Positions 1 through 64,000 of a DNA stretch of 64,000 bases are shown piece by piece. A program made the position numbers and the translations under genes. Every line of letters starts with the position of its first letter. Position 1 is the first letter of the stretch. The stretch is taken from NCBI GenBank assembly GCA_938001865.1, contig CALLAW010000044.1, positions 1-64,000 on the forward strand, written 5' to 3'. Below the pieces are notes generated by a model. It made no database searches and had not been told where the DNA came from. It saw nothing but the letters and a program-made list of their open reading frames with translations. The stretch is from an uncultured Saprospiraceae bacterium. GTDB lineage: Bacteria; Bacteroidota; Bacteroidia; Chitinophagales; Saprospiraceae.

Positions 1-12
1 AACTCTAAACGT
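1..12 (-). rRNA. 5' end of a 16S rRNA gene (partial, runs off left edge)
   Basis: Read on the minus strand, the window ends in ...CGTTTAGAGTT. AGAGTT is how the universally conserved 16S 5' sequence AGAGTTTGATCCTGG begins. The leader and promoter immediately upstream fit an rRNA operon. Only about 6-12 bases of the gene are inside the window, so the call rests mainly on context. The exact mature 5' end cannot be placed. Confidence 0.55.
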
Positions 13-87
13 ATTACTGTCTTCTTCTTCTCTTCTCTCTATTCCCATTATGTCAATGATCTTTCTCTTTTCCCTCTTTCGGGGTCG
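13..87 (-). other. rRNA operon leader with boxA-like antitermination motif
   Basis: On the minus strand this purine-rich, gene-free leader carries GATCATTGACATAATGGG near position 45-60. This resembles the GTTCTTTGACATATTGG-type boxA-like motif found ahead of 16S genes in Bacteroidota (family knowledge). A short CCCCGAAAGAGGG hairpin lies right after the predicted transcription start. Together with the 16S start at the edge, this points to an rrn leader. The antitermination role is inferred. Confidence 0.5.
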
Positions 88-120
88 CAAAGATAACAAC
101 CTTTTTTACTCCAATCCAAA
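88..120 (-). promoter_or_regulatory. Bacteroidota-type promoter of the rRNA operon
   Basis: The minus strand shows TTTG (117-120), 21 bases, then TATCTTTG (88-95). This matches the Bacteroidota vegetative consensus TTTG-N19-21-TAnnTTTG. Transcription would start near 81-83 and run left into the rRNA leader. Confidence 0.7.
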
Positions 121-204
121 CTTTAATACAAATTAAATTTAAGAACTGGCCTATCTATCTGATTGTCAATACTTTAAATTAAAATATATTTTTTTTTATT
201 CCAT

Positions 205-237
205 TTTGTGAAATAGTTGAAGAAAGTTTTAATTTTG
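205..237 (+). promoter_or_regulatory. Promoter of tRNA-Asn
   Basis: TTTG at 205-208, a 21-base spacer and TAATTTTG at 230-237 match the Bacteroidota -33/-7 consensus. The spacing is the same as in the divergent rRNA promoter. The predicted start, near 243, lies about 14 bases before the mature tRNA 5' end. Confidence 0.65.
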
Positions 238-256
238 CAGTCGCTTTTATACAAAA

Positions 257-330
257 GCCTCCTTAGCTCAGCTGGTTAGAGCGGCGGACTGTTAATCCGT
301 AGGTCCAAGGTTCGAGTCCTTGAGGAGGCG
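257..330 (+). tRNA. tRNA-Asn (anticodon GTT)
   Basis: A 74-nt cloverleaf. The acceptor stem is GCCTCCT paired with AGGAGGC plus discriminator G. The D-loop reads AGCTCAGCTGGTTAGA, the anticodon loop CTGTTAA gives GTT, and the T-loop is GGTTCGAGTCC. CCA is not encoded. A promoter lies just upstream and a hairpin terminator just downstream, so it is a single-gene transcript. Confidence 0.97.
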
Positions 331-333
331 CTG

Positions 334-370
334 AATGCTCAACAATTTACTTTGTTGGGCATTTTTTATT
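334..370 (+). terminator. Rho-independent terminator of tRNA-Asn
   Basis: AATGCTCAACAA pairs with TTGTTGGGCATT (one G-T pair) around a short loop and is followed by TTTTTATTT. It starts four bases after the tRNA. Confidence 0.85.
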
Positions 371-506
371 TGTAGGAGTTTTATTTAGCTAGACTGAACA
401 ATAGTAATGGTGAGATAACATCTCTAGAGCAATGGGAGTTATCTGGTGTCTCTTCGAATGAAGTATGACATTTACATATAGTGCAATAAAAGAAACCTTG
501 TTGATA

Positions 507-1250
507 TTACTGACGACTAACGTTAAGTGCTGCTCCTATTATTCCTGCGTTGTTCAGGAGTGAGCATGCTGACAGCTTACATTTAGTATTGAGGTATTTA
601 GAGTATTTGTTCATTTTCTTGCTCACTCCTCCTCCAATGATGATATGATCTGGACTAAAGAGATGCTCTATGTGTTGTAGGAATTCATTGAGATTACTTC
701 CCCACTGTTGATAGTTGAGCTCTTGGTCTACTCTTACTTTGTTGGATGCGTATTTTTCGGCTATGGTTCCTTTGAATTTGAGATGTCCAAGTTCTGAATT
801 GGGAAGTAGATGACCATGTCGAAATATTGCGGACCCTATACCCGTACCGAGTGTGAGTAATATAATGGTGGTATTATCAGTGGACAATTGGGAGTATTGA
901 ACTTCGGCTATTCCCGCTGCATCTGCATCATTAATAGCTATGCACTTCTTTGATAGGTGCTCTGAAAAATAGTTATTGAGATTGATACCAATCCACTTTT
1001 CGGAGATATTGCTGGCGGTCTTACATTGTCCTTTGTCAACTATTGCTGGGAAACCAAAACCAATATTCTGTCCTTTGTAATCTGAGAGACTTATGACTTG
1101 TCTGACTGCGTCTAATACATTTAATGGTGAGGAAGGAGATGGAGTACTGACTTTAAATCTATCAGATAATAACTGACCCTTATTTGTGTCAACTATTGCG
1201 CCTTTAATCCCTGTACCGCCAATATCTATTCCTAAAATTTGACTTTCCAT
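507..1250 (-). CDS. ppgK: Polyphosphate glucokinase (ROK family)
   Basis: Phosphorylates glucose using polyphosphate (and often ATP) in the cytoplasm. The N-terminal phosphate loop GIDIGGTGIKG is at residues 7-17. The catalytic region with NDADAAG lies near residue 105, the TLGTGIGSAIF loop near 133 and GGGVSKK near the end. The 247-residue length and the absence of the ROK zinc motif CxCGxxGC fit the PPGK branch rather than ROK repressors or GlcK. It starts one base after the stop of the upstream cyclophilin gene and is the last gene of a four-gene minus-strand operon. Polyphosphate use is inferred from the subfamily. A VTC-type polyphosphate polymerase gene occurs at 33 kb in the same window. 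Confidence 0.85.
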   Translation of the reverse strand: MESQILGIDIGGTGIKGAIVDTNKGQLLSDRFKVSTPSPSSPLNVLDAVRQVISLSDYKGQNIGFGFPAIVDKGQCKTASNISEKWIGINLNNYFSEHLSKKCIAINDADAAGIAEVQYSQLSTDNTTIILLTLGTGIGSAIFRHGHLLPNSELGHLKFKGTIAEKYASNKVRVDQELNYQQWGSNLNEFLQHIEHLFSPDHIIIGGGVSKKMNKYSKYLNTKCKLSACSLLNNAGIIGAALNVSRQ

Positions 1251-1251
1251 A

Positions 1252-2145
1252 TTATTGGATTGGTATTACTTTAAGGATCTTGATATCGTCTAGTGGCCTG
1301 TCACGATTGTCTGTCTTAGCTACTGCTATCTGATCTATGACTTCGAGTCCTGATACTACTTTTCCGAATACTGTATATTGTGTATCTAGAAATGGTGTTC
1401 CTCCGAGTTTTTGGTATTCTTCTTTGTTTTGATCTGAATATTTTGCTCCGGAACTTTGTGCCATTATTTCTAGGCTTTCGACATTGACATCTTTGCCGTG
1501 AACTATGTAGAATTGGGATCCTGAAGATTTCTTTTGGGGATTAACGTTGTCTCCTTGTCGAGCAGCTGCTAAATATCCTTTGACATGATATAGTCCGTCA
1601 ACAAACTCAGCTGGAATGGTGTATCCTGGACCGCCTGTGCCTAATGCTTTGTTTGTTGGATCCTTTGAGAGGGGGTCTCCACCTTGAATCATAAAACTGT
1701 TAATGACTCGATGAAAGAGAGTTCCTTCGTAAAAGTTCTCATTGGCAAGTTTGAGAAAATTATCTCTATGAAGTGGAGTTTGGTCAAAAAGCTGGACGGT
1801 GATATCTCCTTTTGATGTTTTTATTTGGACTAGGCAAACTTCTGGTGCTTTCAAAATTATTTCTTTAGTGGTTTGAGTTGATTTTTTTCCTTTCGATGCT
1901 TCGAGAGTAATTTGGTGTCTACCGGAATTATAAAATTCAAGGTTTGGTTCGGCTTCTTCTGATGCTTTGTTGCCATCGATATACCAGCAATATTGCTCTG
2001 CATTGGTGGAGAGGTTGTTAGTATTCAGGTTGACTGGGAGTACATCTTTTTCCATATTATAGGAGAAATCTGCAATTGGCTTAGCACAGCTAGCTAGGGT
2101 TACTAGTGCTAATAAAAGTATAAATACTGATGAATGATTAAACAT
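1252..2145 (-). CDS. Cyclophilin-type peptidyl-prolyl isomerase lipoprotein with N-terminal PKD-like domain
   Basis: Cis-trans isomerase for X-Pro bonds acting in the cell envelope. The N-terminus is a lipoprotein signal with lipobox LASC (Cys20). Residues about 24-100 look like a PKD-type beta-sandwich (ADFSY start, CWYIDG core, GRHQITLEA). The cyclophilin domain spans about 105-295 with VQIKTSKGDITVQLFD, FHRVINSFMIQGGDP, AARQGD and GSQFYIVHG. An insertion before LGGTPFLDTQYTVFG is shared with the next gene, a paralogue lacking the PKD-like part. The two were probably formed by tandem duplication. It lies ten bases downstream of that paralogue in the same operon. Confidence 0.88.
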   Translation of the reverse strand: MFNHSSVFILLLALVTLASCAKPIADFSYNMEKDVLPVNLNTNNLSTNAEQYCWYIDGNKASEEAEPNLEFYNSGRHQITLEASKGKKSTQTTKEIILKAPEVCLVQIKTSKGDITVQLFDQTPLHRDNFLKLANENFYEGTLFHRVINSFMIQGGDPLSKDPTNKALGTGGPGYTIPAEFVDGLYHVKGYLAAARQGDNVNPQKKSSGSQFYIVHGKDVNVESLEIMAQSSGAKYSDQNKEEYQKLGGTPFLDTQYTVFGKVVSGLEVIDQIAVAKTDNRDRPLDDIKILKVIPIQ

Positions 2146-2155
2146 AGTTGGGGTG

Positions 2156-2809
2156 TTAATTGACTACTGAAATTTTCATTTTGACGTCCTTGACTGGTCT
2201 ATCTCCCGGTGCTGTCTGAACTGCTGCTAGTTTGTCAATGACATCCATGCCAGTGATGATCTCGCCAAACACTGTGTAATCCATGTCCAACATTGGTGTT
2301 CCTCCTATCTCTTTGTATTTGGCACGTTGAACGTCGCTATAAGTAATTTTTTTTGATCTTTCGTTGGCATTCAGTTCGTTATCTGAAGGTATTTTGCCCT
2401 GCACAATATAGAATTGTGAACCTGAGGATTTTTTTAGGGGGTTACCGCTCCCGCCTTGTCGTGCTGCGGCGAGTGTACCTTTGAAGTGTGGGGCTCCTAT
2501 TTCGGCGTCTATTTTGTACCCTGGACCACCACTCCCAAGACCTTTTCCTGGAGGTGCATCTTTGGAATTGGGATCACCACCTTGAACCATAAATCCATTG
2601 ATGACTCTATGAAATAGGAGGTCGTTATAAAATCCTTCGCTTGTAAGCTTGATAAAATTATCTCGGTGTAGTGGTGTTGAATTGTATAACTCAAATACCA
2701 TATCGCCGTATTCTGTTTCAATTTTTACTTTTCTTTTGCTATCGGTGTTGCAACTGAATATCGAGATTAAACTGATTATTAGGAGGAGTTGGGTTATCTT
2801 ATTAATCAT
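2156..2809 (-). CDS. Cyclophilin-type peptidyl-prolyl isomerase lipoprotein
   Basis: Envelope proline isomerase. A signal peptide ends in lipobox IFSC (Cys20), followed directly by the cyclophilin domain (VKIETEYGDMVFELY, FHRVINGFMVQGGDP, AARQGGSGNP, GSQFYIVQG, LDMDYTVFGEI). The Arg of the FHRVI motif needed for isomerase activity is present. Its start codon overlaps the stop of the upstream small gene in an ATGA arrangement, so the two are translationally coupled. Sequence and insert pattern make it a paralogue of the downstream PKD-containing PPIase. Confidence 0.9.
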   Translation of the reverse strand: MINKITQLLLIISLISIFSCNTDSKRKVKIETEYGDMVFELYNSTPLHRDNFIKLTSEGFYNDLLFHRVINGFMVQGGDPNSKDAPPGKGLGSGGPGYKIDAEIGAPHFKGTLAAARQGGSGNPLKKSSGSQFYIVQGKIPSDNELNANERSKKITYSDVQRAKYKEIGGTPMLDMDYTVFGEIITGMDVIDKLAAVQTAPGDRPVKDVKMKISVVN

Positions 2810-3150
2810 GCTTGGAGATATTTAATAATTTGATGCTTTAATATTTCTTCTTGTGGGTCTTTTCCCTTGATTGTAAATGGCTTGAGTTGTTTGTAGTGTG
2901 GCCAGCCATCTTGGTCTCTACCCTCAAATTGGTAGTATCCTTCGGATTCGAGCAGGGCACATACTGCTATGTGCATAAGGTCTTGCTTCTCTTCTTTCGT
3001 AAACTTGGTCTGTTTAAATCCTAGTTCCTGAACACCAATTAGGAGTAGGATGGCACGCATATCTGGGAGGTCTACTCCTCCAAGACTCTCTTTGATATAG
3101 TGTCTAACTTTAAGCCACTCAAAGTCTAATTGCCAATTTTCTATACTCAT
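2806..3150 (-). CDS. Conserved small cytoplasmic protein of unknown function
   Basis: About 114 residues starting MSIENWQLDFEWL. The ORF-track start is a TTG four codons upstream that overlaps the promoter -7 element, so the ATG at 3150 is preferred. There is no signal peptide or membrane segment. The protein is helical and acidic/aromatic-rich and ends with KGKDPQEEILKHQIIKYLQA. I do not recognise a domain; similar small proteins occur in Bacteroidota next to PPIase genes as far as I recall. It is the first gene of the PPIase/ppgK operon and overlaps the next gene by four bases. Confidence 0.7.
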   Translation of the reverse strand: MSIENWQLDFEWLKVRHYIKESLGGVDLPDMRAILLLIGVQELGFKQTKFTKEEKQDLMHIAVCALLESEGYYQFEGRDQDGWPHYKQLKPFTIKGKDPQEEILKHQIIKYLQA

Positions 3151-3159
3151 AATAGGGTG

Positions 3160-3167
3160 CAAATATA
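3160..3167 (-). promoter_or_regulatory. -7 element TATATTTG ahead of the PPIase/ppgK operon
   Basis: The minus strand reads TATATTTG and then GCACCC. It matches TAnnTTTG exactly. No clear TTG lies at the -33 position. The ATG follows only about ten bases after the element, so the mRNA would be nearly leaderless. Confidence 0.5.
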
Positions 3168-3323
3168 GTAAAGGGTGAATGTATTATTGATAGATGTGAT
3201 TTAAAAAAGGACTGATGGTAGGAATGGAAGGTGATCTCTGTGGTCAATTGGATCGGTAATGTGTCTGAAGAAGAGGCATAAGAAACACAAGTATGTGGTA
3301 ATGGTTAATGATCTCTGGTGGTG

Positions 3324-3908
3324 TCAAACTGAGAGTAGGTGTTCTACGGTATGACAGATAATATGACCAATCATAATGTGACACTCTTGAATAGTGGGTG
3401 TGTAGTCTGAAGGTATTTGGATTGTGTATTTGGAAAGCTCCTTTAATCTGGAATCTTTGGCACCTGTCAATGCTAGTGTGTCTATACCCATCTGATTAGC
3501 CATCTCTACTGACTGCAGGATGTTGGGAGAATTGCCACTCGTACTTATTGCAATCAAGAAATCTCCAGATTTGCCTTTGGCTTGAAGCAATCTTGCATAG
3601 ACTGCTTGGTATCCAAAGTCATTGGCTATGGCTGTCATGGCGGATGAATTAGTATGAAGTGCTTCTGCATTGATCCCTTGCCTATCTAGGAGATATCTCC
3701 CGCTGAACTCAGCAGCTATATGCTGAGCATCTGCTGCACTTCCTCCATTGCCACATAGGTGAAGAGCTCCTCCTTGTCTGAAGCAACTCACAAGTTGGCT
3801 ACAGAACTGGTCAAGCACTTGTTGGATATTACTATCGTGTAGTATTGCTTGTTTGGCTTGAATGCTTTTGGAGATATGCTGTTGGAATACTATTGAAAAG
3901 TCTTGCAT
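3324..3908 (-). CDS. gmhA: SIS-domain phosphoheptose isomerase
   Basis: Converts sedoheptulose 7-phosphate to D-glycero-D-manno-heptose 7-phosphate, the first step of ADP-/GDP-heptose synthesis for surface glycans. The single SIS domain has LCGNGGSAADAQHIAAEFSGRY (zinc/substrate residues His and Glu), the phosphate-binding STSGNSPN and a C-terminal QECHIMIGH with the remaining ligands. The 194-residue length is standard. It is the last gene of a run with two glycosyltransferases, separated from the upstream one by 15 bases. No other heptose gene is in the window, so a related sugar-phosphate isomerase is possible. Confidence 0.88.
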   Translation of the reverse strand: MQDFSIVFQQHISKSIQAKQAILHDSNIQQVLDQFCSQLVSCFRQGGALHLCGNGGSAADAQHIAAEFSGRYLLDRQGINAEALHTNSSAMTAIANDFGYQAVYARLLQAKGKSGDFLIAISTSGNSPNILQSVEMANQMGIDTLALTGAKDSRLKELSKYTIQIPSDYTPTIQECHIMIGHIICHTVEHLLSV

Positions 3909-3923
3909 TGGGTGATAAGATTC

Positions 3924-5051
3924 TTATTGAAAATGATTGAGTATATGGTGGTAGAGTCCTGACCATGTGATTTGCTGTTTTTGCTGGTCAATATTACTGA
4001 GTAGTCTTGTGCTCATCTGCTCGTGGTAGAACCTTAATAGTCCATCTGCTATCCCGTCTTTGTTGGGATTGACAACGATACCTGTCTGTCCTCCTTGTGT
4101 CATCTGTGCTAATGAACCAACATCTGTAACGAGTATAGGCTTGGAAAAATGTGTGGCGATCCTCCCTACTCCACTCTGTGTGGCAGAAATATATGGAAGG
4201 GTCACAATATCAGTAACTGAGAAATATGCTGCAACTTCACTGTCTGGTATGAAATCATTGCGCAAAATGACTCTATGTGACAAGTTAGAGTCTTGTATAA
4301 TTCGCTGATAAATATCGACTGATTCATAAAACTCTCCTGCAATAATTAGGTCAAGGTGCGGAAGTTGGTCTGCGATTTTAGCGAAAGCGGAAAGTAACTG
4401 AGAGAGTCCCTTGTAGGGTCTAACGAGGCCGAAAAATAGCATGTAGTCTCTCTGTGGATCAAGCCCTAAGATGTTGGCTGCATCTCCTTTGTCTAATGCG
4501 TGGCCGTAGTGATCATAAGGGGGGTGTGAATACTGAGATACAGAAACGGCTGGATACTGTTGGCGGATATCTTGATATACTGAGTCTGATATCGCCAAAT
4601 ACTTTGTGTCCAAATTCATCAATCTATTTACTAAAGTGGTATCAAAGTAGCCCGATTCGTGTGGAAATAGATTGTGAACTAAGATGAGTCTATTACATGT
4701 CAACTGCTTGAGGATACTTGCCATGCTGTAACTCATGAAGGGATTCCAATGTGGTGCTATGACGATGTCAGGCTGGAACAATTGAATCTGCTTAACTGTA
4801 CGTCTCCACGATAATGGACCTACGCTATGAACTGTACGCTGGATGTCTAACTGATATGGTGGCTTATCATTGCGATATTGGTCTTTGCCGGGAAATAATA
4901 TGCTGGGGTATTGAAAGGTAAAGGTTAGAATCTTGACTTGCCAATGCTGTCTTTGAAACTCTACAGCGAGTCGCTCTGTGAAGCTTGCGATCCCACCTCT
5001 ATATGGGTAAGCTGGACCAAGGAATACGATCTTCTGCTGAATATTGCTCAC
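3924..5051 (-). CDS. Glycosyltransferase family 4
   Basis: A cytoplasmic GT-B fold sugar transferase of 375 residues. The N-terminal Rossmann domain starts IVFLGPAYPYRGGIASFTERLA with a glycine-rich acceptor loop. The C-terminal nucleotide-sugar domain contains FFGLVRPYKGLSQLL, the DIVTLPYISATQSGVGRIA block in place of the usual EGFG-type motif, and VTDVGSLAQMTQGGQTGIVV. It overlaps the upstream GT2 gene by four bases (translational coupling). Donor and acceptor cannot be inferred. Likely roles are lipid-linked glycan or LPS sugar addition. Confidence 0.85.
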   Translation of the reverse strand: MSNIQQKIVFLGPAYPYRGGIASFTERLAVEFQRQHWQVKILTFTFQYPSILFPGKDQYRNDKPPYQLDIQRTVHSVGPLSWRRTVKQIQLFQPDIVIAPHWNPFMSYSMASILKQLTCNRLILVHNLFPHESGYFDTTLVNRLMNLDTKYLAISDSVYQDIRQQYPAVSVSQYSHPPYDHYGHALDKGDAANILGLDPQRDYMLFFGLVRPYKGLSQLLSAFAKIADQLPHLDLIIAGEFYESVDIYQRIIQDSNLSHRVILRNDFIPDSEVAAYFSVTDIVTLPYISATQSGVGRIATHFSKPILVTDVGSLAQMTQGGQTGIVVNPNKDGIADGLLRFYHEQMSTRLLSNIDQQKQQITWSGLYHHILNHFQ

Positions 5052-6010
5052 TCTGCTCTCTGTATGATGTCATCGATCTTATAATTGTTCCTCTCTTGTG
5101 AGTTGCGAATAATGAGCTCAGCTAAAAACCCTGCGATAAATAATTGGACTCCTACAATCACGAGAAGCATCCCTAAGAAAAAGAGCGGTCTGTCGTCTAT
5201 ATTACTCGTATGCATTACAAGCTTGGAGAATGCTAAGTATGCTAGGATTAGCATTCCAAATAATGTATTGAGACTCCCAATGGCGCCAAAAAAGTGCATT
5301 GGACGCTTACCGAACTTACCGATAAAACTGATAGAGAGCAGGTCTAAAAACCCATTGATAAATCTAGAGTAACCAAACTTAGTCACTCCATACTTCCTTG
5401 CTTGATGAGCTACTACTTTCTCTCCTATCTTGGTGAAACCAGAATTCTTTGCTATGACGGGGATGTACCTATGCATCTCTCCGTATACTTCGATATTCTT
5501 TACTACTTTGAACTTATATGCTTTGAGTCCACAATTAAAATCATTGAGTTGGATTCCGGAGATTTTTCTTGCTGCCCAATTATAGAGTTTGGACGGTAGA
5601 TTCTTGGTGAATTTGGGATCGAAGCGTTTTTGTTTCCATCCAGATACTAGATCATAACCGCCTTGGTCTATCATCTGTACTAGGCCTGGGATCTCCTCAG
5701 GACTGTCTTGAAGATCTGCATCCATAGTGATTATGATCTCGCCTTTGGCTTGATCGAATCCAACATTGAGAGCTGCTGACTTACCATAGTTTCTCAGGAA
5801 CTTGATTGCCTTAATGTACGGATACTTGGTGGATAGTTGTCGAATTACTTGCCACGAATTGTCTGTACTCCCGTCGTCGATGAAGATCAATTCGCATGAG
5901 TAATTATGCTCTGTGATGACTTGATCTATCCATTGGGTAAGTGGAGTAAGCGACTCCTCTTCGTTGAGAAGAGGTACAAGGATTGAAAGTTTGGGTTGGG
6001 TATTGGTCAA
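5048..6010 (-). CDS. Glycosyltransferase family 2 with C-terminal membrane segments (DPM1/GtrB/ArnC type)
   Basis: Transfers a sugar from a nucleotide donor, probably to polyprenyl phosphate, at the inner membrane. The GT-A domain (about 1-220) has LVPLLNEEESL, FIDDGSTDNSW and the metal-binding DADLQD. The K-rich WKQKRFDP and the HRYIPV region are typical of DPM-like enzymes. Two hydrophobic helices follow near residues 240-265 and 275-300. Length 320 fits bactoprenol glycosyltransferases. It overlaps both neighbours by four bases, in a DUF4199-GT2-GT4 block. Confidence 0.9.
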   Translation of the reverse strand: MTNTQPKLSILVPLLNEEESLTPLTQWIDQVITEHNYSCELIFIDDGSTDNSWQVIRQLSTKYPYIKAIKFLRNYGKSAALNVGFDQAKGEIIITMDADLQDSPEEIPGLVQMIDQGGYDLVSGWKQKRFDPKFTKNLPSKLYNWAARKISGIQLNDFNCGLKAYKFKVVKNIEVYGEMHRYIPVIAKNSGFTKIGEKVVAHQARKYGVTKFGYSRFINGFLDLLSISFIGKFGKRPMHFFGAIGSLNTLFGMLILAYLAFSKLVMHTSNIDDRPLFFLGMLLVIVGVQLFIAGFLAELIIRNSQERNNYKIDDIIQRAE

Positions 6011-6537
6011 ATCCTATCTATTAGAGGTTTTTGGTTTTTGAGGATTGCGGAGATTATGGCATTGACGATCCCTCCTGTACCAATCATGAGAGAAACATAC
6101 TGCAATAAGACACTTCCAATACTTGCGACATTTTGATCTTCAATGGCTTCGAATGACTTATCCATCACTTCTTCTCCCAACATTCCGCTCATTGATTCTA
6201 ATGTTTCAAATGAGATTTCTTTTTGGATGTCTATTAGCTCTGGAGATATGAAATTGGCCATGATATAGTAAATAGCAATTCTGAAAAAATATCCAATCGC
6301 TACGGTGAGGAGTATAGGCATAAATAATTGGCCAAATGAGGCGTAACCGTCCTGTTGTGACTTGACATCGTTGGCGGTCTTGATCATAATCAGTAATGCG
6401 ATCAAAAAGAGTGTCCAATTCCCATAGATTAGAAAGCCTCTAGGATTGACTAATATAAATGCGATGCTACCTATGAGAATGGCTACCCCTAAGAAGAGGC
6501 CATTCTTTATTGCCAAATTTTTTATTGCTGGGTTCAT
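6007..6537 (-). CDS. DUF4199 membrane protein
   Basis: A small inner-membrane protein of 176 residues with four predicted transmembrane helices (about 12-32, 38-52, 72-95 and 143-163) and a soluble acidic segment between helices 3 and 4 (ISFETLESMSGMLGEE). This is the DUF4199 pattern of Bacteroidota. Function unknown. It overlaps the GT2 gene by four bases, and it commonly neighbours this kind of GT2 and a dihydroorotase-like gene in the phylum, as here. A role with the glycosyltransferase is only suggested by context. Confidence 0.8.
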   Translation of the reverse strand: MNPAIKNLAIKNGLFLGVAILIGSIAFILVNPRGFLIYGNWTLFLIALLIMIKTANDVKSQQDGYASFGQLFMPILLTVAIGYFFRIAIYYIMANFISPELIDIQKEISFETLESMSGMLGEEVMDKSFEAIEDQNVASIGSVLLQYVSLMIGTGGIVNAIISAILKNQKPLIDRI

Positions 6538-6594
6538 CTTGCTTCGAATGTTGATTTGAAAAATAGGTGATATGTAGCTGATTGAGTAAGTAAA

Positions 6595-7854
6595 TCAGTA
6601 TTGCATGTAAGTTTGGTTATTGCCAAATATACCTAAAATTTTTCCTTTGAGGTCTACCTGCCAAAACGGTGAGTTTTTTGATTTAGATTTATTTGTTTGT
6701 TGATTGAGGGTAAATGCTTGCTTGGGATCAAAGAGAGTAACTCTTGCTTGGGCTCCTACCTCGAGATCAGGTAAGGTTATTTGGAATATTTCTCTAGGGT
6801 TGATTGCTATGCATTTGACGAAAGTCTCTAGATCGAGCTTATCTATGTGTGTATTCATTGCAGAGAATAGAGTCTGTAGCCCTGTAGCCCCGCATGATGC
6901 TTTGTCAAACTCTACCAACTTGACTTCTTGATCAAGTGGTTGGTGATCTGAGCAGATGATATCTATCTTCTGTTTATTGAATAATTTGACTAGTTGATTT
7001 TGATCATTAGCTGATCTGAGTGGTGGGTCGACTTTGTAGTTGGTATTGAAGGTTAGCAACTGCTCATCATTATGCACGAGATGAAGATAGTTAACTGATG
7101 TATATATGTCGGAGTTTGACTTACTACTCTGAACTGACTTGATACTCTGAGGTGATGACAACTTGTGCAGAAGGAGTTTGCCTTGAGCATACTGATTGAT
7201 ACTAATATCTCTATTGGTGGCAATATCCTCAACAATGGTTGCTTGTCCTGTAAGTCCTAGGGTGATATTGACGCTGCCTTCATTCATCTGCCAGTCTGGA
7301 GATAGGCTCTTCACTCTAGGCTGGTTGACTACTACTGTGTCTAATGCTCTAGCATACTGTAGTGCTCTGTAGAGATTACCTTCGTCACTGATGGAGTGTG
7401 CCCCATCGGTATATCCTATAGCTCCGACTGACTTGAGGTCATGCATCTCGGTAAGATGACTCCCTAAAGTGTCTCGTGTAATCGCTGCACACGGATGTAT
7501 GTCTACTGCATGGGACTGGCTCTGTGCAAGGACAGAAGCTAAGGCAGCTGAGTTATCTAATGTGGGTTGGGTATTGGGGAAGGTAATGATATCGGTAAAT
7601 CCTCCTGCTGCGGCTGTATCAAGTAGTGAGGTCAGTGTATCTCTAGATTCGTAACCTGGCGCTGTCAGGTGTGTACCAGTATCTATCCACCCTGGTGAGA
7701 TGCAACCTTTGCTTAGCAGATGATTATACTTACTTGGTTTGAGGTTTTTACCTATTTCGCTAAATTTACCATTCTTGATGATAAAATCGAGGGTCTTACC
7801 ATTGAGCTTGTGTCCTGGGTATATGACTTTGAACTTCTGGAGGTAAACTGTCAT
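6595..7854 (-). CDS. Dihydroorotase-like amidohydrolase lacking canonical metal/substrate residues
   Basis: Amidohydrolase superfamily protein of about 419 residues, most like dihydroorotase. The ORF-track start is a TTG; ATG 7854 (MTVYLQKFKV) is preferred. The canonical motif DxHxHLRxPG reads DTGTHLTAPG here: the first metal His is Gly and the substrate-binding Arg is Thr. Elsewhere FPNTQP, the HKLSS His, the PPLRS substrate region and the SDHQP Asp are recognisable. Bacteroidota commonly carry such divergent PyrC-like proteins. It may be an inactive or altered paralogue, or act as an ATCase partner. It lies downstream of the BatA-like gene and upstream of DUF4199. Confidence 0.75.
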   Translation of the reverse strand: MTVYLQKFKVIYPGHKLNGKTLDFIIKNGKFSEIGKNLKPSKYNHLLSKGCISPGWIDTGTHLTAPGYESRDTLTSLLDTAAAGGFTDIITFPNTQPTLDNSAALASVLAQSQSHAVDIHPCAAITRDTLGSHLTEMHDLKSVGAIGYTDGAHSISDEGNLYRALQYARALDTVVVNQPRVKSLSPDWQMNEGSVNITLGLTGQATIVEDIATNRDISINQYAQGKLLLHKLSSPQSIKSVQSSKSNSDIYTSVNYLHLVHNDEQLLTFNTNYKVDPPLRSANDQNQLVKLFNKQKIDIICSDHQPLDQEVKLVEFDKASCGATGLQTLFSAMNTHIDKLDLETFVKCIAINPREIFQITLPDLEVGAQARVTLFDPKQAFTLNQQTNKSKSKNSPFWQVDLKGKILGIFGNNQTYMQY

Positions 7855-7887
7855 CTGGTAACATACTGGTGAGTAGATCAATTGAGA

Positions 7888-9906
7888 TCATCTCCAATAT
7901 CTGAGGATTAGAGTCTCAACTGCTAAAAATATCAACGCAAATATAAGACACCATTTCCATAGAAAAACCCCTTCTTCTTTTTCTTTGAGTTTGGCGAGGA
8001 ATTCTGATGCTCCTTGGCTGTCATAAATAGTATAAGTGTCACCATACTGCTCGGAGAGCTCTGAGTACGCAAAGACTGCTGGATCTGACTCAAGTCTATT
8101 GTGGTTGAATGCTACTGACCGAATCATCTTGTCACCATTATTAAGTGTATAAAATCCAGCCTCAGTGATTTCGTCTTTTACGATAAGTTCTGTAGTTGCC
8201 CCTTGGTTGGTCTGTTGAGGAATATACTCTGCTTGATCACCTTTCAATGTAACTATGGACTCTGCATTGCTGCTTGCATAAGGGACTTTGATTGTATTGG
8301 TCTTACCTATCTGGTAAGCAAGCGGAGTCTCAGAGCCTTGAGCAAATGTCATCTTGTATATCATCGGCACGAAGACTTCGGCGTACTCGACTAACTCGCT
8401 ATATCGTCTATCAAGTGGAGCTGCACAGACGTACAGATGTCCTTCCTCCCTTAGATATTTGGTGACAAAGGCACTTCCGCTCCTATAACTAAGAAGGGTC
8501 TCACCTGCTTTGTTGGATGTATTGGCAAATCTATATTGGCCAGTAACCTTAGGCAAGTCGGCATTGGATCTACGCTTGGTGTAGACCTTATTGAAGACAA
8601 ACTCATCGGTATTGATCCCAAATACGGTGTTGTCAACAGTCTCCCATTGAGTGATACGAGGTACACCTAACTTGTCAAAAAACTGGTTAAGTGAATTGAT
8701 ACTGGCACTCTGTGGAGGAAAACATACGACATTGCCACCCTTGCGGATAAATCCGTCTAACTCTGAGCTCAGACCAGATGAGAGATTGGCGACATCCTCG
8801 AGTATGATCAACTTATAATCGCTAAATGTGCTGTAATCAAGACTCTTGATATTACTCTGTGTAAGACTTATCGCAGGAATAGCATCAAATACTGCTTTGA
8901 CATACTTATTGGTTCCACTATCGGAGATGGCTAATACTCTATTGTCATTAGAGATCAGTGTAGAGAGATAATATTGGTCGTCAAATTGGATTGGATAATC
9001 TCGAATCTGAAGTGTAATATCTTGCTTTCCTTCAGAGAGCATGGTCAGATTAACGGTGTCTGTTCTTGAGGAGTTAGCATCTATTGAAAACGAACCTGCT
9101 GGTTTTTTCTGTCCATTCTGAAGGACTGTGAGAGTGACTTCGTCCTGCTTTGTATCACTGTAGTTGGTGAGTTTTACGAGTAGGGAATTTCTCTGCCCTA
9201 TCAATGCTACTGGAGAAGTAAAATAGGCACTATCTATGGAGATATTCTGCTGGGTGACTGCCTTGAGTGGGACTAGACTGAGAGCAAACGTGGTATCTGT
9301 CTCAATTGGCAAATCTGTAATTGACTTTTGAAAGTCAGAAAGCATAAAGAATGTTCTTTTTCCTTTTTGCTTTTCGAAGGTTTGTTTTTGCTTTTGCAAA
9401 ATGGTATTGAGGGACTTGACTTTTGGAGTGATCTCAATAGTCTTGATGGCCTCAAGTGCCTCCTCTTGGCTAAGTATCTTGGATGTCATCCCACTGTAAT
9501 CGTGGGTTAATACTTGGAATCTATCTGTCTCTTGGTATGATTGAACGATATCGCTAGCACGTTTTTTACCTTTCTCTATGAGAGGTACATCACTACTCAG
9601 ACTAGTCATACTAAAGGAGTTGTCAACAAACACCGAGACTAACTTCTGATCAATACTCTTATCCTTATCTCCTATAAATGGCTGAGCAAATCCTATCACT
9701 AAGAGGGCAACTGCCAATAGTCTGGTAAGTAATACGAGTAGATTCCTGAGTTTTCGACTTGCTGATCTCTCTTCTTTAACCTCTTTGAGAAACTTGACAT
9801 TGGTAAAGTAGACTTGCTTATATCTCCGAAAGTGAAAGAGATGAATGATAATAGGCACTGCAAGTGCTAGTAGACCCCATAATACTCCAGGAAATAAAAA
9901 CTGCAT
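7888..9906 (-). CDS. BatA-type N-terminal and von Willebrand factor A domain membrane protein
   Basis: An inner-membrane protein of about 672 residues. The start is placed at ATG 9906 (MQFLFPGVLWGLLALAVPIIIHLFHFRR), the hallmark BatA N-terminus; the ORF-track start adds 15 atypical residues. TM helices lie near 5-20 and 55-75. A vWA-like domain follows with the MIDAS-type DNSFSM. Later a glutamine-amidotransferase-like region surrounds VVCFPPQSASI, and a C-terminal TM precedes the stop. Proteins of this layout are widespread in Bacteroidota and loosely linked to the aerotolerance (Bat) operon. The exact function is unknown. Confidence 0.85.
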   Translation of the reverse strand: MQFLFPGVLWGLLALAVPIIIHLFHFRRYKQVYFTNVKFLKEVKEERSASRKLRNLLVLLTRLLAVALLVIGFAQPFIGDKDKSIDQKLVSVFVDNSFSMTSLSSDVPLIEKGKKRASDIVQSYQETDRFQVLTHDYSGMTSKILSQEEALEAIKTIEITPKVKSLNTILQKQKQTFEKQKGKRTFFMLSDFQKSITDLPIETDTTFALSLVPLKAVTQQNISIDSAYFTSPVALIGQRNSLLVKLTNYSDTKQDEVTLTVLQNGQKKPAGSFSIDANSSRTDTVNLTMLSEGKQDITLQIRDYPIQFDDQYYLSTLISNDNRVLAISDSGTNKYVKAVFDAIPAISLTQSNIKSLDYSTFSDYKLIILEDVANLSSGLSSELDGFIRKGGNVVCFPPQSASINSLNQFFDKLGVPRITQWETVDNTVFGINTDEFVFNKVYTKRRSNADLPKVTGQYRFANTSNKAGETLLSYRSGSAFVTKYLREEGHLYVCAAPLDRRYSELVEYAEVFVPMIYKMTFAQGSETPLAYQIGKTNTIKVPYASSNAESIVTLKGDQAEYIPQQTNQGATTELIVKDEITEAGFYTLNNGDKMIRSVAFNHNRLESDPAVFAYSELSEQYGDTYTIYDSQGASEFLAKLKEKEEGVFLWKWCLIFALIFLAVETLILRYWR

Positions 9907-10033
9907 AATGTGCTTAAAAATAAGATGAGCTGTCCGCAATATCCCGAACAATCGATAACTTTAACGCAAGTATAGGGCTCTACAATATCTGATAGATGGA
10001 ATAATACAAAACCTCAATGGAGCAATTGCAGTC

Positions 10034-10780
10034 TTACTCTCTACCGCCAAAGACTGAGGCTAAGTAAGATCTGTTCATCATTGCGATGTTTTCTATAGAG
10101 ATTTCCTTAGGGCATTCAACTTCGCAAGCACCGATATTGCTACACATCCCAAAGCCTTCTTTATCCATGGTGTCTACCATGTTTTTCACTCTTTTGGTAT
10201 GTTCTACCTTCCCTTGTGGTAAGAGTCCTAGGTGAGCTACCTTAGCAGAAGTGAAGAGCATGGCTGAACCATTAGGGCAAGCGGCTACACATGCACCGCA
10301 ACCAATGCAAGTCGCTGCATCAAATGATTGTCCGGCAAGATCTTTTTCGATGGGGATTGCATTTCCGTCTGGTGCTTGTCCGGTATTGACTGAGATGTAT
10401 CCCCCGGCTTGGATGATGTGATCAAATGCTGATCTATCTACTACTAAATCTTTGATGACTGGAAATGCTGCTGATCTGAATGGTTCGATCGCTATAGAAT
10501 CTCCATCATTGAAATGACGCATATGGAGTTGGCACGTAGTCGTACCCTGCTGAGGTCCGTGTGGCTTACCATTGATCACCATATTGCATGATCCACAGAT
10601 TCCTTCTCTACAGTCATGCTCAAATGCTACTGGCTCCTTCTTCTCAGAGATGAGTTGTTCATTGAGTACATCCATCATCTCTAGGAAAGACATATCACCC
10701 GTAGCTTCGACTGTATGCGCTTCATATCTTCCCTCATCCTTATTATTTTTCTGTCTCCAAACTTTTAGATTCAACTTCAT
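10034..10780 (-). CDS. sdhB: Succinate dehydrogenase/fumarate reductase iron-sulfur subunit
   Basis: The electron-transfer subunit of respiratory complex II, facing the cytoplasm. The N-terminal plant-type ferredoxin domain carries CREGICGSC and a later C for the [2Fe-2S] cluster. The C-terminal domain has [12 protein letters not shown] and [12 protein letters not shown] for the [4Fe-4S] and [3Fe-4S] clusters. The 248-residue length fits the Bacteroidota type with a b-type diheme anchor. It is the third gene of the sdhC-sdhA-sdhB operon, 28 bases after sdhA. Confidence 0.97.
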
Positions 10781-10808
10781 AATAACTTCAATTTTAGTAG
10801 TGTAAAGA

Positions 10809-12803
10809 TTATTTGTAGCTCCGTGTTTTGAGCTCTACATTTTCGAATTTCAACTCTTCTTTGTGTAGGATAGGTTGATTGTCGTCCCACTCCCAAGCTG
10901 AGACATATGCATAATTCTCATCGTCTCTCTTGGCTTCGCCTTCATCAGTGCTATACTCCTCTCGGAAGTGTCCACCACATGATTCATTACGATCTAGGGC
11001 ATCTACCATCATGAGCTCTCCCAACTCTAAGAAGTCTGCCACTCTTGTTGCTTTCTCCAACTCTGGGTTATAGTCTTCTAGGTCACCTGGTATGAATACA
11101 TCCTTATAAAACTCATCTCTGAGATCTCTGATTTTCTGTCTTCCTGTCTTAAGACCTTCTGCTGTCCTTGACATCCCGCAATACTCCCATACGATCTGAC
11201 CTAATCTTCTGTGGAATGACTCAACTGATTGAGTACCATTGATAGATTTGAGTTTGAGTAATCTATCTGTTACGTCTCGTTCTGCTGTTGCGAATTCTGG
11301 TGAGTCGGTTGATATCTTAGGCGTCCTAATCTCCTTAGAGAGGAATGTCCCTATGGTATATGGAAGTACGAAGTATCCGTCTGCCAATCCTTGCATCAGA
11401 GCTGAGGCACCAAGTCTATTAGCTCCATGATCTGAGAAGTTAGCTTCGCCTAAGGCAAACAGTCCAGGAACATTAGTTTCGAGATTATAATCTACCCAGA
11501 TACCACCCATTGTATAGTGTACGGCTGGATAGATTTTCATTGGATTTTTATATGGATCTTCGCCAGTTATTTTTTCATACATCTGGAAGAGATTACCATA
11601 CTTTGCTTTGACTATAGCCTCACCAAGCTTGACGATATCTGGATTGTCAATTCCTTTTGAGATGGCCTCAGCTTTGCCATATCTCTGTATCGCATCAGCG
11701 AAGTCTAGGAATACTGCTAATCCTGTAGGAGAGACACCTTTGCCTTCGTCGCATGCTATCTTAGCTGCCCTAGAGGCTACGTCCCTTGGTACGAGATTAC
11801 CAAATGCTGGATATCGTCTCTCAAGGTAATAATCTCTATCTGCTTCGGCGATATCTACACCTTTCTTCTCTCCACGTTGGATAGCTTCTGCATCGGCTTT
11901 GGTCTTAGGTACCCATACTCTTCCATCATTCCTTAGAGACTCTGACATGAGAGTCAACTTAGACTGGTAGTGACCTGATACCGGTATACATGTTGGGTGT
12001 ATCTGGGTGAAGCAAGGGTTAGCCATTAGGGCTCCTTTTTTGACACTTCGCCAACCTGCACTTACGTTACATCCCATCGCATTAGTCGAGAGGTAGAATA
12101 CGTTACCGTAACCACCTGTTGCTAGTACTACACAGTGTGCTGCATGTCGGTCTATCTTACCTGTCACAAGATTACGAGTGATGATACCTCTTGCCTTGCC
12201 GTCAACTAATACGAGATCCAACATCTCATGTCTGTTATACATCTCGACTTGACCATTAGAGATCTGTCGGGATAGACCTTGATAAGCACCTATGAGGAGT
12301 TGCTGTCCAGTCTGTCCTCTTGCGTAGAATGTCCGAGACACCTGTACTCCACCGAATGATCTATTGGCAAGGAGTCCACCATACTCTCGGGCAAATGGGA
12401 CACCTTGTGCCACACACTGATCTATGATATTGGTACTTACCTCTGCGAGTCTATGGACATTAGATTCTCTTGATCTATAATCTCCCCCTTTGATCGTGTC
12501 GTAGAAGAGTCTAAATGTACTATCTCCATCATTCTGATAATTCTTGGCTGCATTGATACCACCTTGGGCAGCAATCGAGTGAGCTCTCCGAGGACTATCA
12601 TGAAATGTAAATGCCTTGACCTTATATCCGAGTTCGGCGAGTGTCGATGCAGCTGATGCTCCAGCGAGACCTGTACCCACGATAATGACTTCGAGATTTC
12701 TTTTATTGTTAGGAGCTACTAAGTTCATCGAACCTCTGTAGTCAGTCCACTTATTAGTCAAGCCACCTTTTGGCTCATTTGAATTGAGTGTAATGTTTGA
12801 CAT
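10809..12803 (-). CDS. sdhA: Succinate dehydrogenase/fumarate reductase flavoprotein subunit
   Basis: Oxidises succinate to fumarate (or the reverse) with covalently bound FAD. The dinucleotide fold [17 protein letters not shown] sits near residue 43. The FAD-linking His is in [16 protein letters not shown]. The active-site region HPTCIPVSG, the capping-domain SHDGANR-like [11 protein letters not shown] and a C-terminal helical domain are all present. Length 664 is typical of the large Bacteroidota SdhA. It lies six bases downstream of sdhC. Confidence 0.97.
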
Positions 12804-12809
12804 AATTGC

Positions 12810-13499
12810 TTATTTAAAAAACATAATTACTGGAATAATTGCAAATCCAAGCGGTATCAATATAGAGTATCCGATTCCCAATAGCTTGATGATTGGAGTG
12901 TACTTCTTATGATTGATACCAAGCGTCTGGAATGCACTCGCAAATCCGTGTAAAAGGTGAAATGCCATCGCTGCTAGTCCAATGAGATATACAAGTACAA
13001 TCCAAAGTTGTTTAAATGCCAAAGAAACTCTTGAATAAAGATCTTTGATACCGACACCCTCATACCCTGCATAGCTATCTATAATATCTATTCTATTGGT
13101 AAATTTCATTTTGAACCAAAAGTCACCCATATGGATACAGAGGAATGCAAATATGAGTATCCCTAGTAGTGCCATATTATTAGATGCCCACGTCTTATTG
13201 GTATAAGTGTTGACAAGAGATTTCTTTCCTTTTGATTTTTTGTTTTGCCATGCGAGCAATACACCCTGTACTGCATGCAGTAAGATGAAGAAGTACAATC
13301 CATAAGATGTAAACTTAATCAATGGATTATTGGTCATGAAATAGGCATAAGTATTAAATGCCTCTCCACCATCACCTTTGAGTAAGAGTAAATTTCCTAA
13401 GAGATGTACTGGTAAGAAAGTGATCAAAAATAGACCAGTAAGGCTCATGACGAGCTTCTTACCAATACTTGAAGTCAAAAAGTTGATTATCCAATTCAT
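12810..13499 (-). CDS. sdhC: Succinate dehydrogenase cytochrome b subunit
   Basis: The single diheme membrane anchor of complex II (Wolinella/Bacillus type), handling quinone exchange. ATG 13499 (MNWIINFLTSSIGKK) is preferred over the upstream start, which adds 16 unlikely residues. About 229 residues contain five hydrophobic helices. Conserved histidines lie in LPVHLLGN, LLHAVQG, CIHMGDFW and FHLLHGFASAFQ, consistent with axial ligands of two haems. It is the first gene of the sdh operon. Confidence 0.93.
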   Translation of the reverse strand: MNWIINFLTSSIGKKLVMSLTGLFLITFLPVHLLGNLLLLKGDGGEAFNTYAYFMTNNPLIKFTSYGLYFFILLHAVQGVLLAWQNKKSKGKKSLVNTYTNKTWASNNMALLGILIFAFLCIHMGDFWFKMKFTNRIDIIDSYAGYEGVGIKDLYSRVSLAFKQLWIVLVYLIGLAAMAFHLLHGFASAFQTLGINHKKYTPIIKLLGIGYSILIPLGFAIIPVIMFFK

Positions 13500-13619
13500 A
13501 TTGTTGTAAAATATAATTCCCCGCAATATACTATGTATAGATAACAATGCAGATGAATTTAGGTCTATAGAGAATATTATTTAGAATTATTCTAATTCTA
13601 TCAATTTTTCAATAGATTG

Positions 13620-13693
13620 ATAAACCCAAAGAATCGTTACTCTTGCTACGTTAGTTACTGTAAGTCCATTGTAACATCTATCTTTGGGCTTAT
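13620..13693. repeat. Long imperfect inverted repeat between sdhC and the outer-membrane protein gene
   Basis: ATAAACCCAAAGA (13620-13632) pairs with TCTTTGGGCTTAT (13681-13693) at 12 of 13 positions. Inside it GTTAC (13636-13640) pairs with GTAAC (13671-13675). The structure sits in the divergent intergenic region, so it could be a leader hairpin for sdhCAB or a protein-binding site. Confidence 0.5.
13679..13686 (+). promoter_or_regulatory. Candidate -7 element TATCTTTG upstream of the OM beta-barrel gene
   Basis: It matches TAnnTTTG exactly and overlaps the right arm of the inverted repeat. No TTG is found at the proper -33 spacing. The gene starts about 58 bases downstream. Confidence 0.35.
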
Positions 13694-13743
13694 TATTAAA
13701 AAAGTGCTCCACTAATCTATAAGCTTACAAAAATCATATATCC

Positions 13744-14592
13744 TTGAAAAAACTATTGTTAATTATTGCATTTGCACCGATAATGCTCATGAGTCAGTCA
13801 ACTAAAGTTGGAGTGAGGGCTGGACTAGACTTCTCTACATTACAGGGTCCTACTGAGGATGCGGAATCATTTGGAGTCAGTACAGGATTTCACTTTGGCG
13901 TCAATGTATCGAGATATTTGACGAGTACTTTTGGGTTCAGGGCCGAGTTATTGTATTCTCAGAAGGGATTCAGGAAGGAGTATAATGGCGTCGGATACTA
14001 TCCTATCAAGTTGAGAGACAATAATCTCTTCTATACGGAGGGTGATATTGATTACATCTTAGAGGTGTCTAATGCCTATGCGTCTATCCCTATCACTGCA
14101 CATATCCAACCATTTTCATTTTTAGAATTCTTTGCTGGATTCAGTGCTAACTTTTTGATTAATCCCGTCGGGAGTGGTACGGTTGACTTCACGAGTAGAA
14201 GTGAGCCAGATAGACTCTTCTTCCGACAGACATTGCAGCACTCATACTATCAAGACACAGCAGGTGGGACTGGGACATCAGTGAATAGCCCAGCTGTCTT
14301 TGTTGGCGAAGATATCGTCACTATCCCAGGAGCTGTGGGGGCATATTATATTTTTGACAATAATGATGAGAAGATATTCAGGGGATTTGATCTCTCTGTG
14401 ATTGCAGGGACGCAAGTGTATGTCAACAAGAGTTTCTACATCGGTCTGAGGGCTGAGTATGGACTGAGAGATATCACTAATGATGCTGTAGACGTCAGTC
14501 TGGAATCACTCTCGGACACTGGGGGATTCAAGGTCAATGATGACAAGGATCACCAGGTGACACTGCAAGCTTCTGTAGGATTTAGATTCTAA
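13744..14592 (+). CDS. Outer-membrane beta-barrel protein (PorT/OmpW-like)
   Basis: A secreted protein of 282 residues. The start is a TTG codon giving MKKLLLIIAFAPIMLMSQS, a clear signal peptide ending near residue 19, and no closer ATG fits. The mature part is rich in alternating beta-strands and ends with an aromatic residue (VTLQASVGFRF), as outer-membrane barrels do. The domain resembles the PorT-like outer-membrane beta-barrel family. It is divergent from sdhC and convergent with the TonB-dependent receptor (11 bases apart). Confidence 0.8.
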   Translation: MKKLLLIIAFAPIMLMSQSTKVGVRAGLDFSTLQGPTEDAESFGVSTGFHFGVNVSRYLTSTFGFRAELLYSQKGFRKEYNGVGYYPIKLRDNNLFYTEGDIDYILEVSNAYASIPITAHIQPFSFLEFFAGFSANFLINPVGSGTVDFTSRSEPDRLFFRQTLQHSYYQDTAGGTGTSVNSPAVFVGEDIVTIPGAVGAYYIFDNNDEKIFRGFDLSVIAGTQVYVNKSFYIGLRAEYGLRDITNDAVDVSLESLSDTGGFKVNDDKDHQVTLQASVGFRF

Positions 14593-14603
14593 GGAGTGTC
14601 TTA

Positions 14604-17015
14604 CTAAAAGGTCAACCCTACTGAGACATTGAAACTCCGCCCTGGACCACTGACCCCTGAGGCAAAAGGTCTATAGTAAGTATCAAGTACATTATCTACT
14701 GCAGCTCGCAATGTGAGCATATCAGACTGTCGACTCAGACCGATATCTACTGTGCTCCATGCTGGAGTTCCTGTCGGCAAAGCATACTCTGGATTATCGA
14801 CGGTACCACCATAGTCTTGGATAGATTTGCTCCCATTGAAGTGATAGTCTATCGCTAATTGGTAGAGTCCCTTATCGTACTTGACTCCAGCCCATCCAAA
14901 GAGAGGTGGGATATGTCCTAGAGGGCTCTCTTGTGCTCCTTCTCTACTGATCCCTTTAGTGAGATTGACCTTGGCACCACCGGAGAGGCTATGAGTAATC
15001 TTGAAGTCTAGTGCCATCCCACCTCCATAGATGAGTCCTTCACTTTCGTTAAAATTCGCTGTGACATTTAGGCTCCGACCATTCTCATCGATAAAGAGAG
15101 GTGAGCCATCTGGCAGAGTACTTGCCTTACGGACTATCACCTCATCAATCACGACATAATATCCAAATGCCGTGAGGACTATAGCGTCATTACTATACTT
15201 CACTGAGAGATCATGATTGAGTGTCCGCTCTGGTCTGAGATCAGTATTGGGTATCGTAATCTCGTCACTCTTGACACGTACCTTGGCAAGGTCGTCGATA
15301 TTGGGTGCTCTGAATCCTTGTCCGATGGCATACTTAAAGGACAAATCCCCTATCTGATATATTACAGATCCGGATGCCACTAATGCACTATTGCGATTAG
15401 ATATCCCATCATAGAAGAAGTCAGGCCACTTAAATGTCTCCATACTCTCATATCTAATCTCGGCCAACTGCCCTGAGTACCTCACGCCACCAGTCAGTCG
15501 GAGCTGCTCATCCAAGAGATAACTCCCTAGTCTGATGTAAGCACCATACTGAGTCAGATTGCTCAAGCCATCTGGATATCGAGTAAGTGCAGGATGTCTC
15601 TCCCCAGAGTCTAAGACTGACTCAGCTGATGAGTTGAGAGTATTGTGATGGAGATCAAGACCATAGTTGAGATTGAGACGGGTGTTGAATGTCTTCATGA
15701 AGTCGGTAGTCAAGCCATAGACCCTTACTTGCTCTAATTGAGTGATAGTAGCATCACTTGATTGGGGCTGTGTGATCCGACTCTCCTCTATCTCTTGGAA
15801 TGATGCAATCAAGATAGCCTTATCATAGAGTGGTGTACTCTCTGTCAAGTCCAACTGTTGGCTCAAGAGCAGCCTCTGCTGTGGACCATAGTACCACTTC
15901 CTGAAGATAGGGAGACCACTCTCATCGGTCTGAGCTAATTGGTCATACCTAGGGATATTCGTCGATGTCGATAACTGTGCATTGAAGGTCAGGTGAGCAG
16001 ACTTCCCTAGTTTAAATTTAAACTTCTGCAGGATATCTGCTTGGCTGTAGCCAGTATTGCGCTGGATATGTGGTCGGAGGTTTTTCCGTAGGTTACCATC
16101 TGTATCATAGTAGAGATCGGTCAAGCCAAAAGTTGGGAAGGCGTCATAGATACTTGCTCTATTCTGCCCTACTCGTTGGTCGTCATACCGACCAATACTC
16201 AGCGATGTCACTGATGCTAATTTATCACTTCCATACTGGTGTATCAGATTGAGTCTAGCACCAAGATTAGATGAGGTGAACTGTGTATTGAGACTTACTG
16301 TCTGACTCGTATTATACTGAGGTCTTAGAGTCTCAAAGTGTATCACTCCACCAAGAGCATCAGACCCGTACATCAATGATCCAGGACCAAAGATCAACTC
16401 TAGATTAGCTAACGAAGAATGATCAACTGTGATGGCATTCTGTAGGTGTCCACTCCGATAGATGAGATTATTGAGTCTTACTCCGTCTACTACGAGGAGC
16501 ACCTTATTGGCTTCGAATCCTCTGATGACTGGACTCCCTCCACCTGCCTGACTCTTCTGGACATATACACTTCCAGAATTGCCTATCACATCTGCTGAAG
16601 AGTTGGACTGTGATGCTTGAATCTGAGCTTGTGAGATGACCTCTATACGCTGCGGCAGTAGCTCTCTTCTCTCCTGCGATCGTCCGATGATCTCTACAGA
16701 ATTGAGCAGATTCGCATTTGGCTCTAGGACCAATTGAGTGATTTCATTGCTCAGTTGGTTGATCTCTAATGACAGCGTTGTATATCCAAGATAACTACAC
16801 TCGACATTGATTGGAATCAATGCATTGGGAATTGTGATGAGACCATCTCCATCACTTATCGCTTGGTAGTCACTGAGCTTGGCTATCGCAGTTACTCCGA
16901 TCAATGGTTGACCATCATCTCCTGAGACGAACTGGACTACTTGCTGACCACAGAGAGTATACGTAGAGATACTAAGTAGTAGCAGGCAACTGAATCGTAA
17001 AAGTAGTCCCTTCAT
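14604..17015 (-). CDS. TonB-dependent outer-membrane receptor
   Basis: A ligand-gated outer-membrane transporter of about 803 residues. Start ATG 17015 (MKGLLLRFSCLLLLS) gives a proper signal peptide; the ORF-track start adds 16 charged residues. Then come a carboxypeptidase-D-like beta-sandwich (about 25-105), a plug domain (NSVEIIGRSQERR to about 235, with GGSPVIRGFEANKVLLVVDGVRLN) and a 22-strand-type barrel ending RSFNVSVGLTF. The plug sequence resembles haemin/cobalamin/siderophore receptors, but substrate is not assignable. Its 5' end overlaps the upstream histidine-kinase gene by 44 bases. Confidence 0.92.
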   Translation of the reverse strand: MKGLLLRFSCLLLLSISTYTLCGQQVVQFVSGDDGQPLIGVTAIAKLSDYQAISDGDGLITIPNALIPINVECSYLGYTTLSLEINQLSNEITQLVLEPNANLLNSVEIIGRSQERRELLPQRIEVISQAQIQASQSNSSADVIGNSGSVYVQKSQAGGGSPVIRGFEANKVLLVVDGVRLNNLIYRSGHLQNAITVDHSSLANLELIFGPGSLMYGSDALGGVIHFETLRPQYNTSQTVSLNTQFTSSNLGARLNLIHQYGSDKLASVTSLSIGRYDDQRVGQNRASIYDAFPTFGLTDLYYDTDGNLRKNLRPHIQRNTGYSQADILQKFKFKLGKSAHLTFNAQLSTSTNIPRYDQLAQTDESGLPIFRKWYYGPQQRLLLSQQLDLTESTPLYDKAILIASFQEIEESRITQPQSSDATITQLEQVRVYGLTTDFMKTFNTRLNLNYGLDLHHNTLNSSAESVLDSGERHPALTRYPDGLSNLTQYGAYIRLGSYLLDEQLRLTGGVRYSGQLAEIRYESMETFKWPDFFYDGISNRNSALVASGSVIYQIGDLSFKYAIGQGFRAPNIDDLAKVRVKSDEITIPNTDLRPERTLNHDLSVKYSNDAIVLTAFGYYVVIDEVIVRKASTLPDGSPLFIDENGRSLNVTANFNESEGLIYGGGMALDFKITHSLSGGAKVNLTKGISREGAQESPLGHIPPLFGWAGVKYDKGLYQLAIDYHFNGSKSIQDYGGTVDNPEYALPTGTPAWSTVDIGLSRQSDMLTLRAAVDNVLDTYYRPFASGVSGPGRSFNVSVGLTF

Positions 17016-18126
17016 TGATTTTTGATGATTTGACGAATATTTTTCCTTGATGGTAATTTTCAATTATCCTTTTGGCGAGAGATAATCCTAGTCCCCAACC
17101 TCTTTTTTTAGTCGAATACCCTGGTTGAAATACTGTTTTTTGTTTGTTAGGTGGTATCCCTTTGCCGGTATCTGAGAGGTCGATATAGATTGAGTTTTCT
17201 AATCGATAGATATTTGCAATAATCTTGCCTTGGCCTTCCATGGCGTCGAGTGAGTTACGCATGAGGTTCTCTACTACCCACTCAAAGAGGTGGTGATTGA
17301 TATTGGCATATATGGGGTCTTCGCTTGCAGATATCTCAAACTCTACACGCTTAGAGGCTCTCTTCTTCATGTATGATACTGACTTATTGATATCGTCTAC
17401 GAGATTGGATTGGACGAGGATCGGAAGTGACCCTATCTTGGAGAATCTATCTGCGATGAGCTCTAGTCTACTGACGTCATTAGTGAGTTCGTTGATGATG
17501 TCGGACTGATCTGGTGTGAGTTGGTCATCCATCTTGAGATGCTCTATCCAGCCGATGATGGCTGAGATAGGTGTGCCGAGCTGATGTGCAGTCTCCTTAG
17601 CCATCCCCGCCCATACTCTATTCTGCTCTGCCTTACGAGAGTTGCTAAATCCGATATACCCTAAGAGCATAAAGGCTCCAAGCATGAGAAACTGTATGAT
17701 TGGGAATAAGGTAATGTAGGTATAGAGTCTGCTATTGCGGTAATAGATGTATCTACTATATCCTATTGATTCTATTGGTTTTTTACCAGAATCCAAAAAT
17801 TTCTGCTTTTCGCTTTCTAGGAAGGATTGAGTGACATCTCTTCCAAAGTTTTCGCCGACGAGGTTACCTTCTTCGTCTTCGAGGATGACTGGGATATCTG
17901 AGATCTTTCGGAGGATGAGGACTTCTACATTCTGATCATCTTGCTTATTGAGATCACTCCTTGTGACTGACTCTAATGCTTCTGCAAATAGCTCAACTTT
18001 GCTTCGTTCGAACTCTGCGAGACGTCTAGACAAAAACATCGAATACAGCATCGTAACCAATATAATGGCGACTCCGACGATGCCGAGATATAACTTCCAC
18101 TTTGATTTCCGTTCGTAGATATCCAT
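16972..18126 (-). CDS. Membrane sensor histidine kinase (orphan)
   Basis: 384 residues. TM1 is at about 13-31 and TM2 at 137-159, flanking a short periplasmic domain. The HisKA box AKETAHQLGTPISAI carries the phospho-acceptor His. Then N-box NLMRNSLDAME, G1 DTGKGIP and G2 GWGLGLSLAKRII follow. No response regulator lies next to it. It is translationally overlapped with the TonB-dependent receptor gene, so both probably share a transcript. The YceI terminator at 18207-18250 separates it from the upstream gene. Confidence 0.9.
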   Translation of the reverse strand: MDIYERKSKWKLYLGIVGVAIILVTMLYSMFLSRRLAEFERSKVELFAEALESVTRSDLNKQDDQNVEVLILRKISDIPVILEDEEGNLVGENFGRDVTQSFLESEKQKFLDSGKKPIESIGYSRYIYYRNSRLYTYITLFPIIQFLMLGAFMLLGYIGFSNSRKAEQNRVWAGMAKETAHQLGTPISAIIGWIEHLKMDDQLTPDQSDIINELTNDVSRLELIADRFSKIGSLPILVQSNLVDDINKSVSYMKKRASKRVEFEISASEDPIYANINHHLFEWVVENLMRNSLDAMEGQGKIIANIYRLENSIYIDLSDTGKGIPPNKQKTVFQPGYSTKKRGWGLGLSLAKRIIENYHQGKIFVKSSKINEGTTFTIQLPATT

Positions 18127-18206
18127 AGTCTATTACAAACGTAATATAATTAGTGAGAGGTACTCAATTTGTTTAATATTTTCTCTATTGAATGTCTTCA
18201 TTACGA

Positions 18207-18250
18207 GAAAAAAATAAGCGAAAGTTCGATTAACATCTGACTTTCGCTTA
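18207..18250 (-). terminator. Rho-independent terminator of the YceI gene
   Basis: On the minus strand TAAGCGAAAGT pairs perfectly (11 bp) with ACTTTCGCTTA and is followed by a run of seven T. It lies about 70 bases after the YceI stop. Confidence 0.9.
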
Positions 18251-18319
18251 CTTACTTGTTTTGCATTTGCCTAGAGCAAATCCATCTAAAGATAACGCTA
18301 TAGTGGAGGTACTCTGATC

Positions 18320-18991
18320 CTACATCGTCGTGAGTGAGATCTGCAACTCGATATCGTCATGAATGATCTTGTCTTTGAGCTCTGGGAAGAACTTACTAGA
18401 TCCATACTTGACATTGAACTCTGATCTATCGATAGTAAATGGAGGTGTAGTGATACTGAGCTTACCGTTAGTGTTTTCAATCTTAGCCTTGAATCCTACC
18501 TCTTTGGTCACATCCTTGATCTGGAGGTTACCGTATACTAGGTGTGATGCAGCTGGATCATTGGCAAGCTTAGCTACCTTAGTGATCTCAAATGTAGAGG
18601 TTGGGTATGTTCTGACATCGAAGAAGTGATCTTTGTTCTCGTCTGTCATTCCCTTGAGGTGATTTTCGAGATTTGCTTTGCTGTCTCCTTCTAAGTCAGT
18701 GACTGTGATAGAGTTCATATCTAGGGTAAACTTTCCTCCAGAGAGGTCTCCACCTTCGAGTTCGACAAGACCTTTGCTGATCCCTATTGTTCCGGAGTGT
18801 TTGCCTGTTGGCTTAGATCCTGTCCAGTTGATAGTACTCCCAGCTGTATTGACCATAAGTGAACTAGCAGCAGCAGGAGATGCGACTTTTTTTGCTTCGC
18901 CGACTGTTGCTTTTGCAGCATTAGAGTCTCCTGAGCATGACGTGAGTAAGCCGATTGCGAGTAAGCCGATTATGAATAAATAGTTTTTCAT
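18320..18991 (-). CDS. YceI-family lipoprotein
   Basis: A 223-residue envelope protein. The lipoprotein signal ends LLTSCSGD (Cys19). A low-complexity Ala-rich linker follows, then a lipocalin-like YceI beta-barrel (from SLMVNTAGSTINWTGSK to ELQISLTTM) that binds polyisoprenoid or amphiphilic molecules in characterised homologues. GTIGISKGLVELEGGDLSGGKFTLDMNSI is the typical core. The gene is monocistronic, with its own -7 element and terminator. Confidence 0.92.
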   Translation of the reverse strand: MKNYLFIIGLLAIGLLTSCSGDSNAAKATVGEAKKVASPAAASSLMVNTAGSTINWTGSKPTGKHSGTIGISKGLVELEGGDLSGGKFTLDMNSITVTDLEGDSKANLENHLKGMTDENKDHFFDVRTYPTSTFEITKVAKLANDPAASHLVYGNLQIKDVTKEVGFKAKIENTNGKLSITTPPFTIDRSEFNVKYGSSKFFPELKDKIIHDDIELQISLTTM

Positions 18992-19030
18992 TAAATAATA
19001 TGATTAAAGGTGTGAATAATTTGAGTGCAG

Positions 19031-19038
19031 CAAAAATA
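19031..19038 (-). promoter_or_regulatory. -7 element TATTTTTG of the YceI gene
   Basis: The minus strand reads TATTTTTG, an exact TAnnTTTG match about 40 bases before the ATG. No good -33 TTG is visible. Confidence 0.45.
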
Positions 19039-19104
19039 ACAGATTTAATTCCTAATTGCTGAATCTATTGCAGAAATTGAATGTGATGTGCCTGTTTGTG
19101 ATGC

Positions 19105-20022
19105 TTACTTTACTTGTCTGACAGGCTTGGAAGGTACGTCAGTTGGGTTGAAATCGAGTAATTCTTGGATACTCTTGACGATATGGACATTGGAAGGCAC
19201 TGCGAATTGATTAGCGAGGACTTCGTATCCAGTGAGTATAGCGATCGTATCTGATCCTAAGATATCACTCAATCTGGAGAGATATGCTTGGATAGATGAT
19301 CGTTGGAGTTTTTCATTGATAAGAGTGATGACTCTATTCGCATCGACAAGTTTGATCGTCTCTTGGAGACTTTCTAAGGAGTAATTCATACCAAACATGA
19401 GTACTTCATTGCCTTTTGCCTTGAGCATGTAGTGGAGATAGAGGAGTGAGAGTTCGTGTGATTGTCCTTCAGGAAGGTAGAGGATAACTTTAGTCTTTTC
19501 TACATTATTGGGGTTGTCATCACATGAATTGATCTGCCCGATGATGACATTCTTGAGGAGATTGGTTACGAATCTCTCGTGTACTTCTGAGATAGATCCT
19601 GCGATCCACATCATCCCCATCTTCTCTAAGAGGGGGTTGACGAGCTGATTCATGGTCTCGTGTAGTCCCTCTTGGTGGATATATTGATTGAGGATAAGAT
19701 TGATATTGTGCTCGTCTAGCCTGAGTACTGAGTACATGATGGCATCAATATTATTTTCAAACTTCGAGTCTACATTATTGAGCTTGGCAGCAATAGTCTG
19801 TCTCTCATCGATGGAGAGCTTAGCAATATTTGAGATTTTATACCCATTATTATTTAGCAATGCGATATTCATGACATTCTTTAGGTCATCCTCATCATAG
19901 TATCGAATATTTGTCTTGGTACGCTTGGGTATGACTATAGAGTAGCGCTTCTCCCAGATGCGAATCGTGTGAGCTTTGACGCCTGTAAGCTTTTCAATGT
20001 CTTTTATAGAATAAACTACCAT
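19105..20022 (-). CDS. MerR-family regulator with cobalamin-binding-like domain
   Basis: A 305-residue DNA-binding regulator. The N-terminal MerR winged helix (1-70) reads YSIKDIEKLTGVKAHTIRIWEKRY and RYYDEDDL. A helical bundle follows (about 80-170, with MWIAGSISEVHERF, resembling the W-x9-EH cap of CarH/LitR). A Rossmann-like B12-binding-type domain (180-290) has LPEGQSHELSLLYLHYMLKAKGNEVLMFG. The usual DxHxxG B12 signature is degenerate although the His is present, so cobalamin binding and light sensing are uncertain. It is divergent from bshA with a 101-bp shared regulatory gap. Confidence 0.82.
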   Translation of the reverse strand: MVVYSIKDIEKLTGVKAHTIRIWEKRYSIVIPKRTKTNIRYYDEDDLKNVMNIALLNNNGYKISNIAKLSIDERQTIAAKLNNVDSKFENNIDAIMYSVLRLDEHNINLILNQYIHQEGLHETMNQLVNPLLEKMGMMWIAGSISEVHERFVTNLLKNVIIGQINSCDDNPNNVEKTKVILYLPEGQSHELSLLYLHYMLKAKGNEVLMFGMNYSLESLQETIKLVDANRVITLINEKLQRSSIQAYLSRLSDILGSDTIAILTGYEVLANQFAVPSNVHIVKSIQELLDFNPTDVPSKPVRQVK

Positions 20023-20123
20023 TCTAAATTATTACACAGTTTTCTTTTCACCATCTTTGTTCTCTCTGTATAGATGTTATGACGGAGAATGAATTTAAAA
20101 GTAATTAATAAATTATAGAACGT

Positions 20124-21266
20124 ATGAATGTCGGAATAGTTTGCTACCCTACATATGGAGGGAGTGGTGTGTTGGCTACGGAGTTGGGTATTGCACTCAG
20201 TAAGAAGGGGCATAAGGTGCATTTTATTTCATCAAGCCTTCCAGCTAGATTGAATACATACTATGCCAATATTCACTTCCATGAGGTACGTAACTTACAA
20301 TATCCACTCTTTGAGTATACTCCATATGAGACTGCTCTAGCGAGCAAAATCGTAGATGTGATGACGTACGAAAAATTGGACGTACTCCATGTACACTACG
20401 CTGTACCGCATGCATCTGCAGCCTTCATGACTAAGCAGATACTCAAGACTAAGGGGATCCATATCCCTGTAATCACGACATTGCACGGCACTGATATCAC
20501 TCTAGTGGGTAATGATCCGTCATATGCACCGGTTGTGGAGTTTAGCATCAATATGTCTGATGGTGTCACTGCTGTCTCTAACTCTCTCAAGACTGACACT
20601 CTGTATCGATTCAATATCAACAAAGAGATCGAAGTAATCTACAACTTTATTGATAAGACTAAATTCAAAAGAGAATATAATCCAGAGCTCAAGAAACTCT
20701 TCGGTGAAGAAGATGATATCTTCCTCGTACATGTGAGTAACTTCAGACCAGTCAAACGGATAATGGATGTCATCAAGACATGGGAAATCCTCAATCATGA
20801 AAATCCAAAGATCAAACTCCTAATGATTGGGGATGGCCCAGAAAGGCAGAAAGCAGAAGACTATTGTCGTGATGGGAAATGTGGATCAATTCACTTCTTG
20901 GGTCGTCGCGATGGCATAGGTAAGCTCCTTAGCATCTGTGACGTCTTCTTGATGCCATCTGCCAAGGAGAGTTTTGGTCTAGCGGCTCTAGAGGCGATGG
21001 CATGTGGTGTGCCTGTAGTCTCGAGTGATATCGGCGGCATACCAGAGGTCAACATCCAAGGGAAGACTGGCTATGTGTGTGGATTGGGAGATGTAGAGTC
21101 TATGGCCAAAGGTGTCAATGCGATCATTAAAGATAAGGCTACATGGGAGGAGTTTTCTCAGAATTGTATCGCATTTGCAGATACATTTGACATCAATGAA
21201 GTAGTACCACTCTATGAACAATATTATCAAAGGGTAATCAATCAAAGTGTAAAAGATCTGGATTAG
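20124..21266 (+). CDS. bshA: N-acetyl-alpha-D-glucosaminyl L-malate synthase
   Basis: Catalyses the first step of bacillithiol biosynthesis, transferring GlcNAc from UDP-GlcNAc to L-malate in the cytoplasm. It is a GT4 enzyme of 380 residues with the BshA-specific N-terminus MNVGIVCYPTYGGSGVLATELG, the HFISSSLPARL strand, HVHYAVPHA and TTLHGTDITLVG. The donor domain has NFRPVKRIMDVI, AKESFGLAALEAMACGVPVVSSDIGGIPEV. bshB and bshC are not in the window. It is divergent from the MerR-type gene and convergent with the UDG-like gene. Confidence 0.95.
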   Translation: MNVGIVCYPTYGGSGVLATELGIALSKKGHKVHFISSSLPARLNTYYANIHFHEVRNLQYPLFEYTPYETALASKIVDVMTYEKLDVLHVHYAVPHASAAFMTKQILKTKGIHIPVITTLHGTDITLVGNDPSYAPVVEFSINMSDGVTAVSNSLKTDTLYRFNINKEIEVIYNFIDKTKFKREYNPELKKLFGEEDDIFLVHVSNFRPVKRIMDVIKTWEILNHENPKIKLLMIGDGPERQKAEDYCRDGKCGSIHFLGRRDGIGKLLSICDVFLMPSAKESFGLAALEAMACGVPVVSSDIGGIPEVNIQGKTGYVCGLGDVESMAKGVNAIIKDKATWEEFSQNCIAFADTFDINEVVPLYEQYYQRVINQSVKDLD

Positions 21267-21345
21267 GGATAATCAATCAGTAGCACGGGAGATCGTCCTC
21301 AGCTCGATGTATCTCGCAGGATTGGATCGGTCACTTATCAGTGGA

Positions 21346-22047
21346 TCATGAGCGGGAGACTGATGACAACTTGATCATATACTCATCAAGATACTCTTGC
21401 TTACGCTTGAGTCTATACTGCATCACCCACCTTGGATGAGGGAGTGGGATGACTTCGTCGAATCTGTTGATCTCTCGATTAAGATTCTGTACATACTTAT
21501 AGTTTTTACCTTGACCTAAGACGAATAGCTTATCAGTATTAATCCCCATGCTGATATGATCGTCAATATTGGCGATGATATATGGAGTAAGATTATCTTG
21601 GAGAGTCTTATCATCGTAGTAGTTGATATTCTTCCCATCTTTGACAAAGCCCAATGGCACCACAGAACTGATCAGAAACTGAGCATAAAACTCAGCAACA
21701 GAACCATACTCTGCAATCATCTCATAGATAAATATCGCTGAGAGTTCATTACGCTTTGGCAAATGGTTGGGGATATTGCAGTGTGTCTCTAAGATCTTAG
21801 GATCAGTAAATGGAATCCCAGTCACTCCTGCTCCGAATCGACCTGGATTGATCCCTACTAATAGATATCGCTGATCTTGATCGGCAAAGTACTGCTGGTA
21901 GAACTGCTCGAAGATGGGACGCATCTCAGTATCCACAAATGGATTGAGCAAAGAGATACCCGATGGTAACTGCCAACGATCCGGATTGAGATCATAGTAA
22001 TAGTTGATTATCTTGTCTGCGATGGTCTGCTCTAATGGAGGTGTCAT
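21346..22047 (-). CDS. SMUG2-like uracil-DNA glycosylase (DUF4918 type)
   Basis: A probable base-excision repair glycosylase. The start at ATG 22047 (MTPPLEQTIADKII) overlaps the stop of the upstream gene by four bases; the ORF-track start adds 17 residues overlapping that gene. About 233 residues contain the UDG-fold motif VGINPGRFGAGVTGIPFTDP (GxNPxxxxxG water-activating loop) and the C-terminal HPRWVMQYR loop. These are the hallmarks of the SMUG2/DUF4918 branch found in Bacteroidota. Coupled to the GT4 gene, though no functional link is evident. Confidence 0.85.
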   Translation of the reverse strand: MTPPLEQTIADKIINYYYDLNPDRWQLPSGISLLNPFVDTEMRPIFEQFYQQYFADQDQRYLLVGINPGRFGAGVTGIPFTDPKILETHCNIPNHLPKRNELSAIFIYEMIAEYGSVAEFYAQFLISSVVPLGFVKDGKNINYYDDKTLQDNLTPYIIANIDDHISMGINTDKLFVLGQGKNYKYVQNLNREINRFDEVIPLPHPRWVMQYRLKRKQEYLDEYMIKLSSVSRS

Positions 22048-23144
22048 CTGCTTACTGCTTTGAGTTGAGTATAGATGGTACGTGCCGAATCTTCCCATTG
22101 ATATTTGAGCAATTGCGCAGTCCCCTTCCTTATAAGATCTTGACGTAGGCTCTCATCATGGCAGACAGTCTTGATCCCCTGAGCTATAGCATCTATGGAG
22201 TAAGGGTCTATCAGTACTGCAGCATCTCCAGCAACTTCCTTCATAGAGCTGACATTAGATGTAATGACAGGTACCTGAGTTGCAAATCCCTCCAAAATTG
22301 GGATTCCGAAGCCTTCGAAGAGACTTGGATAGACGAGAGCTCGTGCATTAGACAAGATGAGACTAGCACTCTTGCGTACATCAGTCAGATGGATGATCTC
22401 GTCAGCATATTGAGCATCAGTCATAGCACGTTGGATAGGTTGGCTCTTCCATGCTAACTTCCCGATGATGACCAGTTGTGTCTGGTCGCCTGTCTCGTTT
22501 TTGTATTGGTCAAATGCTTTGATGAGTCTGACAATATTTTTGCGAGGATTGAGAGAGCCGATATACACGATATAATCTTTACCGTGAGTTATTGACTTAT
22601 CATGGGTTGGTGACCATTGGAGGGTAGTACTATTCCCCGCAATGCTTATTCTCGCTGGATCTATCTGATAGGTGGCAACGATATCATCTGCTGTTGCCTG
22701 AGAGACGGCGATGATACTCTCTGCCCTGCGATGGAATCGTGGGACATACTTGCGTAAATATTGGAGATGGTGTTGATGATTCTGATCATCAAAATGCTCA
22801 AAAGCTAAGTCATGACTCACTAACACTGTTGGCACTTGTGCCCTCAAGCTGGAGTAACCATCGGCCGAGTAAAAGACGTCAATCTTATCTTTGCGAAAGC
22901 GATATGGCAGCATATAATCAAACCAAATATGCCAAAGCAATGGATGTCTAGCTTGTGGTCTGACGATATGTGGGATGACATTGTCAGCATAGAGATACTG
23001 CTCATCATATGCTCGATCGAAGTAGAGGTGAAAGGTATCCTCTGGGTGATCAAGCACCATCCTTGAGAGAGTCTCATGGAGATATCTAGAGATGCCCTCC
23101 TTGACCCCTGGTAGTAATAATCGTGCATTGACTCCAATATTCAT
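22044..23144 (-). CDS. Glycosyltransferase family 4
   Basis: A cytoplasmic GT-B transferase of about 366 residues, starting MNIGVNARLLLPGVKEGISRYLHETL (ATG 23144 rather than the earlier ATG). The donor domain has VYIGSLNPRKNIVRLIKAFDQYK, the EX7E-like SLFEGFGIPILEGFATQVPVITSN and MKEVAGDAAVLIDPYSIDAIA. The sequence is of the mannosyltransferase type (WbaZ/MtfB-like). The substrate is unknown. It forms a transcription unit with the UDG-like gene downstream. Confidence 0.88.
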   Translation of the reverse strand: MNIGVNARLLLPGVKEGISRYLHETLSRMVLDHPEDTFHLYFDRAYDEQYLYADNVIPHIVRPQARHPLLWHIWFDYMLPYRFRKDKIDVFYSADGYSSLRAQVPTVLVSHDLAFEHFDDQNHQHHLQYLRKYVPRFHRRAESIIAVSQATADDIVATYQIDPARISIAGNSTTLQWSPTHDKSITHGKDYIVYIGSLNPRKNIVRLIKAFDQYKNETGDQTQLVIIGKLAWKSQPIQRAMTDAQYADEIIHLTDVRKSASLILSNARALVYPSLFEGFGIPILEGFATQVPVITSNVSSMKEVAGDAAVLIDPYSIDAIAQGIKTVCHDESLRQDLIRKGTAQLLKYQWEDSARTIYTQLKAVSR

Positions 23145-23284
23145 CAGTAGCAAAGTACGGTAATATTTGTGGTATTCAAGACATCCTTACCACCACTTTA
23201 TTGGAAGAACAGAAATTAGTGAAGTCCATCATCGAAAAGTATAAATAACACGATCAAAGATCGCAGTCTCTCCGGTACTCTCTC

Positions 23285-24427
23285 CTAAGTGGGAGTAGGC
23301 AGAGGCACACCTAACAGTGCAAACTCACTATCTAACCTCGGCGCTATACGAGACCAATGATACTTGTGCATCTCTGCTCGGAGAGTCTGCAGCTCCTCAT
23401 CGGTGAGTGGCGGTGCCATGAGTAGGTCTCTCAGTTGCGTATAGTACTCCTCTTCACTGTCGTAAAAGTACTGAGGATAGACCATCGGATCAAGATGCTC
23501 TACAAATGCTAATCGCCTTGGCAAGAGAGGGATACAGCCAGCTGCTATGGCCTCGACGGCAGAGATCCCAAAGAAGTCTTGATGGCTAGTGACAGGTAAG
23601 TGAGTACAGCTCTGGAGTAGGCTGAGATACTCCTCTCTAGAGTCTAGATAACCAATATGGACGACCTTGCTCTCTAGCTTATCCAAGCTTGATCGGAAGA
23701 TTGGTGGGACCTTGGACGTAGCACTTCCTAGGACAACTAACTCATACATCATCCCCTCATCAGCAAGTCTGAGTAGCACATCAAAGAATAATTTTGGATT
23801 CTTATCATACTCCCATCGGTGATTCCATAATATTCTCGGGATATCTCTTATTGGTTTTTGGGCTTGACCCAGAGACTCAAGTGCATCTATACCTATACCT
23901 ACGACTGAAGACTTAGACTCTATCTCACGGATCGTAACTCTTGATCTATAGTCTGGCATCTTACTGAGTAAGCCATCAGCAGCTCTAATGAAACTGGTCT
24001 GGTGAAACTTAGAATTGAATACAACATGATCAGCTACCAACGCTGAACTATAATTGACAAATCCGTAGTGATGATCTCGACCAGTCTGAGTATCTGTATC
24101 TGTAGGACTCCATGGATAGGTGAGTTGGTTCTCGTGAAAGTAGACGAGTATCGGCAGATCACGATAGCGAGGACTGAGTAGCGACTTGAGTAATCCAAGA
24201 TCTAGGAGATCAGTGGTCATGATGGCTCGATAGATCTTGCCACTCTGATTGAGCTGCCTCGCAAGGTGTATCGCTGCACCATACATCCTCCACTTCCAAT
24301 ACTTATCTGGGAGAGAGTAGATATCCCAATCGTACTGTGAGTGCTTGGTATACTGATCTGCCCAATATCGATGGCTCCCTCCGTGAAATGGAGAGATAAG
24401 TACTAACTTATCTGCATGTAGTCTCAT
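23285..24427 (-). CDS. tRNA-queuosine alpha-mannosyltransferase-like glycosyltransferase (DUF3524/GTDC1 type)
   Basis: A 380-residue GT-B enzyme. The N-terminal part carries the DUF3524 signatures LISPFHGGSHRYWADQY, KYWKWRMYGAA, YFHENQLTYPW and the NSKFH loop. The C-terminal domain has LWNHRWEYDKNPKLFF and SHQDFFGISAVEAIAAGCIPLLPRRLAF. In vertebrates this family (QTMAN/GTDC1) mannosylates queuosine at tRNA-Asp position 34. The bacterial homologue's substrate is unproven; Q-modified tRNA is a reasonable guess. It is preceded by a terminator-ended candidate small RNA that could be its attenuated leader. Confidence 0.85.
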   Translation of the reverse strand: MRLHADKLVLISPFHGGSHRYWADQYTKHSQYDWDIYSLPDKYWKWRMYGAAIHLARQLNQSGKIYRAIMTTDLLDLGLLKSLLSPRYRDLPILVYFHENQLTYPWSPTDTDTQTGRDHHYGFVNYSSALVADHVVFNSKFHQTSFIRAADGLLSKMPDYRSRVTIREIESKSSVVGIGIDALESLGQAQKPIRDIPRILWNHRWEYDKNPKLFFDVLLRLADEGMMYELVVLGSATSKVPPIFRSSLDKLESKVVHIGYLDSREEYLSLLQSCTHLPVTSHQDFFGISAVEAIAAGCIPLLPRRLAFVEHLDPMVYPQYFYDSEEEYYTQLRDLLMAPPLTDEELQTLRAEMHKYHWSRIAPRLDSEFALLGVPLPTPT

Positions 24428-24542
24428 GATCTGTCGAAGATAGGGACTCTCATAGACTATGACTCTTGCAATAACTAGGATTCCACTGAAAGGATCAAAT
24501 AATATTTGACAATCTCAAGACATATTTGCTCTAAAGCAAAAT
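24428..24542. other. Gap between candidate sRNA terminator and the DUF3524 gene
   Basis: 115 AT-rich bases. They include ATTTTGCTTTAGAGCAAAT on the minus strand, whose TTTGCTTTAGAGCAAA is a short inverted repeat. No exact TAnnTTTG element is present for the DUF3524 gene, which is compatible with read-through from the upstream leader or with a weak promoter. Confidence 0.4.
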
Positions 24543-24586
24543 AAAAAAAAGCAGGTACAAACACTTGATCAATGCCTCTACCTGCT
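24543..24586 (-). terminator. Intrinsic terminator of the candidate sRNA/leader
   Basis: On the minus strand AGCAGGTA and TACCTGCT (8 bp perfect) enclose a loop with the palindrome TTGATCAA, followed by TTTTTTTTATTTT. It could also stop rluB transcripts that run antisense through the small membrane-protein gene. Confidence 0.8.
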
Positions 24587-24639
24587 CCGGTCTTTGGGAT
24601 AAAAAACTCATGCTCACTCACTTATCAATGAGTTACGAG
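24543..24639 (-). ncRNA. Candidate small RNA or attenuated leader (about 95 nt)
   Basis: Bounded on the minus strand by a consensus promoter (24644-24675) and a strong intrinsic terminator. The predicted RNA folds into a first hairpin AACTCAT/ATGAGTT (24605-24634 region) and a second one AGCAGGTA/TACCTGCT with an inner CATT/AGTG stem, then eight U. No ORF with a plausible start lies inside. It ends about 115 bases before the DUF3524 start, so it is either a free-standing sRNA or a terminated 5' leader of that gene. I do not recognise a known riboswitch class. Confidence 0.55.
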
Positions 24640-24643
24640 ATGA

Positions 24644-24675
24644 CAAACGTAACAAAAATTATTAACATATTGCAA
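24644..24675 (-). promoter_or_regulatory. Promoter of the candidate sRNA/leader
   Basis: The minus strand shows TTG (24673-24675), exactly 21 bases, then TACGTTTG (24644-24651). The spacing and elements equal those of the tRNA and rRNA promoters at the left edge of the window. Confidence 0.6.
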
Positions 24676-24764
24676 TTTATCGTAATATGTTTTATTCTTG
24701 TGTATTTCTTTGGGTTGTACTTTTTATTACATTTGTGTCTTGACATCTACAGAGTCAATCAACT

Positions 24765-25118
24765 ATGCAAGCACATACAGCTTCTATGCTTTACGCCTTT
24801 GGACTGATCTGTCTTGGCGTCTATATGTTCACTACATTCAGTACGCCTCGGGTGGAGATCATCTACTATGTACTGAGTGGTGTGATGATGCTCGTGCTCA
24901 ATACTAATGTCAGTTTCAAGGTCAAGAATCCATATTACTTCATCAGTGTGGTTACAGTCATCATCACTCTATACGTAGGGACGAGGGCTTACTTTTACTA
25001 TAGTGATGATTACCTTCCTTGGTACGGGTTGTTGGGTGGTTTGTTTGTTTTGGGAGTTGTGGCATCTTGCCTATTGGTCATCCATAGACCTCGAAAGGTC
25101 AAGACGATTACTAAGTAA
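24765..25118 (+). CDS. Small four-helix membrane protein, unknown function
   Basis: 117 residues. Hydrophobic segments lie near residues 8-26, 31-46, 57-74 and 84-105, with a basic C-terminal tail (HRPRKVKTITK) that would be cytoplasmic. No family recognised. The ORF is the longest open frame here, and overlapping shorter frames upstream look like noise. Its 3' end overlaps the 3' end of rluB by eight bases (convergent), so the mRNAs of the two genes are antisense to each other. Confidence 0.6.
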   Translation: MQAHTASMLYAFGLICLGVYMFTTFSTPRVEIIYYVLSGVMMLVLNTNVSFKVKNPYYFISVVTVIITLYVGTRAYFYYSDDYLPWYGLLGGLFVLGVVASCLLVIHRPRKVKTITK

Positions 25119-25830
25119 AGTGTTTCAGCATTCTAATCTCCTCATTGGTCAATGGTCTTGACCATCCTCTTGGAAGTCCTTTCTTAGTCAATCCGGCATA
25201 GTAGATCCGATCGAGCCTCTGCACAGTATAGCCGAATGATTCAAAGATGCGTCTCACGATCCGGTTGCGACCGATATGTACGTCTATACTGATCTTGTAC
25301 TTATCCGATCGATCGACATAATTGACCCTATCTACGGGGACATCACCATCCTCAAGTGTAATACCCTCCCTGATCTCTTGAAGGTGCTTAGCAGAGACCG
25401 GCTCGAGTAATGTAATGATATAAGACTTGATTACATTGCTACTTGGATGAGAGAGCTTCCTAGCTAGGTCACCATCATTGGTAATGAGGAGGAGCCCCGT
25501 AGTATTGCGATCTAGACGACCTACTGGATAGACTCTATCTGTCACCTTATCCTTGACCATATCCCATACTGTCTTACGACCTCTGTCATCACTCATGGTA
25601 GTGAGGACATTCTTAGGCTTATTGAGGAGGAGGTAAGTATGATTGATGGTAGGCTTGAGTTCTTTGCCTTGGTAGACTACTTTATCATTGCTTGTGACCT
25701 CGAGTGCTGGCTCGAGGTGGACTTTGCCGTTGACAGTAATCTTGCCTGCCTTGATGAGTTCGGCAGCTTTTCGCCTTGAGCAGACTCCAGAGTGTGCTAC
25801 GTACTTATTGAGTTTGTATACTTTGGCCAT
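25111..25830 (-). CDS. rluB: 23S rRNA/tRNA pseudouridine synthase, RluB/RluE (RsuA) family
   Basis: Isomerises uridine to pseudouridine, most likely in 23S rRNA. The N-terminal S4 RNA-binding domain (about 1-62) reads KLNKYVAHSGVCSRRKAAELI. The catalytic domain has VGRLDRNTTGLLLITNDGDLARKLSHPSS with the catalytic Asp, the KSYIITL strand and a C-terminal GRNRIVRRIFESFGYTVQRLDRI. Length 239 is standard. It lies 53 bases downstream of dnaB, in the same direction. Assignment to RluB rather than RluE/F is not certain. Confidence 0.88.
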   Translation of the reverse strand: MAKVYKLNKYVAHSGVCSRRKAAELIKAGKITVNGKVHLEPALEVTSNDKVVYQGKELKPTINHTYLLLNKPKNVLTTMSDDRGRKTVWDMVKDKVTDRVYPVGRLDRNTTGLLLITNDGDLARKLSHPSSNVIKSYIITLLEPVSAKHLQEIREGITLEDGDVPVDRVNYVDRSDKYKISIDVHIGRNRIVRRIFESFGYTVQRLDRIYYAGLTKKGLPRGWSRPLTNEEIRMLKHFT

Positions 25831-25883
25831 AAGGATTGGAGTATCTAGATGAGGTCCTAAGAGCAGGAAGTGAGACGCTTTCG

Positions 25884-27389
25884 CTAAAAATCGAGATCCA
25901 TAGACTGGTCTTCATTAATCTTAGAAGAGGCCTTCATAAAGCTGAGTGCTTGACTCTCACTCTCGGCAAATGGATCAGTAACGATATCTCCAAAGGTATT
26001 GAATCCTCCTTGATATTCGACAAACTTTACGAAATCAGGAATAAAGCTGAGCTTCACTGTCTCTAGGGCACCATTTCTGTGCTTAGCGACGATGATTTCT
26101 GCGAGATTACCTGCTGGATCATCCTCGGTAAATCCGTAATAACTCGGTCTATAGATAAATGTCACGATATCGGCATCTTGCTCGATGGCTCCGGACTCCC
26201 TCAGATCAGAGAGCATTGGTCTCTTATCTCCTGATCTTGACTCTACTGCTCTAGAGAGTTGAGAGAGTGCTATTACTGGCACACTCATCTCCTTGGCTAG
26301 ACCTTTGAGAGCTCTTGAGATCATTGAGATTTCTTGTTCTCTGTTCCCGTTCTTGTTACTTGGCCCGGCAGACATGAGTTGGAGGTAATCGATGACTACG
26401 AGTTGGATATTATGTTTTTGTTTTAGCCTTCGGACCTTAGCTCTGAGTTCAAAGATATTGATAGATGGTGTATCATCTATGAATATTGGGAGATCAGAGA
26501 GCTTCTCTACAGCTTGCTGGAGTACTGGCCAATCTTGATCCTCTAACTTACCTGATCTGAGCTTACCCGAGTCGAGCTCGGACTCCATAGCGATCAGACG
26601 GGATGTGAGCTGCTTACCACTCATCTCTAGAGAGAATACGGCTACACCTTGACCATCTTCGGCTGCATTCTTAGCTAATGAGAGGGTAAATGCGGTCTTA
26701 CCCATACCTGGTCGGGCAGCTAAGATGATGAGATCTGACTGTTGCCAACCGTTAGTCAACTTATCTAGACCATCAAATCCTGTAGTCACACCAGTCAATC
26801 CATCTTCCTTCTTGGAGATCTCATCTATCTCGTCGAGTACTTGAGGAGCTAGGATGGATACCTTCTGGAATCCCGTATTGAGATTCTTATCGGTAATATC
26901 AAACAACTTGGACTCAGCCTCATCCATGAGCTCGAGCACATCCTTGGCATCTTCGAATGAGTCTCTAATCGTATCGGTAGAGATCCTGATGAGCTCACGT
27001 TGGATATACTTCTGTGTAAGTATCCTAGCGTGATACTCTACATTGGCTGCTGAGGCGATCTTCTCTGTCAACTGCACTAGATAGCTGATACCACCGATAT
27101 CTTCTATCTTCTGAGCCTTGATAAGTGCCTCTCTGACCGTAAGGATATCTATGGGCTTCTGGAAGTTATAGAGGGATTCCATGACGGCGTAGATCTCACT
27201 ATGTGCCTGTACATAGAATGTATCTGGTCTGAGGATTTCGGAGACGAGTGACATTGCGTCTTTGTCCATCATGACAGCACCAAGGACAGCCTCTTCGAGT
27301 TCGATTGCTTGAGGTTGGACCTTACCGTAGAGCATAGGATCTACATCTGTGAGGTTCTTCTTGTTGTCTTTGTATTGCTGCTTAGCCAT
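25884..27389 (-). CDS. dnaB: Replicative DNA helicase
   Basis: A hexameric 5'-3' helicase that unwinds DNA at the replication fork. The N-terminal helical domain (about 22-125) begins PQAIELEEAVLGAVMMD. A linker and a RecA-like motor follow, with Walker A AARPGMGKTAF, the FSLEMSGKQL segment, Walker B VVIDYLQLM, ALSQLSRAVE and SDLRESGAIEQDAD. The 501-residue length shows no intein. The C-terminal tail is acidic. A perfect DnaA box lies in its upstream region. Confidence 0.97.
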   Translation of the reverse strand: MAKQQYKDNKKNLTDVDPMLYGKVQPQAIELEEAVLGAVMMDKDAMSLVSEILRPDTFYVQAHSEIYAVMESLYNFQKPIDILTVREALIKAQKIEDIGGISYLVQLTEKIASAANVEYHARILTQKYIQRELIRISTDTIRDSFEDAKDVLELMDEAESKLFDITDKNLNTGFQKVSILAPQVLDEIDEISKKEDGLTGVTTGFDGLDKLTNGWQQSDLIILAARPGMGKTAFTLSLAKNAAEDGQGVAVFSLEMSGKQLTSRLIAMESELDSGKLRSGKLEDQDWPVLQQAVEKLSDLPIFIDDTPSINIFELRAKVRRLKQKHNIQLVVIDYLQLMSAGPSNKNGNREQEISMISRALKGLAKEMSVPVIALSQLSRAVESRSGDKRPMLSDLRESGAIEQDADIVTFIYRPSYYGFTEDDPAGNLAEIIVAKHRNGALETVKLSFIPDFVKFVEYQGGFNTFGDIVTDPFAESESQALSFMKASSKINEDQSMDLDF

Positions 27390-27527
27390 TGGATGGTATA
27401 ACGAATCTTAGTAATCAATCAATGTCAGATATTACAAAAAAGTTTCAATTGAATATCAGGTTGACGAAGTTACAAGATTTATCTTTCAATACATATTGAG
27501 AGATTCCACAACTTCACTTGGAAAACT

Positions 27528-27536
27528 TGTGGATAA
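27528..27536 (-). promoter_or_regulatory. Perfect DnaA box TTATCCACA upstream of dnaB
   Basis: The minus strand reads TTATCCACA, identical to the strong E. coli-type DnaA box, about 140 bases before dnaB. CCACAA (27506-27511) and TTGTGG (27527-27532) flank it as an inverted repeat. Only one clear box is present, so this is not by itself an origin. Confidence 0.4.
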
Positions 27537-27600
27537 TTTTACTTTGCGCTAATTCCCCTATTTGGCAAGCGACCAAGCCAATGTTTACGAGAGTATATTA

Positions 27601-27637
27601 ATCAAAAACAGGCCATACGAGAGTTGTATGACCTGTT
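27601..27637 (-). terminator. Rho-independent terminator of the coiled-coil protein gene
   Basis: AACAGGTCATAC pairs with GTATGGCCTGTT on the minus strand (11 of 12 positions) and is followed by TTTTTGAT. It sits 30 bases after the stop codon at 27667, closing the RprX/RprY-like operon. Confidence 0.88.
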
Positions 27638-27666
27638 AGTATCTTTTCGATTATGATATTTCGTAC

Positions 27667-28332
27667 TTATTTTACTCGGGTAGCATTGAGTTTTTCTTTG
27701 ACCATCTCTATGAGTCCTTGCTGCTCACTGATTGAGTTTTCTGCTGATTTCTGATCTTGCATATTGGTAATGATTGCATCTTCAGCCTCTGCGATTTTAT
27801 TCTCATATTCGGCAATCTGGTCATGGTATTTCTGATTTTCCTTTTTGAGTTTATCTAGAGATTTTTCTAGTGATTTGAGATTGCCTTCTTCAGCCTTGAG
27901 CTCGTCTTCTATGACAAGCGTCTTGGTCATAGCTTGATACTGCTCGAGCATACTATTGATATCTGCAATGACATCTGCTGAGTTACTAGAGTCTAGAAAC
28001 ACCATTCCATTATCAAAGAAGACTGATGTCCGTGTCATCCCATTGCCTTCTGCTACTTTCATGTAGAGATCAAGATTTTTGGATGATACTGTTGCCATCT
28101 TTGCACCTGTAGTCTCCCAAGTGTTAGATTTCCTATTGAACTTAGTCTTCTTGCTATATTGCTTGGCAAATGCTTTCCATGCCTCTTCGGCATGCTTAGC
28201 TGTGGCACCTTGATGCTCTATGACAAAGGCATTCTGAGTACCGAATGCTCCAGATACTTGCTGCTCAGTAATCTGAGAGTATCCTAGTACGCTAACGAAG
28301 AGTATCTGGGCTAATGTAATGAGAGATTTCAT
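27667..28332 (-). CDS. Exported coiled-coil protein of unknown function
   Basis: 221 residues from ATG 28332 (MKSLITLAQILFVSVLGYSQ), which gives a signal peptide; the ORF-track start adds 16 unlikely residues. The first half is a small alpha/beta domain (FGTQNAFVIEHQGATAKHAEEAWKAF). The second half is a long coiled coil (ELKAEEGNLKSLEKSLDKLKKENQKYHDQIAEYE). No enzyme motif. Proteins of this layout occur in many Bacteroidota. It is the last gene of the two-component operon and may be periplasmic. Confidence 0.75.
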   Translation of the reverse strand: MKSLITLAQILFVSVLGYSQITEQQVSGAFGTQNAFVIEHQGATAKHAEEAWKAFAKQYSKKTKFNRKSNTWETTGAKMATVSSKNLDLYMKVAEGNGMTRTSVFFDNGMVFLDSSNSADVIADINSMLEQYQAMTKTLVIEDELKAEEGNLKSLEKSLDKLKKENQKYHDQIAEYENKIAEAEDAIITNMQDQKSAENSISEQQGLIEMVKEKLNATRVK

Positions 28333-28414
28333 ATTGACATTTTCATGAAAAAATAAATTGAAGTTGATCACTCTTGGCATCGTCCACGTTGTGTAAGATG
28401 CTGACTGGATAGAG

Positions 28415-29143
28415 TTACTTCTCTACTAGCTCTACACTTCTATCGATGAGTCTAAATCCATTCCCGTGGATATTGACTATCTCCAAGTCTTTATCTTTAG
28501 CCAAGTACTTTCTGAGTTTCGTGACGAAGACATCCATGCTCCTTGCAGTGAAGTAATTATCTTCTCCCCAGATCTTAGTGAGTGCCACGCTTCTTGGGAG
28601 TACATCATTCTTATATACACAGAATAGTCTGAGCAGATGTGCTTCTTTTGGCGACAGCTTATCTAACTCTTTGGTCGTACTTGGGTTGAAAGTTAACTCT
28701 CTCAATGGGTAATTGAAGTGGAAGTTACCTAGCTCAAATTCTTTGATGTCCTCGCTAGGATCAGCCTTCTTACCTGATCGTTTGAGGATTGCGTAGACTC
28801 TGAGTAAGAGCTCCTCTGAGTTGAATGGCTTAGTGATATAGTCATCTGCTCCTATCCTGAATCCTTCGACGATATCTTCTTTGAGAGTCTTAGCTGTCAA
28901 GAAGATGATTGGCACTTCAGAGTCAATATCTCTGACTTCTTTAGCGAGAGTAAATCCATCCTTCTTAGGCATCATGACGTCAAAGATGCAGAGGTCATAT
29001 TTGCTCTTTTTGAATGTCTCTAGGCCTTGCTCACCATCAGTAGCCAGGGTGATATCAAAGTCGTTCATTTCAAGATATGATTTCAATACATCTCCAAAAT
29101 TTCGATCATCTTCGACTAAAAGAATTTTTTGTGAATTTGTCAT
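28415..29143 (-). CDS. rprY: OmpR-family response regulator (RprY-like)
   Basis: A DNA-binding response regulator of 242 residues. The receiver (1-120) has the acidic pair in LVEDDRNF, the phospho-acceptor Asp in CIFDVMMP, Thr in FLTAK and Lys in YITKPF, so it is fully competent. The C-terminal winged helix (about 140-235) ends TKLRKYLAKDKDLEIVNIHGNGFRLI. It lies 78 bases after its cognate kinase. The pair has the architecture and phylum association of RprX/RprY, but orthology is inferred. Confidence 0.88.
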   Translation of the reverse strand: MTNSQKILLVEDDRNFGDVLKSYLEMNDFDITLATDGEQGLETFKKSKYDLCIFDVMMPKKDGFTLAKEVRDIDSEVPIIFLTAKTLKEDIVEGFRIGADDYITKPFNSEELLLRVYAILKRSGKKADPSEDIKEFELGNFHFNYPLRELTFNPSTTKELDKLSPKEAHLLRLFCVYKNDVLPRSVALTKIWGEDNYFTARSMDVFVTKLRKYLAKDKDLEIVNIHGNGFRLIDRSVELVEK

Positions 29144-29221
29144 GAGAAATAAATATTATTAAATATTGGGGTTATTACAAGAGTTAAAATTTAAACTTAC
29201 TTACTATTATGATGTTAAAAT

Positions 29222-30658
29222 CTACCTTTGGTCACTTTGATTGAGAGGAATTTTTAAAATAAATGTACTTCCTTTTCCTAACTCACTTTTGACATCGATC
29301 GTTCCGTTGTGTGCATCTACGAGAGCTTTGACATAACTTAGCCCTAACCCGAATCCCTTCACATCATGTCGATTACCTGTATGTACTCGATAGAACTTAT
29401 CGAATATGTGCTTGATAGATTCCTTGCTCATTCCGATTCCATTGTCTTGGACTGAGACCTCGATCGACTTACCTACATTACGAGTACTTACGTTGATTCG
29501 AGGCTTTTCGGACGAATATTTTTCTGCATTGTCAAGTAAGTTATGAATAATATTGGAGAGATGGTTCTGATCTCCATCAATCTCTGCAATGCCTGCTGAG
29601 AGATTAGTCGTGATAGTACCCTCTTTGAGTTCGACTTTGAGTCTTGAGTTTTCGACGGCACTCATTATTGTTTGATGGACATTTACTCTGACGAGATTGA
29701 GATCAAACTCCCTCTTATCGATCCTCGCCATCTGCAATACTTTCTCTACTTGATTGAGCATCCGAGTATTCTCTTGCTTTATGATCCCTGTAAATCTCTT
29801 AATCTTCTCTTCGTTACTTATAATAGTAGGACTGAGGATAGAGTCTGAGGCTAAAGAGATCGTAGCGATAGGCGTCTTGAACTCATGTGTCATATTATTG
29901 ATAAAGTCTGTCTTCATCTCAGAGACTTTCTTCTGTCGGAAGACTACGATCATGGTGTAGATAAAGCAAAATGCAATCATGGCCGTAAAGAGTAATGAAA
30001 ACACCAGTGGCAATACTATAGATGACAAGATAAATGACCTCTTGGAAGGAAAGTTGATTTTCAGTGCTCCTACCTCCAACTCTGGAGTATCGAAGAGTTG
30101 GATACTATATGGAGTGTTGTACAGGATATTGTCATAGTCGGTCTCAGTGTCAGAGGAGGCACCGACGCCAACAGTTGCCACAAAGTTACCATTGAGAGAT
30201 GTGAAGTCAGCATCTCTCATAGAGTAGACACCGTAATCATAGTCAAGTATCAGTCCCCTACTGCCAAAGGCTTGCTTGATGTACCCATCGAGTTTTTCTA
30301 AATCTATGTCCTTGAGCTTTGCCTCTGGATCTAGCAGATATGGCATACTCGAGAGTTCATAATTTCTCAGACCTGCTGACCATCCTTCTTTGGGTTTTTT
30401 GAGGTACTTATCTATGGCATCATTCCCTTCTTTGCTGAAGAGCTTGCCATTCCTATTCTTCATGATCTCGAGGGTGACGGTTTCGGCATCATCTTCGAGG
30501 CGATTCTTGACCTCACCAAGTGCCTCATACACCTTGATGTCAAACTTATTGTCATCGAGCTTGAACTGCCACTTGAGATAGAGCAGCTGTATCGCTGCAA
30601 TACCAATCATCGCTGCTCCCATCAATCCAATAATTATCCAAACTGCCCTTTTACTCAT
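29222..30658 (-). CDS. rprX: Sensor histidine kinase (RprX-like)
   Basis: A membrane kinase of 478 residues. TM1 is at about 6-26 and TM2 at 212-238, with a long periplasmic sensor between them. HisKA contains MTHEFKTPIATISLASDSI, and the ATPase domain has NLLDNAEKYSS, VQDNGIGM and KGFGLGLSYVKALV. It sits directly upstream of the OmpR-type regulator, so the two form a two-component system. The stimulus is unknown. Confidence 0.9.
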   Translation of the reverse strand: MSKRAVWIIIGLMGAAMIGIAAIQLLYLKWQFKLDDNKFDIKVYEALGEVKNRLEDDAETVTLEIMKNRNGKLFSKEGNDAIDKYLKKPKEGWSAGLRNYELSSMPYLLDPEAKLKDIDLEKLDGYIKQAFGSRGLILDYDYGVYSMRDADFTSLNGNFVATVGVGASSDTETDYDNILYNTPYSIQLFDTPELEVGALKINFPSKRSFILSSIVLPLVFSLLFTAMIAFCFIYTMIVVFRQKKVSEMKTDFINNMTHEFKTPIATISLASDSILSPTIISNEEKIKRFTGIIKQENTRMLNQVEKVLQMARIDKREFDLNLVRVNVHQTIMSAVENSRLKVELKEGTITTNLSAGIAEIDGDQNHLSNIIHNLLDNAEKYSSEKPRINVSTRNVGKSIEVSVQDNGIGMSKESIKHIFDKFYRVHTGNRHDVKGFGLGLSYVKALVDAHNGTIDVKSELGKGSTFILKIPLNQSDQR

Positions 30659-30815
30659 AGTGAATTATCTGTAAAGAGAAACATAAAACTTGAAAGATTG
30701 GGTCTCAATCAACATCAATTTAATCCTAAATTAACTCAATAGATGGATAAGCTATAAATTTCTAGTTATATTTAGTTAATCTAAGGTGCCTCTAATTAAA
30801 AAAAATCTTCAAACT

Positions 30816-32219
30816 ATGTACTACCGTCTCATAGGTGCTATCCTTCTCCTCCCATTCTTTGGTCATAGCCAAATCAACACTTGCGGCAATCTCATGTTAG
30901 AGTCAAGTCTAGAGCATCGATATGAGGGATATCGCGATGCTGTAATCAACACTCTCACAGATGTCAAAGAGAGTACATCACTCCGAGATGGAGATACCTT
31001 GACTATCCCAGTAGTCGTCCACTTAATCTATAATGCTGACGCAGAAAATCTCTCGGATCAGCTCATATTAGACCAGATAGCAGTACTCAATCAAGACTTC
31101 TCTAGGACCAATCCAGATGTAAGTAATACAAGAGATATCTTCAGTGATGTGGCTGGGACTGCTCACATCCAATTTGAGCTGGCGGGGATAGATCCAGATG
31201 GCCAACCTACTCCTGGTATTACTCGCAGACAGACGAGTGTCTCTTCATTTATTGAGTTTGACTTTGCTGTATATCTCCAGGCATTGGTTGATTGTGGTGT
31301 CGATATCTTTGATCCCGAATCTATCGCAGACAATATCGACTGTATCACGGAACGCCTCGACATCCTAGAGTTAGACAAGATGAAGAGTCAGTCAACCGGT
31401 GGCACAGATCCATGGGATGTCAACAAATATCTCAATATCTGGATCTGCAATATGTCGATCGATCTTGGCGGTAATCAGACGCCATTTATCCTCGGCTTCG
31501 CTTATCCGCCAATGAATGCTCCTAACTGGCCCTCCGATCAGCTCCCTGATGACTATGCAGCCGTGGACGGAGTTGTGCTTCACTATGAAGCTGTCGGACC
31601 CAATAATCCAGCTGCTGGGCAGCTCGCTATGACCAATAACAGAGGAAGGACAGCTACTCACGAAGTCGGTCACTATCTCGGACTTAGACACATCTGGGGT
31701 GATGGAGACTGCAGCATGGATGACTTCATGAGTGATACTCCTCCCGCTGGGACCAACTCTCAATCAGATGATATCCAGAATCTCCCAACATGTGAGGAAC
31801 TCCAACAGAAAGACAGTTGTACCGATGATGCTCTGCCTGACATGATAGAGAACTATATGGACTACAGTATCGAATCTTGTCAAAACATGTTTACCAATGA
31901 ACAAGTAACACTGATGAGACAGATGCTACTCGGACCTCGATCATCCCTACTAGAGAGCAATGTACTCACAGATACACCTGACATCCAAGATGAGACGCTT
32001 ACTCTTTACCCAACACTGACGAGTGGCATCATCAACATCAGTAAACTACCAGATACCAATCTCTCGTATCAAGTACTCGGAGTAAATGGTGTGACACATC
32101 TCATCAATACCGACCTAAGACATCCAGTAATTGACATTAGTGCTCTTGACCCAGGCATCTACTTTGTCAGAGTCACAATCGGTCAGCAAAGTACTCTGAC
32201 TAGAGTAGTGAAGTATTAG
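30816..32219 (+). CDS. Secreted M43-family (pappalysin-like) zinc metalloprotease with T9SS sorting domain
   Basis: ATG 30816 (MYYRLIGAILLLPFFGHSQ) gives a signal peptide; the ORF-track start is an upstream GTG. Catalytic motif HEVGHYLGLRH is at residues 282-292, with a Met-turn in ENYMDYS. The C-terminus (about 395-467: YPTLTSGIINIS ... ISALDPGIYFVRV ... RVVKY) is a type A T9SS sorting domain, so the protein is exported and surface-attached or released. A stretch of about 45 residues with two cysteines (around 146-190) is inserted in a loop that is short in relatives I know. The gene is monocistronic and divergent from the kinase gene. Confidence 0.92.
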   Translation: MYYRLIGAILLLPFFGHSQINTCGNLMLESSLEHRYEGYRDAVINTLTDVKESTSLRDGDTLTIPVVVHLIYNADAENLSDQLILDQIAVLNQDFSRTNPDVSNTRDIFSDVAGTAHIQFELAGIDPDGQPTPGITRRQTSVSSFIEFDFAVYLQALVDCGVDIFDPESIADNIDCITERLDILELDKMKSQSTGGTDPWDVNKYLNIWICNMSIDLGGNQTPFILGFAYPPMNAPNWPSDQLPDDYAAVDGVVLHYEAVGPNNPAAGQLAMTNNRGRTATHEVGHYLGLRHIWGDGDCSMDDFMSDTPPAGTNSQSDDIQNLPTCEELQQKDSCTDDALPDMIENYMDYSIESCQNMFTNEQVTLMRQMLLGPRSSLLESNVLTDTPDIQDETLTLYPTLTSGIINISKLPDTNLSYQVLGVNGVTHLINTDLRHPVIDISALDPGIYFVRVTIGQQSTLTRVVKY

Positions 32220-32321
32220 CAAGGAGTACACAGCATGTGGATTCTCTTTTTAATGAAGCAGCAGAAATGACTTTTTCGCCGTATTGTGATCTCAATATTA
32301 TGTAAGTGGGTACTAATCTCC

Positions 32322-32329
32322 TAGATTTG
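32322..32329 (+). promoter_or_regulatory. -7 element TAGATTTG of the DUF2490/VTC/DUF4956 operon
   Basis: An exact TAnnTTTG match 29 bases before the ATG of the DUF2490 gene. No matching -33 TTG. Confidence 0.4.
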
Positions 32330-32358
32330 GAGTTTATTCCTTCTAAATCCTCATACTT

Positions 32359-33021
32359 ATGCATCGGATAATTCTGTTATTGATCTTCTCATTTGGCATC
32401 AGCCTATCGATCATCTCGGGACAGACGACTACACCATTCCAGACCTGGTCGGTTGTAGAGTTGGGGTATGACCTTGGTAAGATTGACTTAGAATCCAATT
32501 ATCAACTCAGACACTCATATGAGGAGCAAGCATTACTCGAGAGACACTTTGGTGAGATAGGCATCTCTTATAAGGTATTGAAAGAGCTCAAGGTAGGGAG
32601 TGTACTCAGGATAGGTAAGGACAGACGTAAGGATGAGTTCAATCCATTCAATAGGATCGCTATCTACTCTCAATATGCACATGACGTCAGTCGATTGACT
32701 CTCAAGTACAAAGTCCAATGGCAACATCAAACGAAGACAGTCAAAGAGGAAGACAGAATCACCGATAAACTCAGGATTAAAGTCACATCAGAGTATAATA
32801 TCAGGAAGTGGAAATTTGACCCAGTCTTCGCAGTAGAGTACTTTATTGCCAATCCCCGGATGACAGGATATGCCGGCGAGAAGTTTAGGTGTACGCTTGG
32901 TACAGAAAGAGAAATTGTCAAAAACCTCGTAATAAAAGGAGCTTACCGCATGGAGTTTGGTACAGCAGCAGATGTCACTAACCTTGCGATAGCACAGTTG
33001 GAGCTCAGCTATTCATTCTGA
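32359..33021 (+). CDS. DUF2490 outer-membrane beta-barrel protein
   Basis: 220 residues. A signal peptide (to about residue 21, IISGQ) is followed by a beta-rich barrel with FQTWSVVELGYDLGKIDLESNYQLRH, the DUF2490 opening, and a C-terminal strand ending LELSYSF, typical of outer-membrane insertion. Function unknown. It is the first gene of a unit with the VTC-domain and DUF4956 genes (20 bases apart), a combination that suggests a cell-envelope role in the same process. Confidence 0.8.
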   Translation: MHRIILLLIFSFGISLSIISGQTTTPFQTWSVVELGYDLGKIDLESNYQLRHSYEEQALLERHFGEIGISYKVLKELKVGSVLRIGKDRRKDEFNPFNRIAIYSQYAHDVSRLTLKYKVQWQHQTKTVKEEDRITDKLRIKVTSEYNIRKWKFDPVFAVEYFIANPRMTGYAGEKFRCTLGTEREIVKNLVIKGAYRMEFGTAADVTNLAIAQLELSYSF

Positions 33022-33041
33022 CAGAGAGAGTACTCATCGAG

Positions 33042-33818
33042 ATGAAAGAGAGCAATCACAATATCGTTACAACCCTAAGTCACCTCAAGCCTATATCGCT
33101 TGAAGAGATGAATGCAGTGGCTCTAATGAAGCGATTGGATTCGAAGTTTATCCTGTCAGTGGACCGATTGCCTACATTGCTCCATCGCATCAAAGATGAT
33201 TATGCATTACTCACCATCAATGACGATAATATCTTTGATTATCGGACTACCTACTATGATACTGATGTCCTAGAGACATATACAGACCACTTGCGTGGAA
33301 AGTCTGCACGCCACAAAGTGAGAATCCGAGAATATACTAATACAGAGGTGTGCTACTTCGAAGTCAAAAAAAAACAAAACAATGGTGTCACAGATAAGGT
33401 GAGAATAAAGACCCAAATCATCAACTCAAAGTTAACACCTGAGCAAAGAGAATTCTTTGACAATCACTTACAAGACGCATCGAGTGACCAGTACAGTAAG
33501 GTCTTGACTAATACATTCAATAGAATCACGCTTGCTAATCCAGGTAATCAAGAGAGGGTTACGATAGACTACAATCTCAGCTTCAGTGATGACTTACAGA
33601 CGAGGACATTTGACAATCTCTGTATCATCGAGATCAAACAACCGCGAATCAATCGATTGACAGCCATATTTTTGGGACTCAAATTAATGCAAATTAGACC
33701 TTTGCGAATCAGCAAATACTGCCTTGGAGTCTCTGCTCTCAAAGATGTGAAATCCAATCTATTCAAACCAAAACTCCGAACAATCAACAAAACAATACAC
33801 ACTTATGGAACTGTTTGA
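33042..33818 (+). CDS. VTC-domain protein, putative polyphosphate polymerase
   Basis: A 258-residue soluble protein of the CYTH/triphosphate-tunnel superfamily, VTC branch. It starts with the family's conserved LMKRLDSKFIL lysine/arginine region. The tunnel residues RIREY and the ExKxK-type FEVKKKQNNGVTDKVRIKT follow, and a late acidic CIIEIKQPR. Yeast Vtc4 makes polyphosphate from ATP with these residues; bacterial homologues are annotated as polyphosphate polymerases by similarity only. It overlaps the DUF4956 gene by 14 bases. Confidence 0.82.
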   Translation: MKESNHNIVTTLSHLKPISLEEMNAVALMKRLDSKFILSVDRLPTLLHRIKDDYALLTINDDNIFDYRTTYYDTDVLETYTDHLRGKSARHKVRIREYTNTEVCYFEVKKKQNNGVTDKVRIKTQIINSKLTPEQREFFDNHLQDASSDQYSKVLTNTFNRITLANPGNQERVTIDYNLSFSDDLQTRTFDNLCIIEIKQPRINRLTAIFLGLKLMQIRPLRISKYCLGVSALKDVKSNLFKPKLRTINKTIHTYGTV

Positions 33819-34434
33819 AATACCTCTATATGATGATGACTTTATCAAGTTGTCGTTCAGATATCTTATCAATTTCATCTTTTCGTTTATACTGATTAGA
33901 GGGATCTACTATCCTACTTCTAAGCGTAAGGACTACCTATTCACCTACTTTATGATAAGTACTGTAGTGTTCCTGATCTGTTTCACTCTCAAAAAGTTTG
34001 AATTAGGTCTAGGCATGGCACTCGGCCTCTTTGCCATCTTTGGCATCCTAAGATATCGGACTGATACGATCCCTATCAAAGAGATGACCTATCTCTTCGT
34101 CGTCATAGGCATGGCAGTGATCAATGCCCTAGCGAATAAGAAGATGAGCATAGCAGAGGTCGTATTGGCCAATACGCTTCTCCTCACCATAGGCTATATC
34201 TTAGAGAAGGTATGGCTACTCAAGCATGAGACAAGAAAAAACATCCTCTATGATCGGATAGAGTATATCAAACCTGAGCACTATGATGCTCTCAAGACAG
34301 ACTTAGAGTCTCGGACTGGTCTAGTCATCAATAGAATAGAGGTGGGGAAGTTAGACCTCCTAAGAGATACAGCTAATGTAAGGATATACTATTATGATCA
34401 CGATCAACTCAGAAATTACGAAGAGAGAGTGTAA
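33805..34434 (+). CDS. DUF4956 membrane protein
   Basis: 209 residues with four helices in the first 130 residues (about 20-35, 48-66, 72-88, 98-140) and a C-terminal cytoplasmic domain (from YDRIEYIKPEHYDAL). DUF4956 proteins are regularly encoded next to VTC-domain genes. Its start overlaps the VTC gene by 14 bases. A plausible but unproven role is a membrane channel or anchor for polyphosphate made by the VTC protein. Confidence 0.82.
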   Translation: MELFEIPLYDDDFIKLSFRYLINFIFSFILIRGIYYPTSKRKDYLFTYFMISTVVFLICFTLKKFELGLGMALGLFAIFGILRYRTDTIPIKEMTYLFVVIGMAVINALANKKMSIAEVVLANTLLLTIGYILEKVWLLKHETRKNILYDRIEYIKPEHYDALKTDLESRTGLVINRIEVGKLDLLRDTANVRIYYYDHDQLRNYEERV

Positions 34435-34487
34435 TCTACCACTACTTACACTGTGAAGACTAGGTATCTCTGGGTGATGGGAAGTGA

Positions 34488-35015
34488 GTATTATCTGTTG
34501 ATATTGGGGATAATTGTATTGTTAGAGGTAAGCAAGAATCCCTGAATCACAGTCGAACGAATAAAATCTATCAAAGGAAAGAATCACTAAAACTTGTATT
34601 CAAAAGAGACTTTATCGATAACGTTCCAATATTATATAATGCAAAGTTTATATATCCTACTCCAAAAGATGGGAAGGACAACATGGGGATATTATTTAAC
34701 CACTTAACGACGACTATTACTGATAGAAAAACTCGAAAACGTGAGTATGATAATGATAGAAGTCAAAGATTACATTGGCTTAAGTTTCATATCAATAAAG
34801 GTAAAAATGACAATGTGTTAGCTTTTTCAGTCAAAGAGCCAGAAGGTATTAGAACCTATATTTATGACATTGATGAATTGTATGTGATTATACTTGAACC
34901 ACTATGGAAAGTTGCAGCTTATTATCTCTTAACAGCTTACTATCTGAGAGGTAAAGATGTAAAAAGAAATAAAATTCTAAAAAAATACAAAAGAAGGCTT
35001 AGTGATTTGGTATAA
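34488..35015 (+). pseudogene. 5'-truncated PBECR-like nuclease-domain gene
   Basis: The ORF track gives ATG 34683 (110 aa), but the open frame extends back to the stop at 34485 and is homologous-looking throughout: FKRDFIDNVPILYNAKF, then ILFNHLTT, RSQRLHWLKFHI, FSVKEPEGIRTYIYD, YYLLTAYYLRGKD and KRNKILKKYKRRL. These blocks resemble the phage Barnase-EndoU-ColicinE5/D-RelE-like (PBECR) nuclease families as I remember them. No start codon precedes the first conserved block, so the 5' end is probably lost. A hairpin terminator follows at once. The AT-rich composition differs from its neighbours. Confidence 0.5.
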
Positions 35016-35017
35016 AT

Positions 35018-35052
35018 GCAAAAAACGCAGAACATCTTGGTTTGCGTTTTTC
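35018..35052 (+). terminator. Intrinsic terminator after the PBECR-like gene
   Basis: AAAAACGCA (35021-35029) pairs with TGCGTTTTT (35043-35051), giving a 9-bp stem with a T-run on the 3' arm. It begins six bases after the stop codon. Confidence 0.75.
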
Positions 35053-35404
35053 GATTTCCTTCCTTCGAATGAAGGATGAACTTGGTGCATAAGTAACTCT
35101 TTCTTCAATTATAACCAAATTGGATTATAAAAGTTCCATTAAGCATTGATAGTCAAGCTAATACAACATGTAAAGCGAATGAAATGCCTACAGCTAACAC
35201 TAGATATGCTCGCATATCTGTTCGTTCCTCACAGAGACCACGACATATCATTATCCGTCCGTTATCATCAATGTGCTAAAAAATGATCTTAATTCCTCCG
35301 GGTTTAATCAAATTTGCATCATTTTGCACTTAGTTGTGGGTTATAATTTCATATTTACTAATAATTGACGATATAGATATCTATATTAGTATAAATTACT
35401 AAAT
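35053..35404. other. Gene-free stretch before fic with palindromes
   Basis: About 350 bases without a credible ORF. It holds a perfect hairpin AGATATGC-TC-GCATATCT (35202-35219), preceded by CCTACAGCTAACAC, a segment resembling the GGCTAACA piece found after fic (36561-36569). Near its end is the fic operator candidate. The rest is AT-rich and unremarkable. Confidence 0.45.
35365..35395 (+). promoter_or_regulatory. Candidate fic promoter with 16-bp palindromic operator
   Basis: The perfect palindrome ATATAGATATCTATAT occupies 35371-35386, framed by TTGACG (35365-35370) and TATAAA (35390-35395). The fic ATG follows at 35405, so the transcript would be almost leaderless. The palindrome between the promoter elements suggests a dimeric repressor site. 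Confidence 0.45.
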
Positions 35405-36538
35405 ATGGACATAAAAGACTTTGTTGCAGGTAAGTTTATAGAACAATTGGAATACAAGTCCTTCTCACCTAATAAAATCAATAAACAGTGGATTATTTCG
35501 AATCCTGAAGTGAACAGTCTTTTGTCAGAAGCTAACAGACTGATAGGAGAATTGAATGCTTTTTCACAAATTATTCCAGACGTTGATTTTTTTATAACAA
35601 TGCACATTATGAAAGAAGCAACAACATCAAGCAAGATTGAAGGCACTAAAACAAATATGGATGAGGCACTTATAAAAGATGAAGAAGATATAAATCCAGA
35701 AAAAAGAGATGACTGGGGAGAAGTTCAAAACTATATAAATGCAATTAACAAGTCAATTGAAGAATTAAAGAATATTCCAATCTCTAATAGGCTATTAAGG
35801 CAAACTCATGAAGTACTTCTCTCAGGTGTACGAGGTAAACATAAACTTCCTGGACAATTTAGAAGAAGTCAAAATTGGATAGGTGCTACACTAAAAGATG
35901 CAATATTTATTCCGCCACACCCCTCCGAAGTAGAAGAATTAATGTCAGACTTAGAAAAATTTATTCATAATGAAAAGATAAGCGTACCTCATCTAATAAA
36001 AATTGGGATAATTCATTATCAATTTGAAACAATTCATCCTTTTCTTGATGGAAATGGAAGATTAGGAAGACTTTTAATTTCGTTATATCTTGTTAGTAAA
36101 AAAGTATTATTAAGACCCTCACTCTACCTCTCAGACTTTTTTGAGAAAAATAAAGCCTATTACTATGACAATCTCATGATAGCAAGAGTCTCAAATAACT
36201 TAACCCAGTGGATTAAATTCTTTTTAGTAGGAGTTATAGAAACATCAAAAAGTTCAATTTCCGTATTCAAAAATATACTGAAATTAAAATCAAAATTGGA
36301 AACAGAGGTATTACCTAAGCTTGGCTCTAAGGTGAAGAAAGGCCAAACGTTACTAACGATTCTATATCAATATCCTATAGTGAGAACAAAAAATGTTGCA
36401 GCATTTTTAGACATTTCAACCTCAACTGCTAACAGACTAATAATGGACTTTATAGGACTTGGTATACTTGAAGAATATACAGGATACAAAAGAAACAGAA
36501 AATTTATATTCCGAGAATATGTTGACTTGTTCAAATAA
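35405..36538 (+). CDS. Fic-domain AMP-transferase with C-terminal winged helix
   Basis: 377 residues. An N-terminal Fic_N-type region contains the autoinhibitory helix motif TSSKIEG (74-80), followed by the Fic core with HPFLDGNGRLGR (211-222), a complete catalytic motif. A C-terminal winged-helix (about 305-375: LLTILYQYPIVRTKNVAAFLDISTSTANRLI) follows. This is the class II Fic layout, where the same protein carries inhibitor and enzyme, and such proteins usually AMPylate cytoplasmic targets. The gene is AT-rich compared with flanking core genes and stands alone between repeat-like sequences. It is probably horizontally acquired. Confidence 0.92.
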   Translation: MDIKDFVAGKFIEQLEYKSFSPNKINKQWIISNPEVNSLLSEANRLIGELNAFSQIIPDVDFFITMHIMKEATTSSKIEGTKTNMDEALIKDEEDINPEKRDDWGEVQNYINAINKSIEELKNIPISNRLLRQTHEVLLSGVRGKHKLPGQFRRSQNWIGATLKDAIFIPPHPSEVEELMSDLEKFIHNEKISVPHLIKIGIIHYQFETIHPFLDGNGRLGRLLISLYLVSKKVLLRPSLYLSDFFEKNKAYYYDNLMIARVSNNLTQWIKFFLVGVIETSKSSISVFKNILKLKSKLETEVLPKLGSKVKKGQTLLTILYQYPIVRTKNVAAFLDISTSTANRLIMDFIGLGILEEYTGYKRNRKFIFREYVDLFK

Positions 36539-36753
36539 AAACTGATGATAATCACGTAGACGGCTAACAAGATTGTAGTACTGCCAGTACACCTCTTACA
36601 GCTCTGCTAAGCGAAGTCGAAGTACCACTGTAACCATTCGACTGTGCTCAGGGCTGGCTGTACGGTACTTCCCGTTAGGCGGGACAAGCTGTATACGGCG
36701 GTTCACCTAATCGAAACTCTGAATTTAGAGGAGTAGTCAATCTATTCAACTGA
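36539..36753. other. Repeat-rich spacer after fic
   Basis: 215 bases with several short hairpins: GTACTG-C-CAGTAC (36578-36590), CCCGTTAGGCGGG near 36679, and the REP-like element at 36606-36652. No ORF. It begins with ACGGCTAACAAG, similar to the element upstream of fic. Confidence 0.5.
36606..36652. repeat. REP-like palindromic element
   Basis: GCTAAGCGAAGTCGAAG and ATTCGACTGTGCTCAGG form an imperfect hairpin around a 13-base loop. TTCGACTnnGCTcAG-type palindromes are common intergenic repeats in Bacteroidota genomes (established knowledge). Only one copy is in this window. Confidence 0.55.
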
Positions 36754-37176
36754 CTAATTCTGATAATTCTTGATGATAGCTATCATCGCCTCTGGCGGGA
36801 CGAGCTTGTGTGTATGTGCTCTGATGACTCCGATAAGGTCCTCTACGAGTTGCTCTCTGAATCCAAGGATAAATCCAAACTTACGTACGATTCCTATCTC
36901 ATCTTCTGTGATCTTGTGATCGATTTTCATCTGGAAGAGTAAGAAGTATAGGATTTGCATCCTTTGAGCCTCATCGCGAGGTGGTTCTAGAGGATAATCC
37001 TCTAAGTTGGTCCTGACTTCTTCGAGATCTCCTACTGGTAAGTCGATTGCCTCGCAGACTGCCTCCATATATGCTCTCTCTCTGTCATGGACATCCTGAT
37101 CAGCAGTACTCAACTGCATTAACAATGCTAGGATAGATCGCTTCAACATGCGTTCTGGCAATTCTGAGTAGTCCAT
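36754..37176 (-). CDS. TerB-like helical protein
   Basis: 140 residues, all-helical and acidic, without signal or membrane segment. The pattern LLMQLSTADQDVHDRERAYMEAVCEAIDL, then MKIDHKITEDEIGIVRKFGFILGF, matches the two-repeat TerB fold with acidic metal-binding-like positions (ADQDVHDRE; KITEDE). Members occur in tellurite-resistance systems and many unrelated contexts. No other ter gene is nearby, so its role is unknown. Confidence 0.7.
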   Translation of the reverse strand: MDYSELPERMLKRSILALLMQLSTADQDVHDRERAYMEAVCEAIDLPVGDLEEVRTNLEDYPLEPPRDEAQRMQILYFLLFQMKIDHKITEDEIGIVRKFGFILGFREQLVEDLIGVIRAHTHKLVPPEAMIAIIKNYQN

Positions 37177-37253
37177 AGTTTTTTACTTTTTTCCAACTGT
37201 ATGACAATACTCCAATTATACTTTGAAGGAGATTTACACTGGGAAGGTAAGAC

Positions 37254-38498
37254 TTATTGATCAATCTCTACACAGAGATACCTTCTAAATTGGAGTGCAA
37301 AGTGCTGCATTCTCTCTAATTGCTGGTCTGTGAACTCGTGCACCTCTGCGGTGTATGACATATGATTCTGGTCAATAATTGCTTGTGAAGTCAGTCCTTG
37401 GAGTTCGAGATTGATAGAATCTAATCTCCACGGGTGTTTGAGACCTAAGAAGTGTCCCATCTCATGGACTAATGTCGTAGCCTCTTCTAATCCTAAGTAA
37501 CTCAGATAGATCCGGTCAAATCTTGGAGTATTATACTCATATGCATACTGTCTCGCCTTAAGTACTGGCGTAAATCCCAATAACTCACCTACGTTGCCAT
37601 CCGTAGCATACGTCTCACAGACGAAGATATTGACCCCACCTTGAATCTCTATAGGCTGAGTAAATTCTCTAATGATCTCCGACCCTGTTCCATAGATCTC
37701 ATTTTTGATCTCTGGCAGATAGACTTGCCTCTCATCTAAGACGATATGTCCAAGTTCAAATCTGATGAGCCCTTCAAATTCCATATTGAGTATCTTGATG
37801 TTTTCACCAATCTGGACTGTAGTCTTAGGATCACTTCTGTTCTCTGCATTCATGAGATAGAAGTTTACCTTCATGAGTGGGATACCTGTAATTGTCTCTA
37901 ATGGCTCACCATCTAGTGGTATGACGATGTCTTGAGTAGTCCCTATCAGAGGTACCAACATGAGGAGGATGACAGACAAGAGGGCAGCATACTTCTGCCT
38001 TAGCTTGGTGAGCTTAGGGGAGATGACATACTGACAATATCCTTGCTGAGGATTGAGCTTGTAATAATTCTGATGATAGGCTTCGGCAGGATAGAATACT
38101 TGATCAGTATCTACCTCAGTGACCACTGGCAATCCCCATATTTCTTCGGCATTTGCGACAGCAGTATTGATGACCTCCAAGTCACTCTCCTCGGAGTAGT
38201 AGATCGCAGATCTATACTGAGTACCTACATCATTGCCTTGTCGGTTGAGTGTCGTGGGATTATGCATGACGAAGAATATCTCGAGCAACTGTCCCAGAGA
38301 GATCTGATCATTGTCATACGTGATCTTGACCACCTCTGTGTGACCAGTGACTCCCATGCAGACGGTCTTGTATGTCGGATGATCATCATGACCACCTGCA
38401 TACCCAGAGACTGCTGAGAGTACTCCCTTGATGTCTTGGAATATCGATTCGATACACCAGAAACATCCACCACCAATTATGATTACTTTCTCATCCAT
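37254..38498 (-). CDS. msrA: Fusion of peptide methionine sulfoxide reductase MsrA with an exported M43-like metalloprotease
   Basis: 414 residues in one frame. Residues 1-170 are a full MsrA: GGGCFWCIE (catalytic Cys in GCFWC), GHTEVV, YRSAIYY, YPAEAYHQNYY and the conserved C-terminal YCQYVISPKLTKLR (Cys154 as resolving Cys). Directly after comes a hydrophobic stretch AALLSVILLMLVPLIG (171-186), which reads as a signal peptide or TM anchor. Then follows a metalloprotease domain with HEMGHFLGLKH (345-355) and Met-turn HMSYT. The expected topology is MsrA in the cytoplasm and protease outside. MsrA is normally about 170-180 residues. Either a genuine fusion or a lost stop codon; see findings. 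Confidence 0.85.
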   Translation of the reverse strand: MDEKVIIIGGGCFWCIESIFQDIKGVLSAVSGYAGGHDDHPTYKTVCMGVTGHTEVVKITYDNDQISLGQLLEIFFVMHNPTTLNRQGNDVGTQYRSAIYYSEESDLEVINTAVANAEEIWGLPVVTEVDTDQVFYPAEAYHQNYYKLNPQQGYCQYVISPKLTKLRQKYAALLSVILLMLVPLIGTTQDIVIPLDGEPLETITGIPLMKVNFYLMNAENRSDPKTTVQIGENIKILNMEFEGLIRFELGHIVLDERQVYLPEIKNEIYGTGSEIIREFTQPIEIQGGVNIFVCETYATDGNVGELLGFTPVLKARQYAYEYNTPRFDRIYLSYLGLEEATTLVHEMGHFLGLKHPWRLDSINLELQGLTSQAIIDQNHMSYTAEVHEFTDQQLERMQHFALQFRRYLCVEIDQ

Positions 38499-38700
38499 AT
38501 GTTACATTCTAAAACTCAATAATCGCAGAGTTGTTGTGATTATTGGCGACACTCTGTATCAACTCTTACCATAGCTAGCATCATATCCACTTACCTCTGA
38601 GATGATAAGATACGAGGTGGAGTCTCTCTGAGTATTCTCGGATCTGAGGAGAACAAGTCAGAATGTCAATGCTCAATCCTTCACTCATCCGTCCCATGAC

Positions 38701-39294
38701 CTAGAAGAATATACCTACGTTGAACAACCAATAATTGTAGTTGCTTCCCTTGACCATATTGAAGGCATTGATAAGACCTCGATGATACTCCACATCCAGC
38801 CTTGCTGGACCTAGATTGAAGCCAATCCCTCCTATCCCGCTTGCTGTAGCGCTGTTGAGCACAGGATTTTGATTGATTGCTGTCGCCTCTTCGGATTCGA
38901 CGAAGGTATCGATCGCTGCTTGCACTTTGAGGCGAATCTTGAAGAGTGGGGTCAGTTGGAAGATATTGAATCCGAGACCAATTTTTGGCTTGATGATGGA
39001 GATACTTGCTTGGTGATCAAATAGACTGAGCTGATCTGCAGCGACAATATCCACAGAGTGGAGTTGCAGTCCAGCTAAAAAGTACATATCGCCATCATTG
39101 ATAACGAAGTCGCCTCCTACGTGGACTCCTCCATGGAACAATCCATCTGGGGTAAACTGAGTCAAACTATTCTGCATACTCGTGACACCAGCATAGACAT
39201 GGAGACCTGCTTGACCATGTACCCATTTAGTCGAAAAAAATAGAACTACTAAAAATAATAGTACAACTTTGTGATATTGAGTGGGATGATTCAT
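38701..39294 (-). CDS. Outer-membrane beta-barrel protein
   Basis: 197 residues. The signal peptide MNHPTQYHKVVLLFLVVLFFSTKWVHGQ is followed by a beta-rich chain (GLHVYAGVTSMQNSLTQFTPDG) ending in a terminal aromatic strand (YNYWLFNVGIFF). It resembles small porin-like barrels. Function unknown. It is divergent from lgt with 35 bases between start codons. Confidence 0.72.
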   Translation of the reverse strand: MNHPTQYHKVVLLFLVVLFFSTKWVHGQAGLHVYAGVTSMQNSLTQFTPDGLFHGGVHVGGDFVINDGDMYFLAGLQLHSVDIVAADQLSLFDHQASISIIKPKIGLGFNIFQLTPLFKIRLKVQAAIDTFVESEEATAINQNPVLNSATASGIGGIGFNLGPARLDVEYHRGLINAFNMVKGSNYNYWLFNVGIFF

Positions 39295-39329
39295 CTTTGC
39301 TTGATTTTTTTGATCTAATTAGAATTATT

Positions 39330-40505
39330 ATGTATCCAGATTTATCTTATTTTTTTCATGACTTGTTTGGCACTTCTGTTGACAATACTACGTCCATCTT
39401 CAAGACGTTCGGTTTGTTCCTTGCTTTAACCTTTGTCGTCTCTGCATGGATTCTTGCCAAAGAACTCAACAGAATGGAAAAAGAAGGCACCATCGGCAAA
39501 CTCAAGAATATCGCTAATCCATCGGATAAGTCTCATCAGAATTCATGGATCAAGGATGCAGTCATCAATAGTCTATTGCTTGGTTTCCTAGCATACAAGA
39601 TACCATATATTTCTCAAAACTTTTCAGAATTCAAAGTCAATCCTGCTGGGATTCTCTTCTCGAGTGGTGGCAATCTTCTCTTGGGTCTTATCGCAGCGAG
39701 TGTCGTTGCTTATCTGGTCTATCTTACGCATCGTAAGAGTGATCACGCTGCACCATTAGTCAAGGAGTGGCCTCATCAGAAAGTCGGCGATATCATCATT
39801 ATCGCTGCGATCACAGGGATCATGGGAGCTCGTATCTTCTCAGTCTTAGAGAATTGGCAGAGCTTTGTAGCTGATCCTATCGGTCAGTTATTCTCAGGGA
39901 GTGGATTGACGATCTATGGTGGTATCATACTGGCAGGTCTTACCCTCGTATGGTACTCTAGATATATCGGTCTCAGGACATCTCACTTAGCTGATGCTGC
40001 AGCCCCGTGTCTAGCACTTGGATATGGTATAGGTCGGATGGGTTGCCAGTTTAGTGGTGATGGAGATTGGGGTATTCCCAACTTGGCAGCCAAGCCAGAT
40101 TGGTTCTTCTTACCAGATTGGGTATGGGCATACGATTATCCACGCAATGTCCTCAGAGAAGGCGTACCTATCCAAGATTGTGTAGGTCACTACTGCAATA
40201 GACTCGCAGACCTCGTCTACCCTACTCCTATCTATGAGATCACGATTGCATTGATCACATTTGGTCTCCTCTGGTACTTGCGTACACGGCTACCAAGAGC
40301 AGGGATGCTCTTCTTTGTCTATCTGTTCTTGACTGGGTTAGCAAGATTCTTTGTCGAAGGTATTAGAGTCAACGAACGATATGATCTCCTTGGACTTGGG
40401 TGGTCTCTCTCTCAGTGGATAGCAGTCCTATTTATGCTCGGCGGTGTGGCTGGCTATTTTTGGACTAGATCCACTGGTAAGGAGATTAACAGACCAGCCG
40501 CGTAA
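39330..40505 (+). CDS. lgt: Prolipoprotein diacylglyceryl transferase
   Basis: Transfers diacylglycerol from phosphatidylglycerol to the lipobox cysteine of prolipoproteins at the inner membrane. The start is placed at ATG 39330 (MYPDLSYFFHDLFG); the ORF-track start is an upstream TTG. The 391-residue protein has about eight TM helices and the signature GYGIGRMGCQFSGDGDWG, the Bacteroidota version of the Lgt GRxGNxxNGExYG motif. It has a longer N-terminus and loop than E. coli Lgt, as usual in this phylum. The many lipoproteins in the window are its substrates. Confidence 0.93.
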   Translation: MYPDLSYFFHDLFGTSVDNTTSIFKTFGLFLALTFVVSAWILAKELNRMEKEGTIGKLKNIANPSDKSHQNSWIKDAVINSLLLGFLAYKIPYISQNFSEFKVNPAGILFSSGGNLLLGLIAASVVAYLVYLTHRKSDHAAPLVKEWPHQKVGDIIIIAAITGIMGARIFSVLENWQSFVADPIGQLFSGSGLTIYGGIILAGLTLVWYSRYIGLRTSHLADAAAPCLALGYGIGRMGCQFSGDGDWGIPNLAAKPDWFFLPDWVWAYDYPRNVLREGVPIQDCVGHYCNRLADLVYPTPIYEITIALITFGLLWYLRTRLPRAGMLFFVYLFLTGLARFFVEGIRVNERYDLLGLGWSLSQWIAVLFMLGGVAGYFWTRSTGKEINRPAA

Positions 40506-40577
40506 CCTCTAGATTAACGTAAAAGAGAGACTAGACCAAAAAAGTAACTGCTCATTAGTGAGACACTACTGACAATC

Positions 40578-40606
40578 TCCGTGAGAGTTATCCGTGAGAG
40601 TTATCC
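40578..40606. repeat. 13-bp tandem duplication
   Basis: TCCGTGAGAGTTA is repeated perfectly twice (40578-40590, 40591-40603) plus TCC of a third copy, between lgt and the M28 peptidase gene. It looks like a replication-slippage product. Confidence 0.75.
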
Positions 40607-40607
40607 A

Positions 40608-42239
40608 CTAATTGAGCTTTATTCTTTGCTCACGATTGGACAATTCCCATGTCAGATGGAAGATATGTCTCCCGATCTCTGACATCTTATCAAAGTTGAT
40701 CTTATCCACAGTATCTCCTGGTTGATGATAATCAGCATGCGTCCCATTGAAGAAGAAGATGGCTGGTATCCCTCTACTTGCAAAGTTGTAATGATCAGAT
40801 CGGTAATAGTATCTATTAGGATCGTTTTCGTCATTATATCTATAATCTAGAGTCAAGTGAGTATAGTCAGTGTTGACTTTTTCATTGATATTATGGAGAT
40901 CCATTGAGAGTCTATCTGATCCGATAACATAGATATAATTGGGATTGTCAGTATACTTATCATCTACACGTCCTACCATGTCTATATTGATATCTGCTAC
41001 CGTATTAGCGAGTGGATAGAGAGGATTCTCAGCATAGTACTCTGACCCAAGGAGACCTTTCTCCTCGCCTGTTACGAGCATGAAGAGTAGTGTCCGTCTC
41101 GGGGAGATGCCATCTCTTGCCGCTTGCGCAAATGCGTCTGCCAGCTCGAGGACGGTACTCGTCCCAGATCCATTATCGTCTGCACCATTGAAGATCTCGT
41201 CACCTTTACGACCGATATGATCATAGTGAGCAGAGATGACAATAACCTCATCCGCTTTATCAGTACCAGGGATGACTCCCATGACATTATTACCAGAGAT
41301 GAGAGTCGCATTTTTTTTCATCTCTAGGTTGAATTTGTTTTTGAAAGCAAAGCCTTTGGACTTGCCTTTACGCATGATTAGCTTCCTGAGTTTTGTAAAT
41401 TTTCTCGTTTTCTTTCCGATGATTTCTTTGGCAATAGTACTAGATATATATGTGTGGTTAGCCCAAGGTCCCTCTTGTGTTAGATCACCAAGATCTAGCT
41501 TAGGACCCACGAGATACTTCCGATTTTTGAATAAAAATTCTTTGAGATTTTCTTCGATGATGAGGACCATCTTGACTCCTTTAGCTTTAGCGAGCTCTAG
41601 TTTTTTACCAGTATCGGTAGACCATTCAGACCATTCCTTAGTCCCAGTGAGATATGATGTACTGTCTGACCTGATCGGTTCACCATTGTAGATCATGATG
41701 ACTTTTCCTCTGACATCTTTGTTGCCGTAGTCGGAGTACTTAGGATCATCAATCCCATACCCAAGGTAGAGGACTTCGTCAGTGTTGATCTCAGTATCCG
41801 TATTGGTTGTGGGGAAAGACATATAGTCTCTCAGATGCTTATATTCTTTACCATTTACATTCATGGTATTCATCTCCCATTGGCTCATCGTAAATGCGAT
41901 AGGCTGGAGATAAGTATTGCCATTGGCAGGGTTGTCCAGACCGATTGACTCGAAGTGTTTGACGATGTAATCTCTTGCAAGATCATTTCCGGGATATCCT
42001 GTTTCTCTACCTTCGTACTCGTCGGATGCAAGGATACTCAGGTGATCATAGAGATCATCTGGTGTGATCGTATTGGCATACTTTACTTGTGGGAGATTAG
42101 TGTCAGTAATCTTGATTGCTTCAGGACCTGGAGCTGAGATTCCACTATTCCACTGAGCATGGAGTGTAGCTGAGAGTGCTACACATAAGTAGCAGAGAGT
42201 GAGTTGCTTAGATACAAATCTTATTGATACGTCTTTCAT
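40608..42239 (-). CDS. Exported M28-family aminopeptidase with PA domain
   Basis: ATG 42239 (MKDVSIRFVSKQL) is chosen because GGAGGAAG, a clear Shine-Dalgarno sequence, precedes it; the upstream TTG is less likely. About 543 residues. Signal peptide ends near ATLHAQ. A PA-type insert (about 145-290) precedes the zinc catalytic core: SAHYDHIG, GADDNGSGTSTVLELA, GEEKGLLGSEYYA, NIDMVGR and YRSDHYNF ... HADYHQPGD supply the two-zinc ligands. Probably a periplasmic or secreted aminopeptidase. It overlaps rpiB by 32 bases and shares its transcript. Confidence 0.9.
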   Translation of the reverse strand: MKDVSIRFVSKQLTLCYLCVALSATLHAQWNSGISAPGPEAIKITDTNLPQVKYANTITPDDLYDHLSILASDEYEGRETGYPGNDLARDYIVKHFESIGLDNPANGNTYLQPIAFTMSQWEMNTMNVNGKEYKHLRDYMSFPTTNTDTEINTDEVLYLGYGIDDPKYSDYGNKDVRGKVIMIYNGEPIRSDSTSYLTGTKEWSEWSTDTGKKLELAKAKGVKMVLIIEENLKEFLFKNRKYLVGPKLDLGDLTQEGPWANHTYISSTIAKEIIGKKTRKFTKLRKLIMRKGKSKGFAFKNKFNLEMKKNATLISGNNVMGVIPGTDKADEVIVISAHYDHIGRKGDEIFNGADDNGSGTSTVLELADAFAQAARDGISPRRTLLFMLVTGEEKGLLGSEYYAENPLYPLANTVADINIDMVGRVDDKYTDNPNYIYVIGSDRLSMDLHNINEKVNTDYTHLTLDYRYNDENDPNRYYYRSDHYNFASRGIPAIFFFNGTHADYHQPGDTVDKINFDKMSEIGRHIFHLTWELSNREQRIKLN

Positions 42240-42645
42240 GTCTTCCTCCTTCAAATGGAGTATTTAGGTATGTATTTACAATTTCTTTTGCTTGTTCGAT
42301 TGCCGTGTATCGTGCTGGGATGCAGAGGACATTAGCATTATTATGTTGCTTGATGAGTACAGCTATCTCTTTGATCCAGCAAATACCTGCTCGGAGAGTT
42401 TTGTACTTATTGGCAGTCATGGCTACCCCATTAGCAGTACCACAGATGAGTATTGCGAGGTTAGCCTTACCAGACTCTACAGCCTTACAGACCTGATGAG
42501 CAATATCTGGATAGTCTACTGATTCGCTAGTCTTCACTCCGTAGTCGAGTACTGTATAGTGATCACTGAGCATCTCGATGATGGCAGCTCTATACTGGTA
42601 CCCTGCATGGTCACAGCCGATTGCTATTGTGAGTTTATCTTGCAT
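42208..42645 (-). CDS. rpiB: Ribose-5-phosphate isomerase B
   Basis: Interconverts ribose 5-phosphate and ribulose 5-phosphate in the pentose phosphate pathway. 145 residues with GCDHAGYQYR at the N-terminus, the catalytic Cys in ILICGTANGVAMTANK and the base His region. Length is typical. It lies six bases after the DUF2723 gene and overlaps the M28 gene start, so the three form one operon. Confidence 0.94.
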   Translation of the reverse strand: MQDKLTIAIGCDHAGYQYRAAIIEMLSDHYTVLDYGVKTSESVDYPDIAHQVCKAVESGKANLAILICGTANGVAMTANKYKTLRAGICWIKEIAVLIKQHNNANVLCIPARYTAIEQAKEIVNTYLNTPFEGGRHERRINKICI

Positions 42646-42651
42646 TATTCT

Positions 42652-45600
42652 CTAGTTTCCATTCATTTTACTGATATTGTACTCGCCATAGAGATCCTCT
42701 ATTTGCTTTCCATATTCAGGGCTAATTTGCTTACTGTATTTGAATACTTCTTGGAGTCCTTTGATCGTATATGAGTAGTCCGTCTTGAATGATTGGAATG
42801 CGTCCTCATCAATATCATCAATAAACTTAGCCTCTTGGTAGAGCTGCTCTGCTAGGATGTCTGTATGCTTCATCGCCGAGTCCTTATCTCCAGCACTAAT
42901 CAAGATCTCTATGAATGGGATCACGGTATTATCGTACGGAAAGTTGAAATGAGGAAATGCTTCAAAGTATTTATTTGCCAGATTTGCGGCTTTCTCTTTC
43001 TGACCAGTCTGAACTAAGGCATCTGCAGTACGCATCATGATGAGTTTCATCGCTTGGATCTCTGCGGCATAGCTCTCATCGATGAAGGTGTCCTCCTTAT
43101 CAAAGTTACCCCATCTCCACTTATTCATGATATTGTCATATGTCGTCTCAGTATCTACCCATCCACTTCCGTAAATGCCAAGCGACCTATCACTCTGAGT
43201 CCGATAAGGGACCAATCTGAGTCCAAGACCTTCTACTTCCATATAGTCATTGAGACCTAGGAGTTTGTCATTACGACAAGTCACTGCAAAGTAGATAGGT
43301 CTATCATAGAGATTAGAGATGATTATATCCATGATTGCCAATTGATCTTTGGTGATATAACTCCTCTTAGGATCAAGGCTAATCGGGATATGTGAGACGA
43401 CTGTACTATCTATCTTATCTATCCATCCTCCCTGCAATGCTTTTTGAGAGTCGATAGGCAGGATGAGGTTGGTCGTCCTCATGATAGTTTGTCCTTGGAC
43501 ATTATTTTTCGGTGAGCCGATGAAGTTAAACTCATCATAGATATTTCGCGGTTGCGATAGGTTGTTTTCTGGACTGTAGAAGAAGACTTGATTTCTCAAA
43601 AATCCTCGGTATGCTGACTCTGGAAGGGTAAATTTGAGAGGTGCAGATTCATTGACCTTATCATCTAGCTTATTGATATACCAATCTACTGCGATTAGAC
43701 TCAAGTTGACAACTCTGACATCTCTACGGATATTCTCCACCTCTTGTGCATACCAGAGAGGGTATGTATCATTATCTCCATATGTAAAGATAATTGCATT
43801 CTCTTCTACAGAATTGAGGAAGTTAGAGGCATAATCTCTAGATGCATAATGCCCCATCCTACTATGATCATCATAGTTCTGGAAGCCCATGAGTAGAGGT
43901 GCTACCATGACTATGACTCCGGCGATAGCAGCTGGCGCCACACCACTGATCTTATCTCTCAGGATATCATAGAGTGCTATCACTCCGAGACCGATCCACA
44001 TGCAGAAGGTGAAGAAGGAGCCGACGAGTACATAGTCTCTCTCTCTTGGCTCGATCGGTGGCTGATTAGAGTATAAGATTAGTCCAAGTCCTGTAATCAG
44101 GAAGAGTAACATCAGTATCGAGAAGTCTTTAGTCCTGTTGAATGCTTGGTAGATCAATCCAAATAACCCAAACAAAAATGGAAGCATAAAGTACTTATTG
44201 GTGCCTTCGTCAGAGAGTGCTGAGTCTGGCAACTCATCCATACTATAGAGCTTAGCCTCGTCTATCGGCTTGATCCCTGTGATCCAGTGTCCTGCTGACT
44301 TATCCCAAGGTTTATACCCTTGCTTGGCATTTTGCTTACCAGAGAAGTTCCACATGAAGTATCTCCAGTACATCCAGCCTACCTGATACCTGATGAAGTA
44401 TTGGAGGTTGTAACCAAATGAAGGTTTGCCTTTGAGCTCCTTATTATAGATGGCTTTATACCAGTCTCTATGTTGCTGTGGTCTACCAGGATCTGCATGA
44501 CCGATCCTAGGGAAGAGCATCTTATCTTTATTCTTGTAGACATAGTCGAGCTTACGATCGATGATTTCGTATTGATCACCTACTCTACCATATCTATCTT
44601 CTTGGACCATATCATCTACCTTGGCATCGAAGTGTGGACCATACAAGAGTGGTCTCTCTCCATACTGCTCCCGATTGAGATAAGGTAAGAGTCTAAGTGC
44701 ATCAGACGGGACATTCATATTTACAGGAGTGTCAGCGTTAGCTCTGATTACGATCACTCCGATTGTTGAGAATGCGATAGTGCTCAAGAGTGCTGCCATT
44801 GCACCAAACTGAATGAGGTAATTCTTCTGATGATGTGCTAGCTTGAAGAGGTAAAAAAACACTACTCCAATCACGATAAGTGTCAATACCAACCCTGAAT
44901 GGATCGGGAGTCCGAGACCATTGACTGCTGCTAATTCTAGATTTTTCCAGAGAGTAGGGATTCCTACGATGATGACCTTCTGGACAAATACGATGAAGAG
45001 GGCTCCACAGAAGATACTCGCGATCACTCCAAGTGGCTTAGTCTTCTCATATCTCTTGAAGTAATACATCAGTCCGATCGCAGGGAATGCAAGTAGTGAG
45101 AGTAAGTGTACCCCGATCGAGAGGGCACCGCAGTAGATACTCATCAGTAACCATCTATCATGCTGTCTATCATCTGGTAAGAAGTACCACTTGGTCGCAG
45201 TCCAGAATGTCAATGCTGTAAACATCGTACTCATCGCATAGACTTCTCCCTCTACTGCCGAAAACCAAATACTCGAGCTAAATGCTGTACTCAGTCCTGC
45301 CGCTAATCCGACAAACAGTAGAGCAACATTGTCACTCGACGTAGCCTGATGACCCTTGGTCAAGAGGCTATGCCCAAATAGCATGGCAATCCTAGACACA
45401 AAAAATGCAGAAAATGCAGTACAGACTCCAGACATAAAATTCACCGCAAACGCTATATTGGCTGGATTACTGCTAAACCAATCAGGTAACAGTGTAAATA
45501 TCCGTCCAATCAACATGAAGAGAGGTGCACCAGGTGGATGTACTACTTGTAACTTGTATGCTCCAAGTATAAACTCACCCACATCCCAGAGACTCCCAGT

Positions 45601-45687
45601 CCGTTCCGCAGAGAAGTAGTATACAATGAGGGCAATGGCAAATACCGCCCAACTTGCTATTTTTTTTACTTGAGTAAATGATTGCAT
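42652..45687 (-). CDS. DUF2723 (GT117-type) integral-membrane protein, putative protein O-mannosyltransferase-like
   Basis: 1011 residues. The N-terminal DUF2723 block (about 15-250) has SLWDVGEFILGAYKLQVVHPPGAPLFMLIGR, the conserved acidic DxxE-like catalytic segment of GT-C enzymes, and about 11-13 TM helices to about residue 640. The C-terminal half is a large soluble domain with TPR-like helices near the end (LVQTGQKEKAANLANKYFEAFPH). GT117/DUF2723 proteins are frequent in Bacteroidota and are thought to act in glycan or protein glycosylation at the cell envelope; substrate is not known. It heads the rpiB-M28 operon. Confidence 0.88.
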   Translation of the reverse strand: MQSFTQVKKIASWAVFAIALIVYYFSAERTGSLWDVGEFILGAYKLQVVHPPGAPLFMLIGRIFTLLPDWFSSNPANIAFAVNFMSGVCTAFSAFFVSRIAMLFGHSLLTKGHQATSSDNVALLFVGLAAGLSTAFSSSIWFSAVEGEVYAMSTMFTALTFWTATKWYFLPDDRQHDRWLLMSIYCGALSIGVHLLSLLAFPAIGLMYYFKRYEKTKPLGVIASIFCGALFIVFVQKVIIVGIPTLWKNLELAAVNGLGLPIHSGLVLTLIVIGVVFFYLFKLAHHQKNYLIQFGAMAALLSTIAFSTIGVIVIRANADTPVNMNVPSDALRLLPYLNREQYGERPLLYGPHFDAKVDDMVQEDRYGRVGDQYEIIDRKLDYVYKNKDKMLFPRIGHADPGRPQQHRDWYKAIYNKELKGKPSFGYNLQYFIRYQVGWMYWRYFMWNFSGKQNAKQGYKPWDKSAGHWITGIKPIDEAKLYSMDELPDSALSDEGTNKYFMLPFLFGLFGLIYQAFNRTKDFSILMLLFLITGLGLILYSNQPPIEPRERDYVLVGSFFTFCMWIGLGVIALYDILRDKISGVAPAAIAGVIVMVAPLLMGFQNYDDHSRMGHYASRDYASNFLNSVEENAIIFTYGDNDTYPLWYAQEVENIRRDVRVVNLSLIAVDWYINKLDDKVNESAPLKFTLPESAYRGFLRNQVFFYSPENNLSQPRNIYDEFNFIGSPKNNVQGQTIMRTTNLILPIDSQKALQGGWIDKIDSTVVSHIPISLDPKRSYITKDQLAIMDIIISNLYDRPIYFAVTCRNDKLLGLNDYMEVEGLGLRLVPYRTQSDRSLGIYGSGWVDTETTYDNIMNKWRWGNFDKEDTFIDESYAAEIQAMKLIMMRTADALVQTGQKEKAANLANKYFEAFPHFNFPYDNTVIPFIEILISAGDKDSAMKHTDILAEQLYQEAKFIDDIDEDAFQSFKTDYSYTIKGLQEVFKYSKQISPEYGKQIEDLYGEYNISKMNGN

Positions 45688-45712
45688 TAATACAGGTCTT
45701 AGTTATGAATTC

Positions 45713-45720
45713 CAAAAGTA
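45713..45720 (-). promoter_or_regulatory. -7 element TACTTTTG of the DUF2723 operon
   Basis: The minus strand reads TACTTTTG, an exact TAnnTTTG match 26 bases before the start codon. No TTG at the -33 position. Confidence 0.4.
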
Positions 45721-45891
45721 CAGATACTTAACCAATCTATCCCTATTGGTGGTATATCGAGTATAGACATTTGTCTAAGGACTAGGCTCTTCTATAGAAA
45801 TAACACCCCCAATCATCGTCCGACTACAGAAATCTTACCGATGGAATACTGTACAGATACTTACTAAGAAGCTGACAGATCTATCCATAAT

Positions 45892-46305
45892 CTACACTGG
45901 CTTATACGCCACTGCCTTGATCTCTATCAATAGATTAGGATGGGGCAACTGATGGACTGCGACTGTCGTCCTAGTCGGACCCGTATGATCGAAGAATGTA
46001 CCGTAGACTTCGTTATACCCTTTGAAATCTTTCATGTCAATCAGGAATGTAGTGATATCTATGATGTCTTCCTTCCCAGCATCCATTGACGACAATAATG
46101 CCATGATATTATTGATTACAGCCTCGGTCTGGAGTTTGATATCGAGCTGCCATTTGCCCTGAGCATCTTGAGTAGCGCCTACATGAGTATTGTCAGGTCG
46201 TCGGCTACTCGTCCCAGATACATAGATGAAGTCTCCGACTCGCTTGACATGAGGATAGTTGCCAAGTGGTTGTGCTTTGTCCTTGAGGAGTTTACTTTGT
46301 GTCAT
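45892..46305 (-). CDS. RidA-family 2-aminomuconate deaminase-like protein
   Basis: 137 residues of the YjgF/RidA fold. Sequence blocks VGDFIYVSGTSSRRPDNTHVG, DIKLQTEAVINNIMALL, GYNEVYGTFF and GPTRTTVAVHQLPHPNLLIEIKAVAY match the 2-aminomuconate deaminase (NbaF) branch of tryptophan/kynurenine degradation. It overlaps the upstream cyclase gene by 14 bases, so the two are coupled. The catabolic role is inferred; other RidA functions (imine hydrolysis) remain possible. Confidence 0.85.
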   Translation of the reverse strand: MTQSKLLKDKAQPLGNYPHVKRVGDFIYVSGTSSRRPDNTHVGATQDAQGKWQLDIKLQTEAVINNIMALLSSMDAGKEDIIDITTFLIDMKDFKGYNEVYGTFFDHTGPTRTTVAVHQLPHPNLLIEIKAVAYKPV

Positions 46306-47083
46306 AGTCTGATTGTGTGGTGAGTTGATAGATCACTGGCTTGCTCGGTGCTGCATCGAGCGGGAGTGATGGGATCTGAAGGTTGAGTAGATAGAGTCCA
46401 TCTGAGACATTGTCAGGGATATAGATCATCTCTGTGATGGTATTCTGATCTCTGGACTCTTCGCTAGCATCATGACCTGCTACATTCCAAAAGAGATGGT
46501 GACAGGCTAACTGGCCATCATCATACTCTCTATCTACAGAAGGTAAGTCGAGGAGCAAGTGATTGACTCCCATCTCTACCAAGAATGTCATGGCATCTGA
46601 TGACAGATATGGCGGATTAGTATCTGAGTAATCGATAGAGAGCTTGTCAGTACCATTGGGTAATGTCCTGATCATGAGAGCCTCTGGTCTCGAGAGGTCA
46701 TACCCAAGCTGAGTATAGCTCTCCTCGATGTCCTTCCTCTCTAGTACTCGGTCACCGTCTTCTAAGAGAGTTACATTGATGGATAAGACACCAGCGATGA
46801 AGTGAAACTGCTTGAGCTTATCATTGATCGATTCCTGGGCATGAGTGATGTGTCCGAGACATTCTGTGTGAGTACCATTTCCGTGAGGGTTCAGTTGGAC
46901 ATTATAGAAGTTGACTGGAGCTCCCTTAGATACTGATCCCACAAAGTCGCCTGATTGATATGGAGTCACCTTGTAATCTGTCGAGTGGAAGCACTTCACT
47001 TGACCGACAGGGATGGAGCAGTCAATCGGTCTAGCCAAATCTGCTGTGTAGGTTGTGTGCTGGTGGGTGAGGGTAATGAGCAT
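46292..47083 (-). CDS. Cyclase-family metal hydrolase (kynurenine formamidase-like)
   Basis: 263 residues of the cyclase family (PF04199), which includes kynurenine formamidase KynB. The metal-binding motif HGNGTHTECLGH carries the two His, with Glu where KynB has Asp. A second conserved part, LLLDLPSVDREYDDGQLACHHLFW, and a VSDGLYLLNLQIPSLPLDAAPSKP tail follow. Substrate specificity is not clear. Coupling to an aminomuconate deaminase-like gene suggests a step of aromatic amino-acid breakdown. Confidence 0.82.
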   Translation of the reverse strand: MLITLTHQHTTYTADLARPIDCSIPVGQVKCFHSTDYKVTPYQSGDFVGSVSKGAPVNFYNVQLNPHGNGTHTECLGHITHAQESINDKLKQFHFIAGVLSINVTLLEDGDRVLERKDIEESYTQLGYDLSRPEALMIRTLPNGTDKLSIDYSDTNPPYLSSDAMTFLVEMGVNHLLLDLPSVDREYDDGQLACHHLFWNVAGHDASEESRDQNTITEMIYIPDNVSDGLYLLNLQIPSLPLDAAPSKPVIYQLTTQSDYDTK

Positions 47084-47250
47084 CGTAGTGGTTAAATATT
47101 AGCGAATACAGATACACAAGTTACAAAACTCTCTAAGTGTGTGGAAGGTATCTTGCGATAATACTCACTATGTGTACTCCTTCTCGTCTGTACATTATTG
47201 TCTCAGTATTTATCACACAATTGACATTTACGCAAGTAAGCGACGATCCC

Positions 47251-47499
47251 TCACTCTATCTCATCTATTGCGATCGCTAATCGATGATCCTTAGCTGTGA
47301 TTGCATCATCCTCATCATGTGTACTGAGATTGATAGTTACTGTATTATATGAGTTAGACCAGTCGGGATGATGGTGTTGTTGCTCAGCTATTTTAGCGAC
47401 AGCGGTCATAAAGTCGAAGGCCTCCTTGAAGTCTTTGAACTGATAAGTCTTACTCAGTTTGTTATCGATAATTGGCCATTGTGATCTCAGCATTGGCAT
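47251..47499 (-). CDS. phhB: Pterin-4a-carbinolamine dehydratase
   Basis: Dehydrates 4a-hydroxytetrahydrobiopterin made by aromatic amino-acid hydroxylases. The usual 80-residue protein starts at ATG 47499 (MPMLRSQWPIIDNKLSKTYQF), or two residues later at 47493. The ORF-track protein adds 45 residues read from the upstream gene in another frame. The active-site cluster QQHHHPDWSNSYNTVTI and the C-terminal AITAKDHRLAIAID are present. It sits eight bases after the membrane-protein gene. phhA is not seen in the window. Confidence 0.9.
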   Translation of the reverse strand: MPMLRSQWPIIDNKLSKTYQFKDFKEAFDFMTAVAKIAEQQHHHPDWSNSYNTVTINLSTHDEDDAITAKDHRLAIAIDEIE

Positions 47500-47507
47500 G
47501 CAAATGT

Positions 47508-48020
47508 CTAACTTGAAAAGCGACGCATCGCTAACTTTACAAAGATGAATAATCCAACAAAAATGAGTACTACATACTGAATTGGCAACATTGTGAATGC
47601 TCCAATGATCAACCGAGTCTTGTCTAATACCCACATCAATGCAAGCACTAATGAGATCGTAAGGATCAGCGATGACAACTTCCCAAATCCAGGTAACGAT
47701 CTCAGACTCACATTGATCTTGATGAGAAATAATGCGGCGATCATGAGGATGATGGGGAGGATCTGTACGGTCATACTCGTCTCCATGATCGATTGTCTCT
47801 CAAAGAGGAAGAGGTAGATATTGAAAAATACTGCTGCCATACCCGGGACAGTCACAAGGTATACGAGCACAGAGTAGATCCCACACCAAGGAGAGTGCTG
47901 AGCATCTTCCTTCCCTACGATAAAGTGGAGTACCGTGATGATGACTAGAATGACAGCGCAGTATCCCATCACGAGATTTGGGTTATCAGATAGTCGGGAT
48001 AGAAAATCACCTAGAGTCAT
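47508..48020 (-). CDS. Small integral-membrane protein, unknown family
   Basis: 170 residues with about five hydrophobic helices (roughly 17-34, 46-66, 82-100, 112-130, 138-160) and short loops ending LAMRRFSS. No motif recognised. It sits just upstream of the pterin dehydratase gene and downstream of odhB in the same direction. Function not inferable. Confidence 0.7.
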   Translation of the reverse strand: MTLGDFLSRLSDNPNLVMGYCAVILVIITVLHFIVGKEDAQHSPWCGIYSVLVYLVTVPGMAAVFFNIYLFLFERQSIMETSMTVQILPIILMIAALFLIKINVSLRSLPGFGKLSSLILTISLVLALMWVLDKTRLIIGAFTMLPIQYVVLIFVGLFIFVKLAMRRFSS

Positions 48021-48093
48021 ACGTATGGTTATTTTTGAGTTGGTTAGCGTATCATGGTTAGATGCTGTATCTGTATCCTATCATCGGCTGAGC

Positions 48094-49353
48094 CTAGAGG
48101 CCCATCAAGAGAGTAGTAGGATCTTCTAAGAGTTGCTTCACTTTGACGAGGAATGTCACCGATGTCGACCCATCGATAATCCTATGGTCATATGACATCG
48201 CAAGGTACATCATCGGTCTGATCTTGATCTCACCATCTACAGCTATAGGTCTCTGCATGATACTATGCATGCCGAGGATTGCGGATTGTGGTCTATTGAT
48301 GATCGGGGTACTCATCATCGATCCGAAGATTCCTCCATTGGTGATCGTGAACGTCCCACCACTCATCTCATCAAGTGTCAGTTTTCCTTCTCTTGCTTTG
48401 ACTGCGAGGGCTTTGATTTTCTTTTCAATATCTGCGAAGTTGAGTGACTCTACATTGTGGACTGGAGGCACTACGAGTCCCGTCGGTGTAGAGATGGCTA
48501 TACTGATATCTGCATAGTCATGGTAGATGACTTCATTGCCATCGATCTGAGCATTGACACCTGGATACTCCATGAGAGCCATGGCGCAAGCTTTAGCAAA
48601 GAGAGACATGTAACCGAGTTTGACTCCGTACTTTTCGACGAATTTTTCTTGATAGGTCTTTCTGAGAGCTTGGATATTTGTCAAGTCGACTTCATTGAAT
48701 GTAGTCAACATCGCTGTTTCGTTTTTGGCTGCGACCAATCGAGATGCGATGGTTCTCCGCATCCTGCTCATCTTCTCTTTACGTGTATTCCTTGAGAATG
48801 CTACAGATGGTGTAGGGTCTGGCGATGCTGTGGTTTGCGGCTGAGGCGATGGTGCTGACTGAGCTGACATAGCATCTTGCTTAGTGATACGTCCATCCTT
48901 ACCAGTCCCTTTGACAGTTGCTGGATCGATCGCATTCTCTCTGAGTATCTTACCTGCCGCTGGAGATGGATGTCCCGAGGCATAGCTTGCCGTGGCTGGC
49001 TGTGCTGCTGGTGTAGGTGTTGGCTGTGCTGCAGGAGGAGTGTCTTTTTGTGTTTCTGCTGGTGCCTCTGCTGCTGGTGCCGGGGTTGAGCTTGGTGCCT
49101 CTGCTGGCTTGGCAGCACTTGTATCTATCTTGGCTACGAGGGCTCCGATCTCCAGATCATCACCTTCTGCTGCGACATAGATGACCTTCCCTGCTGCCTC
49201 CGCTGGAAACTCTAAGGTTGCCTTGTCGGATTCAAATTCGCAGATAGGTTCGTCGATATTGATATATGCTCCATCCTCTACTAACCATTGAGAGAGTGTA
49301 ACTTCTGTAATTGATTCCCCTATCGTGGGTACTTTCATTTCGATTATGCTCAT
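48094..49353 (-). CDS. odhB: 2-oxoglutarate dehydrogenase E2 component (dihydrolipoamide succinyltransferase)
   Basis: The core of the 2-oxoglutarate dehydrogenase complex of the TCA cycle. N-terminal lipoyl domain with lipoylated Lys in [14 protein letters not shown] (about 43). A long Ala/Pro/Thr-rich flexible linker (80-130) and an E3-binding domain ([31 protein letters not shown]) follow. The catalytic domain (190-419) has the active-site DHRIIDGST. Length 419 is normal. The E1 gene is not adjacent. The reading-frame shadows over the linker are artefacts. Confidence 0.95.
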
Positions 49354-49378
49354 AAGACTTCTGATATTAATAGTATGC

Positions 49379-49386
49379 CAAATATA
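49379..49386 (-). promoter_or_regulatory. -7 element TATATTTG of odhB
   Basis: The minus strand reads TATATTTG, an exact TAnnTTTG match 26 bases before the start codon. A -33 TTG is not evident. Confidence 0.45.
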
Positions 49387-49484
49387 ACTAAGATATTGAC
49401 GGAATGTTATCTTTGAGTGAGCAATCTTTACGTTTTATTAGAGTTGGCTTAATATATATTTAGACTGATCTAAATAATAACATC

Positions 49485-51944
49485 ATGGCACCCTACATAC
49501 GCTTATTACTCTTGATCTCTTGGATCGGAATGTCTGCATCTAGTAGTCATTGCCAAGAGCGGCAGATTGCAGCCTATCGTACTGAGCAGAAGATCACGAT
49601 TGATGGAAAGTTCGATGATTGGCCTGCAGCGGCGCCGATAGCTACGGACTTTGTACAATTTGAGCCCAACCCAGGAGCAGATGCTACCTATCCCACTCAT
49701 GTGCAAATTGCATATGATGATAATGCACTTTACTTCAAAGCGATACTACAGGATACAACTGCACTTATCCGTACTGATCTGACTGCTAGAGATAATCTTG
49801 GCAATGCAGATTGGTTTGGGGTATTCCTAGATCCTTACAACAATGGTATCACTGGTGTAGCGTTTATCGTGACTGCATCAGGTGTACAGTTTGACTCGCA
49901 GTGGTCTGGAGATGATGAGGACGCTAACTGGGATGCGGTCTGGTCTTCTCGGACTCAGGTTACTCAAGATGGGTGGCAATTAGAGATGAGTATACCGTAT
50001 GCTGCACTGAGATTTGGAGACGGACTCGAGCAGGATTGGCTACTCCAACTCTCTCGGTATACTAGACGGAGCAGAGAGTATGCTCATTGGAATCGGGTAG
50101 ATCCCAATGAGACGGGTATCCTCAGGCAGTCTGGCACTCTCCAAGGATTGAAAGACATTAAGAGTCCATTGAGACTCTCTCTGACACCATTCGTAGTAGG
50201 CAATCATGCTAACCAGAGGGGCAATACATCCAGCAATATCAGCGCTGGGATGGATCTTAAGTATGGGCTCAATGAGGCTTTTACGCTTGACATGACATTG
50301 ATTCCTGACTTCAGTCAAGTCCAAGCTGATGATGTTGTTGTCAATCTTTCGGCATTTGAGCAGTTCTTTGAAGAGAGAAGACAGTTCTTCACGGAGGGTA
50401 CGGAGCTATTTAGCAGAGGAGATATCTTTTACTCTAGGAGGGTCGGAGGTAGCTTATTTTACAGATCTGATCTCGCAGCAGCAAGTGATAGTCTTACACT
50501 GCTCAATGTCCCTACCAATACTAGACTCTTGAATGCCTCCAAAGTCTCTGGTAGATTTGAAAATGGATCAGGACTCGGAGTATTCAATGCGATAGAAGGT
50601 CGAGAAATAGTCAATGCTGTCAATCAAGAGGGAGAGATCACTCGGCTTCGTGGTAATCCACTGACTAACTATAATGTCATCGTGTACGACCATGTCATGA
50701 AGAATAATTCCTACGTGAGTCTGATCAACACGAATGTCTTGAGAGAAGGGAGTGCTACAGATGCCAATGTCACAGGTACTGAGTTTCAACTCAGAGATAA
50801 AGCTCAGAAGTGGGAGATCTCTGGTAATGCTGCTGTCTCACAGCGAATCAATGCACTGCAGCGATCGATTGGTCATAAGGTAAATGTAAATCTTGGAGAT
50901 ATCCAAGGCAAATGGACCAAGCGGATTACCTATACTGAAGAGAGTGATACGTATAATCCCAATGATCTTGGTTTCCTTTTTAGTGGCAACGAGAGGAGTA
51001 TAGAGTACTATATGGAGTACAATGACTTCGAGCAGAGTCAGCGACTCAATAGGTGGCGTTATTGGTACTTGGTCAATGCCAGTGGCTTGTATCAGCCAAA
51101 TGTCTATACAGGATCATCATTTGAGATGGGTGGTTTTTGGTTTACACGTAAGTTCTTTGCATTTGGCTTCGCGTCGGGTATCTTCCATAATTTTAGGAAT
51201 TACTTCGAGCCGAGGACGAGTGATTTTTCACAGTTTTGGGATTCGCCTAATGGGATGTATATCCAACCATTTATCTCGACTGATTATAGTAAGCCTGTGG
51301 CACTTGATGTACGGATCAACTCGCAGTATTACTTCAACAATACTAGACGATCCAATACGCTAACTTTCTCTCCTCGCTGGCAGATCAATTCGAGTTGCCT
51401 CATCATTGCAAGTACACGATTGGGGATCATCAGAGGGAGAGATGGTTATATTGACAAGGCACTGTTTGACTATGCAAGCTATGGTCTGAGTGACTCTTCA
51501 GTGACATTTGGTCTGCGTAACCGCAACACCGTCACCAATAGCCTTAGACTCAACTATATCTTTACTAATCGGATGTCACTTGACTTGAGAGTGAGACACT
51601 ACTGGGATGCTGTAGAGTATGATGACTACCTAGTACTAGAGGATGATGGGAGTCTGAGGAGTATTGACTTCGATGGTCTCAATAGTGAGGGTAAGAGCAT
51701 CTATCAGATCAATAATAATATTTTCAATGTTGATCTTAACTACTATTGGAGATTTTTGCCAGGAAGTGACATCATCTTCTCATACAAAAACAATGCTTTC
51801 ACTGATGCCCTACTAGATGGTTACTCTGATAATCTTGCGAGTCTCTTCCAACAGAAGTCTAATCACTTTTATTCATTAAAAATCTTGTATTTCTTGGATG
51901 TTGGGCAGTCGATCAAGACAATACAGCGTCAGAGTAGGCAATAG
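49485..51944 (+). CDS. DUF5916 outer-membrane protein with CBM9-like domain
   Basis: 819 residues. A signal peptide ends near SSHCQ. A carbohydrate-binding-family-9-like beta sandwich follows (about 30-215: ITIDGKFDDWPAAAPI ... IAYDDNALYFKAILQDT ... WQLEMSIPYAALRFG). The DUF5916 barrel (220-819) begins SLTPFVVGNHANQ. The region IPDFSQVQADDVVVNLSAFEQFFEERRQFFTEGTELF is the family signature. Exact function unknown; such proteins are frequent in Bacteroidota and are predicted outer-membrane beta-barrels. Monocistronic, divergent from odhB, convergent with the esterase gene. Confidence 0.88.
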   Translation: MAPYIRLLLLISWIGMSASSSHCQERQIAAYRTEQKITIDGKFDDWPAAAPIATDFVQFEPNPGADATYPTHVQIAYDDNALYFKAILQDTTALIRTDLTARDNLGNADWFGVFLDPYNNGITGVAFIVTASGVQFDSQWSGDDEDANWDAVWSSRTQVTQDGWQLEMSIPYAALRFGDGLEQDWLLQLSRYTRRSREYAHWNRVDPNETGILRQSGTLQGLKDIKSPLRLSLTPFVVGNHANQRGNTSSNISAGMDLKYGLNEAFTLDMTLIPDFSQVQADDVVVNLSAFEQFFEERRQFFTEGTELFSRGDIFYSRRVGGSLFYRSDLAAASDSLTLLNVPTNTRLLNASKVSGRFENGSGLGVFNAIEGREIVNAVNQEGEITRLRGNPLTNYNVIVYDHVMKNNSYVSLINTNVLREGSATDANVTGTEFQLRDKAQKWEISGNAAVSQRINALQRSIGHKVNVNLGDIQGKWTKRITYTEESDTYNPNDLGFLFSGNERSIEYYMEYNDFEQSQRLNRWRYWYLVNASGLYQPNVYTGSSFEMGGFWFTRKFFAFGFASGIFHNFRNYFEPRTSDFSQFWDSPNGMYIQPFISTDYSKPVALDVRINSQYYFNNTRRSNTLTFSPRWQINSSCLIIASTRLGIIRGRDGYIDKALFDYASYGLSDSSVTFGLRNRNTVTNSLRLNYIFTNRMSLDLRVRHYWDAVEYDDYLVLEDDGSLRSIDFDGLNSEGKSIYQINNNIFNVDLNYYWRFLPGSDIIFSYKNNAFTDALLDGYSDNLASLFQQKSNHFYSLKILYFLDVGQSIKTIQRQSRQ

Positions 51945-52047
51945 ACGTACTCTCAACCTACCCATTAGTTAGGTCAGTATCAAATGAAGAATGATGCGAA
52001 TTGACTGAGAGTAGAGATGCTATAATCACATCTTTTGATCTGCATTC

Positions 52048-53202
52048 TTATTCAACTTTTAATACTCTACGAGTTTGAGTTCCGATCCTAATAATATACA
52101 TCCCACTCTGCAAATTCTGCATTGAAATTGCTTCTGCATTGGATTTTATTCTTCCCTTTAGCAACAGCTTACCATCAAGATTACTTACTGAGTACTCTTG
52201 ACTCATTGCATGATCTATTATTAAGTTTTGCTCGACAGGATTGGGATAGAGTTCAATCAATTGTTCAGTGGACTCACTTGTTGAATTTGTAATGGCACAA
52301 TTTTCTTTGAAGAAATTCCACATGATATTATTTGGAGTTGAGCCTTCTATAGCATCACTGAACCATACATGACCACCGGGTTTATCAAACTCTTCGATGA
52401 TTGTATATAACTGTAGACAACTCTCGCTATTTCCACCAGAGTATTCATCAAGAATCACCTTGCCTCCATTGAGTGGTGTTGAACTCAGAGTGTTGCTATT
52501 AATAGCATTTTGATTTAACCAAAAATTTACTACTTCTTCAACTGATTGATACCATTGACTGCCATTGTACGGCAAAACTTCATCATCTATCCCATGAAAT
52601 TTCACGATAGGTATTGGATTTTCTAGAGAGCAATCCTCTTCCAACATTGTTCCAGACATTATCCCAATTGCTGAGAATAGATCATTGCTGTTACAACCAA
52701 GACTGTACGCCATCATCCCTCCATTGGAATATCCACAAGCATAGATCATCTCCGGATTCAAGTTGAACTCGTTACTCAGCTTTGAAACTAGTTCCTCTAT
52801 AAAATACACATCATTGGCATCTATCTCATTGACACCATTATCGCCTGGCTCCCAATATGTATCTTCCTTCTCAGGTCTATAAGCACCTTGCGGATATGCG
52901 AGGATAATGTTTTCTTCATCGGCTAATTCATTGAAATTGTAAAACTCACCAATTAACTTTGAATAATCAGAAGCACAATCTCCAAATCCATGGAGATTAA
53001 TGATTAATGGAGATGGTATACTTGCATCATAATTTTGAGGAACATGTAAGATATATTCCCTAGAGATTGTTTCGGCTCCGACTACTTGTGATATCTTATG
53101 GAGATTCGGATCATTGGCATTGTGAAGACATGTCTCAGTCTGAGCAGAGATTTCAGTCATTAGATGCAGGGAGAAGATCAGTAGATATAAATTGAATTTC
53201 AT
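52048..53202 (-). CDS. Secreted esterase (LpqC/PHB-depolymerase/feruloyl-esterase type) with T9SS sorting domain
   Basis: 384 residues. A signal peptide ends near ISAQ. The alpha/beta-hydrolase domain (about 40-290) has the oxyanion HGFGD, the nucleophile GYSNGG (Ser159) and the catalytic-region HVWF. The C-terminal 75 residues (LYPNPVEQNLIIDHAMSQEYSVSNLDGKLLLKG ... LQSGMYIIRIG) are a type A T9SS sorting domain, so the protein is secreted. Likely substrates are polyester or aryl esters. Confidence 0.9.
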   Translation of the reverse strand: MKFNLYLLIFSLHLMTEISAQTETCLHNANDPNLHKISQVVGAETISREYILHVPQNYDASIPSPLIINLHGFGDCASDYSKLIGEFYNFNELADEENIILAYPQGAYRPEKEDTYWEPGDNGVNEIDANDVYFIEELVSKLSNEFNLNPEMIYACGYSNGGMMAYSLGCNSNDLFSAIGIMSGTMLEEDCSLENPIPIVKFHGIDDEVLPYNGSQWYQSVEEVVNFWLNQNAINSNTLSSTPLNGGKVILDEYSGGNSESCLQLYTIIEEFDKPGGHVWFSDAIEGSTPNNIMWNFFKENCAITNSTSESTEQLIELYPNPVEQNLIIDHAMSQEYSVSNLDGKLLLKGRIKSNAEAISMQNLQSGMYIIRIGTQTRRVLKVE

Positions 53203-53303
53203 TCTTACTAGGTGTATTTTTTTTTATTCTAATTGTGCATAAGTCAGTGATAACCGTTACCTAATACTTAAATTGCAGTCCTAAATTTAAAAATATCTAT
53301 CGT

Positions 53304-53873
53304 ATGAGAGGTTTAATGAGATTCTTAATGATGTTTGGCCCCATGATATTTAGACAATATCAAAGATATCAACAAAAAAAAGAAAGGCAACAATACAATC
53401 AACAACGATTGCCACAAAATCAACGTCAACACCAACACCCACAAGATAATAGAGGTAACAACTCACGACAAAAAGATTATCGACAGGAAGCTCCACGAGA
53501 TGGGAGATACTATAGAGGTAATAGTGAGGGTCAAGCACCTCAACCGCAACAACCGCAACGTCCTAGTCGAGCTAAAAAAGCTCCACCTGTGCTCTCCGAA
53601 GACGAAAAAAACTTCAATTTGAAGGAAGAGGAGTTTATGCTAGACCAGAGTACTACAGCACAATACAAGCAAGAGATGGAGGCGATAGAGAAGAATGCAA
53701 AAATGAGTCATGAAGAACTCCTCAGTGATGACCAGCTCACATTGAATGACCCAAAGAGTGACCAGCCAGCTGCGAACAAGAGTACACAACCGATCGAAAG
53801 AAATGATGATAAGGGATTCAATATCAGAGATCTCTTCCTCAAGCCAGATGATGAGGATCAGTCTGAGAGCTAA
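53304..53873 (+). CDS. Low-complexity Gln/Asn/Arg-rich protein, unknown
   Basis: 189 residues. A short hydrophobic N-terminus MRGLMRFLMMFGPMIFRQY is followed by a long Gln/Arg/Asn-rich disordered stretch (about 20-95: QQKKERQQYNQQ) and an acidic C-terminal part (EDEKNFNLKEEEFMLDQS, KGFNIRDLFLKPDDEDQ). Real coding status is supported by the ATG, even length and a strong terminator directly downstream. No family recognised. A transmembrane or amphipathic anchor with a disordered tail is plausible. Confidence 0.65.
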   Translation: MRGLMRFLMMFGPMIFRQYQRYQQKKERQQYNQQRLPQNQRQHQHPQDNRGNNSRQKDYRQEAPRDGRYYRGNSEGQAPQPQQPQRPSRAKKAPPVLSEDEKNFNLKEEEFMLDQSTTAQYKQEMEAIEKNAKMSHEELLSDDQLTLNDPKSDQPAANKSTQPIERNDDKGFNIRDLFLKPDDEDQSES

Positions 53874-53900
53874 TCAAAGAGATCAAACACTAATACTAGC

Positions 53901-53940
53901 AAACCCCACTTACTCATCTCAACAGTAAGTGGGGTTTTTG
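53901..53940 (+). terminator. Strong intrinsic terminator
   Basis: AAACCCCACTTACT (53901-53914) pairs with AGTAAGTGGGGTTT (53924-53937), a 14-bp perfect stem followed by T's. It lies 28 bases after the Gln-rich gene. Confidence 0.93.
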
Positions 53941-53973
53941 TGTTAAAGCACTTAGAGAAACCAAAGCCTACCT

Positions 53974-54594
53974 ATGAGTCAGACCCGAATACTTACAAGA
54001 CCTGAAATACTCTCACTGCCAAAGTATCATCGCATCAATCTTATCAACACTCTCTCAGGTCCTCGCAGTGCCAACCTTATTGGTACCGCCAACAGTGCCA
54101 AACAATCTAATCTAGCAATCTTCAATACGGTCACGCATATCGGTGCTAACCCACCCTACCTAGGACTCATCATGCGACCTCTTACAGTCGAGAGACACAC
54201 CTACGCTAATATCAAGGAGACTGGTCAGTATACGATCAATCCCGTACATACTCAGATCTACAATCAAGCCCATCAGACATCTGGGAAGTACCCTAGCCAC
54301 ATCTCAGAGTTCTCAGCTACGGGTCTCACAGAATGCTATATAGACGATTTCGCAGCCCCGTATGTAGGAGAGAGCAAGTATGCCATCGGACTCTCATATC
54401 ATGAAGAGCATCCTATCTCATGTAATGATACCATACTCATCATCGGACAAGTCGAATGGGTGCTTCTCCCTGAGCTAGGCCTATCAAATGACAAGAGCAT
54501 AGATTATCAAGCAGTAGAGAGTGTCTGTGTCGGAGGATTGGATACTTACTATAGCGCAGAGTCACTCACTCGATTGCCATATGTGAAGATCTGA
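53974..54594 (+). CDS. Flavin reductase family protein (flavoredoxin-like)
   Basis: 206 residues of the FMN-binding split-barrel fold. Signature blocks are LSGPRSANLIGTANSAKQSNLAIFNTVTHIGANPPYLGLIMRP, the KETGQYTINPVH strand and the HPISCNDTILIIGQVEWVLLP. Binds FMN and reduces flavins or acts as an electron-transfer flavoprotein; substrate unknown. A stand-alone gene starting 33 bases after the terminator. Confidence 0.88.
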   Translation: MSQTRILTRPEILSLPKYHRINLINTLSGPRSANLIGTANSAKQSNLAIFNTVTHIGANPPYLGLIMRPLTVERHTYANIKETGQYTINPVHTQIYNQAHQTSGKYPSHISEFSATGLTECYIDDFAAPYVGESKYAIGLSYHEEHPISCNDTILIIGQVEWVLLPELGLSNDKSIDYQAVESVCVGGLDTYYSAESLTRLPYVKI

Positions 54595-54912
54595 CCTGAC
54601 TCAAGATATCTCTAGTGTACTTCGCTGCACAGCCATGCTAGTATCAGTCTCAGAGCACTACTCCATCTCTGCAGCATCACAAGGAGATACAATCAACACT
54701 CAGATATAGACAGATCATGATGAGAGACTGAGTGACTACGATCGACCACTCTGAGACTATTCATACAGATCACATCCAATGGCCTAGGTAAGGTCATGCC
54801 TAAATGCTTTATTTTGATTTCCATTTAGCCTAATTCTTCGAAATAAAATACCCTAACTTTGCACCGATATTAAGTGTAGTCCACTGCAAGAGAAATTAAA
54901 TCAATAAGAGAT
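54595..54912. other. Gene-free spacer before hemC
   Basis: 318 bases with no ORF of interest. A perfect 10-bp inverted repeat AGTCTCAGAG (54646-54655) / CTCTGAGACT (54749-54758) lies about 90 bases apart. The last 60 bases hold the hemC promoter candidate. Nothing else recognised. Confidence 0.6.
54854..54861 (+). promoter_or_regulatory. -7 element TAACTTTG of hemC
   Basis: An exact TAnnTTTG match in CCCTAACTTTGCACC, 51 bases before the hemC ATG. No clear -33 TTG. Confidence 0.5.
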
Positions 54913-55806
54913 ATGATCATAATAGGGAGTAGAGGGAGTGACTTGGCTCTATGGCAGGCACATTTTTTCCAATCAGAATTGCAGCGGATCGGGCAAGAAT
55001 CTCGCATCGAGGTAATCAAGACTCAAGGAGATAAGATACAAGATCTGACCTTTGATAAGCTCGAGGGCAAAGGCTTCTTTACCAAAGAGTTAGAAGATGC
55101 CCTACTGAGTGGTCTCATAGATGTCGCAGTACACTCACTCAAAGACCTCCCCACTGATCCAGTACCCGGATTGACACTCGGCGGTCTATCTCATCGTGCA
55201 GATCCTAGAGATACACTACTCATCAACCCTAACTCCCAGTACAAATCAGTGAAGGAATTTGTCACAGGGAGCCCAGTAATAGGTACCTCATCAGCGAGGC
55301 GAAAGTCTCAGCTAGAAAGACTCTTTCCTCACTCTAAGTGTGTTGATATCAGAGGGAATGTCCCGACTAGGATCACTAAGTTAGAGTCAGAAAACCTCGA
55401 TGGAATCATTTTAGCGCAAGCAGGACTCGATCGATTAGAGCTCGAGATAGAGAAGTATCAACCATTTCAGTTTGATGTCATGGAGATGGTACCTGCCCCT
55501 GGTCAAGGGGTACTCGGATATCAGACACAGACGAGCAATATCCAGATGAGATCCCACCTCCGCAAGCTCCATCATCCAGATGTCAGTGCCTGCACCAATA
55601 TCGAACGAGGAGTCCTCAATGCTCTTGATGGTGGCTGCCAACTCCCTCTAGGAGTACACCTCTATCAAGATAAGGCGAGCAACTTTGTCAGCCAGACTAG
55701 CTACTATGATGGAAGCAAACTCCATCAAATCAATCACTCTCAAAGTACATTTGATGGACTCAAAGAGTATATCATCAATCAAATCAATCAACAGACCAAA
55801 AAATAA
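54913..55806 (+). CDS. hemC: Hydroxymethylbilane synthase (porphobilinogen deaminase)
   Basis: Polymerises four porphobilinogens into hydroxymethylbilane in haem biosynthesis. 297 residues. The N-terminus IIIGSRGSDLALWQA matches the family. VAVHSLKDLPT, ARRKSQLERLFP and the dipyrromethane-cofactor cysteine in GGCQLPLGVH are all present. Length is slightly shorter than E. coli HemC (313). It is the first gene of hemC - exonuclease-like - hemD, with ten bases to the next gene. Confidence 0.95.
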   Translation: MIIIGSRGSDLALWQAHFFQSELQRIGQESRIEVIKTQGDKIQDLTFDKLEGKGFFTKELEDALLSGLIDVAVHSLKDLPTDPVPGLTLGGLSHRADPRDTLLINPNSQYKSVKEFVTGSPVIGTSSARRKSQLERLFPHSKCVDIRGNVPTRITKLESENLDGIILAQAGLDRLELEIEKYQPFQFDVMEMVPAPGQGVLGYQTQTSNIQMRSHLRKLHHPDVSACTNIERGVLNALDGGCQLPLGVHLYQDKASNFVSQTSYYDGSKLHQINHSQSTFDGLKEYIINQINQQTKK

Positions 55807-55816
55807 TTAGAACACG

Positions 55817-56416
55817 ATGAGTAAGTATCTGATCTATGACATCTCTGCCAATGGTAAGCCTAAGGATTACAATGCTCCATTCAGTGATACATTCTCTTGG
55901 CCTAGGATGCTCCATATCTCTTGGATCATCCTCGATGAAGACCTCAAACTAGTAGAAGATTATGACTGCATAATCAATCCAGACGGTTTTGCAATAGATG
56001 AAAAAATGCAAAAAATGGTTCACCTCGACGAAGAAGATATCAAGTCTAAGAGCTCAAGTCTAGAGGAAATCTTGGACCAATTTGACAAATCAGTCAATAC
56101 CGTAGAGTACACCATCTGTCACAATCTCAACTCACAACAGAATATCCTCGCAGCTGAGTATATCAGGAAAAACAGGCAACCTCAACACTTCAAAACAGAA
56201 GGAGTCTGCCTCATGAGAGAAGCAACATACTACTGCAAACTCCCCAATAAAAGAGGTGGTTACAAGTGGCCTAGTCTCCAAGAACTCTACGCTACTCTCT
56301 TCAATCAAAAATACTCTCCGTCTAACAATGCTAGAGCTGACACCATAGCTGCAACACGAGCCTTCAAGAAACTCATGCTCCTCGGTGAACTCCAAGACGT
56401 ATTCGATGAAGAATGA
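55817..56416 (+). CDS. DEDD-type 3'-5' exonuclease homologue with degenerate active site
   Basis: 199 residues of the DnaQ-like RNase H fold. The layout LIYDISANGKPKDYNAPFSD, CHNLNSQQNILAAEY, GGYKWPSLQELYATLF and NNARADTIAATRAF mirrors active exonucleases (DTETTGLPKDYNAP, GxNxxFDxNI, HNAxADVxAT). The metal-binding Glu of DxE is Ser, the second Asp is Gln and the His is Asn; only the first and last Asp remain. It is probably inactive as a nuclease. Coupled to hemD by a four-base overlap, it may have been recruited as a binding protein. Confidence 0.78.
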   Translation: MSKYLIYDISANGKPKDYNAPFSDTFSWPRMLHISWIILDEDLKLVEDYDCIINPDGFAIDEKMQKMVHLDEEDIKSKSSSLEEILDQFDKSVNTVEYTICHNLNSQQNILAAEYIRKNRQPQHFKTEGVCLMREATYYCKLPNKRGGYKWPSLQELYATLFNQKYSPSNNARADTIAATRAFKKLMLLGELQDVFDEE

Positions 56417-57093
56417 AGACATTACTCATCACTAGGGAATTAACAGCTGACTCCCCTCTCCGATCATTAGAATCAGAGAGCATGAAGGTCATTGGCAAGT
56501 CGTTTATCAGATTTGAAGAGGTACCGTTTGATGACTGGAATCACAGTGCTGATTGGGTCTTCTTCTACAGTAAGCATGGTGTCAAATACTCCTTGAAAAA
56601 TACAGAATTTCTGAGATTCTGCAAGACTGTCAAGATAGCTACATATGGGAGGATGACTGCTCACTACATCAAGCAACATTATGAATTGACCCCCGACTAC
56701 GTGGGCGATGGTGATAGAGTGAATACTCTCAACCAATATCTTGAGTACAACCCATCACATACGCTGTACGTCCAAGGAAGTAAATCACTCAGGGCACTAC
56801 AGTCAGATCCTCAATATCAATCACCGTATAGTGAGCTGATCAGCTATCAATCAATGGAACAGTCCCAATTGCTATCCACTGTACCCGACCTCCTAGTATT
56901 CACCTCACCGCTCAATGTACAGTCTTACCTGAGACAATATCCCTTGCAATCATCTCAGTCTATCTGGGCGATCGGCAAGACGACTGGCTATGCACTCCAG
57001 CAAGTGACCTCTCAGCAGATCTCTATTGCAAGTAGACCATCAATGGAAGTGTTGACTGATGAGATCACACAACATCTCAGGGAGAGGACATAA
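56413..57093 (+). CDS. hemD: Uroporphyrinogen-III synthase
   Basis: Closes and isomerises hydroxymethylbilane to uroporphyrinogen III. 226 residues, low overall conservation as usual for HemD. Start KTLLITRELTADSPL, LVFTSPLNVQSYL near residue 157 and the late IWAIGKTTGYALQQ are the recognisable motifs. Overlaps the exonuclease-like gene by four bases. Its position after hemC supports the assignment. Confidence 0.88.
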   Translation: MKTLLITRELTADSPLRSLESESMKVIGKSFIRFEEVPFDDWNHSADWVFFYSKHGVKYSLKNTEFLRFCKTVKIATYGRMTAHYIKQHYELTPDYVGDGDRVNTLNQYLEYNPSHTLYVQGSKSLRALQSDPQYQSPYSELISYQSMEQSQLLSTVPDLLVFTSPLNVQSYLRQYPLQSSQSIWAIGKTTGYALQQVTSQQISIASRPSMEVLTDEITQHLRERT

Positions 57094-57129
57094 GTTTTTC
57101 CCTAACTTTACGATATCTAATCAGATCAG

Positions 57130-59085
57130 ATGGGAAAGAAACACAAGAAAAACAATCCAAAACTCACCCAGAGTCAACTCAAATCAGCAGTCAATACGGA
57201 GAATCCATACCGACTCAACAAGCATCACTTGATTGCCTTGTCAGGGTTGCTCATCGCCACTTTCGTCTTTTTCTTCCCTGTCTTAGATGCAGAATTTGTT
57301 AATTGGGATGATGACAAAAACTTCTCTGAAAACATACTCATTACCTCACTGAATCAGGAAAACTTCTGGTCTAATGTCAATGAAATCTTCGTGACACCAG
57401 TGATTGGCAATTACAATCCACTTCCAATCTTCACATTTGCTCTAGAGCATCAAGTCTTTGGCCTTGACCAACCGATGTACTGGCACTTGAATAATCTCAT
57501 CCTACACTTATGCTGTGTAGCTATTGTATTCCTCATAGGTCGGAGGATGCAACTGAGTACAGCTGCGACTCTACTCCTAGCTGGACTCTTTGCTGTGCAT
57601 CCGATGAGAGTGGAATCAGTCGCATGGGTCACAGAGCGGAAAGATGTCCTCTTTGGAGTCTTTTATCTCACTGGTATGCTCCTCTATCTCAAGAACTTGC
57701 AAGAGGGACACAAGTGGTCTCGATCCATCTTGATTACTCTTGTATTTGTGCTCTCTCTTCTCTCTAAGATACAGGCTGTTATCTTTCCTGTATCACTAGT
57801 ATTGATAGACTACTGGTGGACTTCTCGGTTGACAATCAGGCAATTCCTGACTAAGAGTCACCTCTTCATAGGATCATTGGTATTTGGGTTACTGGGCATC
57901 TACTTTTTGGAGTCACAAGGATCACTTGATAGTACTGCGGACTATAGTGGACTGCAACGGATATTTATCGGATCTACAGCATATCTTGTCTATCTTGTCA
58001 AGTCGATAGTACCGTATAGGTTGAGTCCCTTATATCCTTATCCAGCAGAGTTTCCATCGATCTATTATGCGAGTATTCTTTCGTTTGTAGGTGCTGCTGG
58101 AGTATTACTTTGGAGCTTTGTCAAGCAAAAAAAGCATCTTTTCTTTAGTCTTGCATTCTTTACTGCCAACGTTTTTCTTCTCCTTCAGATCAAAGCGGCT
58201 GGTCAAGGGTTCATGGCGGATAGATTCACTTATATCGCATACTTTGGGCTATTTTACGGATTTGCATTTGGCTATGACCAACTCAAGGTAAATGTGTCTG
58301 ACACTATCAAGTATGTTGCTATCTCGGTGCTCTTACTGATCTATGGTGTGATGACATATCAGCAGTCACAAGTCTGGAAAGATAGTGGGACACTCTGGAC
58401 CCATGTGCTGAAATATTACAAAAACACAACATTGCCATACGGTAATCGAGCTAACTACTATAGGGACAATGGGGAGAAAGATAAAGCACTGGCTGACTAC
58501 ACGAAGACGATCTCACTCAAACCAGACGAACCTGGCCCGTATAACAGTAGGGCTAGACTCTACTTTGATAGCGGCTCACCTGCGGATCTCCAGAAGGCAC
58601 TTACTGAGTATACTCTGGCTATCCAGCGAGACGGTACCAAAGGCGAGTATTATGCCAATCGTGGGGCTACATATGCGAGGCTCAATCGACCTCAAGAAGG
58701 TCTCAATGATCTGAACAAAGCGATCGAAATAGAACCTGACTTCCTAAACACTTACCTCAATAGAAGTGTAATCCATAATCAACTTGGCAATGTAGACATG
58801 GCATTAGCCGATCTAGAGCACTATCTCCAGTATCGTCCATATCAAGCCGATCTGTGGTATGAAGCAGGGAGATTACTCGTGCTAAAAAATGACTATTCCA
58901 ATGCGATCACCAAACTCAATAGAGCGATAAGTCTCAATCAGAACAAGGGTGCATATTACATCGAACGTGCCAAAGCAAGCTTCTCCACAAGTAATCAGAG
59001 TGGGGCTCGCGAAGATCTGAAGAGAGCTAAGCAGCTAGGCACAAAGGTCCCTGACAATGTCTGGAAGATCATCATGCAGGAGTGA
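57130..59085 (+). CDS. TMTC-like TPR membrane protein (putative O-mannosyltransferase-type)
   Basis: 651 residues. About ten TM helices in the first 410 residues include the hallmark VESVAWVTERKDVLFGVFYLTGMLLYL of the TMTC/DUF1736 family. Then come six to seven TPR repeats (about 430-645: YGNRANYYRDNGEKDKALADYTKTISLKPDEPGPYNSRA). In eukaryotes TMTCs are protein O-mannosyltransferases; the bacterial function is not settled. It lies 36 bases after hemD in the same direction. Confidence 0.85.
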   Translation: MGKKHKKNNPKLTQSQLKSAVNTENPYRLNKHHLIALSGLLIATFVFFFPVLDAEFVNWDDDKNFSENILITSLNQENFWSNVNEIFVTPVIGNYNPLPIFTFALEHQVFGLDQPMYWHLNNLILHLCCVAIVFLIGRRMQLSTAATLLLAGLFAVHPMRVESVAWVTERKDVLFGVFYLTGMLLYLKNLQEGHKWSRSILITLVFVLSLLSKIQAVIFPVSLVLIDYWWTSRLTIRQFLTKSHLFIGSLVFGLLGIYFLESQGSLDSTADYSGLQRIFIGSTAYLVYLVKSIVPYRLSPLYPYPAEFPSIYYASILSFVGAAGVLLWSFVKQKKHLFFSLAFFTANVFLLLQIKAAGQGFMADRFTYIAYFGLFYGFAFGYDQLKVNVSDTIKYVAISVLLLIYGVMTYQQSQVWKDSGTLWTHVLKYYKNTTLPYGNRANYYRDNGEKDKALADYTKTISLKPDEPGPYNSRARLYFDSGSPADLQKALTEYTLAIQRDGTKGEYYANRGATYARLNRPQEGLNDLNKAIEIEPDFLNTYLNRSVIHNQLGNVDMALADLEHYLQYRPYQADLWYEAGRLLVLKNDYSNAITKLNRAISLNQNKGAYYIERAKASFSTSNQSGAREDLKRAKQLGTKVPDNVWKIIMQE

Positions 59086-59133
59086 TCTCTGGGTGCAATA
59101 GAGATCTTATCTAGACCATCCAGATCACATCTC

Positions 59134-59766
59134 TTATAAGCTGAGCAACTTATGTGCTATGGCATATTTGACCAGTCCTACAGTATTCTTTGCCCCTACT
59201 TTCTTGAGGAGATTTTTGCGATGTGTGAGTACAGTATGTTCGCTGATGAAGAGCTCTTCTGCGATCTCTACGGAAGTCTTTTCCTGGCAGATCATCTTGA
59301 GGATCTCTCGTTCTCGTTTAGAGACTTCTACTTGGGAGACTTCGTCTACATTGTGTTGTACCCACTTCCGCATAGTCTTGCGAGTCTTACGAGTATGCTG
59401 CCTATCACCTTTGATACACTTCTCTATGCTATTGCGAAAGATCTCGATCGGGTCATTATTGGTCACATATGCCATGATCTGATACTTAAATGTATCAGAG
59501 ATCAATGACGGGTCAGCAATATCGGCTAGAGCGATGACTTCGGGACTTTTCTCTTCATTGAGGAGATATCTAATGGCCTCTAATGCTGATCTATCTACGA
59601 GACCAGTATCTACGATAGCGTATTCGTAATCAGTGATGTCTTCGATTTCTTTGAGTTCAGCGATTGACTCCACCAGGTCTATGGTGGCTTTGGGGTCAAC
59701 AGATTGTATAGTGCCAGTCAAATAGTCGGCGTACAACTGTTTGTTTTCTACTAAGAGGATTTGCAT
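59134..59766 (-). CDS. LuxR/NarL-family regulator with degenerate receiver domain
   Basis: 210 residues. The receiver-like domain (1-120) keeps the candidate phospho-acceptor Asp in YAIVDTGLV (Asp53), but the acidic pair at the start is replaced (LLVENKQL) and the conserved Lys near residue 103 is Asn (AYVTNNDP). It may work without phosphorylation. The C-terminal LuxR helix-turn-helix (140-205) is intact: EREILKMICQEKTSVEIAEELFISEHTVLTHRKNLLKKVG. Target unknown. Downstream of fabI on the minus strand. Confidence 0.82.
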   Translation of the reverse strand: MQILLVENKQLYADYLTGTIQSVDPKATIDLVESIAELKEIEDITDYEYAIVDTGLVDRSALEAIRYLLNEEKSPEVIALADIADPSLISDTFKYQIMAYVTNNDPIEIFRNSIEKCIKGDRQHTRKTRKTMRKWVQHNVDEVSQVEVSKREREILKMICQEKTSVEIAEELFISEHTVLTHRKNLLKKVGAKNTVGLVKYAIAHKLLSL

Positions 59767-59822
59767 AGTAAAATTTTCTTTGTGGGGTTATATAATTTTG
59801 GGGTCTAGGTAGGGTGTGTTGG

Positions 59823-60641
59823 TTATTCCATATTTGTCTGATTATTGAGTAATGTTGGGTTCATACCCATATTGGAAAATCCACCATCATGGTAGAGGTT
59901 CTGCATCGTAACCATCCGTGTATAATCTGAGAATAATGTAGCGCAGTATTGAGCACAAGACTCGGCAGAAGCGTTACCAAGTGGAGACATCTTATCAGAG
60001 TAATCAAAAAACTGATCAAATCCTTTGACACCAGTACCTGCGGTTGTCATCGTTGGAGATTGTGAGATAGTATTGACTCTTACCTTGTTCTTCACACCAA
60101 AGTGATACCCAAAGCTCCGAGCAAATGACTCCAAGAGTGCCTTAGACTCCGCCATCTCGCTATAGTCTGGAAATACTCTCTGAGCTGCGATATAAGTTAG
60201 TCCGAGTATCGAACCATAGGTATTCATACAATCTTTGCTATAGGCGACTTGCATCGTTTTGTGAAATGAGATTGCAGATACATCGAATGTCTTCTTCATC
60301 CATTCGTGATTGATATCTGTGTACTCTTTCTTTTTCCTGACATTGACTGACATCCCGATACTGTGGAGGATGAAGTCTATCTTACCACCAAGAGCCTCTA
60401 CAGACTTATCGATGAGATTTTCGAGATCTTCCATTGAAGTGGCATCAGCAGGGATGACTTCGCAACCGATCTTCTCTCCGAGCTTCTGTAAGCTGCCAAA
60501 TCTCATGGCAACTGGTGCATTAGTCAATGTAAATGTTGCTCCTTCGGCATGACATACTTCTGCTACTTTCCAAGCTAATGATTGCTCATCTAATGCTCCA
60601 AAAATAATCCCTCTTTTACCTTTCAGAATTCCGTTACTCAT
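59823..60641 (-). CDS. fabI: Enoyl-[acyl-carrier-protein] reductase (NADH)
   Basis: Catalyses the last step of each fatty-acid elongation cycle. 272 residues in the short-chain dehydrogenase fold: GKRGIIFGALDEQSLAWKVAEVCHAEGATF with the NAD-binding loop, HSIG motif and the FabI Tyr-x6-Lys in YSEMAESK. RVNTISQSPTMTTAGTGVKGFDQFF and MSPLGNASAES are standard for Bacteroidota FabI. Confidence 0.95.
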   Translation of the reverse strand: MSNGILKGKRGIIFGALDEQSLAWKVAEVCHAEGATFTLTNAPVAMRFGSLQKLGEKIGCEVIPADATSMEDLENLIDKSVEALGGKIDFILHSIGMSVNVRKKKEYTDINHEWMKKTFDVSAISFHKTMQVAYSKDCMNTYGSILGLTYIAAQRVFPDYSEMAESKALLESFARSFGYHFGVKNKVRVNTISQSPTMTTAGTGVKGFDQFFDYSDKMSPLGNASAESCAQYCATLFSDYTRMVTMQNLYHDGGFSNMGMNPTLLNNQTNME

Positions 60642-60723
60642 GAGTCCTATTTTTATTAATAGTTGATAAATATATAATTACTTTATGTTTAAACATTGAT
60701 TTTGACGTAGGAATTATCAGTCG

Positions 60724-62382
60724 TTAACTTACGATGAGTAATTCTTCAGCATTTTTCAGTGCAATTTCTGTTGGTTTTTCACCGCTTAGCATTTTAGCAA
60801 TAGCGATTATCCTCTCTTGTTGCTCCAGTACTGCAACATGTGTACTTGCTCGCTTGCCGCTTGAGTCTTTGTATACCTCGAAGTGCTTATCGGCCTTAGC
60901 GGCGACCTGAGGAGAGTGAGTAATCACGATTACTTGATGATGCTTGGCGATAGTCTTTAGCATGAGACCCATCTTATGCGCTACTTCCCCAGATACTCCA
61001 GTATCTATCTCGTCAAATATGAGTGTGGGTAGTGCCATGCTCTGAGCACCAGTAGTCTTCATACAGAGCATGAGTCTTGACAGTTCTCCTCCTGAGGCTA
61101 CATCCTTGATAGATCTCATAGCCATCCCCTTATTACTACTGAATAAGATCTCTATCTCATCGAGCCCATGAGGTGTCAGTACTTCGGATTGGTTGTGTTG
61201 GACTTTGACATTAGCATGCTCCATATTGAGCTCGGAGAGTAGCTGATTGACAGATTTTTCCAATTTACCGAAGTGCCCTTTTCTTTTCTTGGAGATTTTG
61301 AGTGCAGCAGTTCTGAGTGATTCTCCGAGTTGATTGATTTGTGACTGATGATCTGTGATTTGTGCTTGGAGGCTCTGTGACTGCCCGAGAGTTGTCTCCC
61401 AAGAATCTACAAGTGCCTCTAAGGCTGAGAGATCACTCAATTGATGCTTCAGTAGGAGATTAGCAATGAGATCTCTTCTCTCTTTGAGATCATCTAGTGA
61501 GACTTCACTTTGGATATCTATATCGACATTGGAGATCTCTGCTGCGAGATCTATGACTTCTTCGGAGAGGCTTGTAAATCTCTCTGCGATACTCTTGTAT
61601 GCGGGATCTATCTCTGCCATCTCTGACCATCTATTGCGGAGACCACGGATGAGATCTTCTACGGATGTCTCAGAGCTGACGAGTTGGTCTTCGCTTGCTT
61701 GGAGTAGGGTCTTGATCTCTTGATAGTTCTCTAGTACTCCGATAGTGCTCTCTATCTCAGCGTACTCTCCATCTTGGAGATTGAGTGCTGCTACTTCGTC
61801 ATACTGAAACTGAATATAATTCTTCTCTTGAGTGGCCTTAGCTAATCGATCTACTAGGGATTGATGATCCTTGATGAGTTGCTTGCGGTGGTTGTACTGT
61901 ACTCTATAACCCTCTATCTGAGCAGTGACTCCTGCGATACTATCTATGAGTGTGTAGTGGAAGTTCACTGATTGCACTTCGAGTAATTCGTGCTGTCTGT
62001 TGAGATCTATGAGCTCGTTGGCAAATTCTTTGACAACTGCTAGGGTGATCGGTGTGTCATTGATAAAGGCTCTGGACTTACCACTTGGCAATACTTCTCG
62101 CCTGATCAAGAGTTGTCCATCATAGTCATCTAAGTCATGAGTCTTGATGAGAGTATCGATCTGAGTAGGATAGTTGCTGAAGAGTGCCTCGACCATACAC
62201 TTCTTATCGGGATCAGAGAGGAGGTTGCGGTCTGCCCTACCACCGAGCAAGAGCTGGATAGCTCCGAGCATTATGGACTTACCTGCGCCAGTCTCGCCAG
62301 TGATGATAGATAACTCTTTGTCCAAGTCTAAGGTTATCTCCTCAATCAATGCGTAGTTTTTAATTGTGAGAGATTGGAGCAT
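60724..62382 (-). CDS. recN: DNA repair protein RecN
   Basis: An SMC-like ATPase acting in double-strand break repair. 552 residues. Walker A GETGAGKS near residue 35; LNRQHELLEVQS and a central coiled coil (about 150-370); ABC signature SGGELSRLML and Walker B LIFDEIDTGVSG with the RecN-specific continuation. One base separates its start from the stop of the upstream lipoprotein gene, so they are co-transcribed. Confidence 0.95.
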   Translation of the reverse strand: MLQSLTIKNYALIEEITLDLDKELSIITGETGAGKSIMLGAIQLLLGGRADRNLLSDPDKKCMVEALFSNYPTQIDTLIKTHDLDDYDGQLLIRREVLPSGKSRAFINDTPITLAVVKEFANELIDLNRQHELLEVQSVNFHYTLIDSIAGVTAQIEGYRVQYNHRKQLIKDHQSLVDRLAKATQEKNYIQFQYDEVAALNLQDGEYAEIESTIGVLENYQEIKTLLQASEDQLVSSETSVEDLIRGLRNRWSEMAEIDPAYKSIAERFTSLSEEVIDLAAEISNVDIDIQSEVSLDDLKERRDLIANLLLKHQLSDLSALEALVDSWETTLGQSQSLQAQITDHQSQINQLGESLRTAALKISKKRKGHFGKLEKSVNQLLSELNMEHANVKVQHNQSEVLTPHGLDEIEILFSSNKGMAMRSIKDVASGGELSRLMLCMKTTGAQSMALPTLIFDEIDTGVSGEVAHKMGLMLKTIAKHHQVIVITHSPQVAAKADKHFEVYKDSSGKRASTHVAVLEQQERIIAIAKMLSGEKPTEIALKNAEELLIVS

Positions 62383-62383
62383 A

Positions 62384-63013
62384 TCAGTCTACATTGCTCA
62401 TGATGATACTTGCAAAGTCTTTTGCAGCTTTGAGTTGTTGTGGGGCTGTCATCTCTTCGTTGAATGCGACCATATAGACATAGTCATTGCCAGTCCTCCA
62501 GATGTACTTACCCATCTCATAGCTATATGAGGCGTCATCACCTAGCCCTTCGAGTTTCTTGTATTTGACATTTTCTCCACTTCCTGTAAAGTCTGACTCT
62601 CCCATCGATCGCTTAGACTCTACAAATGAGGTAGCCCATCCTGGAAATTCGTCACCGACGGGATTTTTCTGTACTTGTACTAGGATACCTGCATTGGGTC
62701 TCTCCCCTATCCACTTGAAGAAGCAAGCTCTCGAGTGGGCACTAGATCGACCACTTCCATCCTTGATCTCGATATCTCCTGCATCTACATTCATGATCTT
62801 AGCGACATCAGCTGCAGTTACGAGTGTACAAGCATCAGGGAGTGGTAGGTTACTTGGTACGAAATCTGGAGCATTGGGATCTGCCTTAGTGATGACTGTC
62901 TTGCCATCATCGCTCACTTGGATATTGGAGTCTGACTTCTCTTTGGTATCTGGTCCGCAACCGATACTGAGTAGAAGTGTTGCAAATACGAGTGTAAACT
63001 GAATGAATTTCAT
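62384..63013 (-). CDS. Lipoprotein of unknown function
   Basis: 209 residues with lipobox LLSIGC (Cys19). The mature part begins with a short polar linker and contains LPDACTLVTAADVAKIMN, a pattern seen in DUF3558-like lipoproteins, and the paired cysteines in DACTLV and RACFFKW. No enzymatic motif. It precedes recN by one base and carries the -7 element of the unit upstream. Confidence 0.75.
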   Translation of the reverse strand: MKFIQFTLVFATLLLSIGCGPDTKEKSDSNIQVSDDGKTVITKADPNAPDFVPSNLPLPDACTLVTAADVAKIMNVDAGDIEIKDGSGRSSAHSRACFFKWIGERPNAGILVQVQKNPVGDEFPGWATSFVESKRSMGESDFTGSGENVKYKKLEGLGDDASYSYEMGKYIWRTGNDYVYMVAFNEEMTAPQQLKAAKDFASIIMSNVD

Positions 63014-63047
63014 GAGGATTATAATTATTCGATTACGAATGAATTGA

Positions 63048-63055
63048 CAAATTTA
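63048..63055 (-). promoter_or_regulatory. -7 element TAAATTTG of the lipoprotein-recN unit
   Basis: The minus strand reads TAAATTTG, an exact TAnnTTTG match 35 bases before the lipoprotein ATG. No clear -33 TTG. Confidence 0.45.
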
Positions 63056-63080
63056 AGGCTTCTTTTACTATCTAGGGTGT

Positions 63081-63443
63081 TTAATCCACATAGTCTTTTC
63101 TGACTACGAGGAAGTATGTTTCTTCATCGATCTGAGTGTACCCGTAATCATAGCAGTAGCGATAGAGCTTTCCTTTGGATGTTGTCCACTCGTTGGTAAA
63201 GTAGTTAAACTTAAAGCCCTCTTCGAGGAGGCGTATCCTGCTTACCTTAGCTTTTCCATTGGGATTGAGAGTCACGAGGATACGTCTATTCCGTCTGAGT
63301 AGGTTATTGATGTTACGCATCAGTTTGTTCTGATCGCTATTGACCCTATTATTATACGTAGTCCGGCATTGATCAGAGCAGTATTTTTTGTCTGCTCTTC
63401 CCATGAGCTTTCCCTCACACTCGAGACATTTACTGCTTGACAT
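63081..63443 (-). CDS. Small zinc-finger protein
   Basis: 120 residues. The N-terminal CLEC...YCSDQC motif (Cys6, Cys9, Cys22, Cys26) forms a likely treble-clef or ribbon zinc site. A basic helix (RRNRRILVTLN) and a beta-rich C-terminal half (SRIRLLEEGFKFNYFTNEWTTSKGKLYRYCYDYGY) follow. Unknown function; the finger and basic region suggest nucleic acid or protein binding. It lies 18 bases after ricT. Confidence 0.72.
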   Translation of the reverse strand: MSSSKCLECEGKLMGRADKKYCSDQCRTTYNNRVNSDQNKLMRNINNLLRRNRRILVTLNPNGKAKVSRIRLLEEGFKFNYFTNEWTTSKGKLYRYCYDYGYTQIDEETYFLVVRKDYVD

Positions 63444-63461
63444 AGACGTATTGTTTAATAA

Positions 63462-64000
63462 TTAGGACTTACCATTTGTTGGCTTTGATGACCGCCTAGA
63501 CTTCGATTTTTTGTATCTACTTTTACTTTTTTTCTTTTTCTTTTTGAGCTCAGGGAGTTCGATGTCACCTGTAACATCAGCGAACATTACATCCTCTTCT
63601 TTCTCTTCTGGGACATCTGGCATGACTTGATAGTGGAAGATATTGACATCTCTATCACCTTCATCATTGAGTTTTTTGATTTCGAGGACTTGTTCTTTTT
63701 TAAGAGCTACTACGAGGAATCTTCCTGTTTCGTTTTTGACTGAGTAGTACATGAGCTTTTTGAAGATATCTACCTTGAGCAGTTCGGCACGACCAGTACG
63801 GCCATGGAGCTTCTGAGTCTTAGGGAATTCTTGGAGGGCTTCTAAGTACATATCCAACTCATAGTTGAGGCAGCACTTCAGTCTTCCGCATTGCCCTGAG
63901 AGTTTGGTTTGATTGATTGAGATATTTTGGTATCGAGCAGCTGCTGTATTGACACTCTTGAAGTCCGACAGCCAGGTGCTACAGCAGAGTTCTCTCCCAC
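63462..64000 (-). CDS. ricT: RicT/YaaT-like PSP1-domain protein (3' part; 5' end outside window)
   Basis: The ORF-track entry begins at a TTG (63857), but the frame continues without a stop to the window edge: GRELCCSTWLSDFKSV, NISINQTKLSGQCGRLKCC and NYELDMYLEAL are the PSP1-domain signature, with cysteines implicated in the iron-sulfur RicAFT complex of Bacillus. The C-terminus is lysine/serine-rich (KKKKKKSKSRYKKSKSRRSS), an unusual basic tail. Upstream gene content is unknown because the window ends. Confidence 0.9.
   Translation of the reverse strand, partial: GRELCCSTWLSDFKSVNTAAARYQNISINQTKLSGQCGRLKCCLNYELDMYLEALQEFPKTQKLHGRTGRAELLKVDIFKKLMYYSVKNETGRFLVVALKKEQVLEIKKLNDEGDRDVNIFHYQVMPDVPEEKEEDVMFADVTGDIELPELKKKKKKSKSRYKKSKSRRSSKPTNGKS

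Follow-up and report, generated by a model that had tools for sequence, protein, structure and literature searches.

When a short, intrinsically terminated RNA is predicted just ahead of a gene on the same strand, is it the leader of that gene or an RNA in its own right? The question is raised by a locus in an uncultured Saprospiraceae bacterium (genome G000), in a stretch of 64,000 nucleotides that is part of contig C44 and is called the window here. The initial annotation had seen at this locus either a small RNA (sRNA) or a riboswitch/attenuator of a downstream DUF3524 gene. Here, the locus is compared with its counterparts in three other species of the same genus (G001, G002, and G003) and with more distant relatives. 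With moderate confidence, based on comparative sequence analysis, we read positions 24543-24639 of the minus strand as encoding an independent sRNA of about 97 nt that ends at an intrinsic terminator. Note that the intergenic, intrinsically terminated bacterial sRNA is a kind of RNA, not a homology family. The features of the locus are listed in Table 1.

Table 1. Positions in the window of the predicted RNA, its signals and the adjacent genes.
Feature	Position	Strand	Remarks
QTMAN_N/DUF3524 glycosyltransferase gene	23285..24427	-	PF12038 QTMAN_N, E 3e-54; downstream neighbour of the predicted RNA
Predicted small RNA, ~97 nt	24543..24639	-	Fold z -4.6; syntenic counterpart in G001; 5' end inferred from the promoter
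Intrinsic terminator	24543..24588	-	Stem of 10 bp, one mismatch and 7 bp; loop of 5; U8 at 24550-24543
Linker AUCCCAAAGACC	24589..24600	-	Directly 5' of the terminator stem, identical in G001; proposed seed
Promoter TTG-N21-TACGTTTG	24644..24675	-	TTG 24675-24673, 21 nt, TACGTTTG 24651-24644; consensus match only
Operator-like inverted repeat ACATATTA-N10-TAATATGT	24665..24690	-	One departure; overlaps the -33 element
Divergent gene, 117-aa membrane-like protein	24765..25118	+	Homologues beside rluB in G002 and G003, a weak one in G001

The pattern TTG-N19-21-TAnnTTTG is of the Bacteroidota promoter type, and nine sites of this form are present in the window versus 2.0 expected, with a maximum of five in 100 random sequences. 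The promoter assigned to the RNA by the initial annotation was borne out in position and lies on the minus strand. As far as a consensus match can tell, the RNA appears to have the promoter of its own that is typical of intergenic sRNAs. Its spacing had been likened to that of the tRNA and rRNA promoters of the window. This holds for tRNA-Asn (257-331), whose gene is preceded at a distance of 50 bp by an N21-spaced site starting at 206, but not for rRNA, since a single tRNA and no rRNA were found with Rfam and ARAGORN.

The predicted transcript (24639-24543), whose length agrees with the ~95 nt proposed before, folds at -32.3 kcal/mol with a z-score of -4.6. It ends in the intrinsic terminator expected of such an sRNA, a hairpin of -21.6 kcal/mol followed by eight U, which is the most stable among the window's hairpins that precede at least six T. 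However, a hairpin with U run as strong occurred in 3 of 60 random 64-kb sequences, and therefore the stability of the terminator alone is no proof. The stem had been described as a perfect one of 8 bp with eight U; the U run stands, while the stem is longer and interrupted by a mismatch (Table 1). The other hairpin described, at the 5' end, is a weak one (z -2.0, equalled by 12 of 200 shuffles), and no counterpart of it was seen in G001. Elsewhere in the window, the second strongest terminator-like hairpin (-19.8 kcal/mol) is located at 18214 on the minus strand, downstream of the ORF 18991-18320. At 19105-20022 (minus strand), a regulator of the MerR type is encoded that also has a B12-binding domain (Pfam MerR_1 and B12-binding_2) and that we take to be of the kind known from CarH/LitR.

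The RNA is flanked upstream by the divergent gene for the 117-aa protein, which has no convincing Pfam family and is arranged tail to tail with rluB. Each of the four genomes of the genus has a gene at this place next to rluB. The counterparts in G002 and G003 are clear homologues (39-43% identity); the G001 protein, with 19% over the alignment and an E of 0.011, is a weak one that was assigned mainly by position. Weak homologues of the protein were also found in other genera, where a pattern search of the stretches covered detected no palindrome. A search of GTDB contigs with RluB for further sister species returned two MAGs only, which match G001 and G003.

In G001, the elements follow one another in the same order, that is, the palindrome, TATATTTG, about 120 nt containing AUCCCAAAGACC, a hairpin and seven U. 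The arrangement of operator-like palindrome, promoter, 12-nt linker, terminator, divergent small membrane-protein gene and rluB is thus kept, with the -7 box and the terminator at the same offset, although GTG instead of TTG occupies the -33 position and the sequence of the terminator stem differs. Both stems, unlike each other as they are, fold much better than their shuffles (z -5.2 and -5.4). The 12 identical bases common to the two RNAs have a p of about 0.001 by dinucleotide shuffles; beyond them the similarity is weak, and the overall p is 0.01. Among 61 genomes, the linker together with a U run is present in a single copy in G000 and in G001, and the three other matches show no obvious hairpin by eye. 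Linker variants were searched for in G002 and G003, with no convincing counterpart, and the RNA as a DNA query against 41 relatives gave only palindrome copies and short fragments. The support for the RNA comes from two genomes only, G000 and G001.

The downstream neighbour of the RNA differs between these two genomes. In the window, about 115 nt separate the end of the terminator from the ATG of the DUF3524 gene, as the initial annotation had it, and the description of this gene as tRNA-queuosine mannosyltransferase-like agrees with the QTMAN_N domain. In G001, nadB is divergent to QTMAN, and the RNA-like element is located beyond nadB, beside the counterpart of the 117-aa gene. There, it ends about five bases from the stop codon of nadB, which is encoded on the opposite strand. 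The element points at the 3' end of a convergent gene and therefore leads no gene in that species, and the same architecture without a same-strand gene downstream argues for a free RNA. It has kept its place independently of the downstream gene in this one sister species, and at this locus synteny in one relative was enough to tell a free RNA from a leader. What stays linked to the element is the divergent gene of the small membrane protein together with rluB, and not QTMAN.

That the RNA is nevertheless a terminated leader, a riboswitch or attenuator controlling QTMAN, would agree with the shared strand, the short distance, the position of the terminator ahead of the start codon and the apparent lack of a strong promoter belonging to QTMAN itself. 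We consider it improbable, because an RNA that in G001 is upstream of no same-strand gene has nothing to control there, and because comparable elements are not seen at QTMAN elsewhere. The upstream regions of 23 QTMAN loci, one of which is the window's own and one of which (L018) covers only 122 nt, were read by eye, and no comparable element of promoter and terminator was seen in the 22 relatives, among them the two species of the genus that also have the gene. At the gathering score, Rfam 15 reports only tRNA in the window, with no rRNA and no riboswitch, and at a relaxed E-value the 401-bp region gives only two hits (E 5.8 and 8.5), both due to chance and without relevance. The lack of a riboswitch match also speaks against a leader, and it agrees with the earlier remark that the class of the RNA was not recognised. 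Thus, of the two alternatives proposed at the outset, the sRNA gains from the synteny in G001 and the shared 12-mer, while the leader loses by the 22 relatives and by G001. As a sister species has the same arrangement with no gene downstream for it to control, the RNA is probably no switch for the tRNA-modifying gene, and QTMAN is probably not controlled by it as its leader. Past the terminator and ahead of QTMAN, at 24496-24510 (minus strand), the inverted repeat TCAAATATTATTTGA contains a near -7 box, TATTATTTG, which possibly belongs to a promoter of the QTMAN gene itself.

Two further explanations do not involve a regulatory RNA. The promoter slot with its palindrome is also present in G002 and G003, where it precedes a gene for a surface-type protein of 1437 and 1436 aa, respectively (L062 and L063), with HYR domains in the scanned part of the G003 protein. 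The promoter and terminator in the window could be what is left after the loss of such a gene, giving a short functionless transcript, and the sharing of the slot and the palindrome, as well as the absence of a close homologue of the surface protein from G000 and G001, fit this explanation. It appears unlikely, since the RNA does not significantly resemble either the leaders or the 3' ends of the surface-protein gene (p 0.07 to 0.64) and 12 identical bases beside a terminator are not expected to be kept in a relic. Even less credible is a small protein gene, the 26-codon ORF at 24611-24531 (minus strand) with the product MSFLSQRPEQVEALIKCLYLLFFILL and its counterpart MSSQRPKWLDRFSFF in G001, although a nearby ATG does put the conserved bases into the same reading frame in both species. 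We give it very little weight, because the ORF of the window passes through the terminator and stops after the U run, the two peptides are alike in SQRP only, and the wobble positions within the shared stretch are invariant.

The palindrome that overlaps the promoter has a syntenic counterpart in each of G001, G002, and G003, and it is not confined to this locus. With no more than two mismatches, 37-46 sites per genome were found in the genus, compared with 2-9 for the reversed pattern. The gene contexts were read for part of the sites (for example, L053, L057, L059, L117, L122, L129, and L132). Palindromes are located upstream of ion-channel-type genes in G000, G001, and G003, at a divergent glucosaminidase/DUF937 pair in G000 and G001, and at an OmpA-family gene in G002 and a look-alike gene in G003, the sameness of the genes being judged by sequence. 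A site with a poorer match is present at an M48 peptidase gene in G000. At the glucosaminidase gene the palindrome overlaps the -7 box, so that repression is the simpler reading of its sign. In G001, a Peptidase_S24-domain protein (L128:554-1378, minus strand) is encoded after a perfect copy of the palindrome, and this protein is possibly the autoregulated regulator of the palindrome.

Returning to the free sRNA, a mechanism may be outlined as follows. A regulator binding the palindrome, of which the genome has a few dozen further copies, would switch the transcription of the RNA. The terminator hairpin would end and protect it, and the exposed, unpaired linker would serve as an antisense seed for mRNAs from other loci, presumably without Hfq. 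Hfq was not found in four genomes, by a search whose control detects it in 5 of 14 known genomes. With one mismatch allowed, G000 has 26 sites for the complement of the linker, versus 3 for the reversed control, and G001 has 18, versus 12, the locus of the RNA itself being counted. A few of the sites (L097, L099, and L109) are close to a start codon or lie in DNA outside of ORFs, and none is common to G000 and G001 among the 28 loci read. Therefore, no target is claimed. One of these sites (L099; contig C34 of G000, position 820), GGTTTTTGGGAT, is one mismatch from the linker complement and lies directly 5' of another terminator-like hairpin.

Known sRNAs of the phylum offer a comparison. Bacteroides, too, have no obvious Hfq, and intergenic sRNAs are established there. 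Eight of those in B. thetaiotaomicron, each of which combines a start site with an intrinsic terminator, have been validated by Northern blotting (PMC7366714). GibS and other sRNAs of that species resemble the present candidate in being intergenic units with their own promoter and intrinsic terminator and with no recognised Hfq (PMC7366714). In GibS, a conserved single-stranded segment is likewise the proposed seed, but it is located in the 5' portion, whereas the candidate seed here is directly 5' of the terminator (PMC7366714). In size and structured, terminated form, the RNA is within the usual range of the riboswitches, 6S and other regulatory RNAs in Rfam 15, none of whose families it matches relevantly. 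A narrow literature search found no paper on a terminated small RNA in Saprospiraceae.

We tentatively suggest, as a possibility that goes beyond the sRNA itself, that it may represent a new lineage-specific family under a genus-wide palindrome regulon of ion channel, glucosaminidase, OmpA-family and surface-protein genes, in which one regulator would act on envelope genes directly and on further mRNAs via the sRNA. The locus would provide a concrete sRNA candidate in Saprospiraceae, with a promoter, a putative operator and a candidate seed, and the palindrome common to a few dozen sites would constitute a testable regulon. As for the question raised at the beginning, the locus suggests that a terminated RNA may directly precede a gene on its own strand without being the leader of that gene.

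Follow-up and report, generated by a model that had tools for sequence, protein, structure and literature searches.

The window, a stretch of 64,000 nucleotides from an uncultured Saprospiraceae bacterium, contains a gene in which MsrA continues, with no stop codon in between, into a zinc protease that is predicted to be exported, and this is a real, conserved and lineage-restricted gene fusion. The genus-specific fusion probably works as a two-product precursor, in which an internal Sec signal would send the protease outside, signal peptidase I would cut before Gln189 and MsrA would stay inside. The initial annotation had described an MsrA fused in frame to a metalloprotease, and our ORF reading of the 64-kb window agreed with it on the open frame, its coordinates and both domains. 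The gene occupies positions 37254-38498 of the minus strand as a single open frame of 414 aa, and reading of the whole 414-codon frame revealed no internal stop, at about 37988 or elsewhere. Its features are as follows.

37254..38498, minus strand: fused gene for MsrA, predicted internal signal peptide and metzincin protease (same frame in all four genus genomes)
37977..38498, minus strand: MsrA domain, residues 1-174, cytoplasmic type, without N-terminal signal peptide (PF01625, TIGR00401 and tree grouping)
38454..38468, minus strand: GCFWC, MsrA active-site motif, residues 11-15 (invariant in the four fusions)
37977..38015, minus strand: C-terminal basic helix of MsrA, residues 162-174, KLTKLRQKYAALL, probably doubling as signal-peptide n-region (charge pattern, predicted helix)
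37941..37976, minus strand: hydrophobic core of the putative internal signal peptide, residues 175-186, SVILLMLVPLIG (hydropathy)
37932..37934, minus strand: Gln189, predicted signal peptidase I +1 residue, GTT|Q (invariance and Q-rule)
37257..37934, minus strand: predicted mature metzincin protease, residues 189-414 (model pLDDT 84.7 and Foldseek)
37434..37466, minus strand: HEMGHFLGLKH, zinc-binding motif, residues 345-355 (HE-GHF-GL-H invariant in fused and standalone members)
37353..37367, minus strand: NHMSY, Met-turn, residues 378-382 (NHM-Y invariant in fused and standalone members)

The Pfam profile PMSR (PF01625) matched residues 6-156 with an E-value of 4e-60 and 202.9 bits against a cut-off of 23.7. 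The match spans positions 2-153 of the 153 in the profile, which bears out the earlier view of a complete MsrA, and TIGR00401 gave the fused MsrA a score of 185.4 against a cut-off of 108.1. The end of the domain had been placed at residue 170. Unfused MsrA relatives of the same clade end like KYSKLLKTN or KKLHIKYSKLLKTN, so the window MsrA ends at about L174 instead, and the fusion point, as judged from these sequences, is within a few residues of the natural MsrA C-terminus. In the alignment of the four fusions the GCFWC motif and the residues C12, E55, D90, Y43 and Y95, whose roles are those assigned to them in the MsrA family, are invariant, and by this reading the MsrA catalytic residues are intact in the fused copies. 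The fused MsrA has no N-terminal signal and is grouped in the tree with signal-less, cytoplasmic-type MsrA. In each of the four genus genomes we found another MsrA, which bears an export or lipoprotein-like signal at its N-terminus (L002:3-767 on contig C70 of the window genome; L042, L043 and L044 in the congeners), and the fused copy therefore appears to be the sole cytoplasmic MsrA. Cytoplasm and envelope would each be supplied with an MsrA in every member of the genus.

The protease half passed the cut-off of Pfam Peptidase_M43 (32-34 bits versus 23; 32.2 for the window protein), the best stretch covering only about 25 residues around the zinc site. The HExxHxxGxxH motif and the Met-turn, present as HEMGHFLGLKH and NHMSY, are conserved in fused and standalone members alike, and the zinc-site residues that are predicted to be catalytic are intact. 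When the predicted model of residues 189-414 was submitted to Foldseek, adamalysins, ADAMTS and PAPP-A were retrieved (E-values down to 4.7e-08 for adamalysins and ADAMTS, TM about 0.6), and the metzincin fold is well supported by this model. The M43 pappalysins (mirolysin, ulilysin and PAPP-A) and other metzincins share the HExxHxxGxxH motif, the Met-turn and the metzincin fold, here by model, with the protease. However, its loop between zinc motif and Met-turn is short, the protease halves of the fused sequences hold only one or two Cys and no Cys-Gly motif of a cysteine switch, and Foldseek ranks adamalysins and ADAMTS ahead of pappalysins. Mirolysin has a cysteine-switch pro-segment and two disulfides in its catalytic domain (PMC6949598). 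Because the M43 match is short and neither a cysteine switch nor paired disulfides are present, we class the protease as a metzincin whose zinc site is M43-like, rather than as a pappalysin. The label M43-like given to it initially thus holds for the profile cut-off and for HEMGHFLGLKH at residues 345-355, and only loosely for the protein as a whole. Two tandem standalone copies of the same metzincin are found in G022 (L037:2418-4108), with a third copy at L036:5894-6646. A distant metzincin branch (E about 1e-14 to 1e-18) is present in another Saprospiraceae genus, g4, for example at L040:5090-5788, and shows a comparable pattern near its C-terminus, NYMSY...FTPEQL.

The same fusion, in one intact frame, was found in all four genomes of the genus examined, which are separate assemblies. 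Identity to the window protein was 61% for G001, 52% for G002 and 53% for G003, with a range of 51-61% across the four, and synonymous sites were saturated or nearly so (dS not computable or above 2.6 in both domains). The dN values of 0.23-0.31 in MsrA and 0.34-0.53 in the protease were well below dS in both halves, while the 35-residue junction varied freely (dN about 0.9-1.6). Between 6 and 12 of the 34 to 37 junction codons per gene are one substitution away from a stop. As dS is saturated and the frame is intact despite these codons, the joined frame must have been kept through a long divergence in the genus, which rules out a read error. The window and G001 have a downstream TerB-like gene in common, and G002 and G003 a long collinear neighbourhood. 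The window also contains an extra stretch (32359-36538) between genes that nearly adjoin in G001 (L033); genes for a Fic protein (35405-36538) and for a membrane protein with DUF4956 (33805-34434) lie within it.

The signal-peptide-like segment comprises residues 162-188 of the 414-aa chain. Codon by codon, the junctions of the window and the three congeners are KLTKLRQKYAALLS-VILLMLVPLIGTTQ, KLSKLRKTFTALLK-SLIIILMSFVGLQAQ, KVKKLKANYASLLK-TLVVFCFFFSSQFLPGQ and KVSKLRKHYSHLLK-VVVIFLGMLSGFQATSQ. The hydropathy analysis placed the core S175-G186 within the most hydrophobic 15-residue window of the chain, equally in all four proteins. In every fusion the 20 residues that precede the core carry a net charge of +3 to +4, and the charge behind the core is -1 to -4; these basic and then acidic flanks point to an N-in orientation. 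Inspection and hydropathy revealed an n-region, a hydrophobic core and a small residue followed by Gln in each of the four. From L174 to G205 the four fusions share a single invariant residue in between, Gln189, in a linker of 30 residues that otherwise varies freely; its column depends on the gap placement of the aligner. Across Bacteroidetes, cleavage by signal peptidase I exposes Gln in most substrates, on average in 71% of the predicted ones (PMC5837995), and the invariant +1 Gln is as this Q-rule predicts. A small residue and Gln near the core were seen in 21 of 35 signal-peptide-like ORFs of the genus, a rough count that includes a few lipoproteins and membrane proteins. In the window species the residue at -1 is Thr, a weak signal peptidase residue.

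On the basis of hydropathy, charge and the position of the Gln, we read the junction as an internal cleavable signal peptide, and the basic end helix of MsrA fits well as its n-region. The initial annotation had offered this as one option, with the msrA stop lost and the C-terminal helix serving as n-region, and the sequences of all four species suit it. In the full-length AlphaFold model, which had no alignment for the MsrA half and is poor there, helix 162-185 is continuous at moderate confidence. No usable stop codon, frameshift or overlapping out-of-frame gene was found at the junction, and the promoter and terminator scan stayed at chance level. In G002 and G003 the fusion is separated from the upstream gene by a terminator-like hairpin with a T run (L034:9986-10186 and L035:7569-7768), and this upstream hairpin suggests that the fusion may have its own promoter in these two genomes.

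Could the chain remain uncleaved? Such a bitopic membrane protein would hold MsrA in the cytoplasm and the protease in the periplasm, with the hydrophobic segment as signal anchor, and the N-in/C-out charge pattern of all four proteins, the modelled helix 162-185 and the presence of one hydrophobic segment are consistent with it. On the other hand, the core, with about 12-16 residues, is rather short to act as an anchor, a signal-peptidase-like site with a conserved +1 Gln is present in all four, and standalone relatives apparently rely on ordinary N-terminal signals for export, so that this arrangement seems fairly unlikely. The permanently membrane-anchored two-domain chain envisaged in the initial annotation is accordingly the weaker of the two readings, as the short core and the Q at +1 in four species favour cleavage. 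It also seems distinctly improbable that, besides the full-length fusion, the protease is initiated separately at an internal TTG or ATG near the junction. No conserved in-frame start or Shine-Dalgarno-like site was found there in the four genes, no stop ends MsrA, so the fused chain would be made anyway, and RNA structure at the junction was not above that of shuffles (z 0.08). Separate initiation could draw on the TTG that three of the genes have at the junction or close to it (codon 174 in the window and G002, codon 178 in G003), and initiation at a TTG of G002 would yield a signal peptide of ordinary appearance; this genome has no in-frame ATG between the MsrA QGYC motif and the protease domain. 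At the same place G001 has only a CTG, with TTG and ATG further off.

One of the halves might be non-functional, with MsrA serving just as a leader to the protease, or the protease carried along passively behind MsrA. The second, exported MsrA in each genome could spare the fused one, but it sits in another compartment, and both halves show active-site residues and strong amino-acid constraint, which makes this explanation very improbable. With a draft genome of 108 contigs, one might suspect an artefact of sequencing or assembly, a frameshift error, or a stop codon lost recently in a single strain, and a frameshift or stop at about 37988 had been proposed as the place of such an error. No stop lies in frame, and the frame is likewise uninterrupted in the assemblies of the three congeners. 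Four species, each with its own assembly, have this frame in common at 51-61% identity and with conserved neighbours, which refutes this explanation and leaves it a negligible probability.

We favour the cleavable precursor because the frame is intact in all four genomes despite saturated dS, with low dN in both halves, and because the absence of a conserved junction start is combined with a conserved +1 Gln and with basic and acidic flanks of the core. It is further favoured by the signal peptides ending in Q of several standalone relatives, by the intact catalytic residues of both halves and by the monophyly of the fused copies in both trees. The ribosome would first make MsrA and next, at its natural C-terminus, a Sec signal peptide with the basic MsrA end helix as n-region. 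The nascent chain would then insert N-in/C-out, the protease crossing via Sec; signal peptidase I would cleave before Gln189, where pyroglutamate would form, and the protease would fold in the periplasm or beyond. MsrA would remain on the cytoplasmic side with a hydrophobic tail, either tail-anchored at the inner membrane or later trimmed. We infer these steps, from single-chain translation through export and cleavage to the fate of the tail, from the sequences. The fusion might be advantageous by coupling the expression of the repair enzyme to that of the envelope protease; the observations fit just as well with a neutral fusion that persists since the protease no longer has a start of its own. 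We propose only tentatively that one message yields an inner-membrane-tethered MsrA and an exported metzincin in a fixed ratio, with the MsrA C-terminal helix as n-region.

The protease profile was searched against 398 Saprospiraceae genomes, and strong matches (E < 1e-80) were found in 35, the four genus members with the fused form and 31 others with a standalone protease. The open frames are 415-442 codons long in the former versus 237-295 in the latter. All standalone proteases read are separate genes, many with a hydrophobic N-terminus, and several begin with an ordinary signal peptide whose last residue is Q (e.g., FQGLGQ and ILQAQ). No msrA was found within about 1.5 kb of the standalone loci read in other genera. 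Relatives with two separate genes, the arrangement set against a true fusion in the initial annotation, are thus seen only in other genera, with msrA not adjacent where read, and within the genus all are fused. In an order-level sample of 299 genomes, matches at 1e-15 were obtained only in Saprospiraceae, and named records and taxonomy place the protease family there. In both trees the fused copies fall together in a single clade (protease 98/96, recovered in 100% of bootstraps; MsrA 100/98), and therefore a single fusion event is indicated. Viral contigs yielded no relative of the MsrA part.

As to the site of origin, an MsrA-MsrB gene adjoins comEC in G035 (L041:5341-6243 and 6468-8498), and in G002 and G003 comEC is found at a distance of two genes from the fusion. 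This hints at an origin of the fusion at the msrA locus but is only suggestive, as the other msrA loci examined are without comEC. The surroundings of the window gene are altered on one side. The protease might have replaced the MsrB domain of an MsrAB gene. The position near comEC in G035, G002 and G003 speaks for it, whereas separate MsrB genes are common in the family and genus and a sister position of MsrAB is not resolved in the MsrA tree.

No earlier description of an MsrA-metalloprotease fusion was found in the literature searched, in line with the initial annotation. The fused copy resembles ordinary MsrA (PF01625, TIGR00401) in its whole domain, active-site motif, length and signal-less grouping, but ordinary MsrA stops at the C-terminus where the fused copy continues into the predicted signal peptide and the protease. 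Fusions of MsrA with MsrB (MsrAB) are known, as in Helicobacter pylori (PMC8000184), and occur in the related Saprospiraceae G035, G005 and G016. In MsrAB, too, a second domain is joined after the natural MsrA C-terminus, but both domains are repair enzymes of one compartment, whereas the second domain here is an unrelated protease apparently destined for the opposite side of the membrane. The domains joined in bacterial fusions usually belong to the same compartment. In Bradyrhizobium japonicum, the FbcH cytochrome b/c1 precursor yields two proteins from one gene by a cut at an internal signal peptide. The likeness to FbcH lies in the proposed single gene with two products split at an internal signal peptide, here predicted; the FbcH products are subunits of one complex, whereas the halves here are unrelated enzymes.

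In the present gene an enzyme of the cytosol comes before one that is predicted to be exported, and the junction would illustrate how a native C-terminal helix can be recruited into a signal peptide when a stop is lost. The wider importance is limited for now, since the protease is largely confined to one bacterial family and has no known substrate. The four species offer a test case for internal signal peptides, for signal peptidase cleavage after a folded cytosolic domain and for the reach of the Q-rule, and they carry a warning for annotation, as such genes may yield two proteins in two places. If true, the two-compartment precursor would link methionine-oxide repair with envelope proteolysis.
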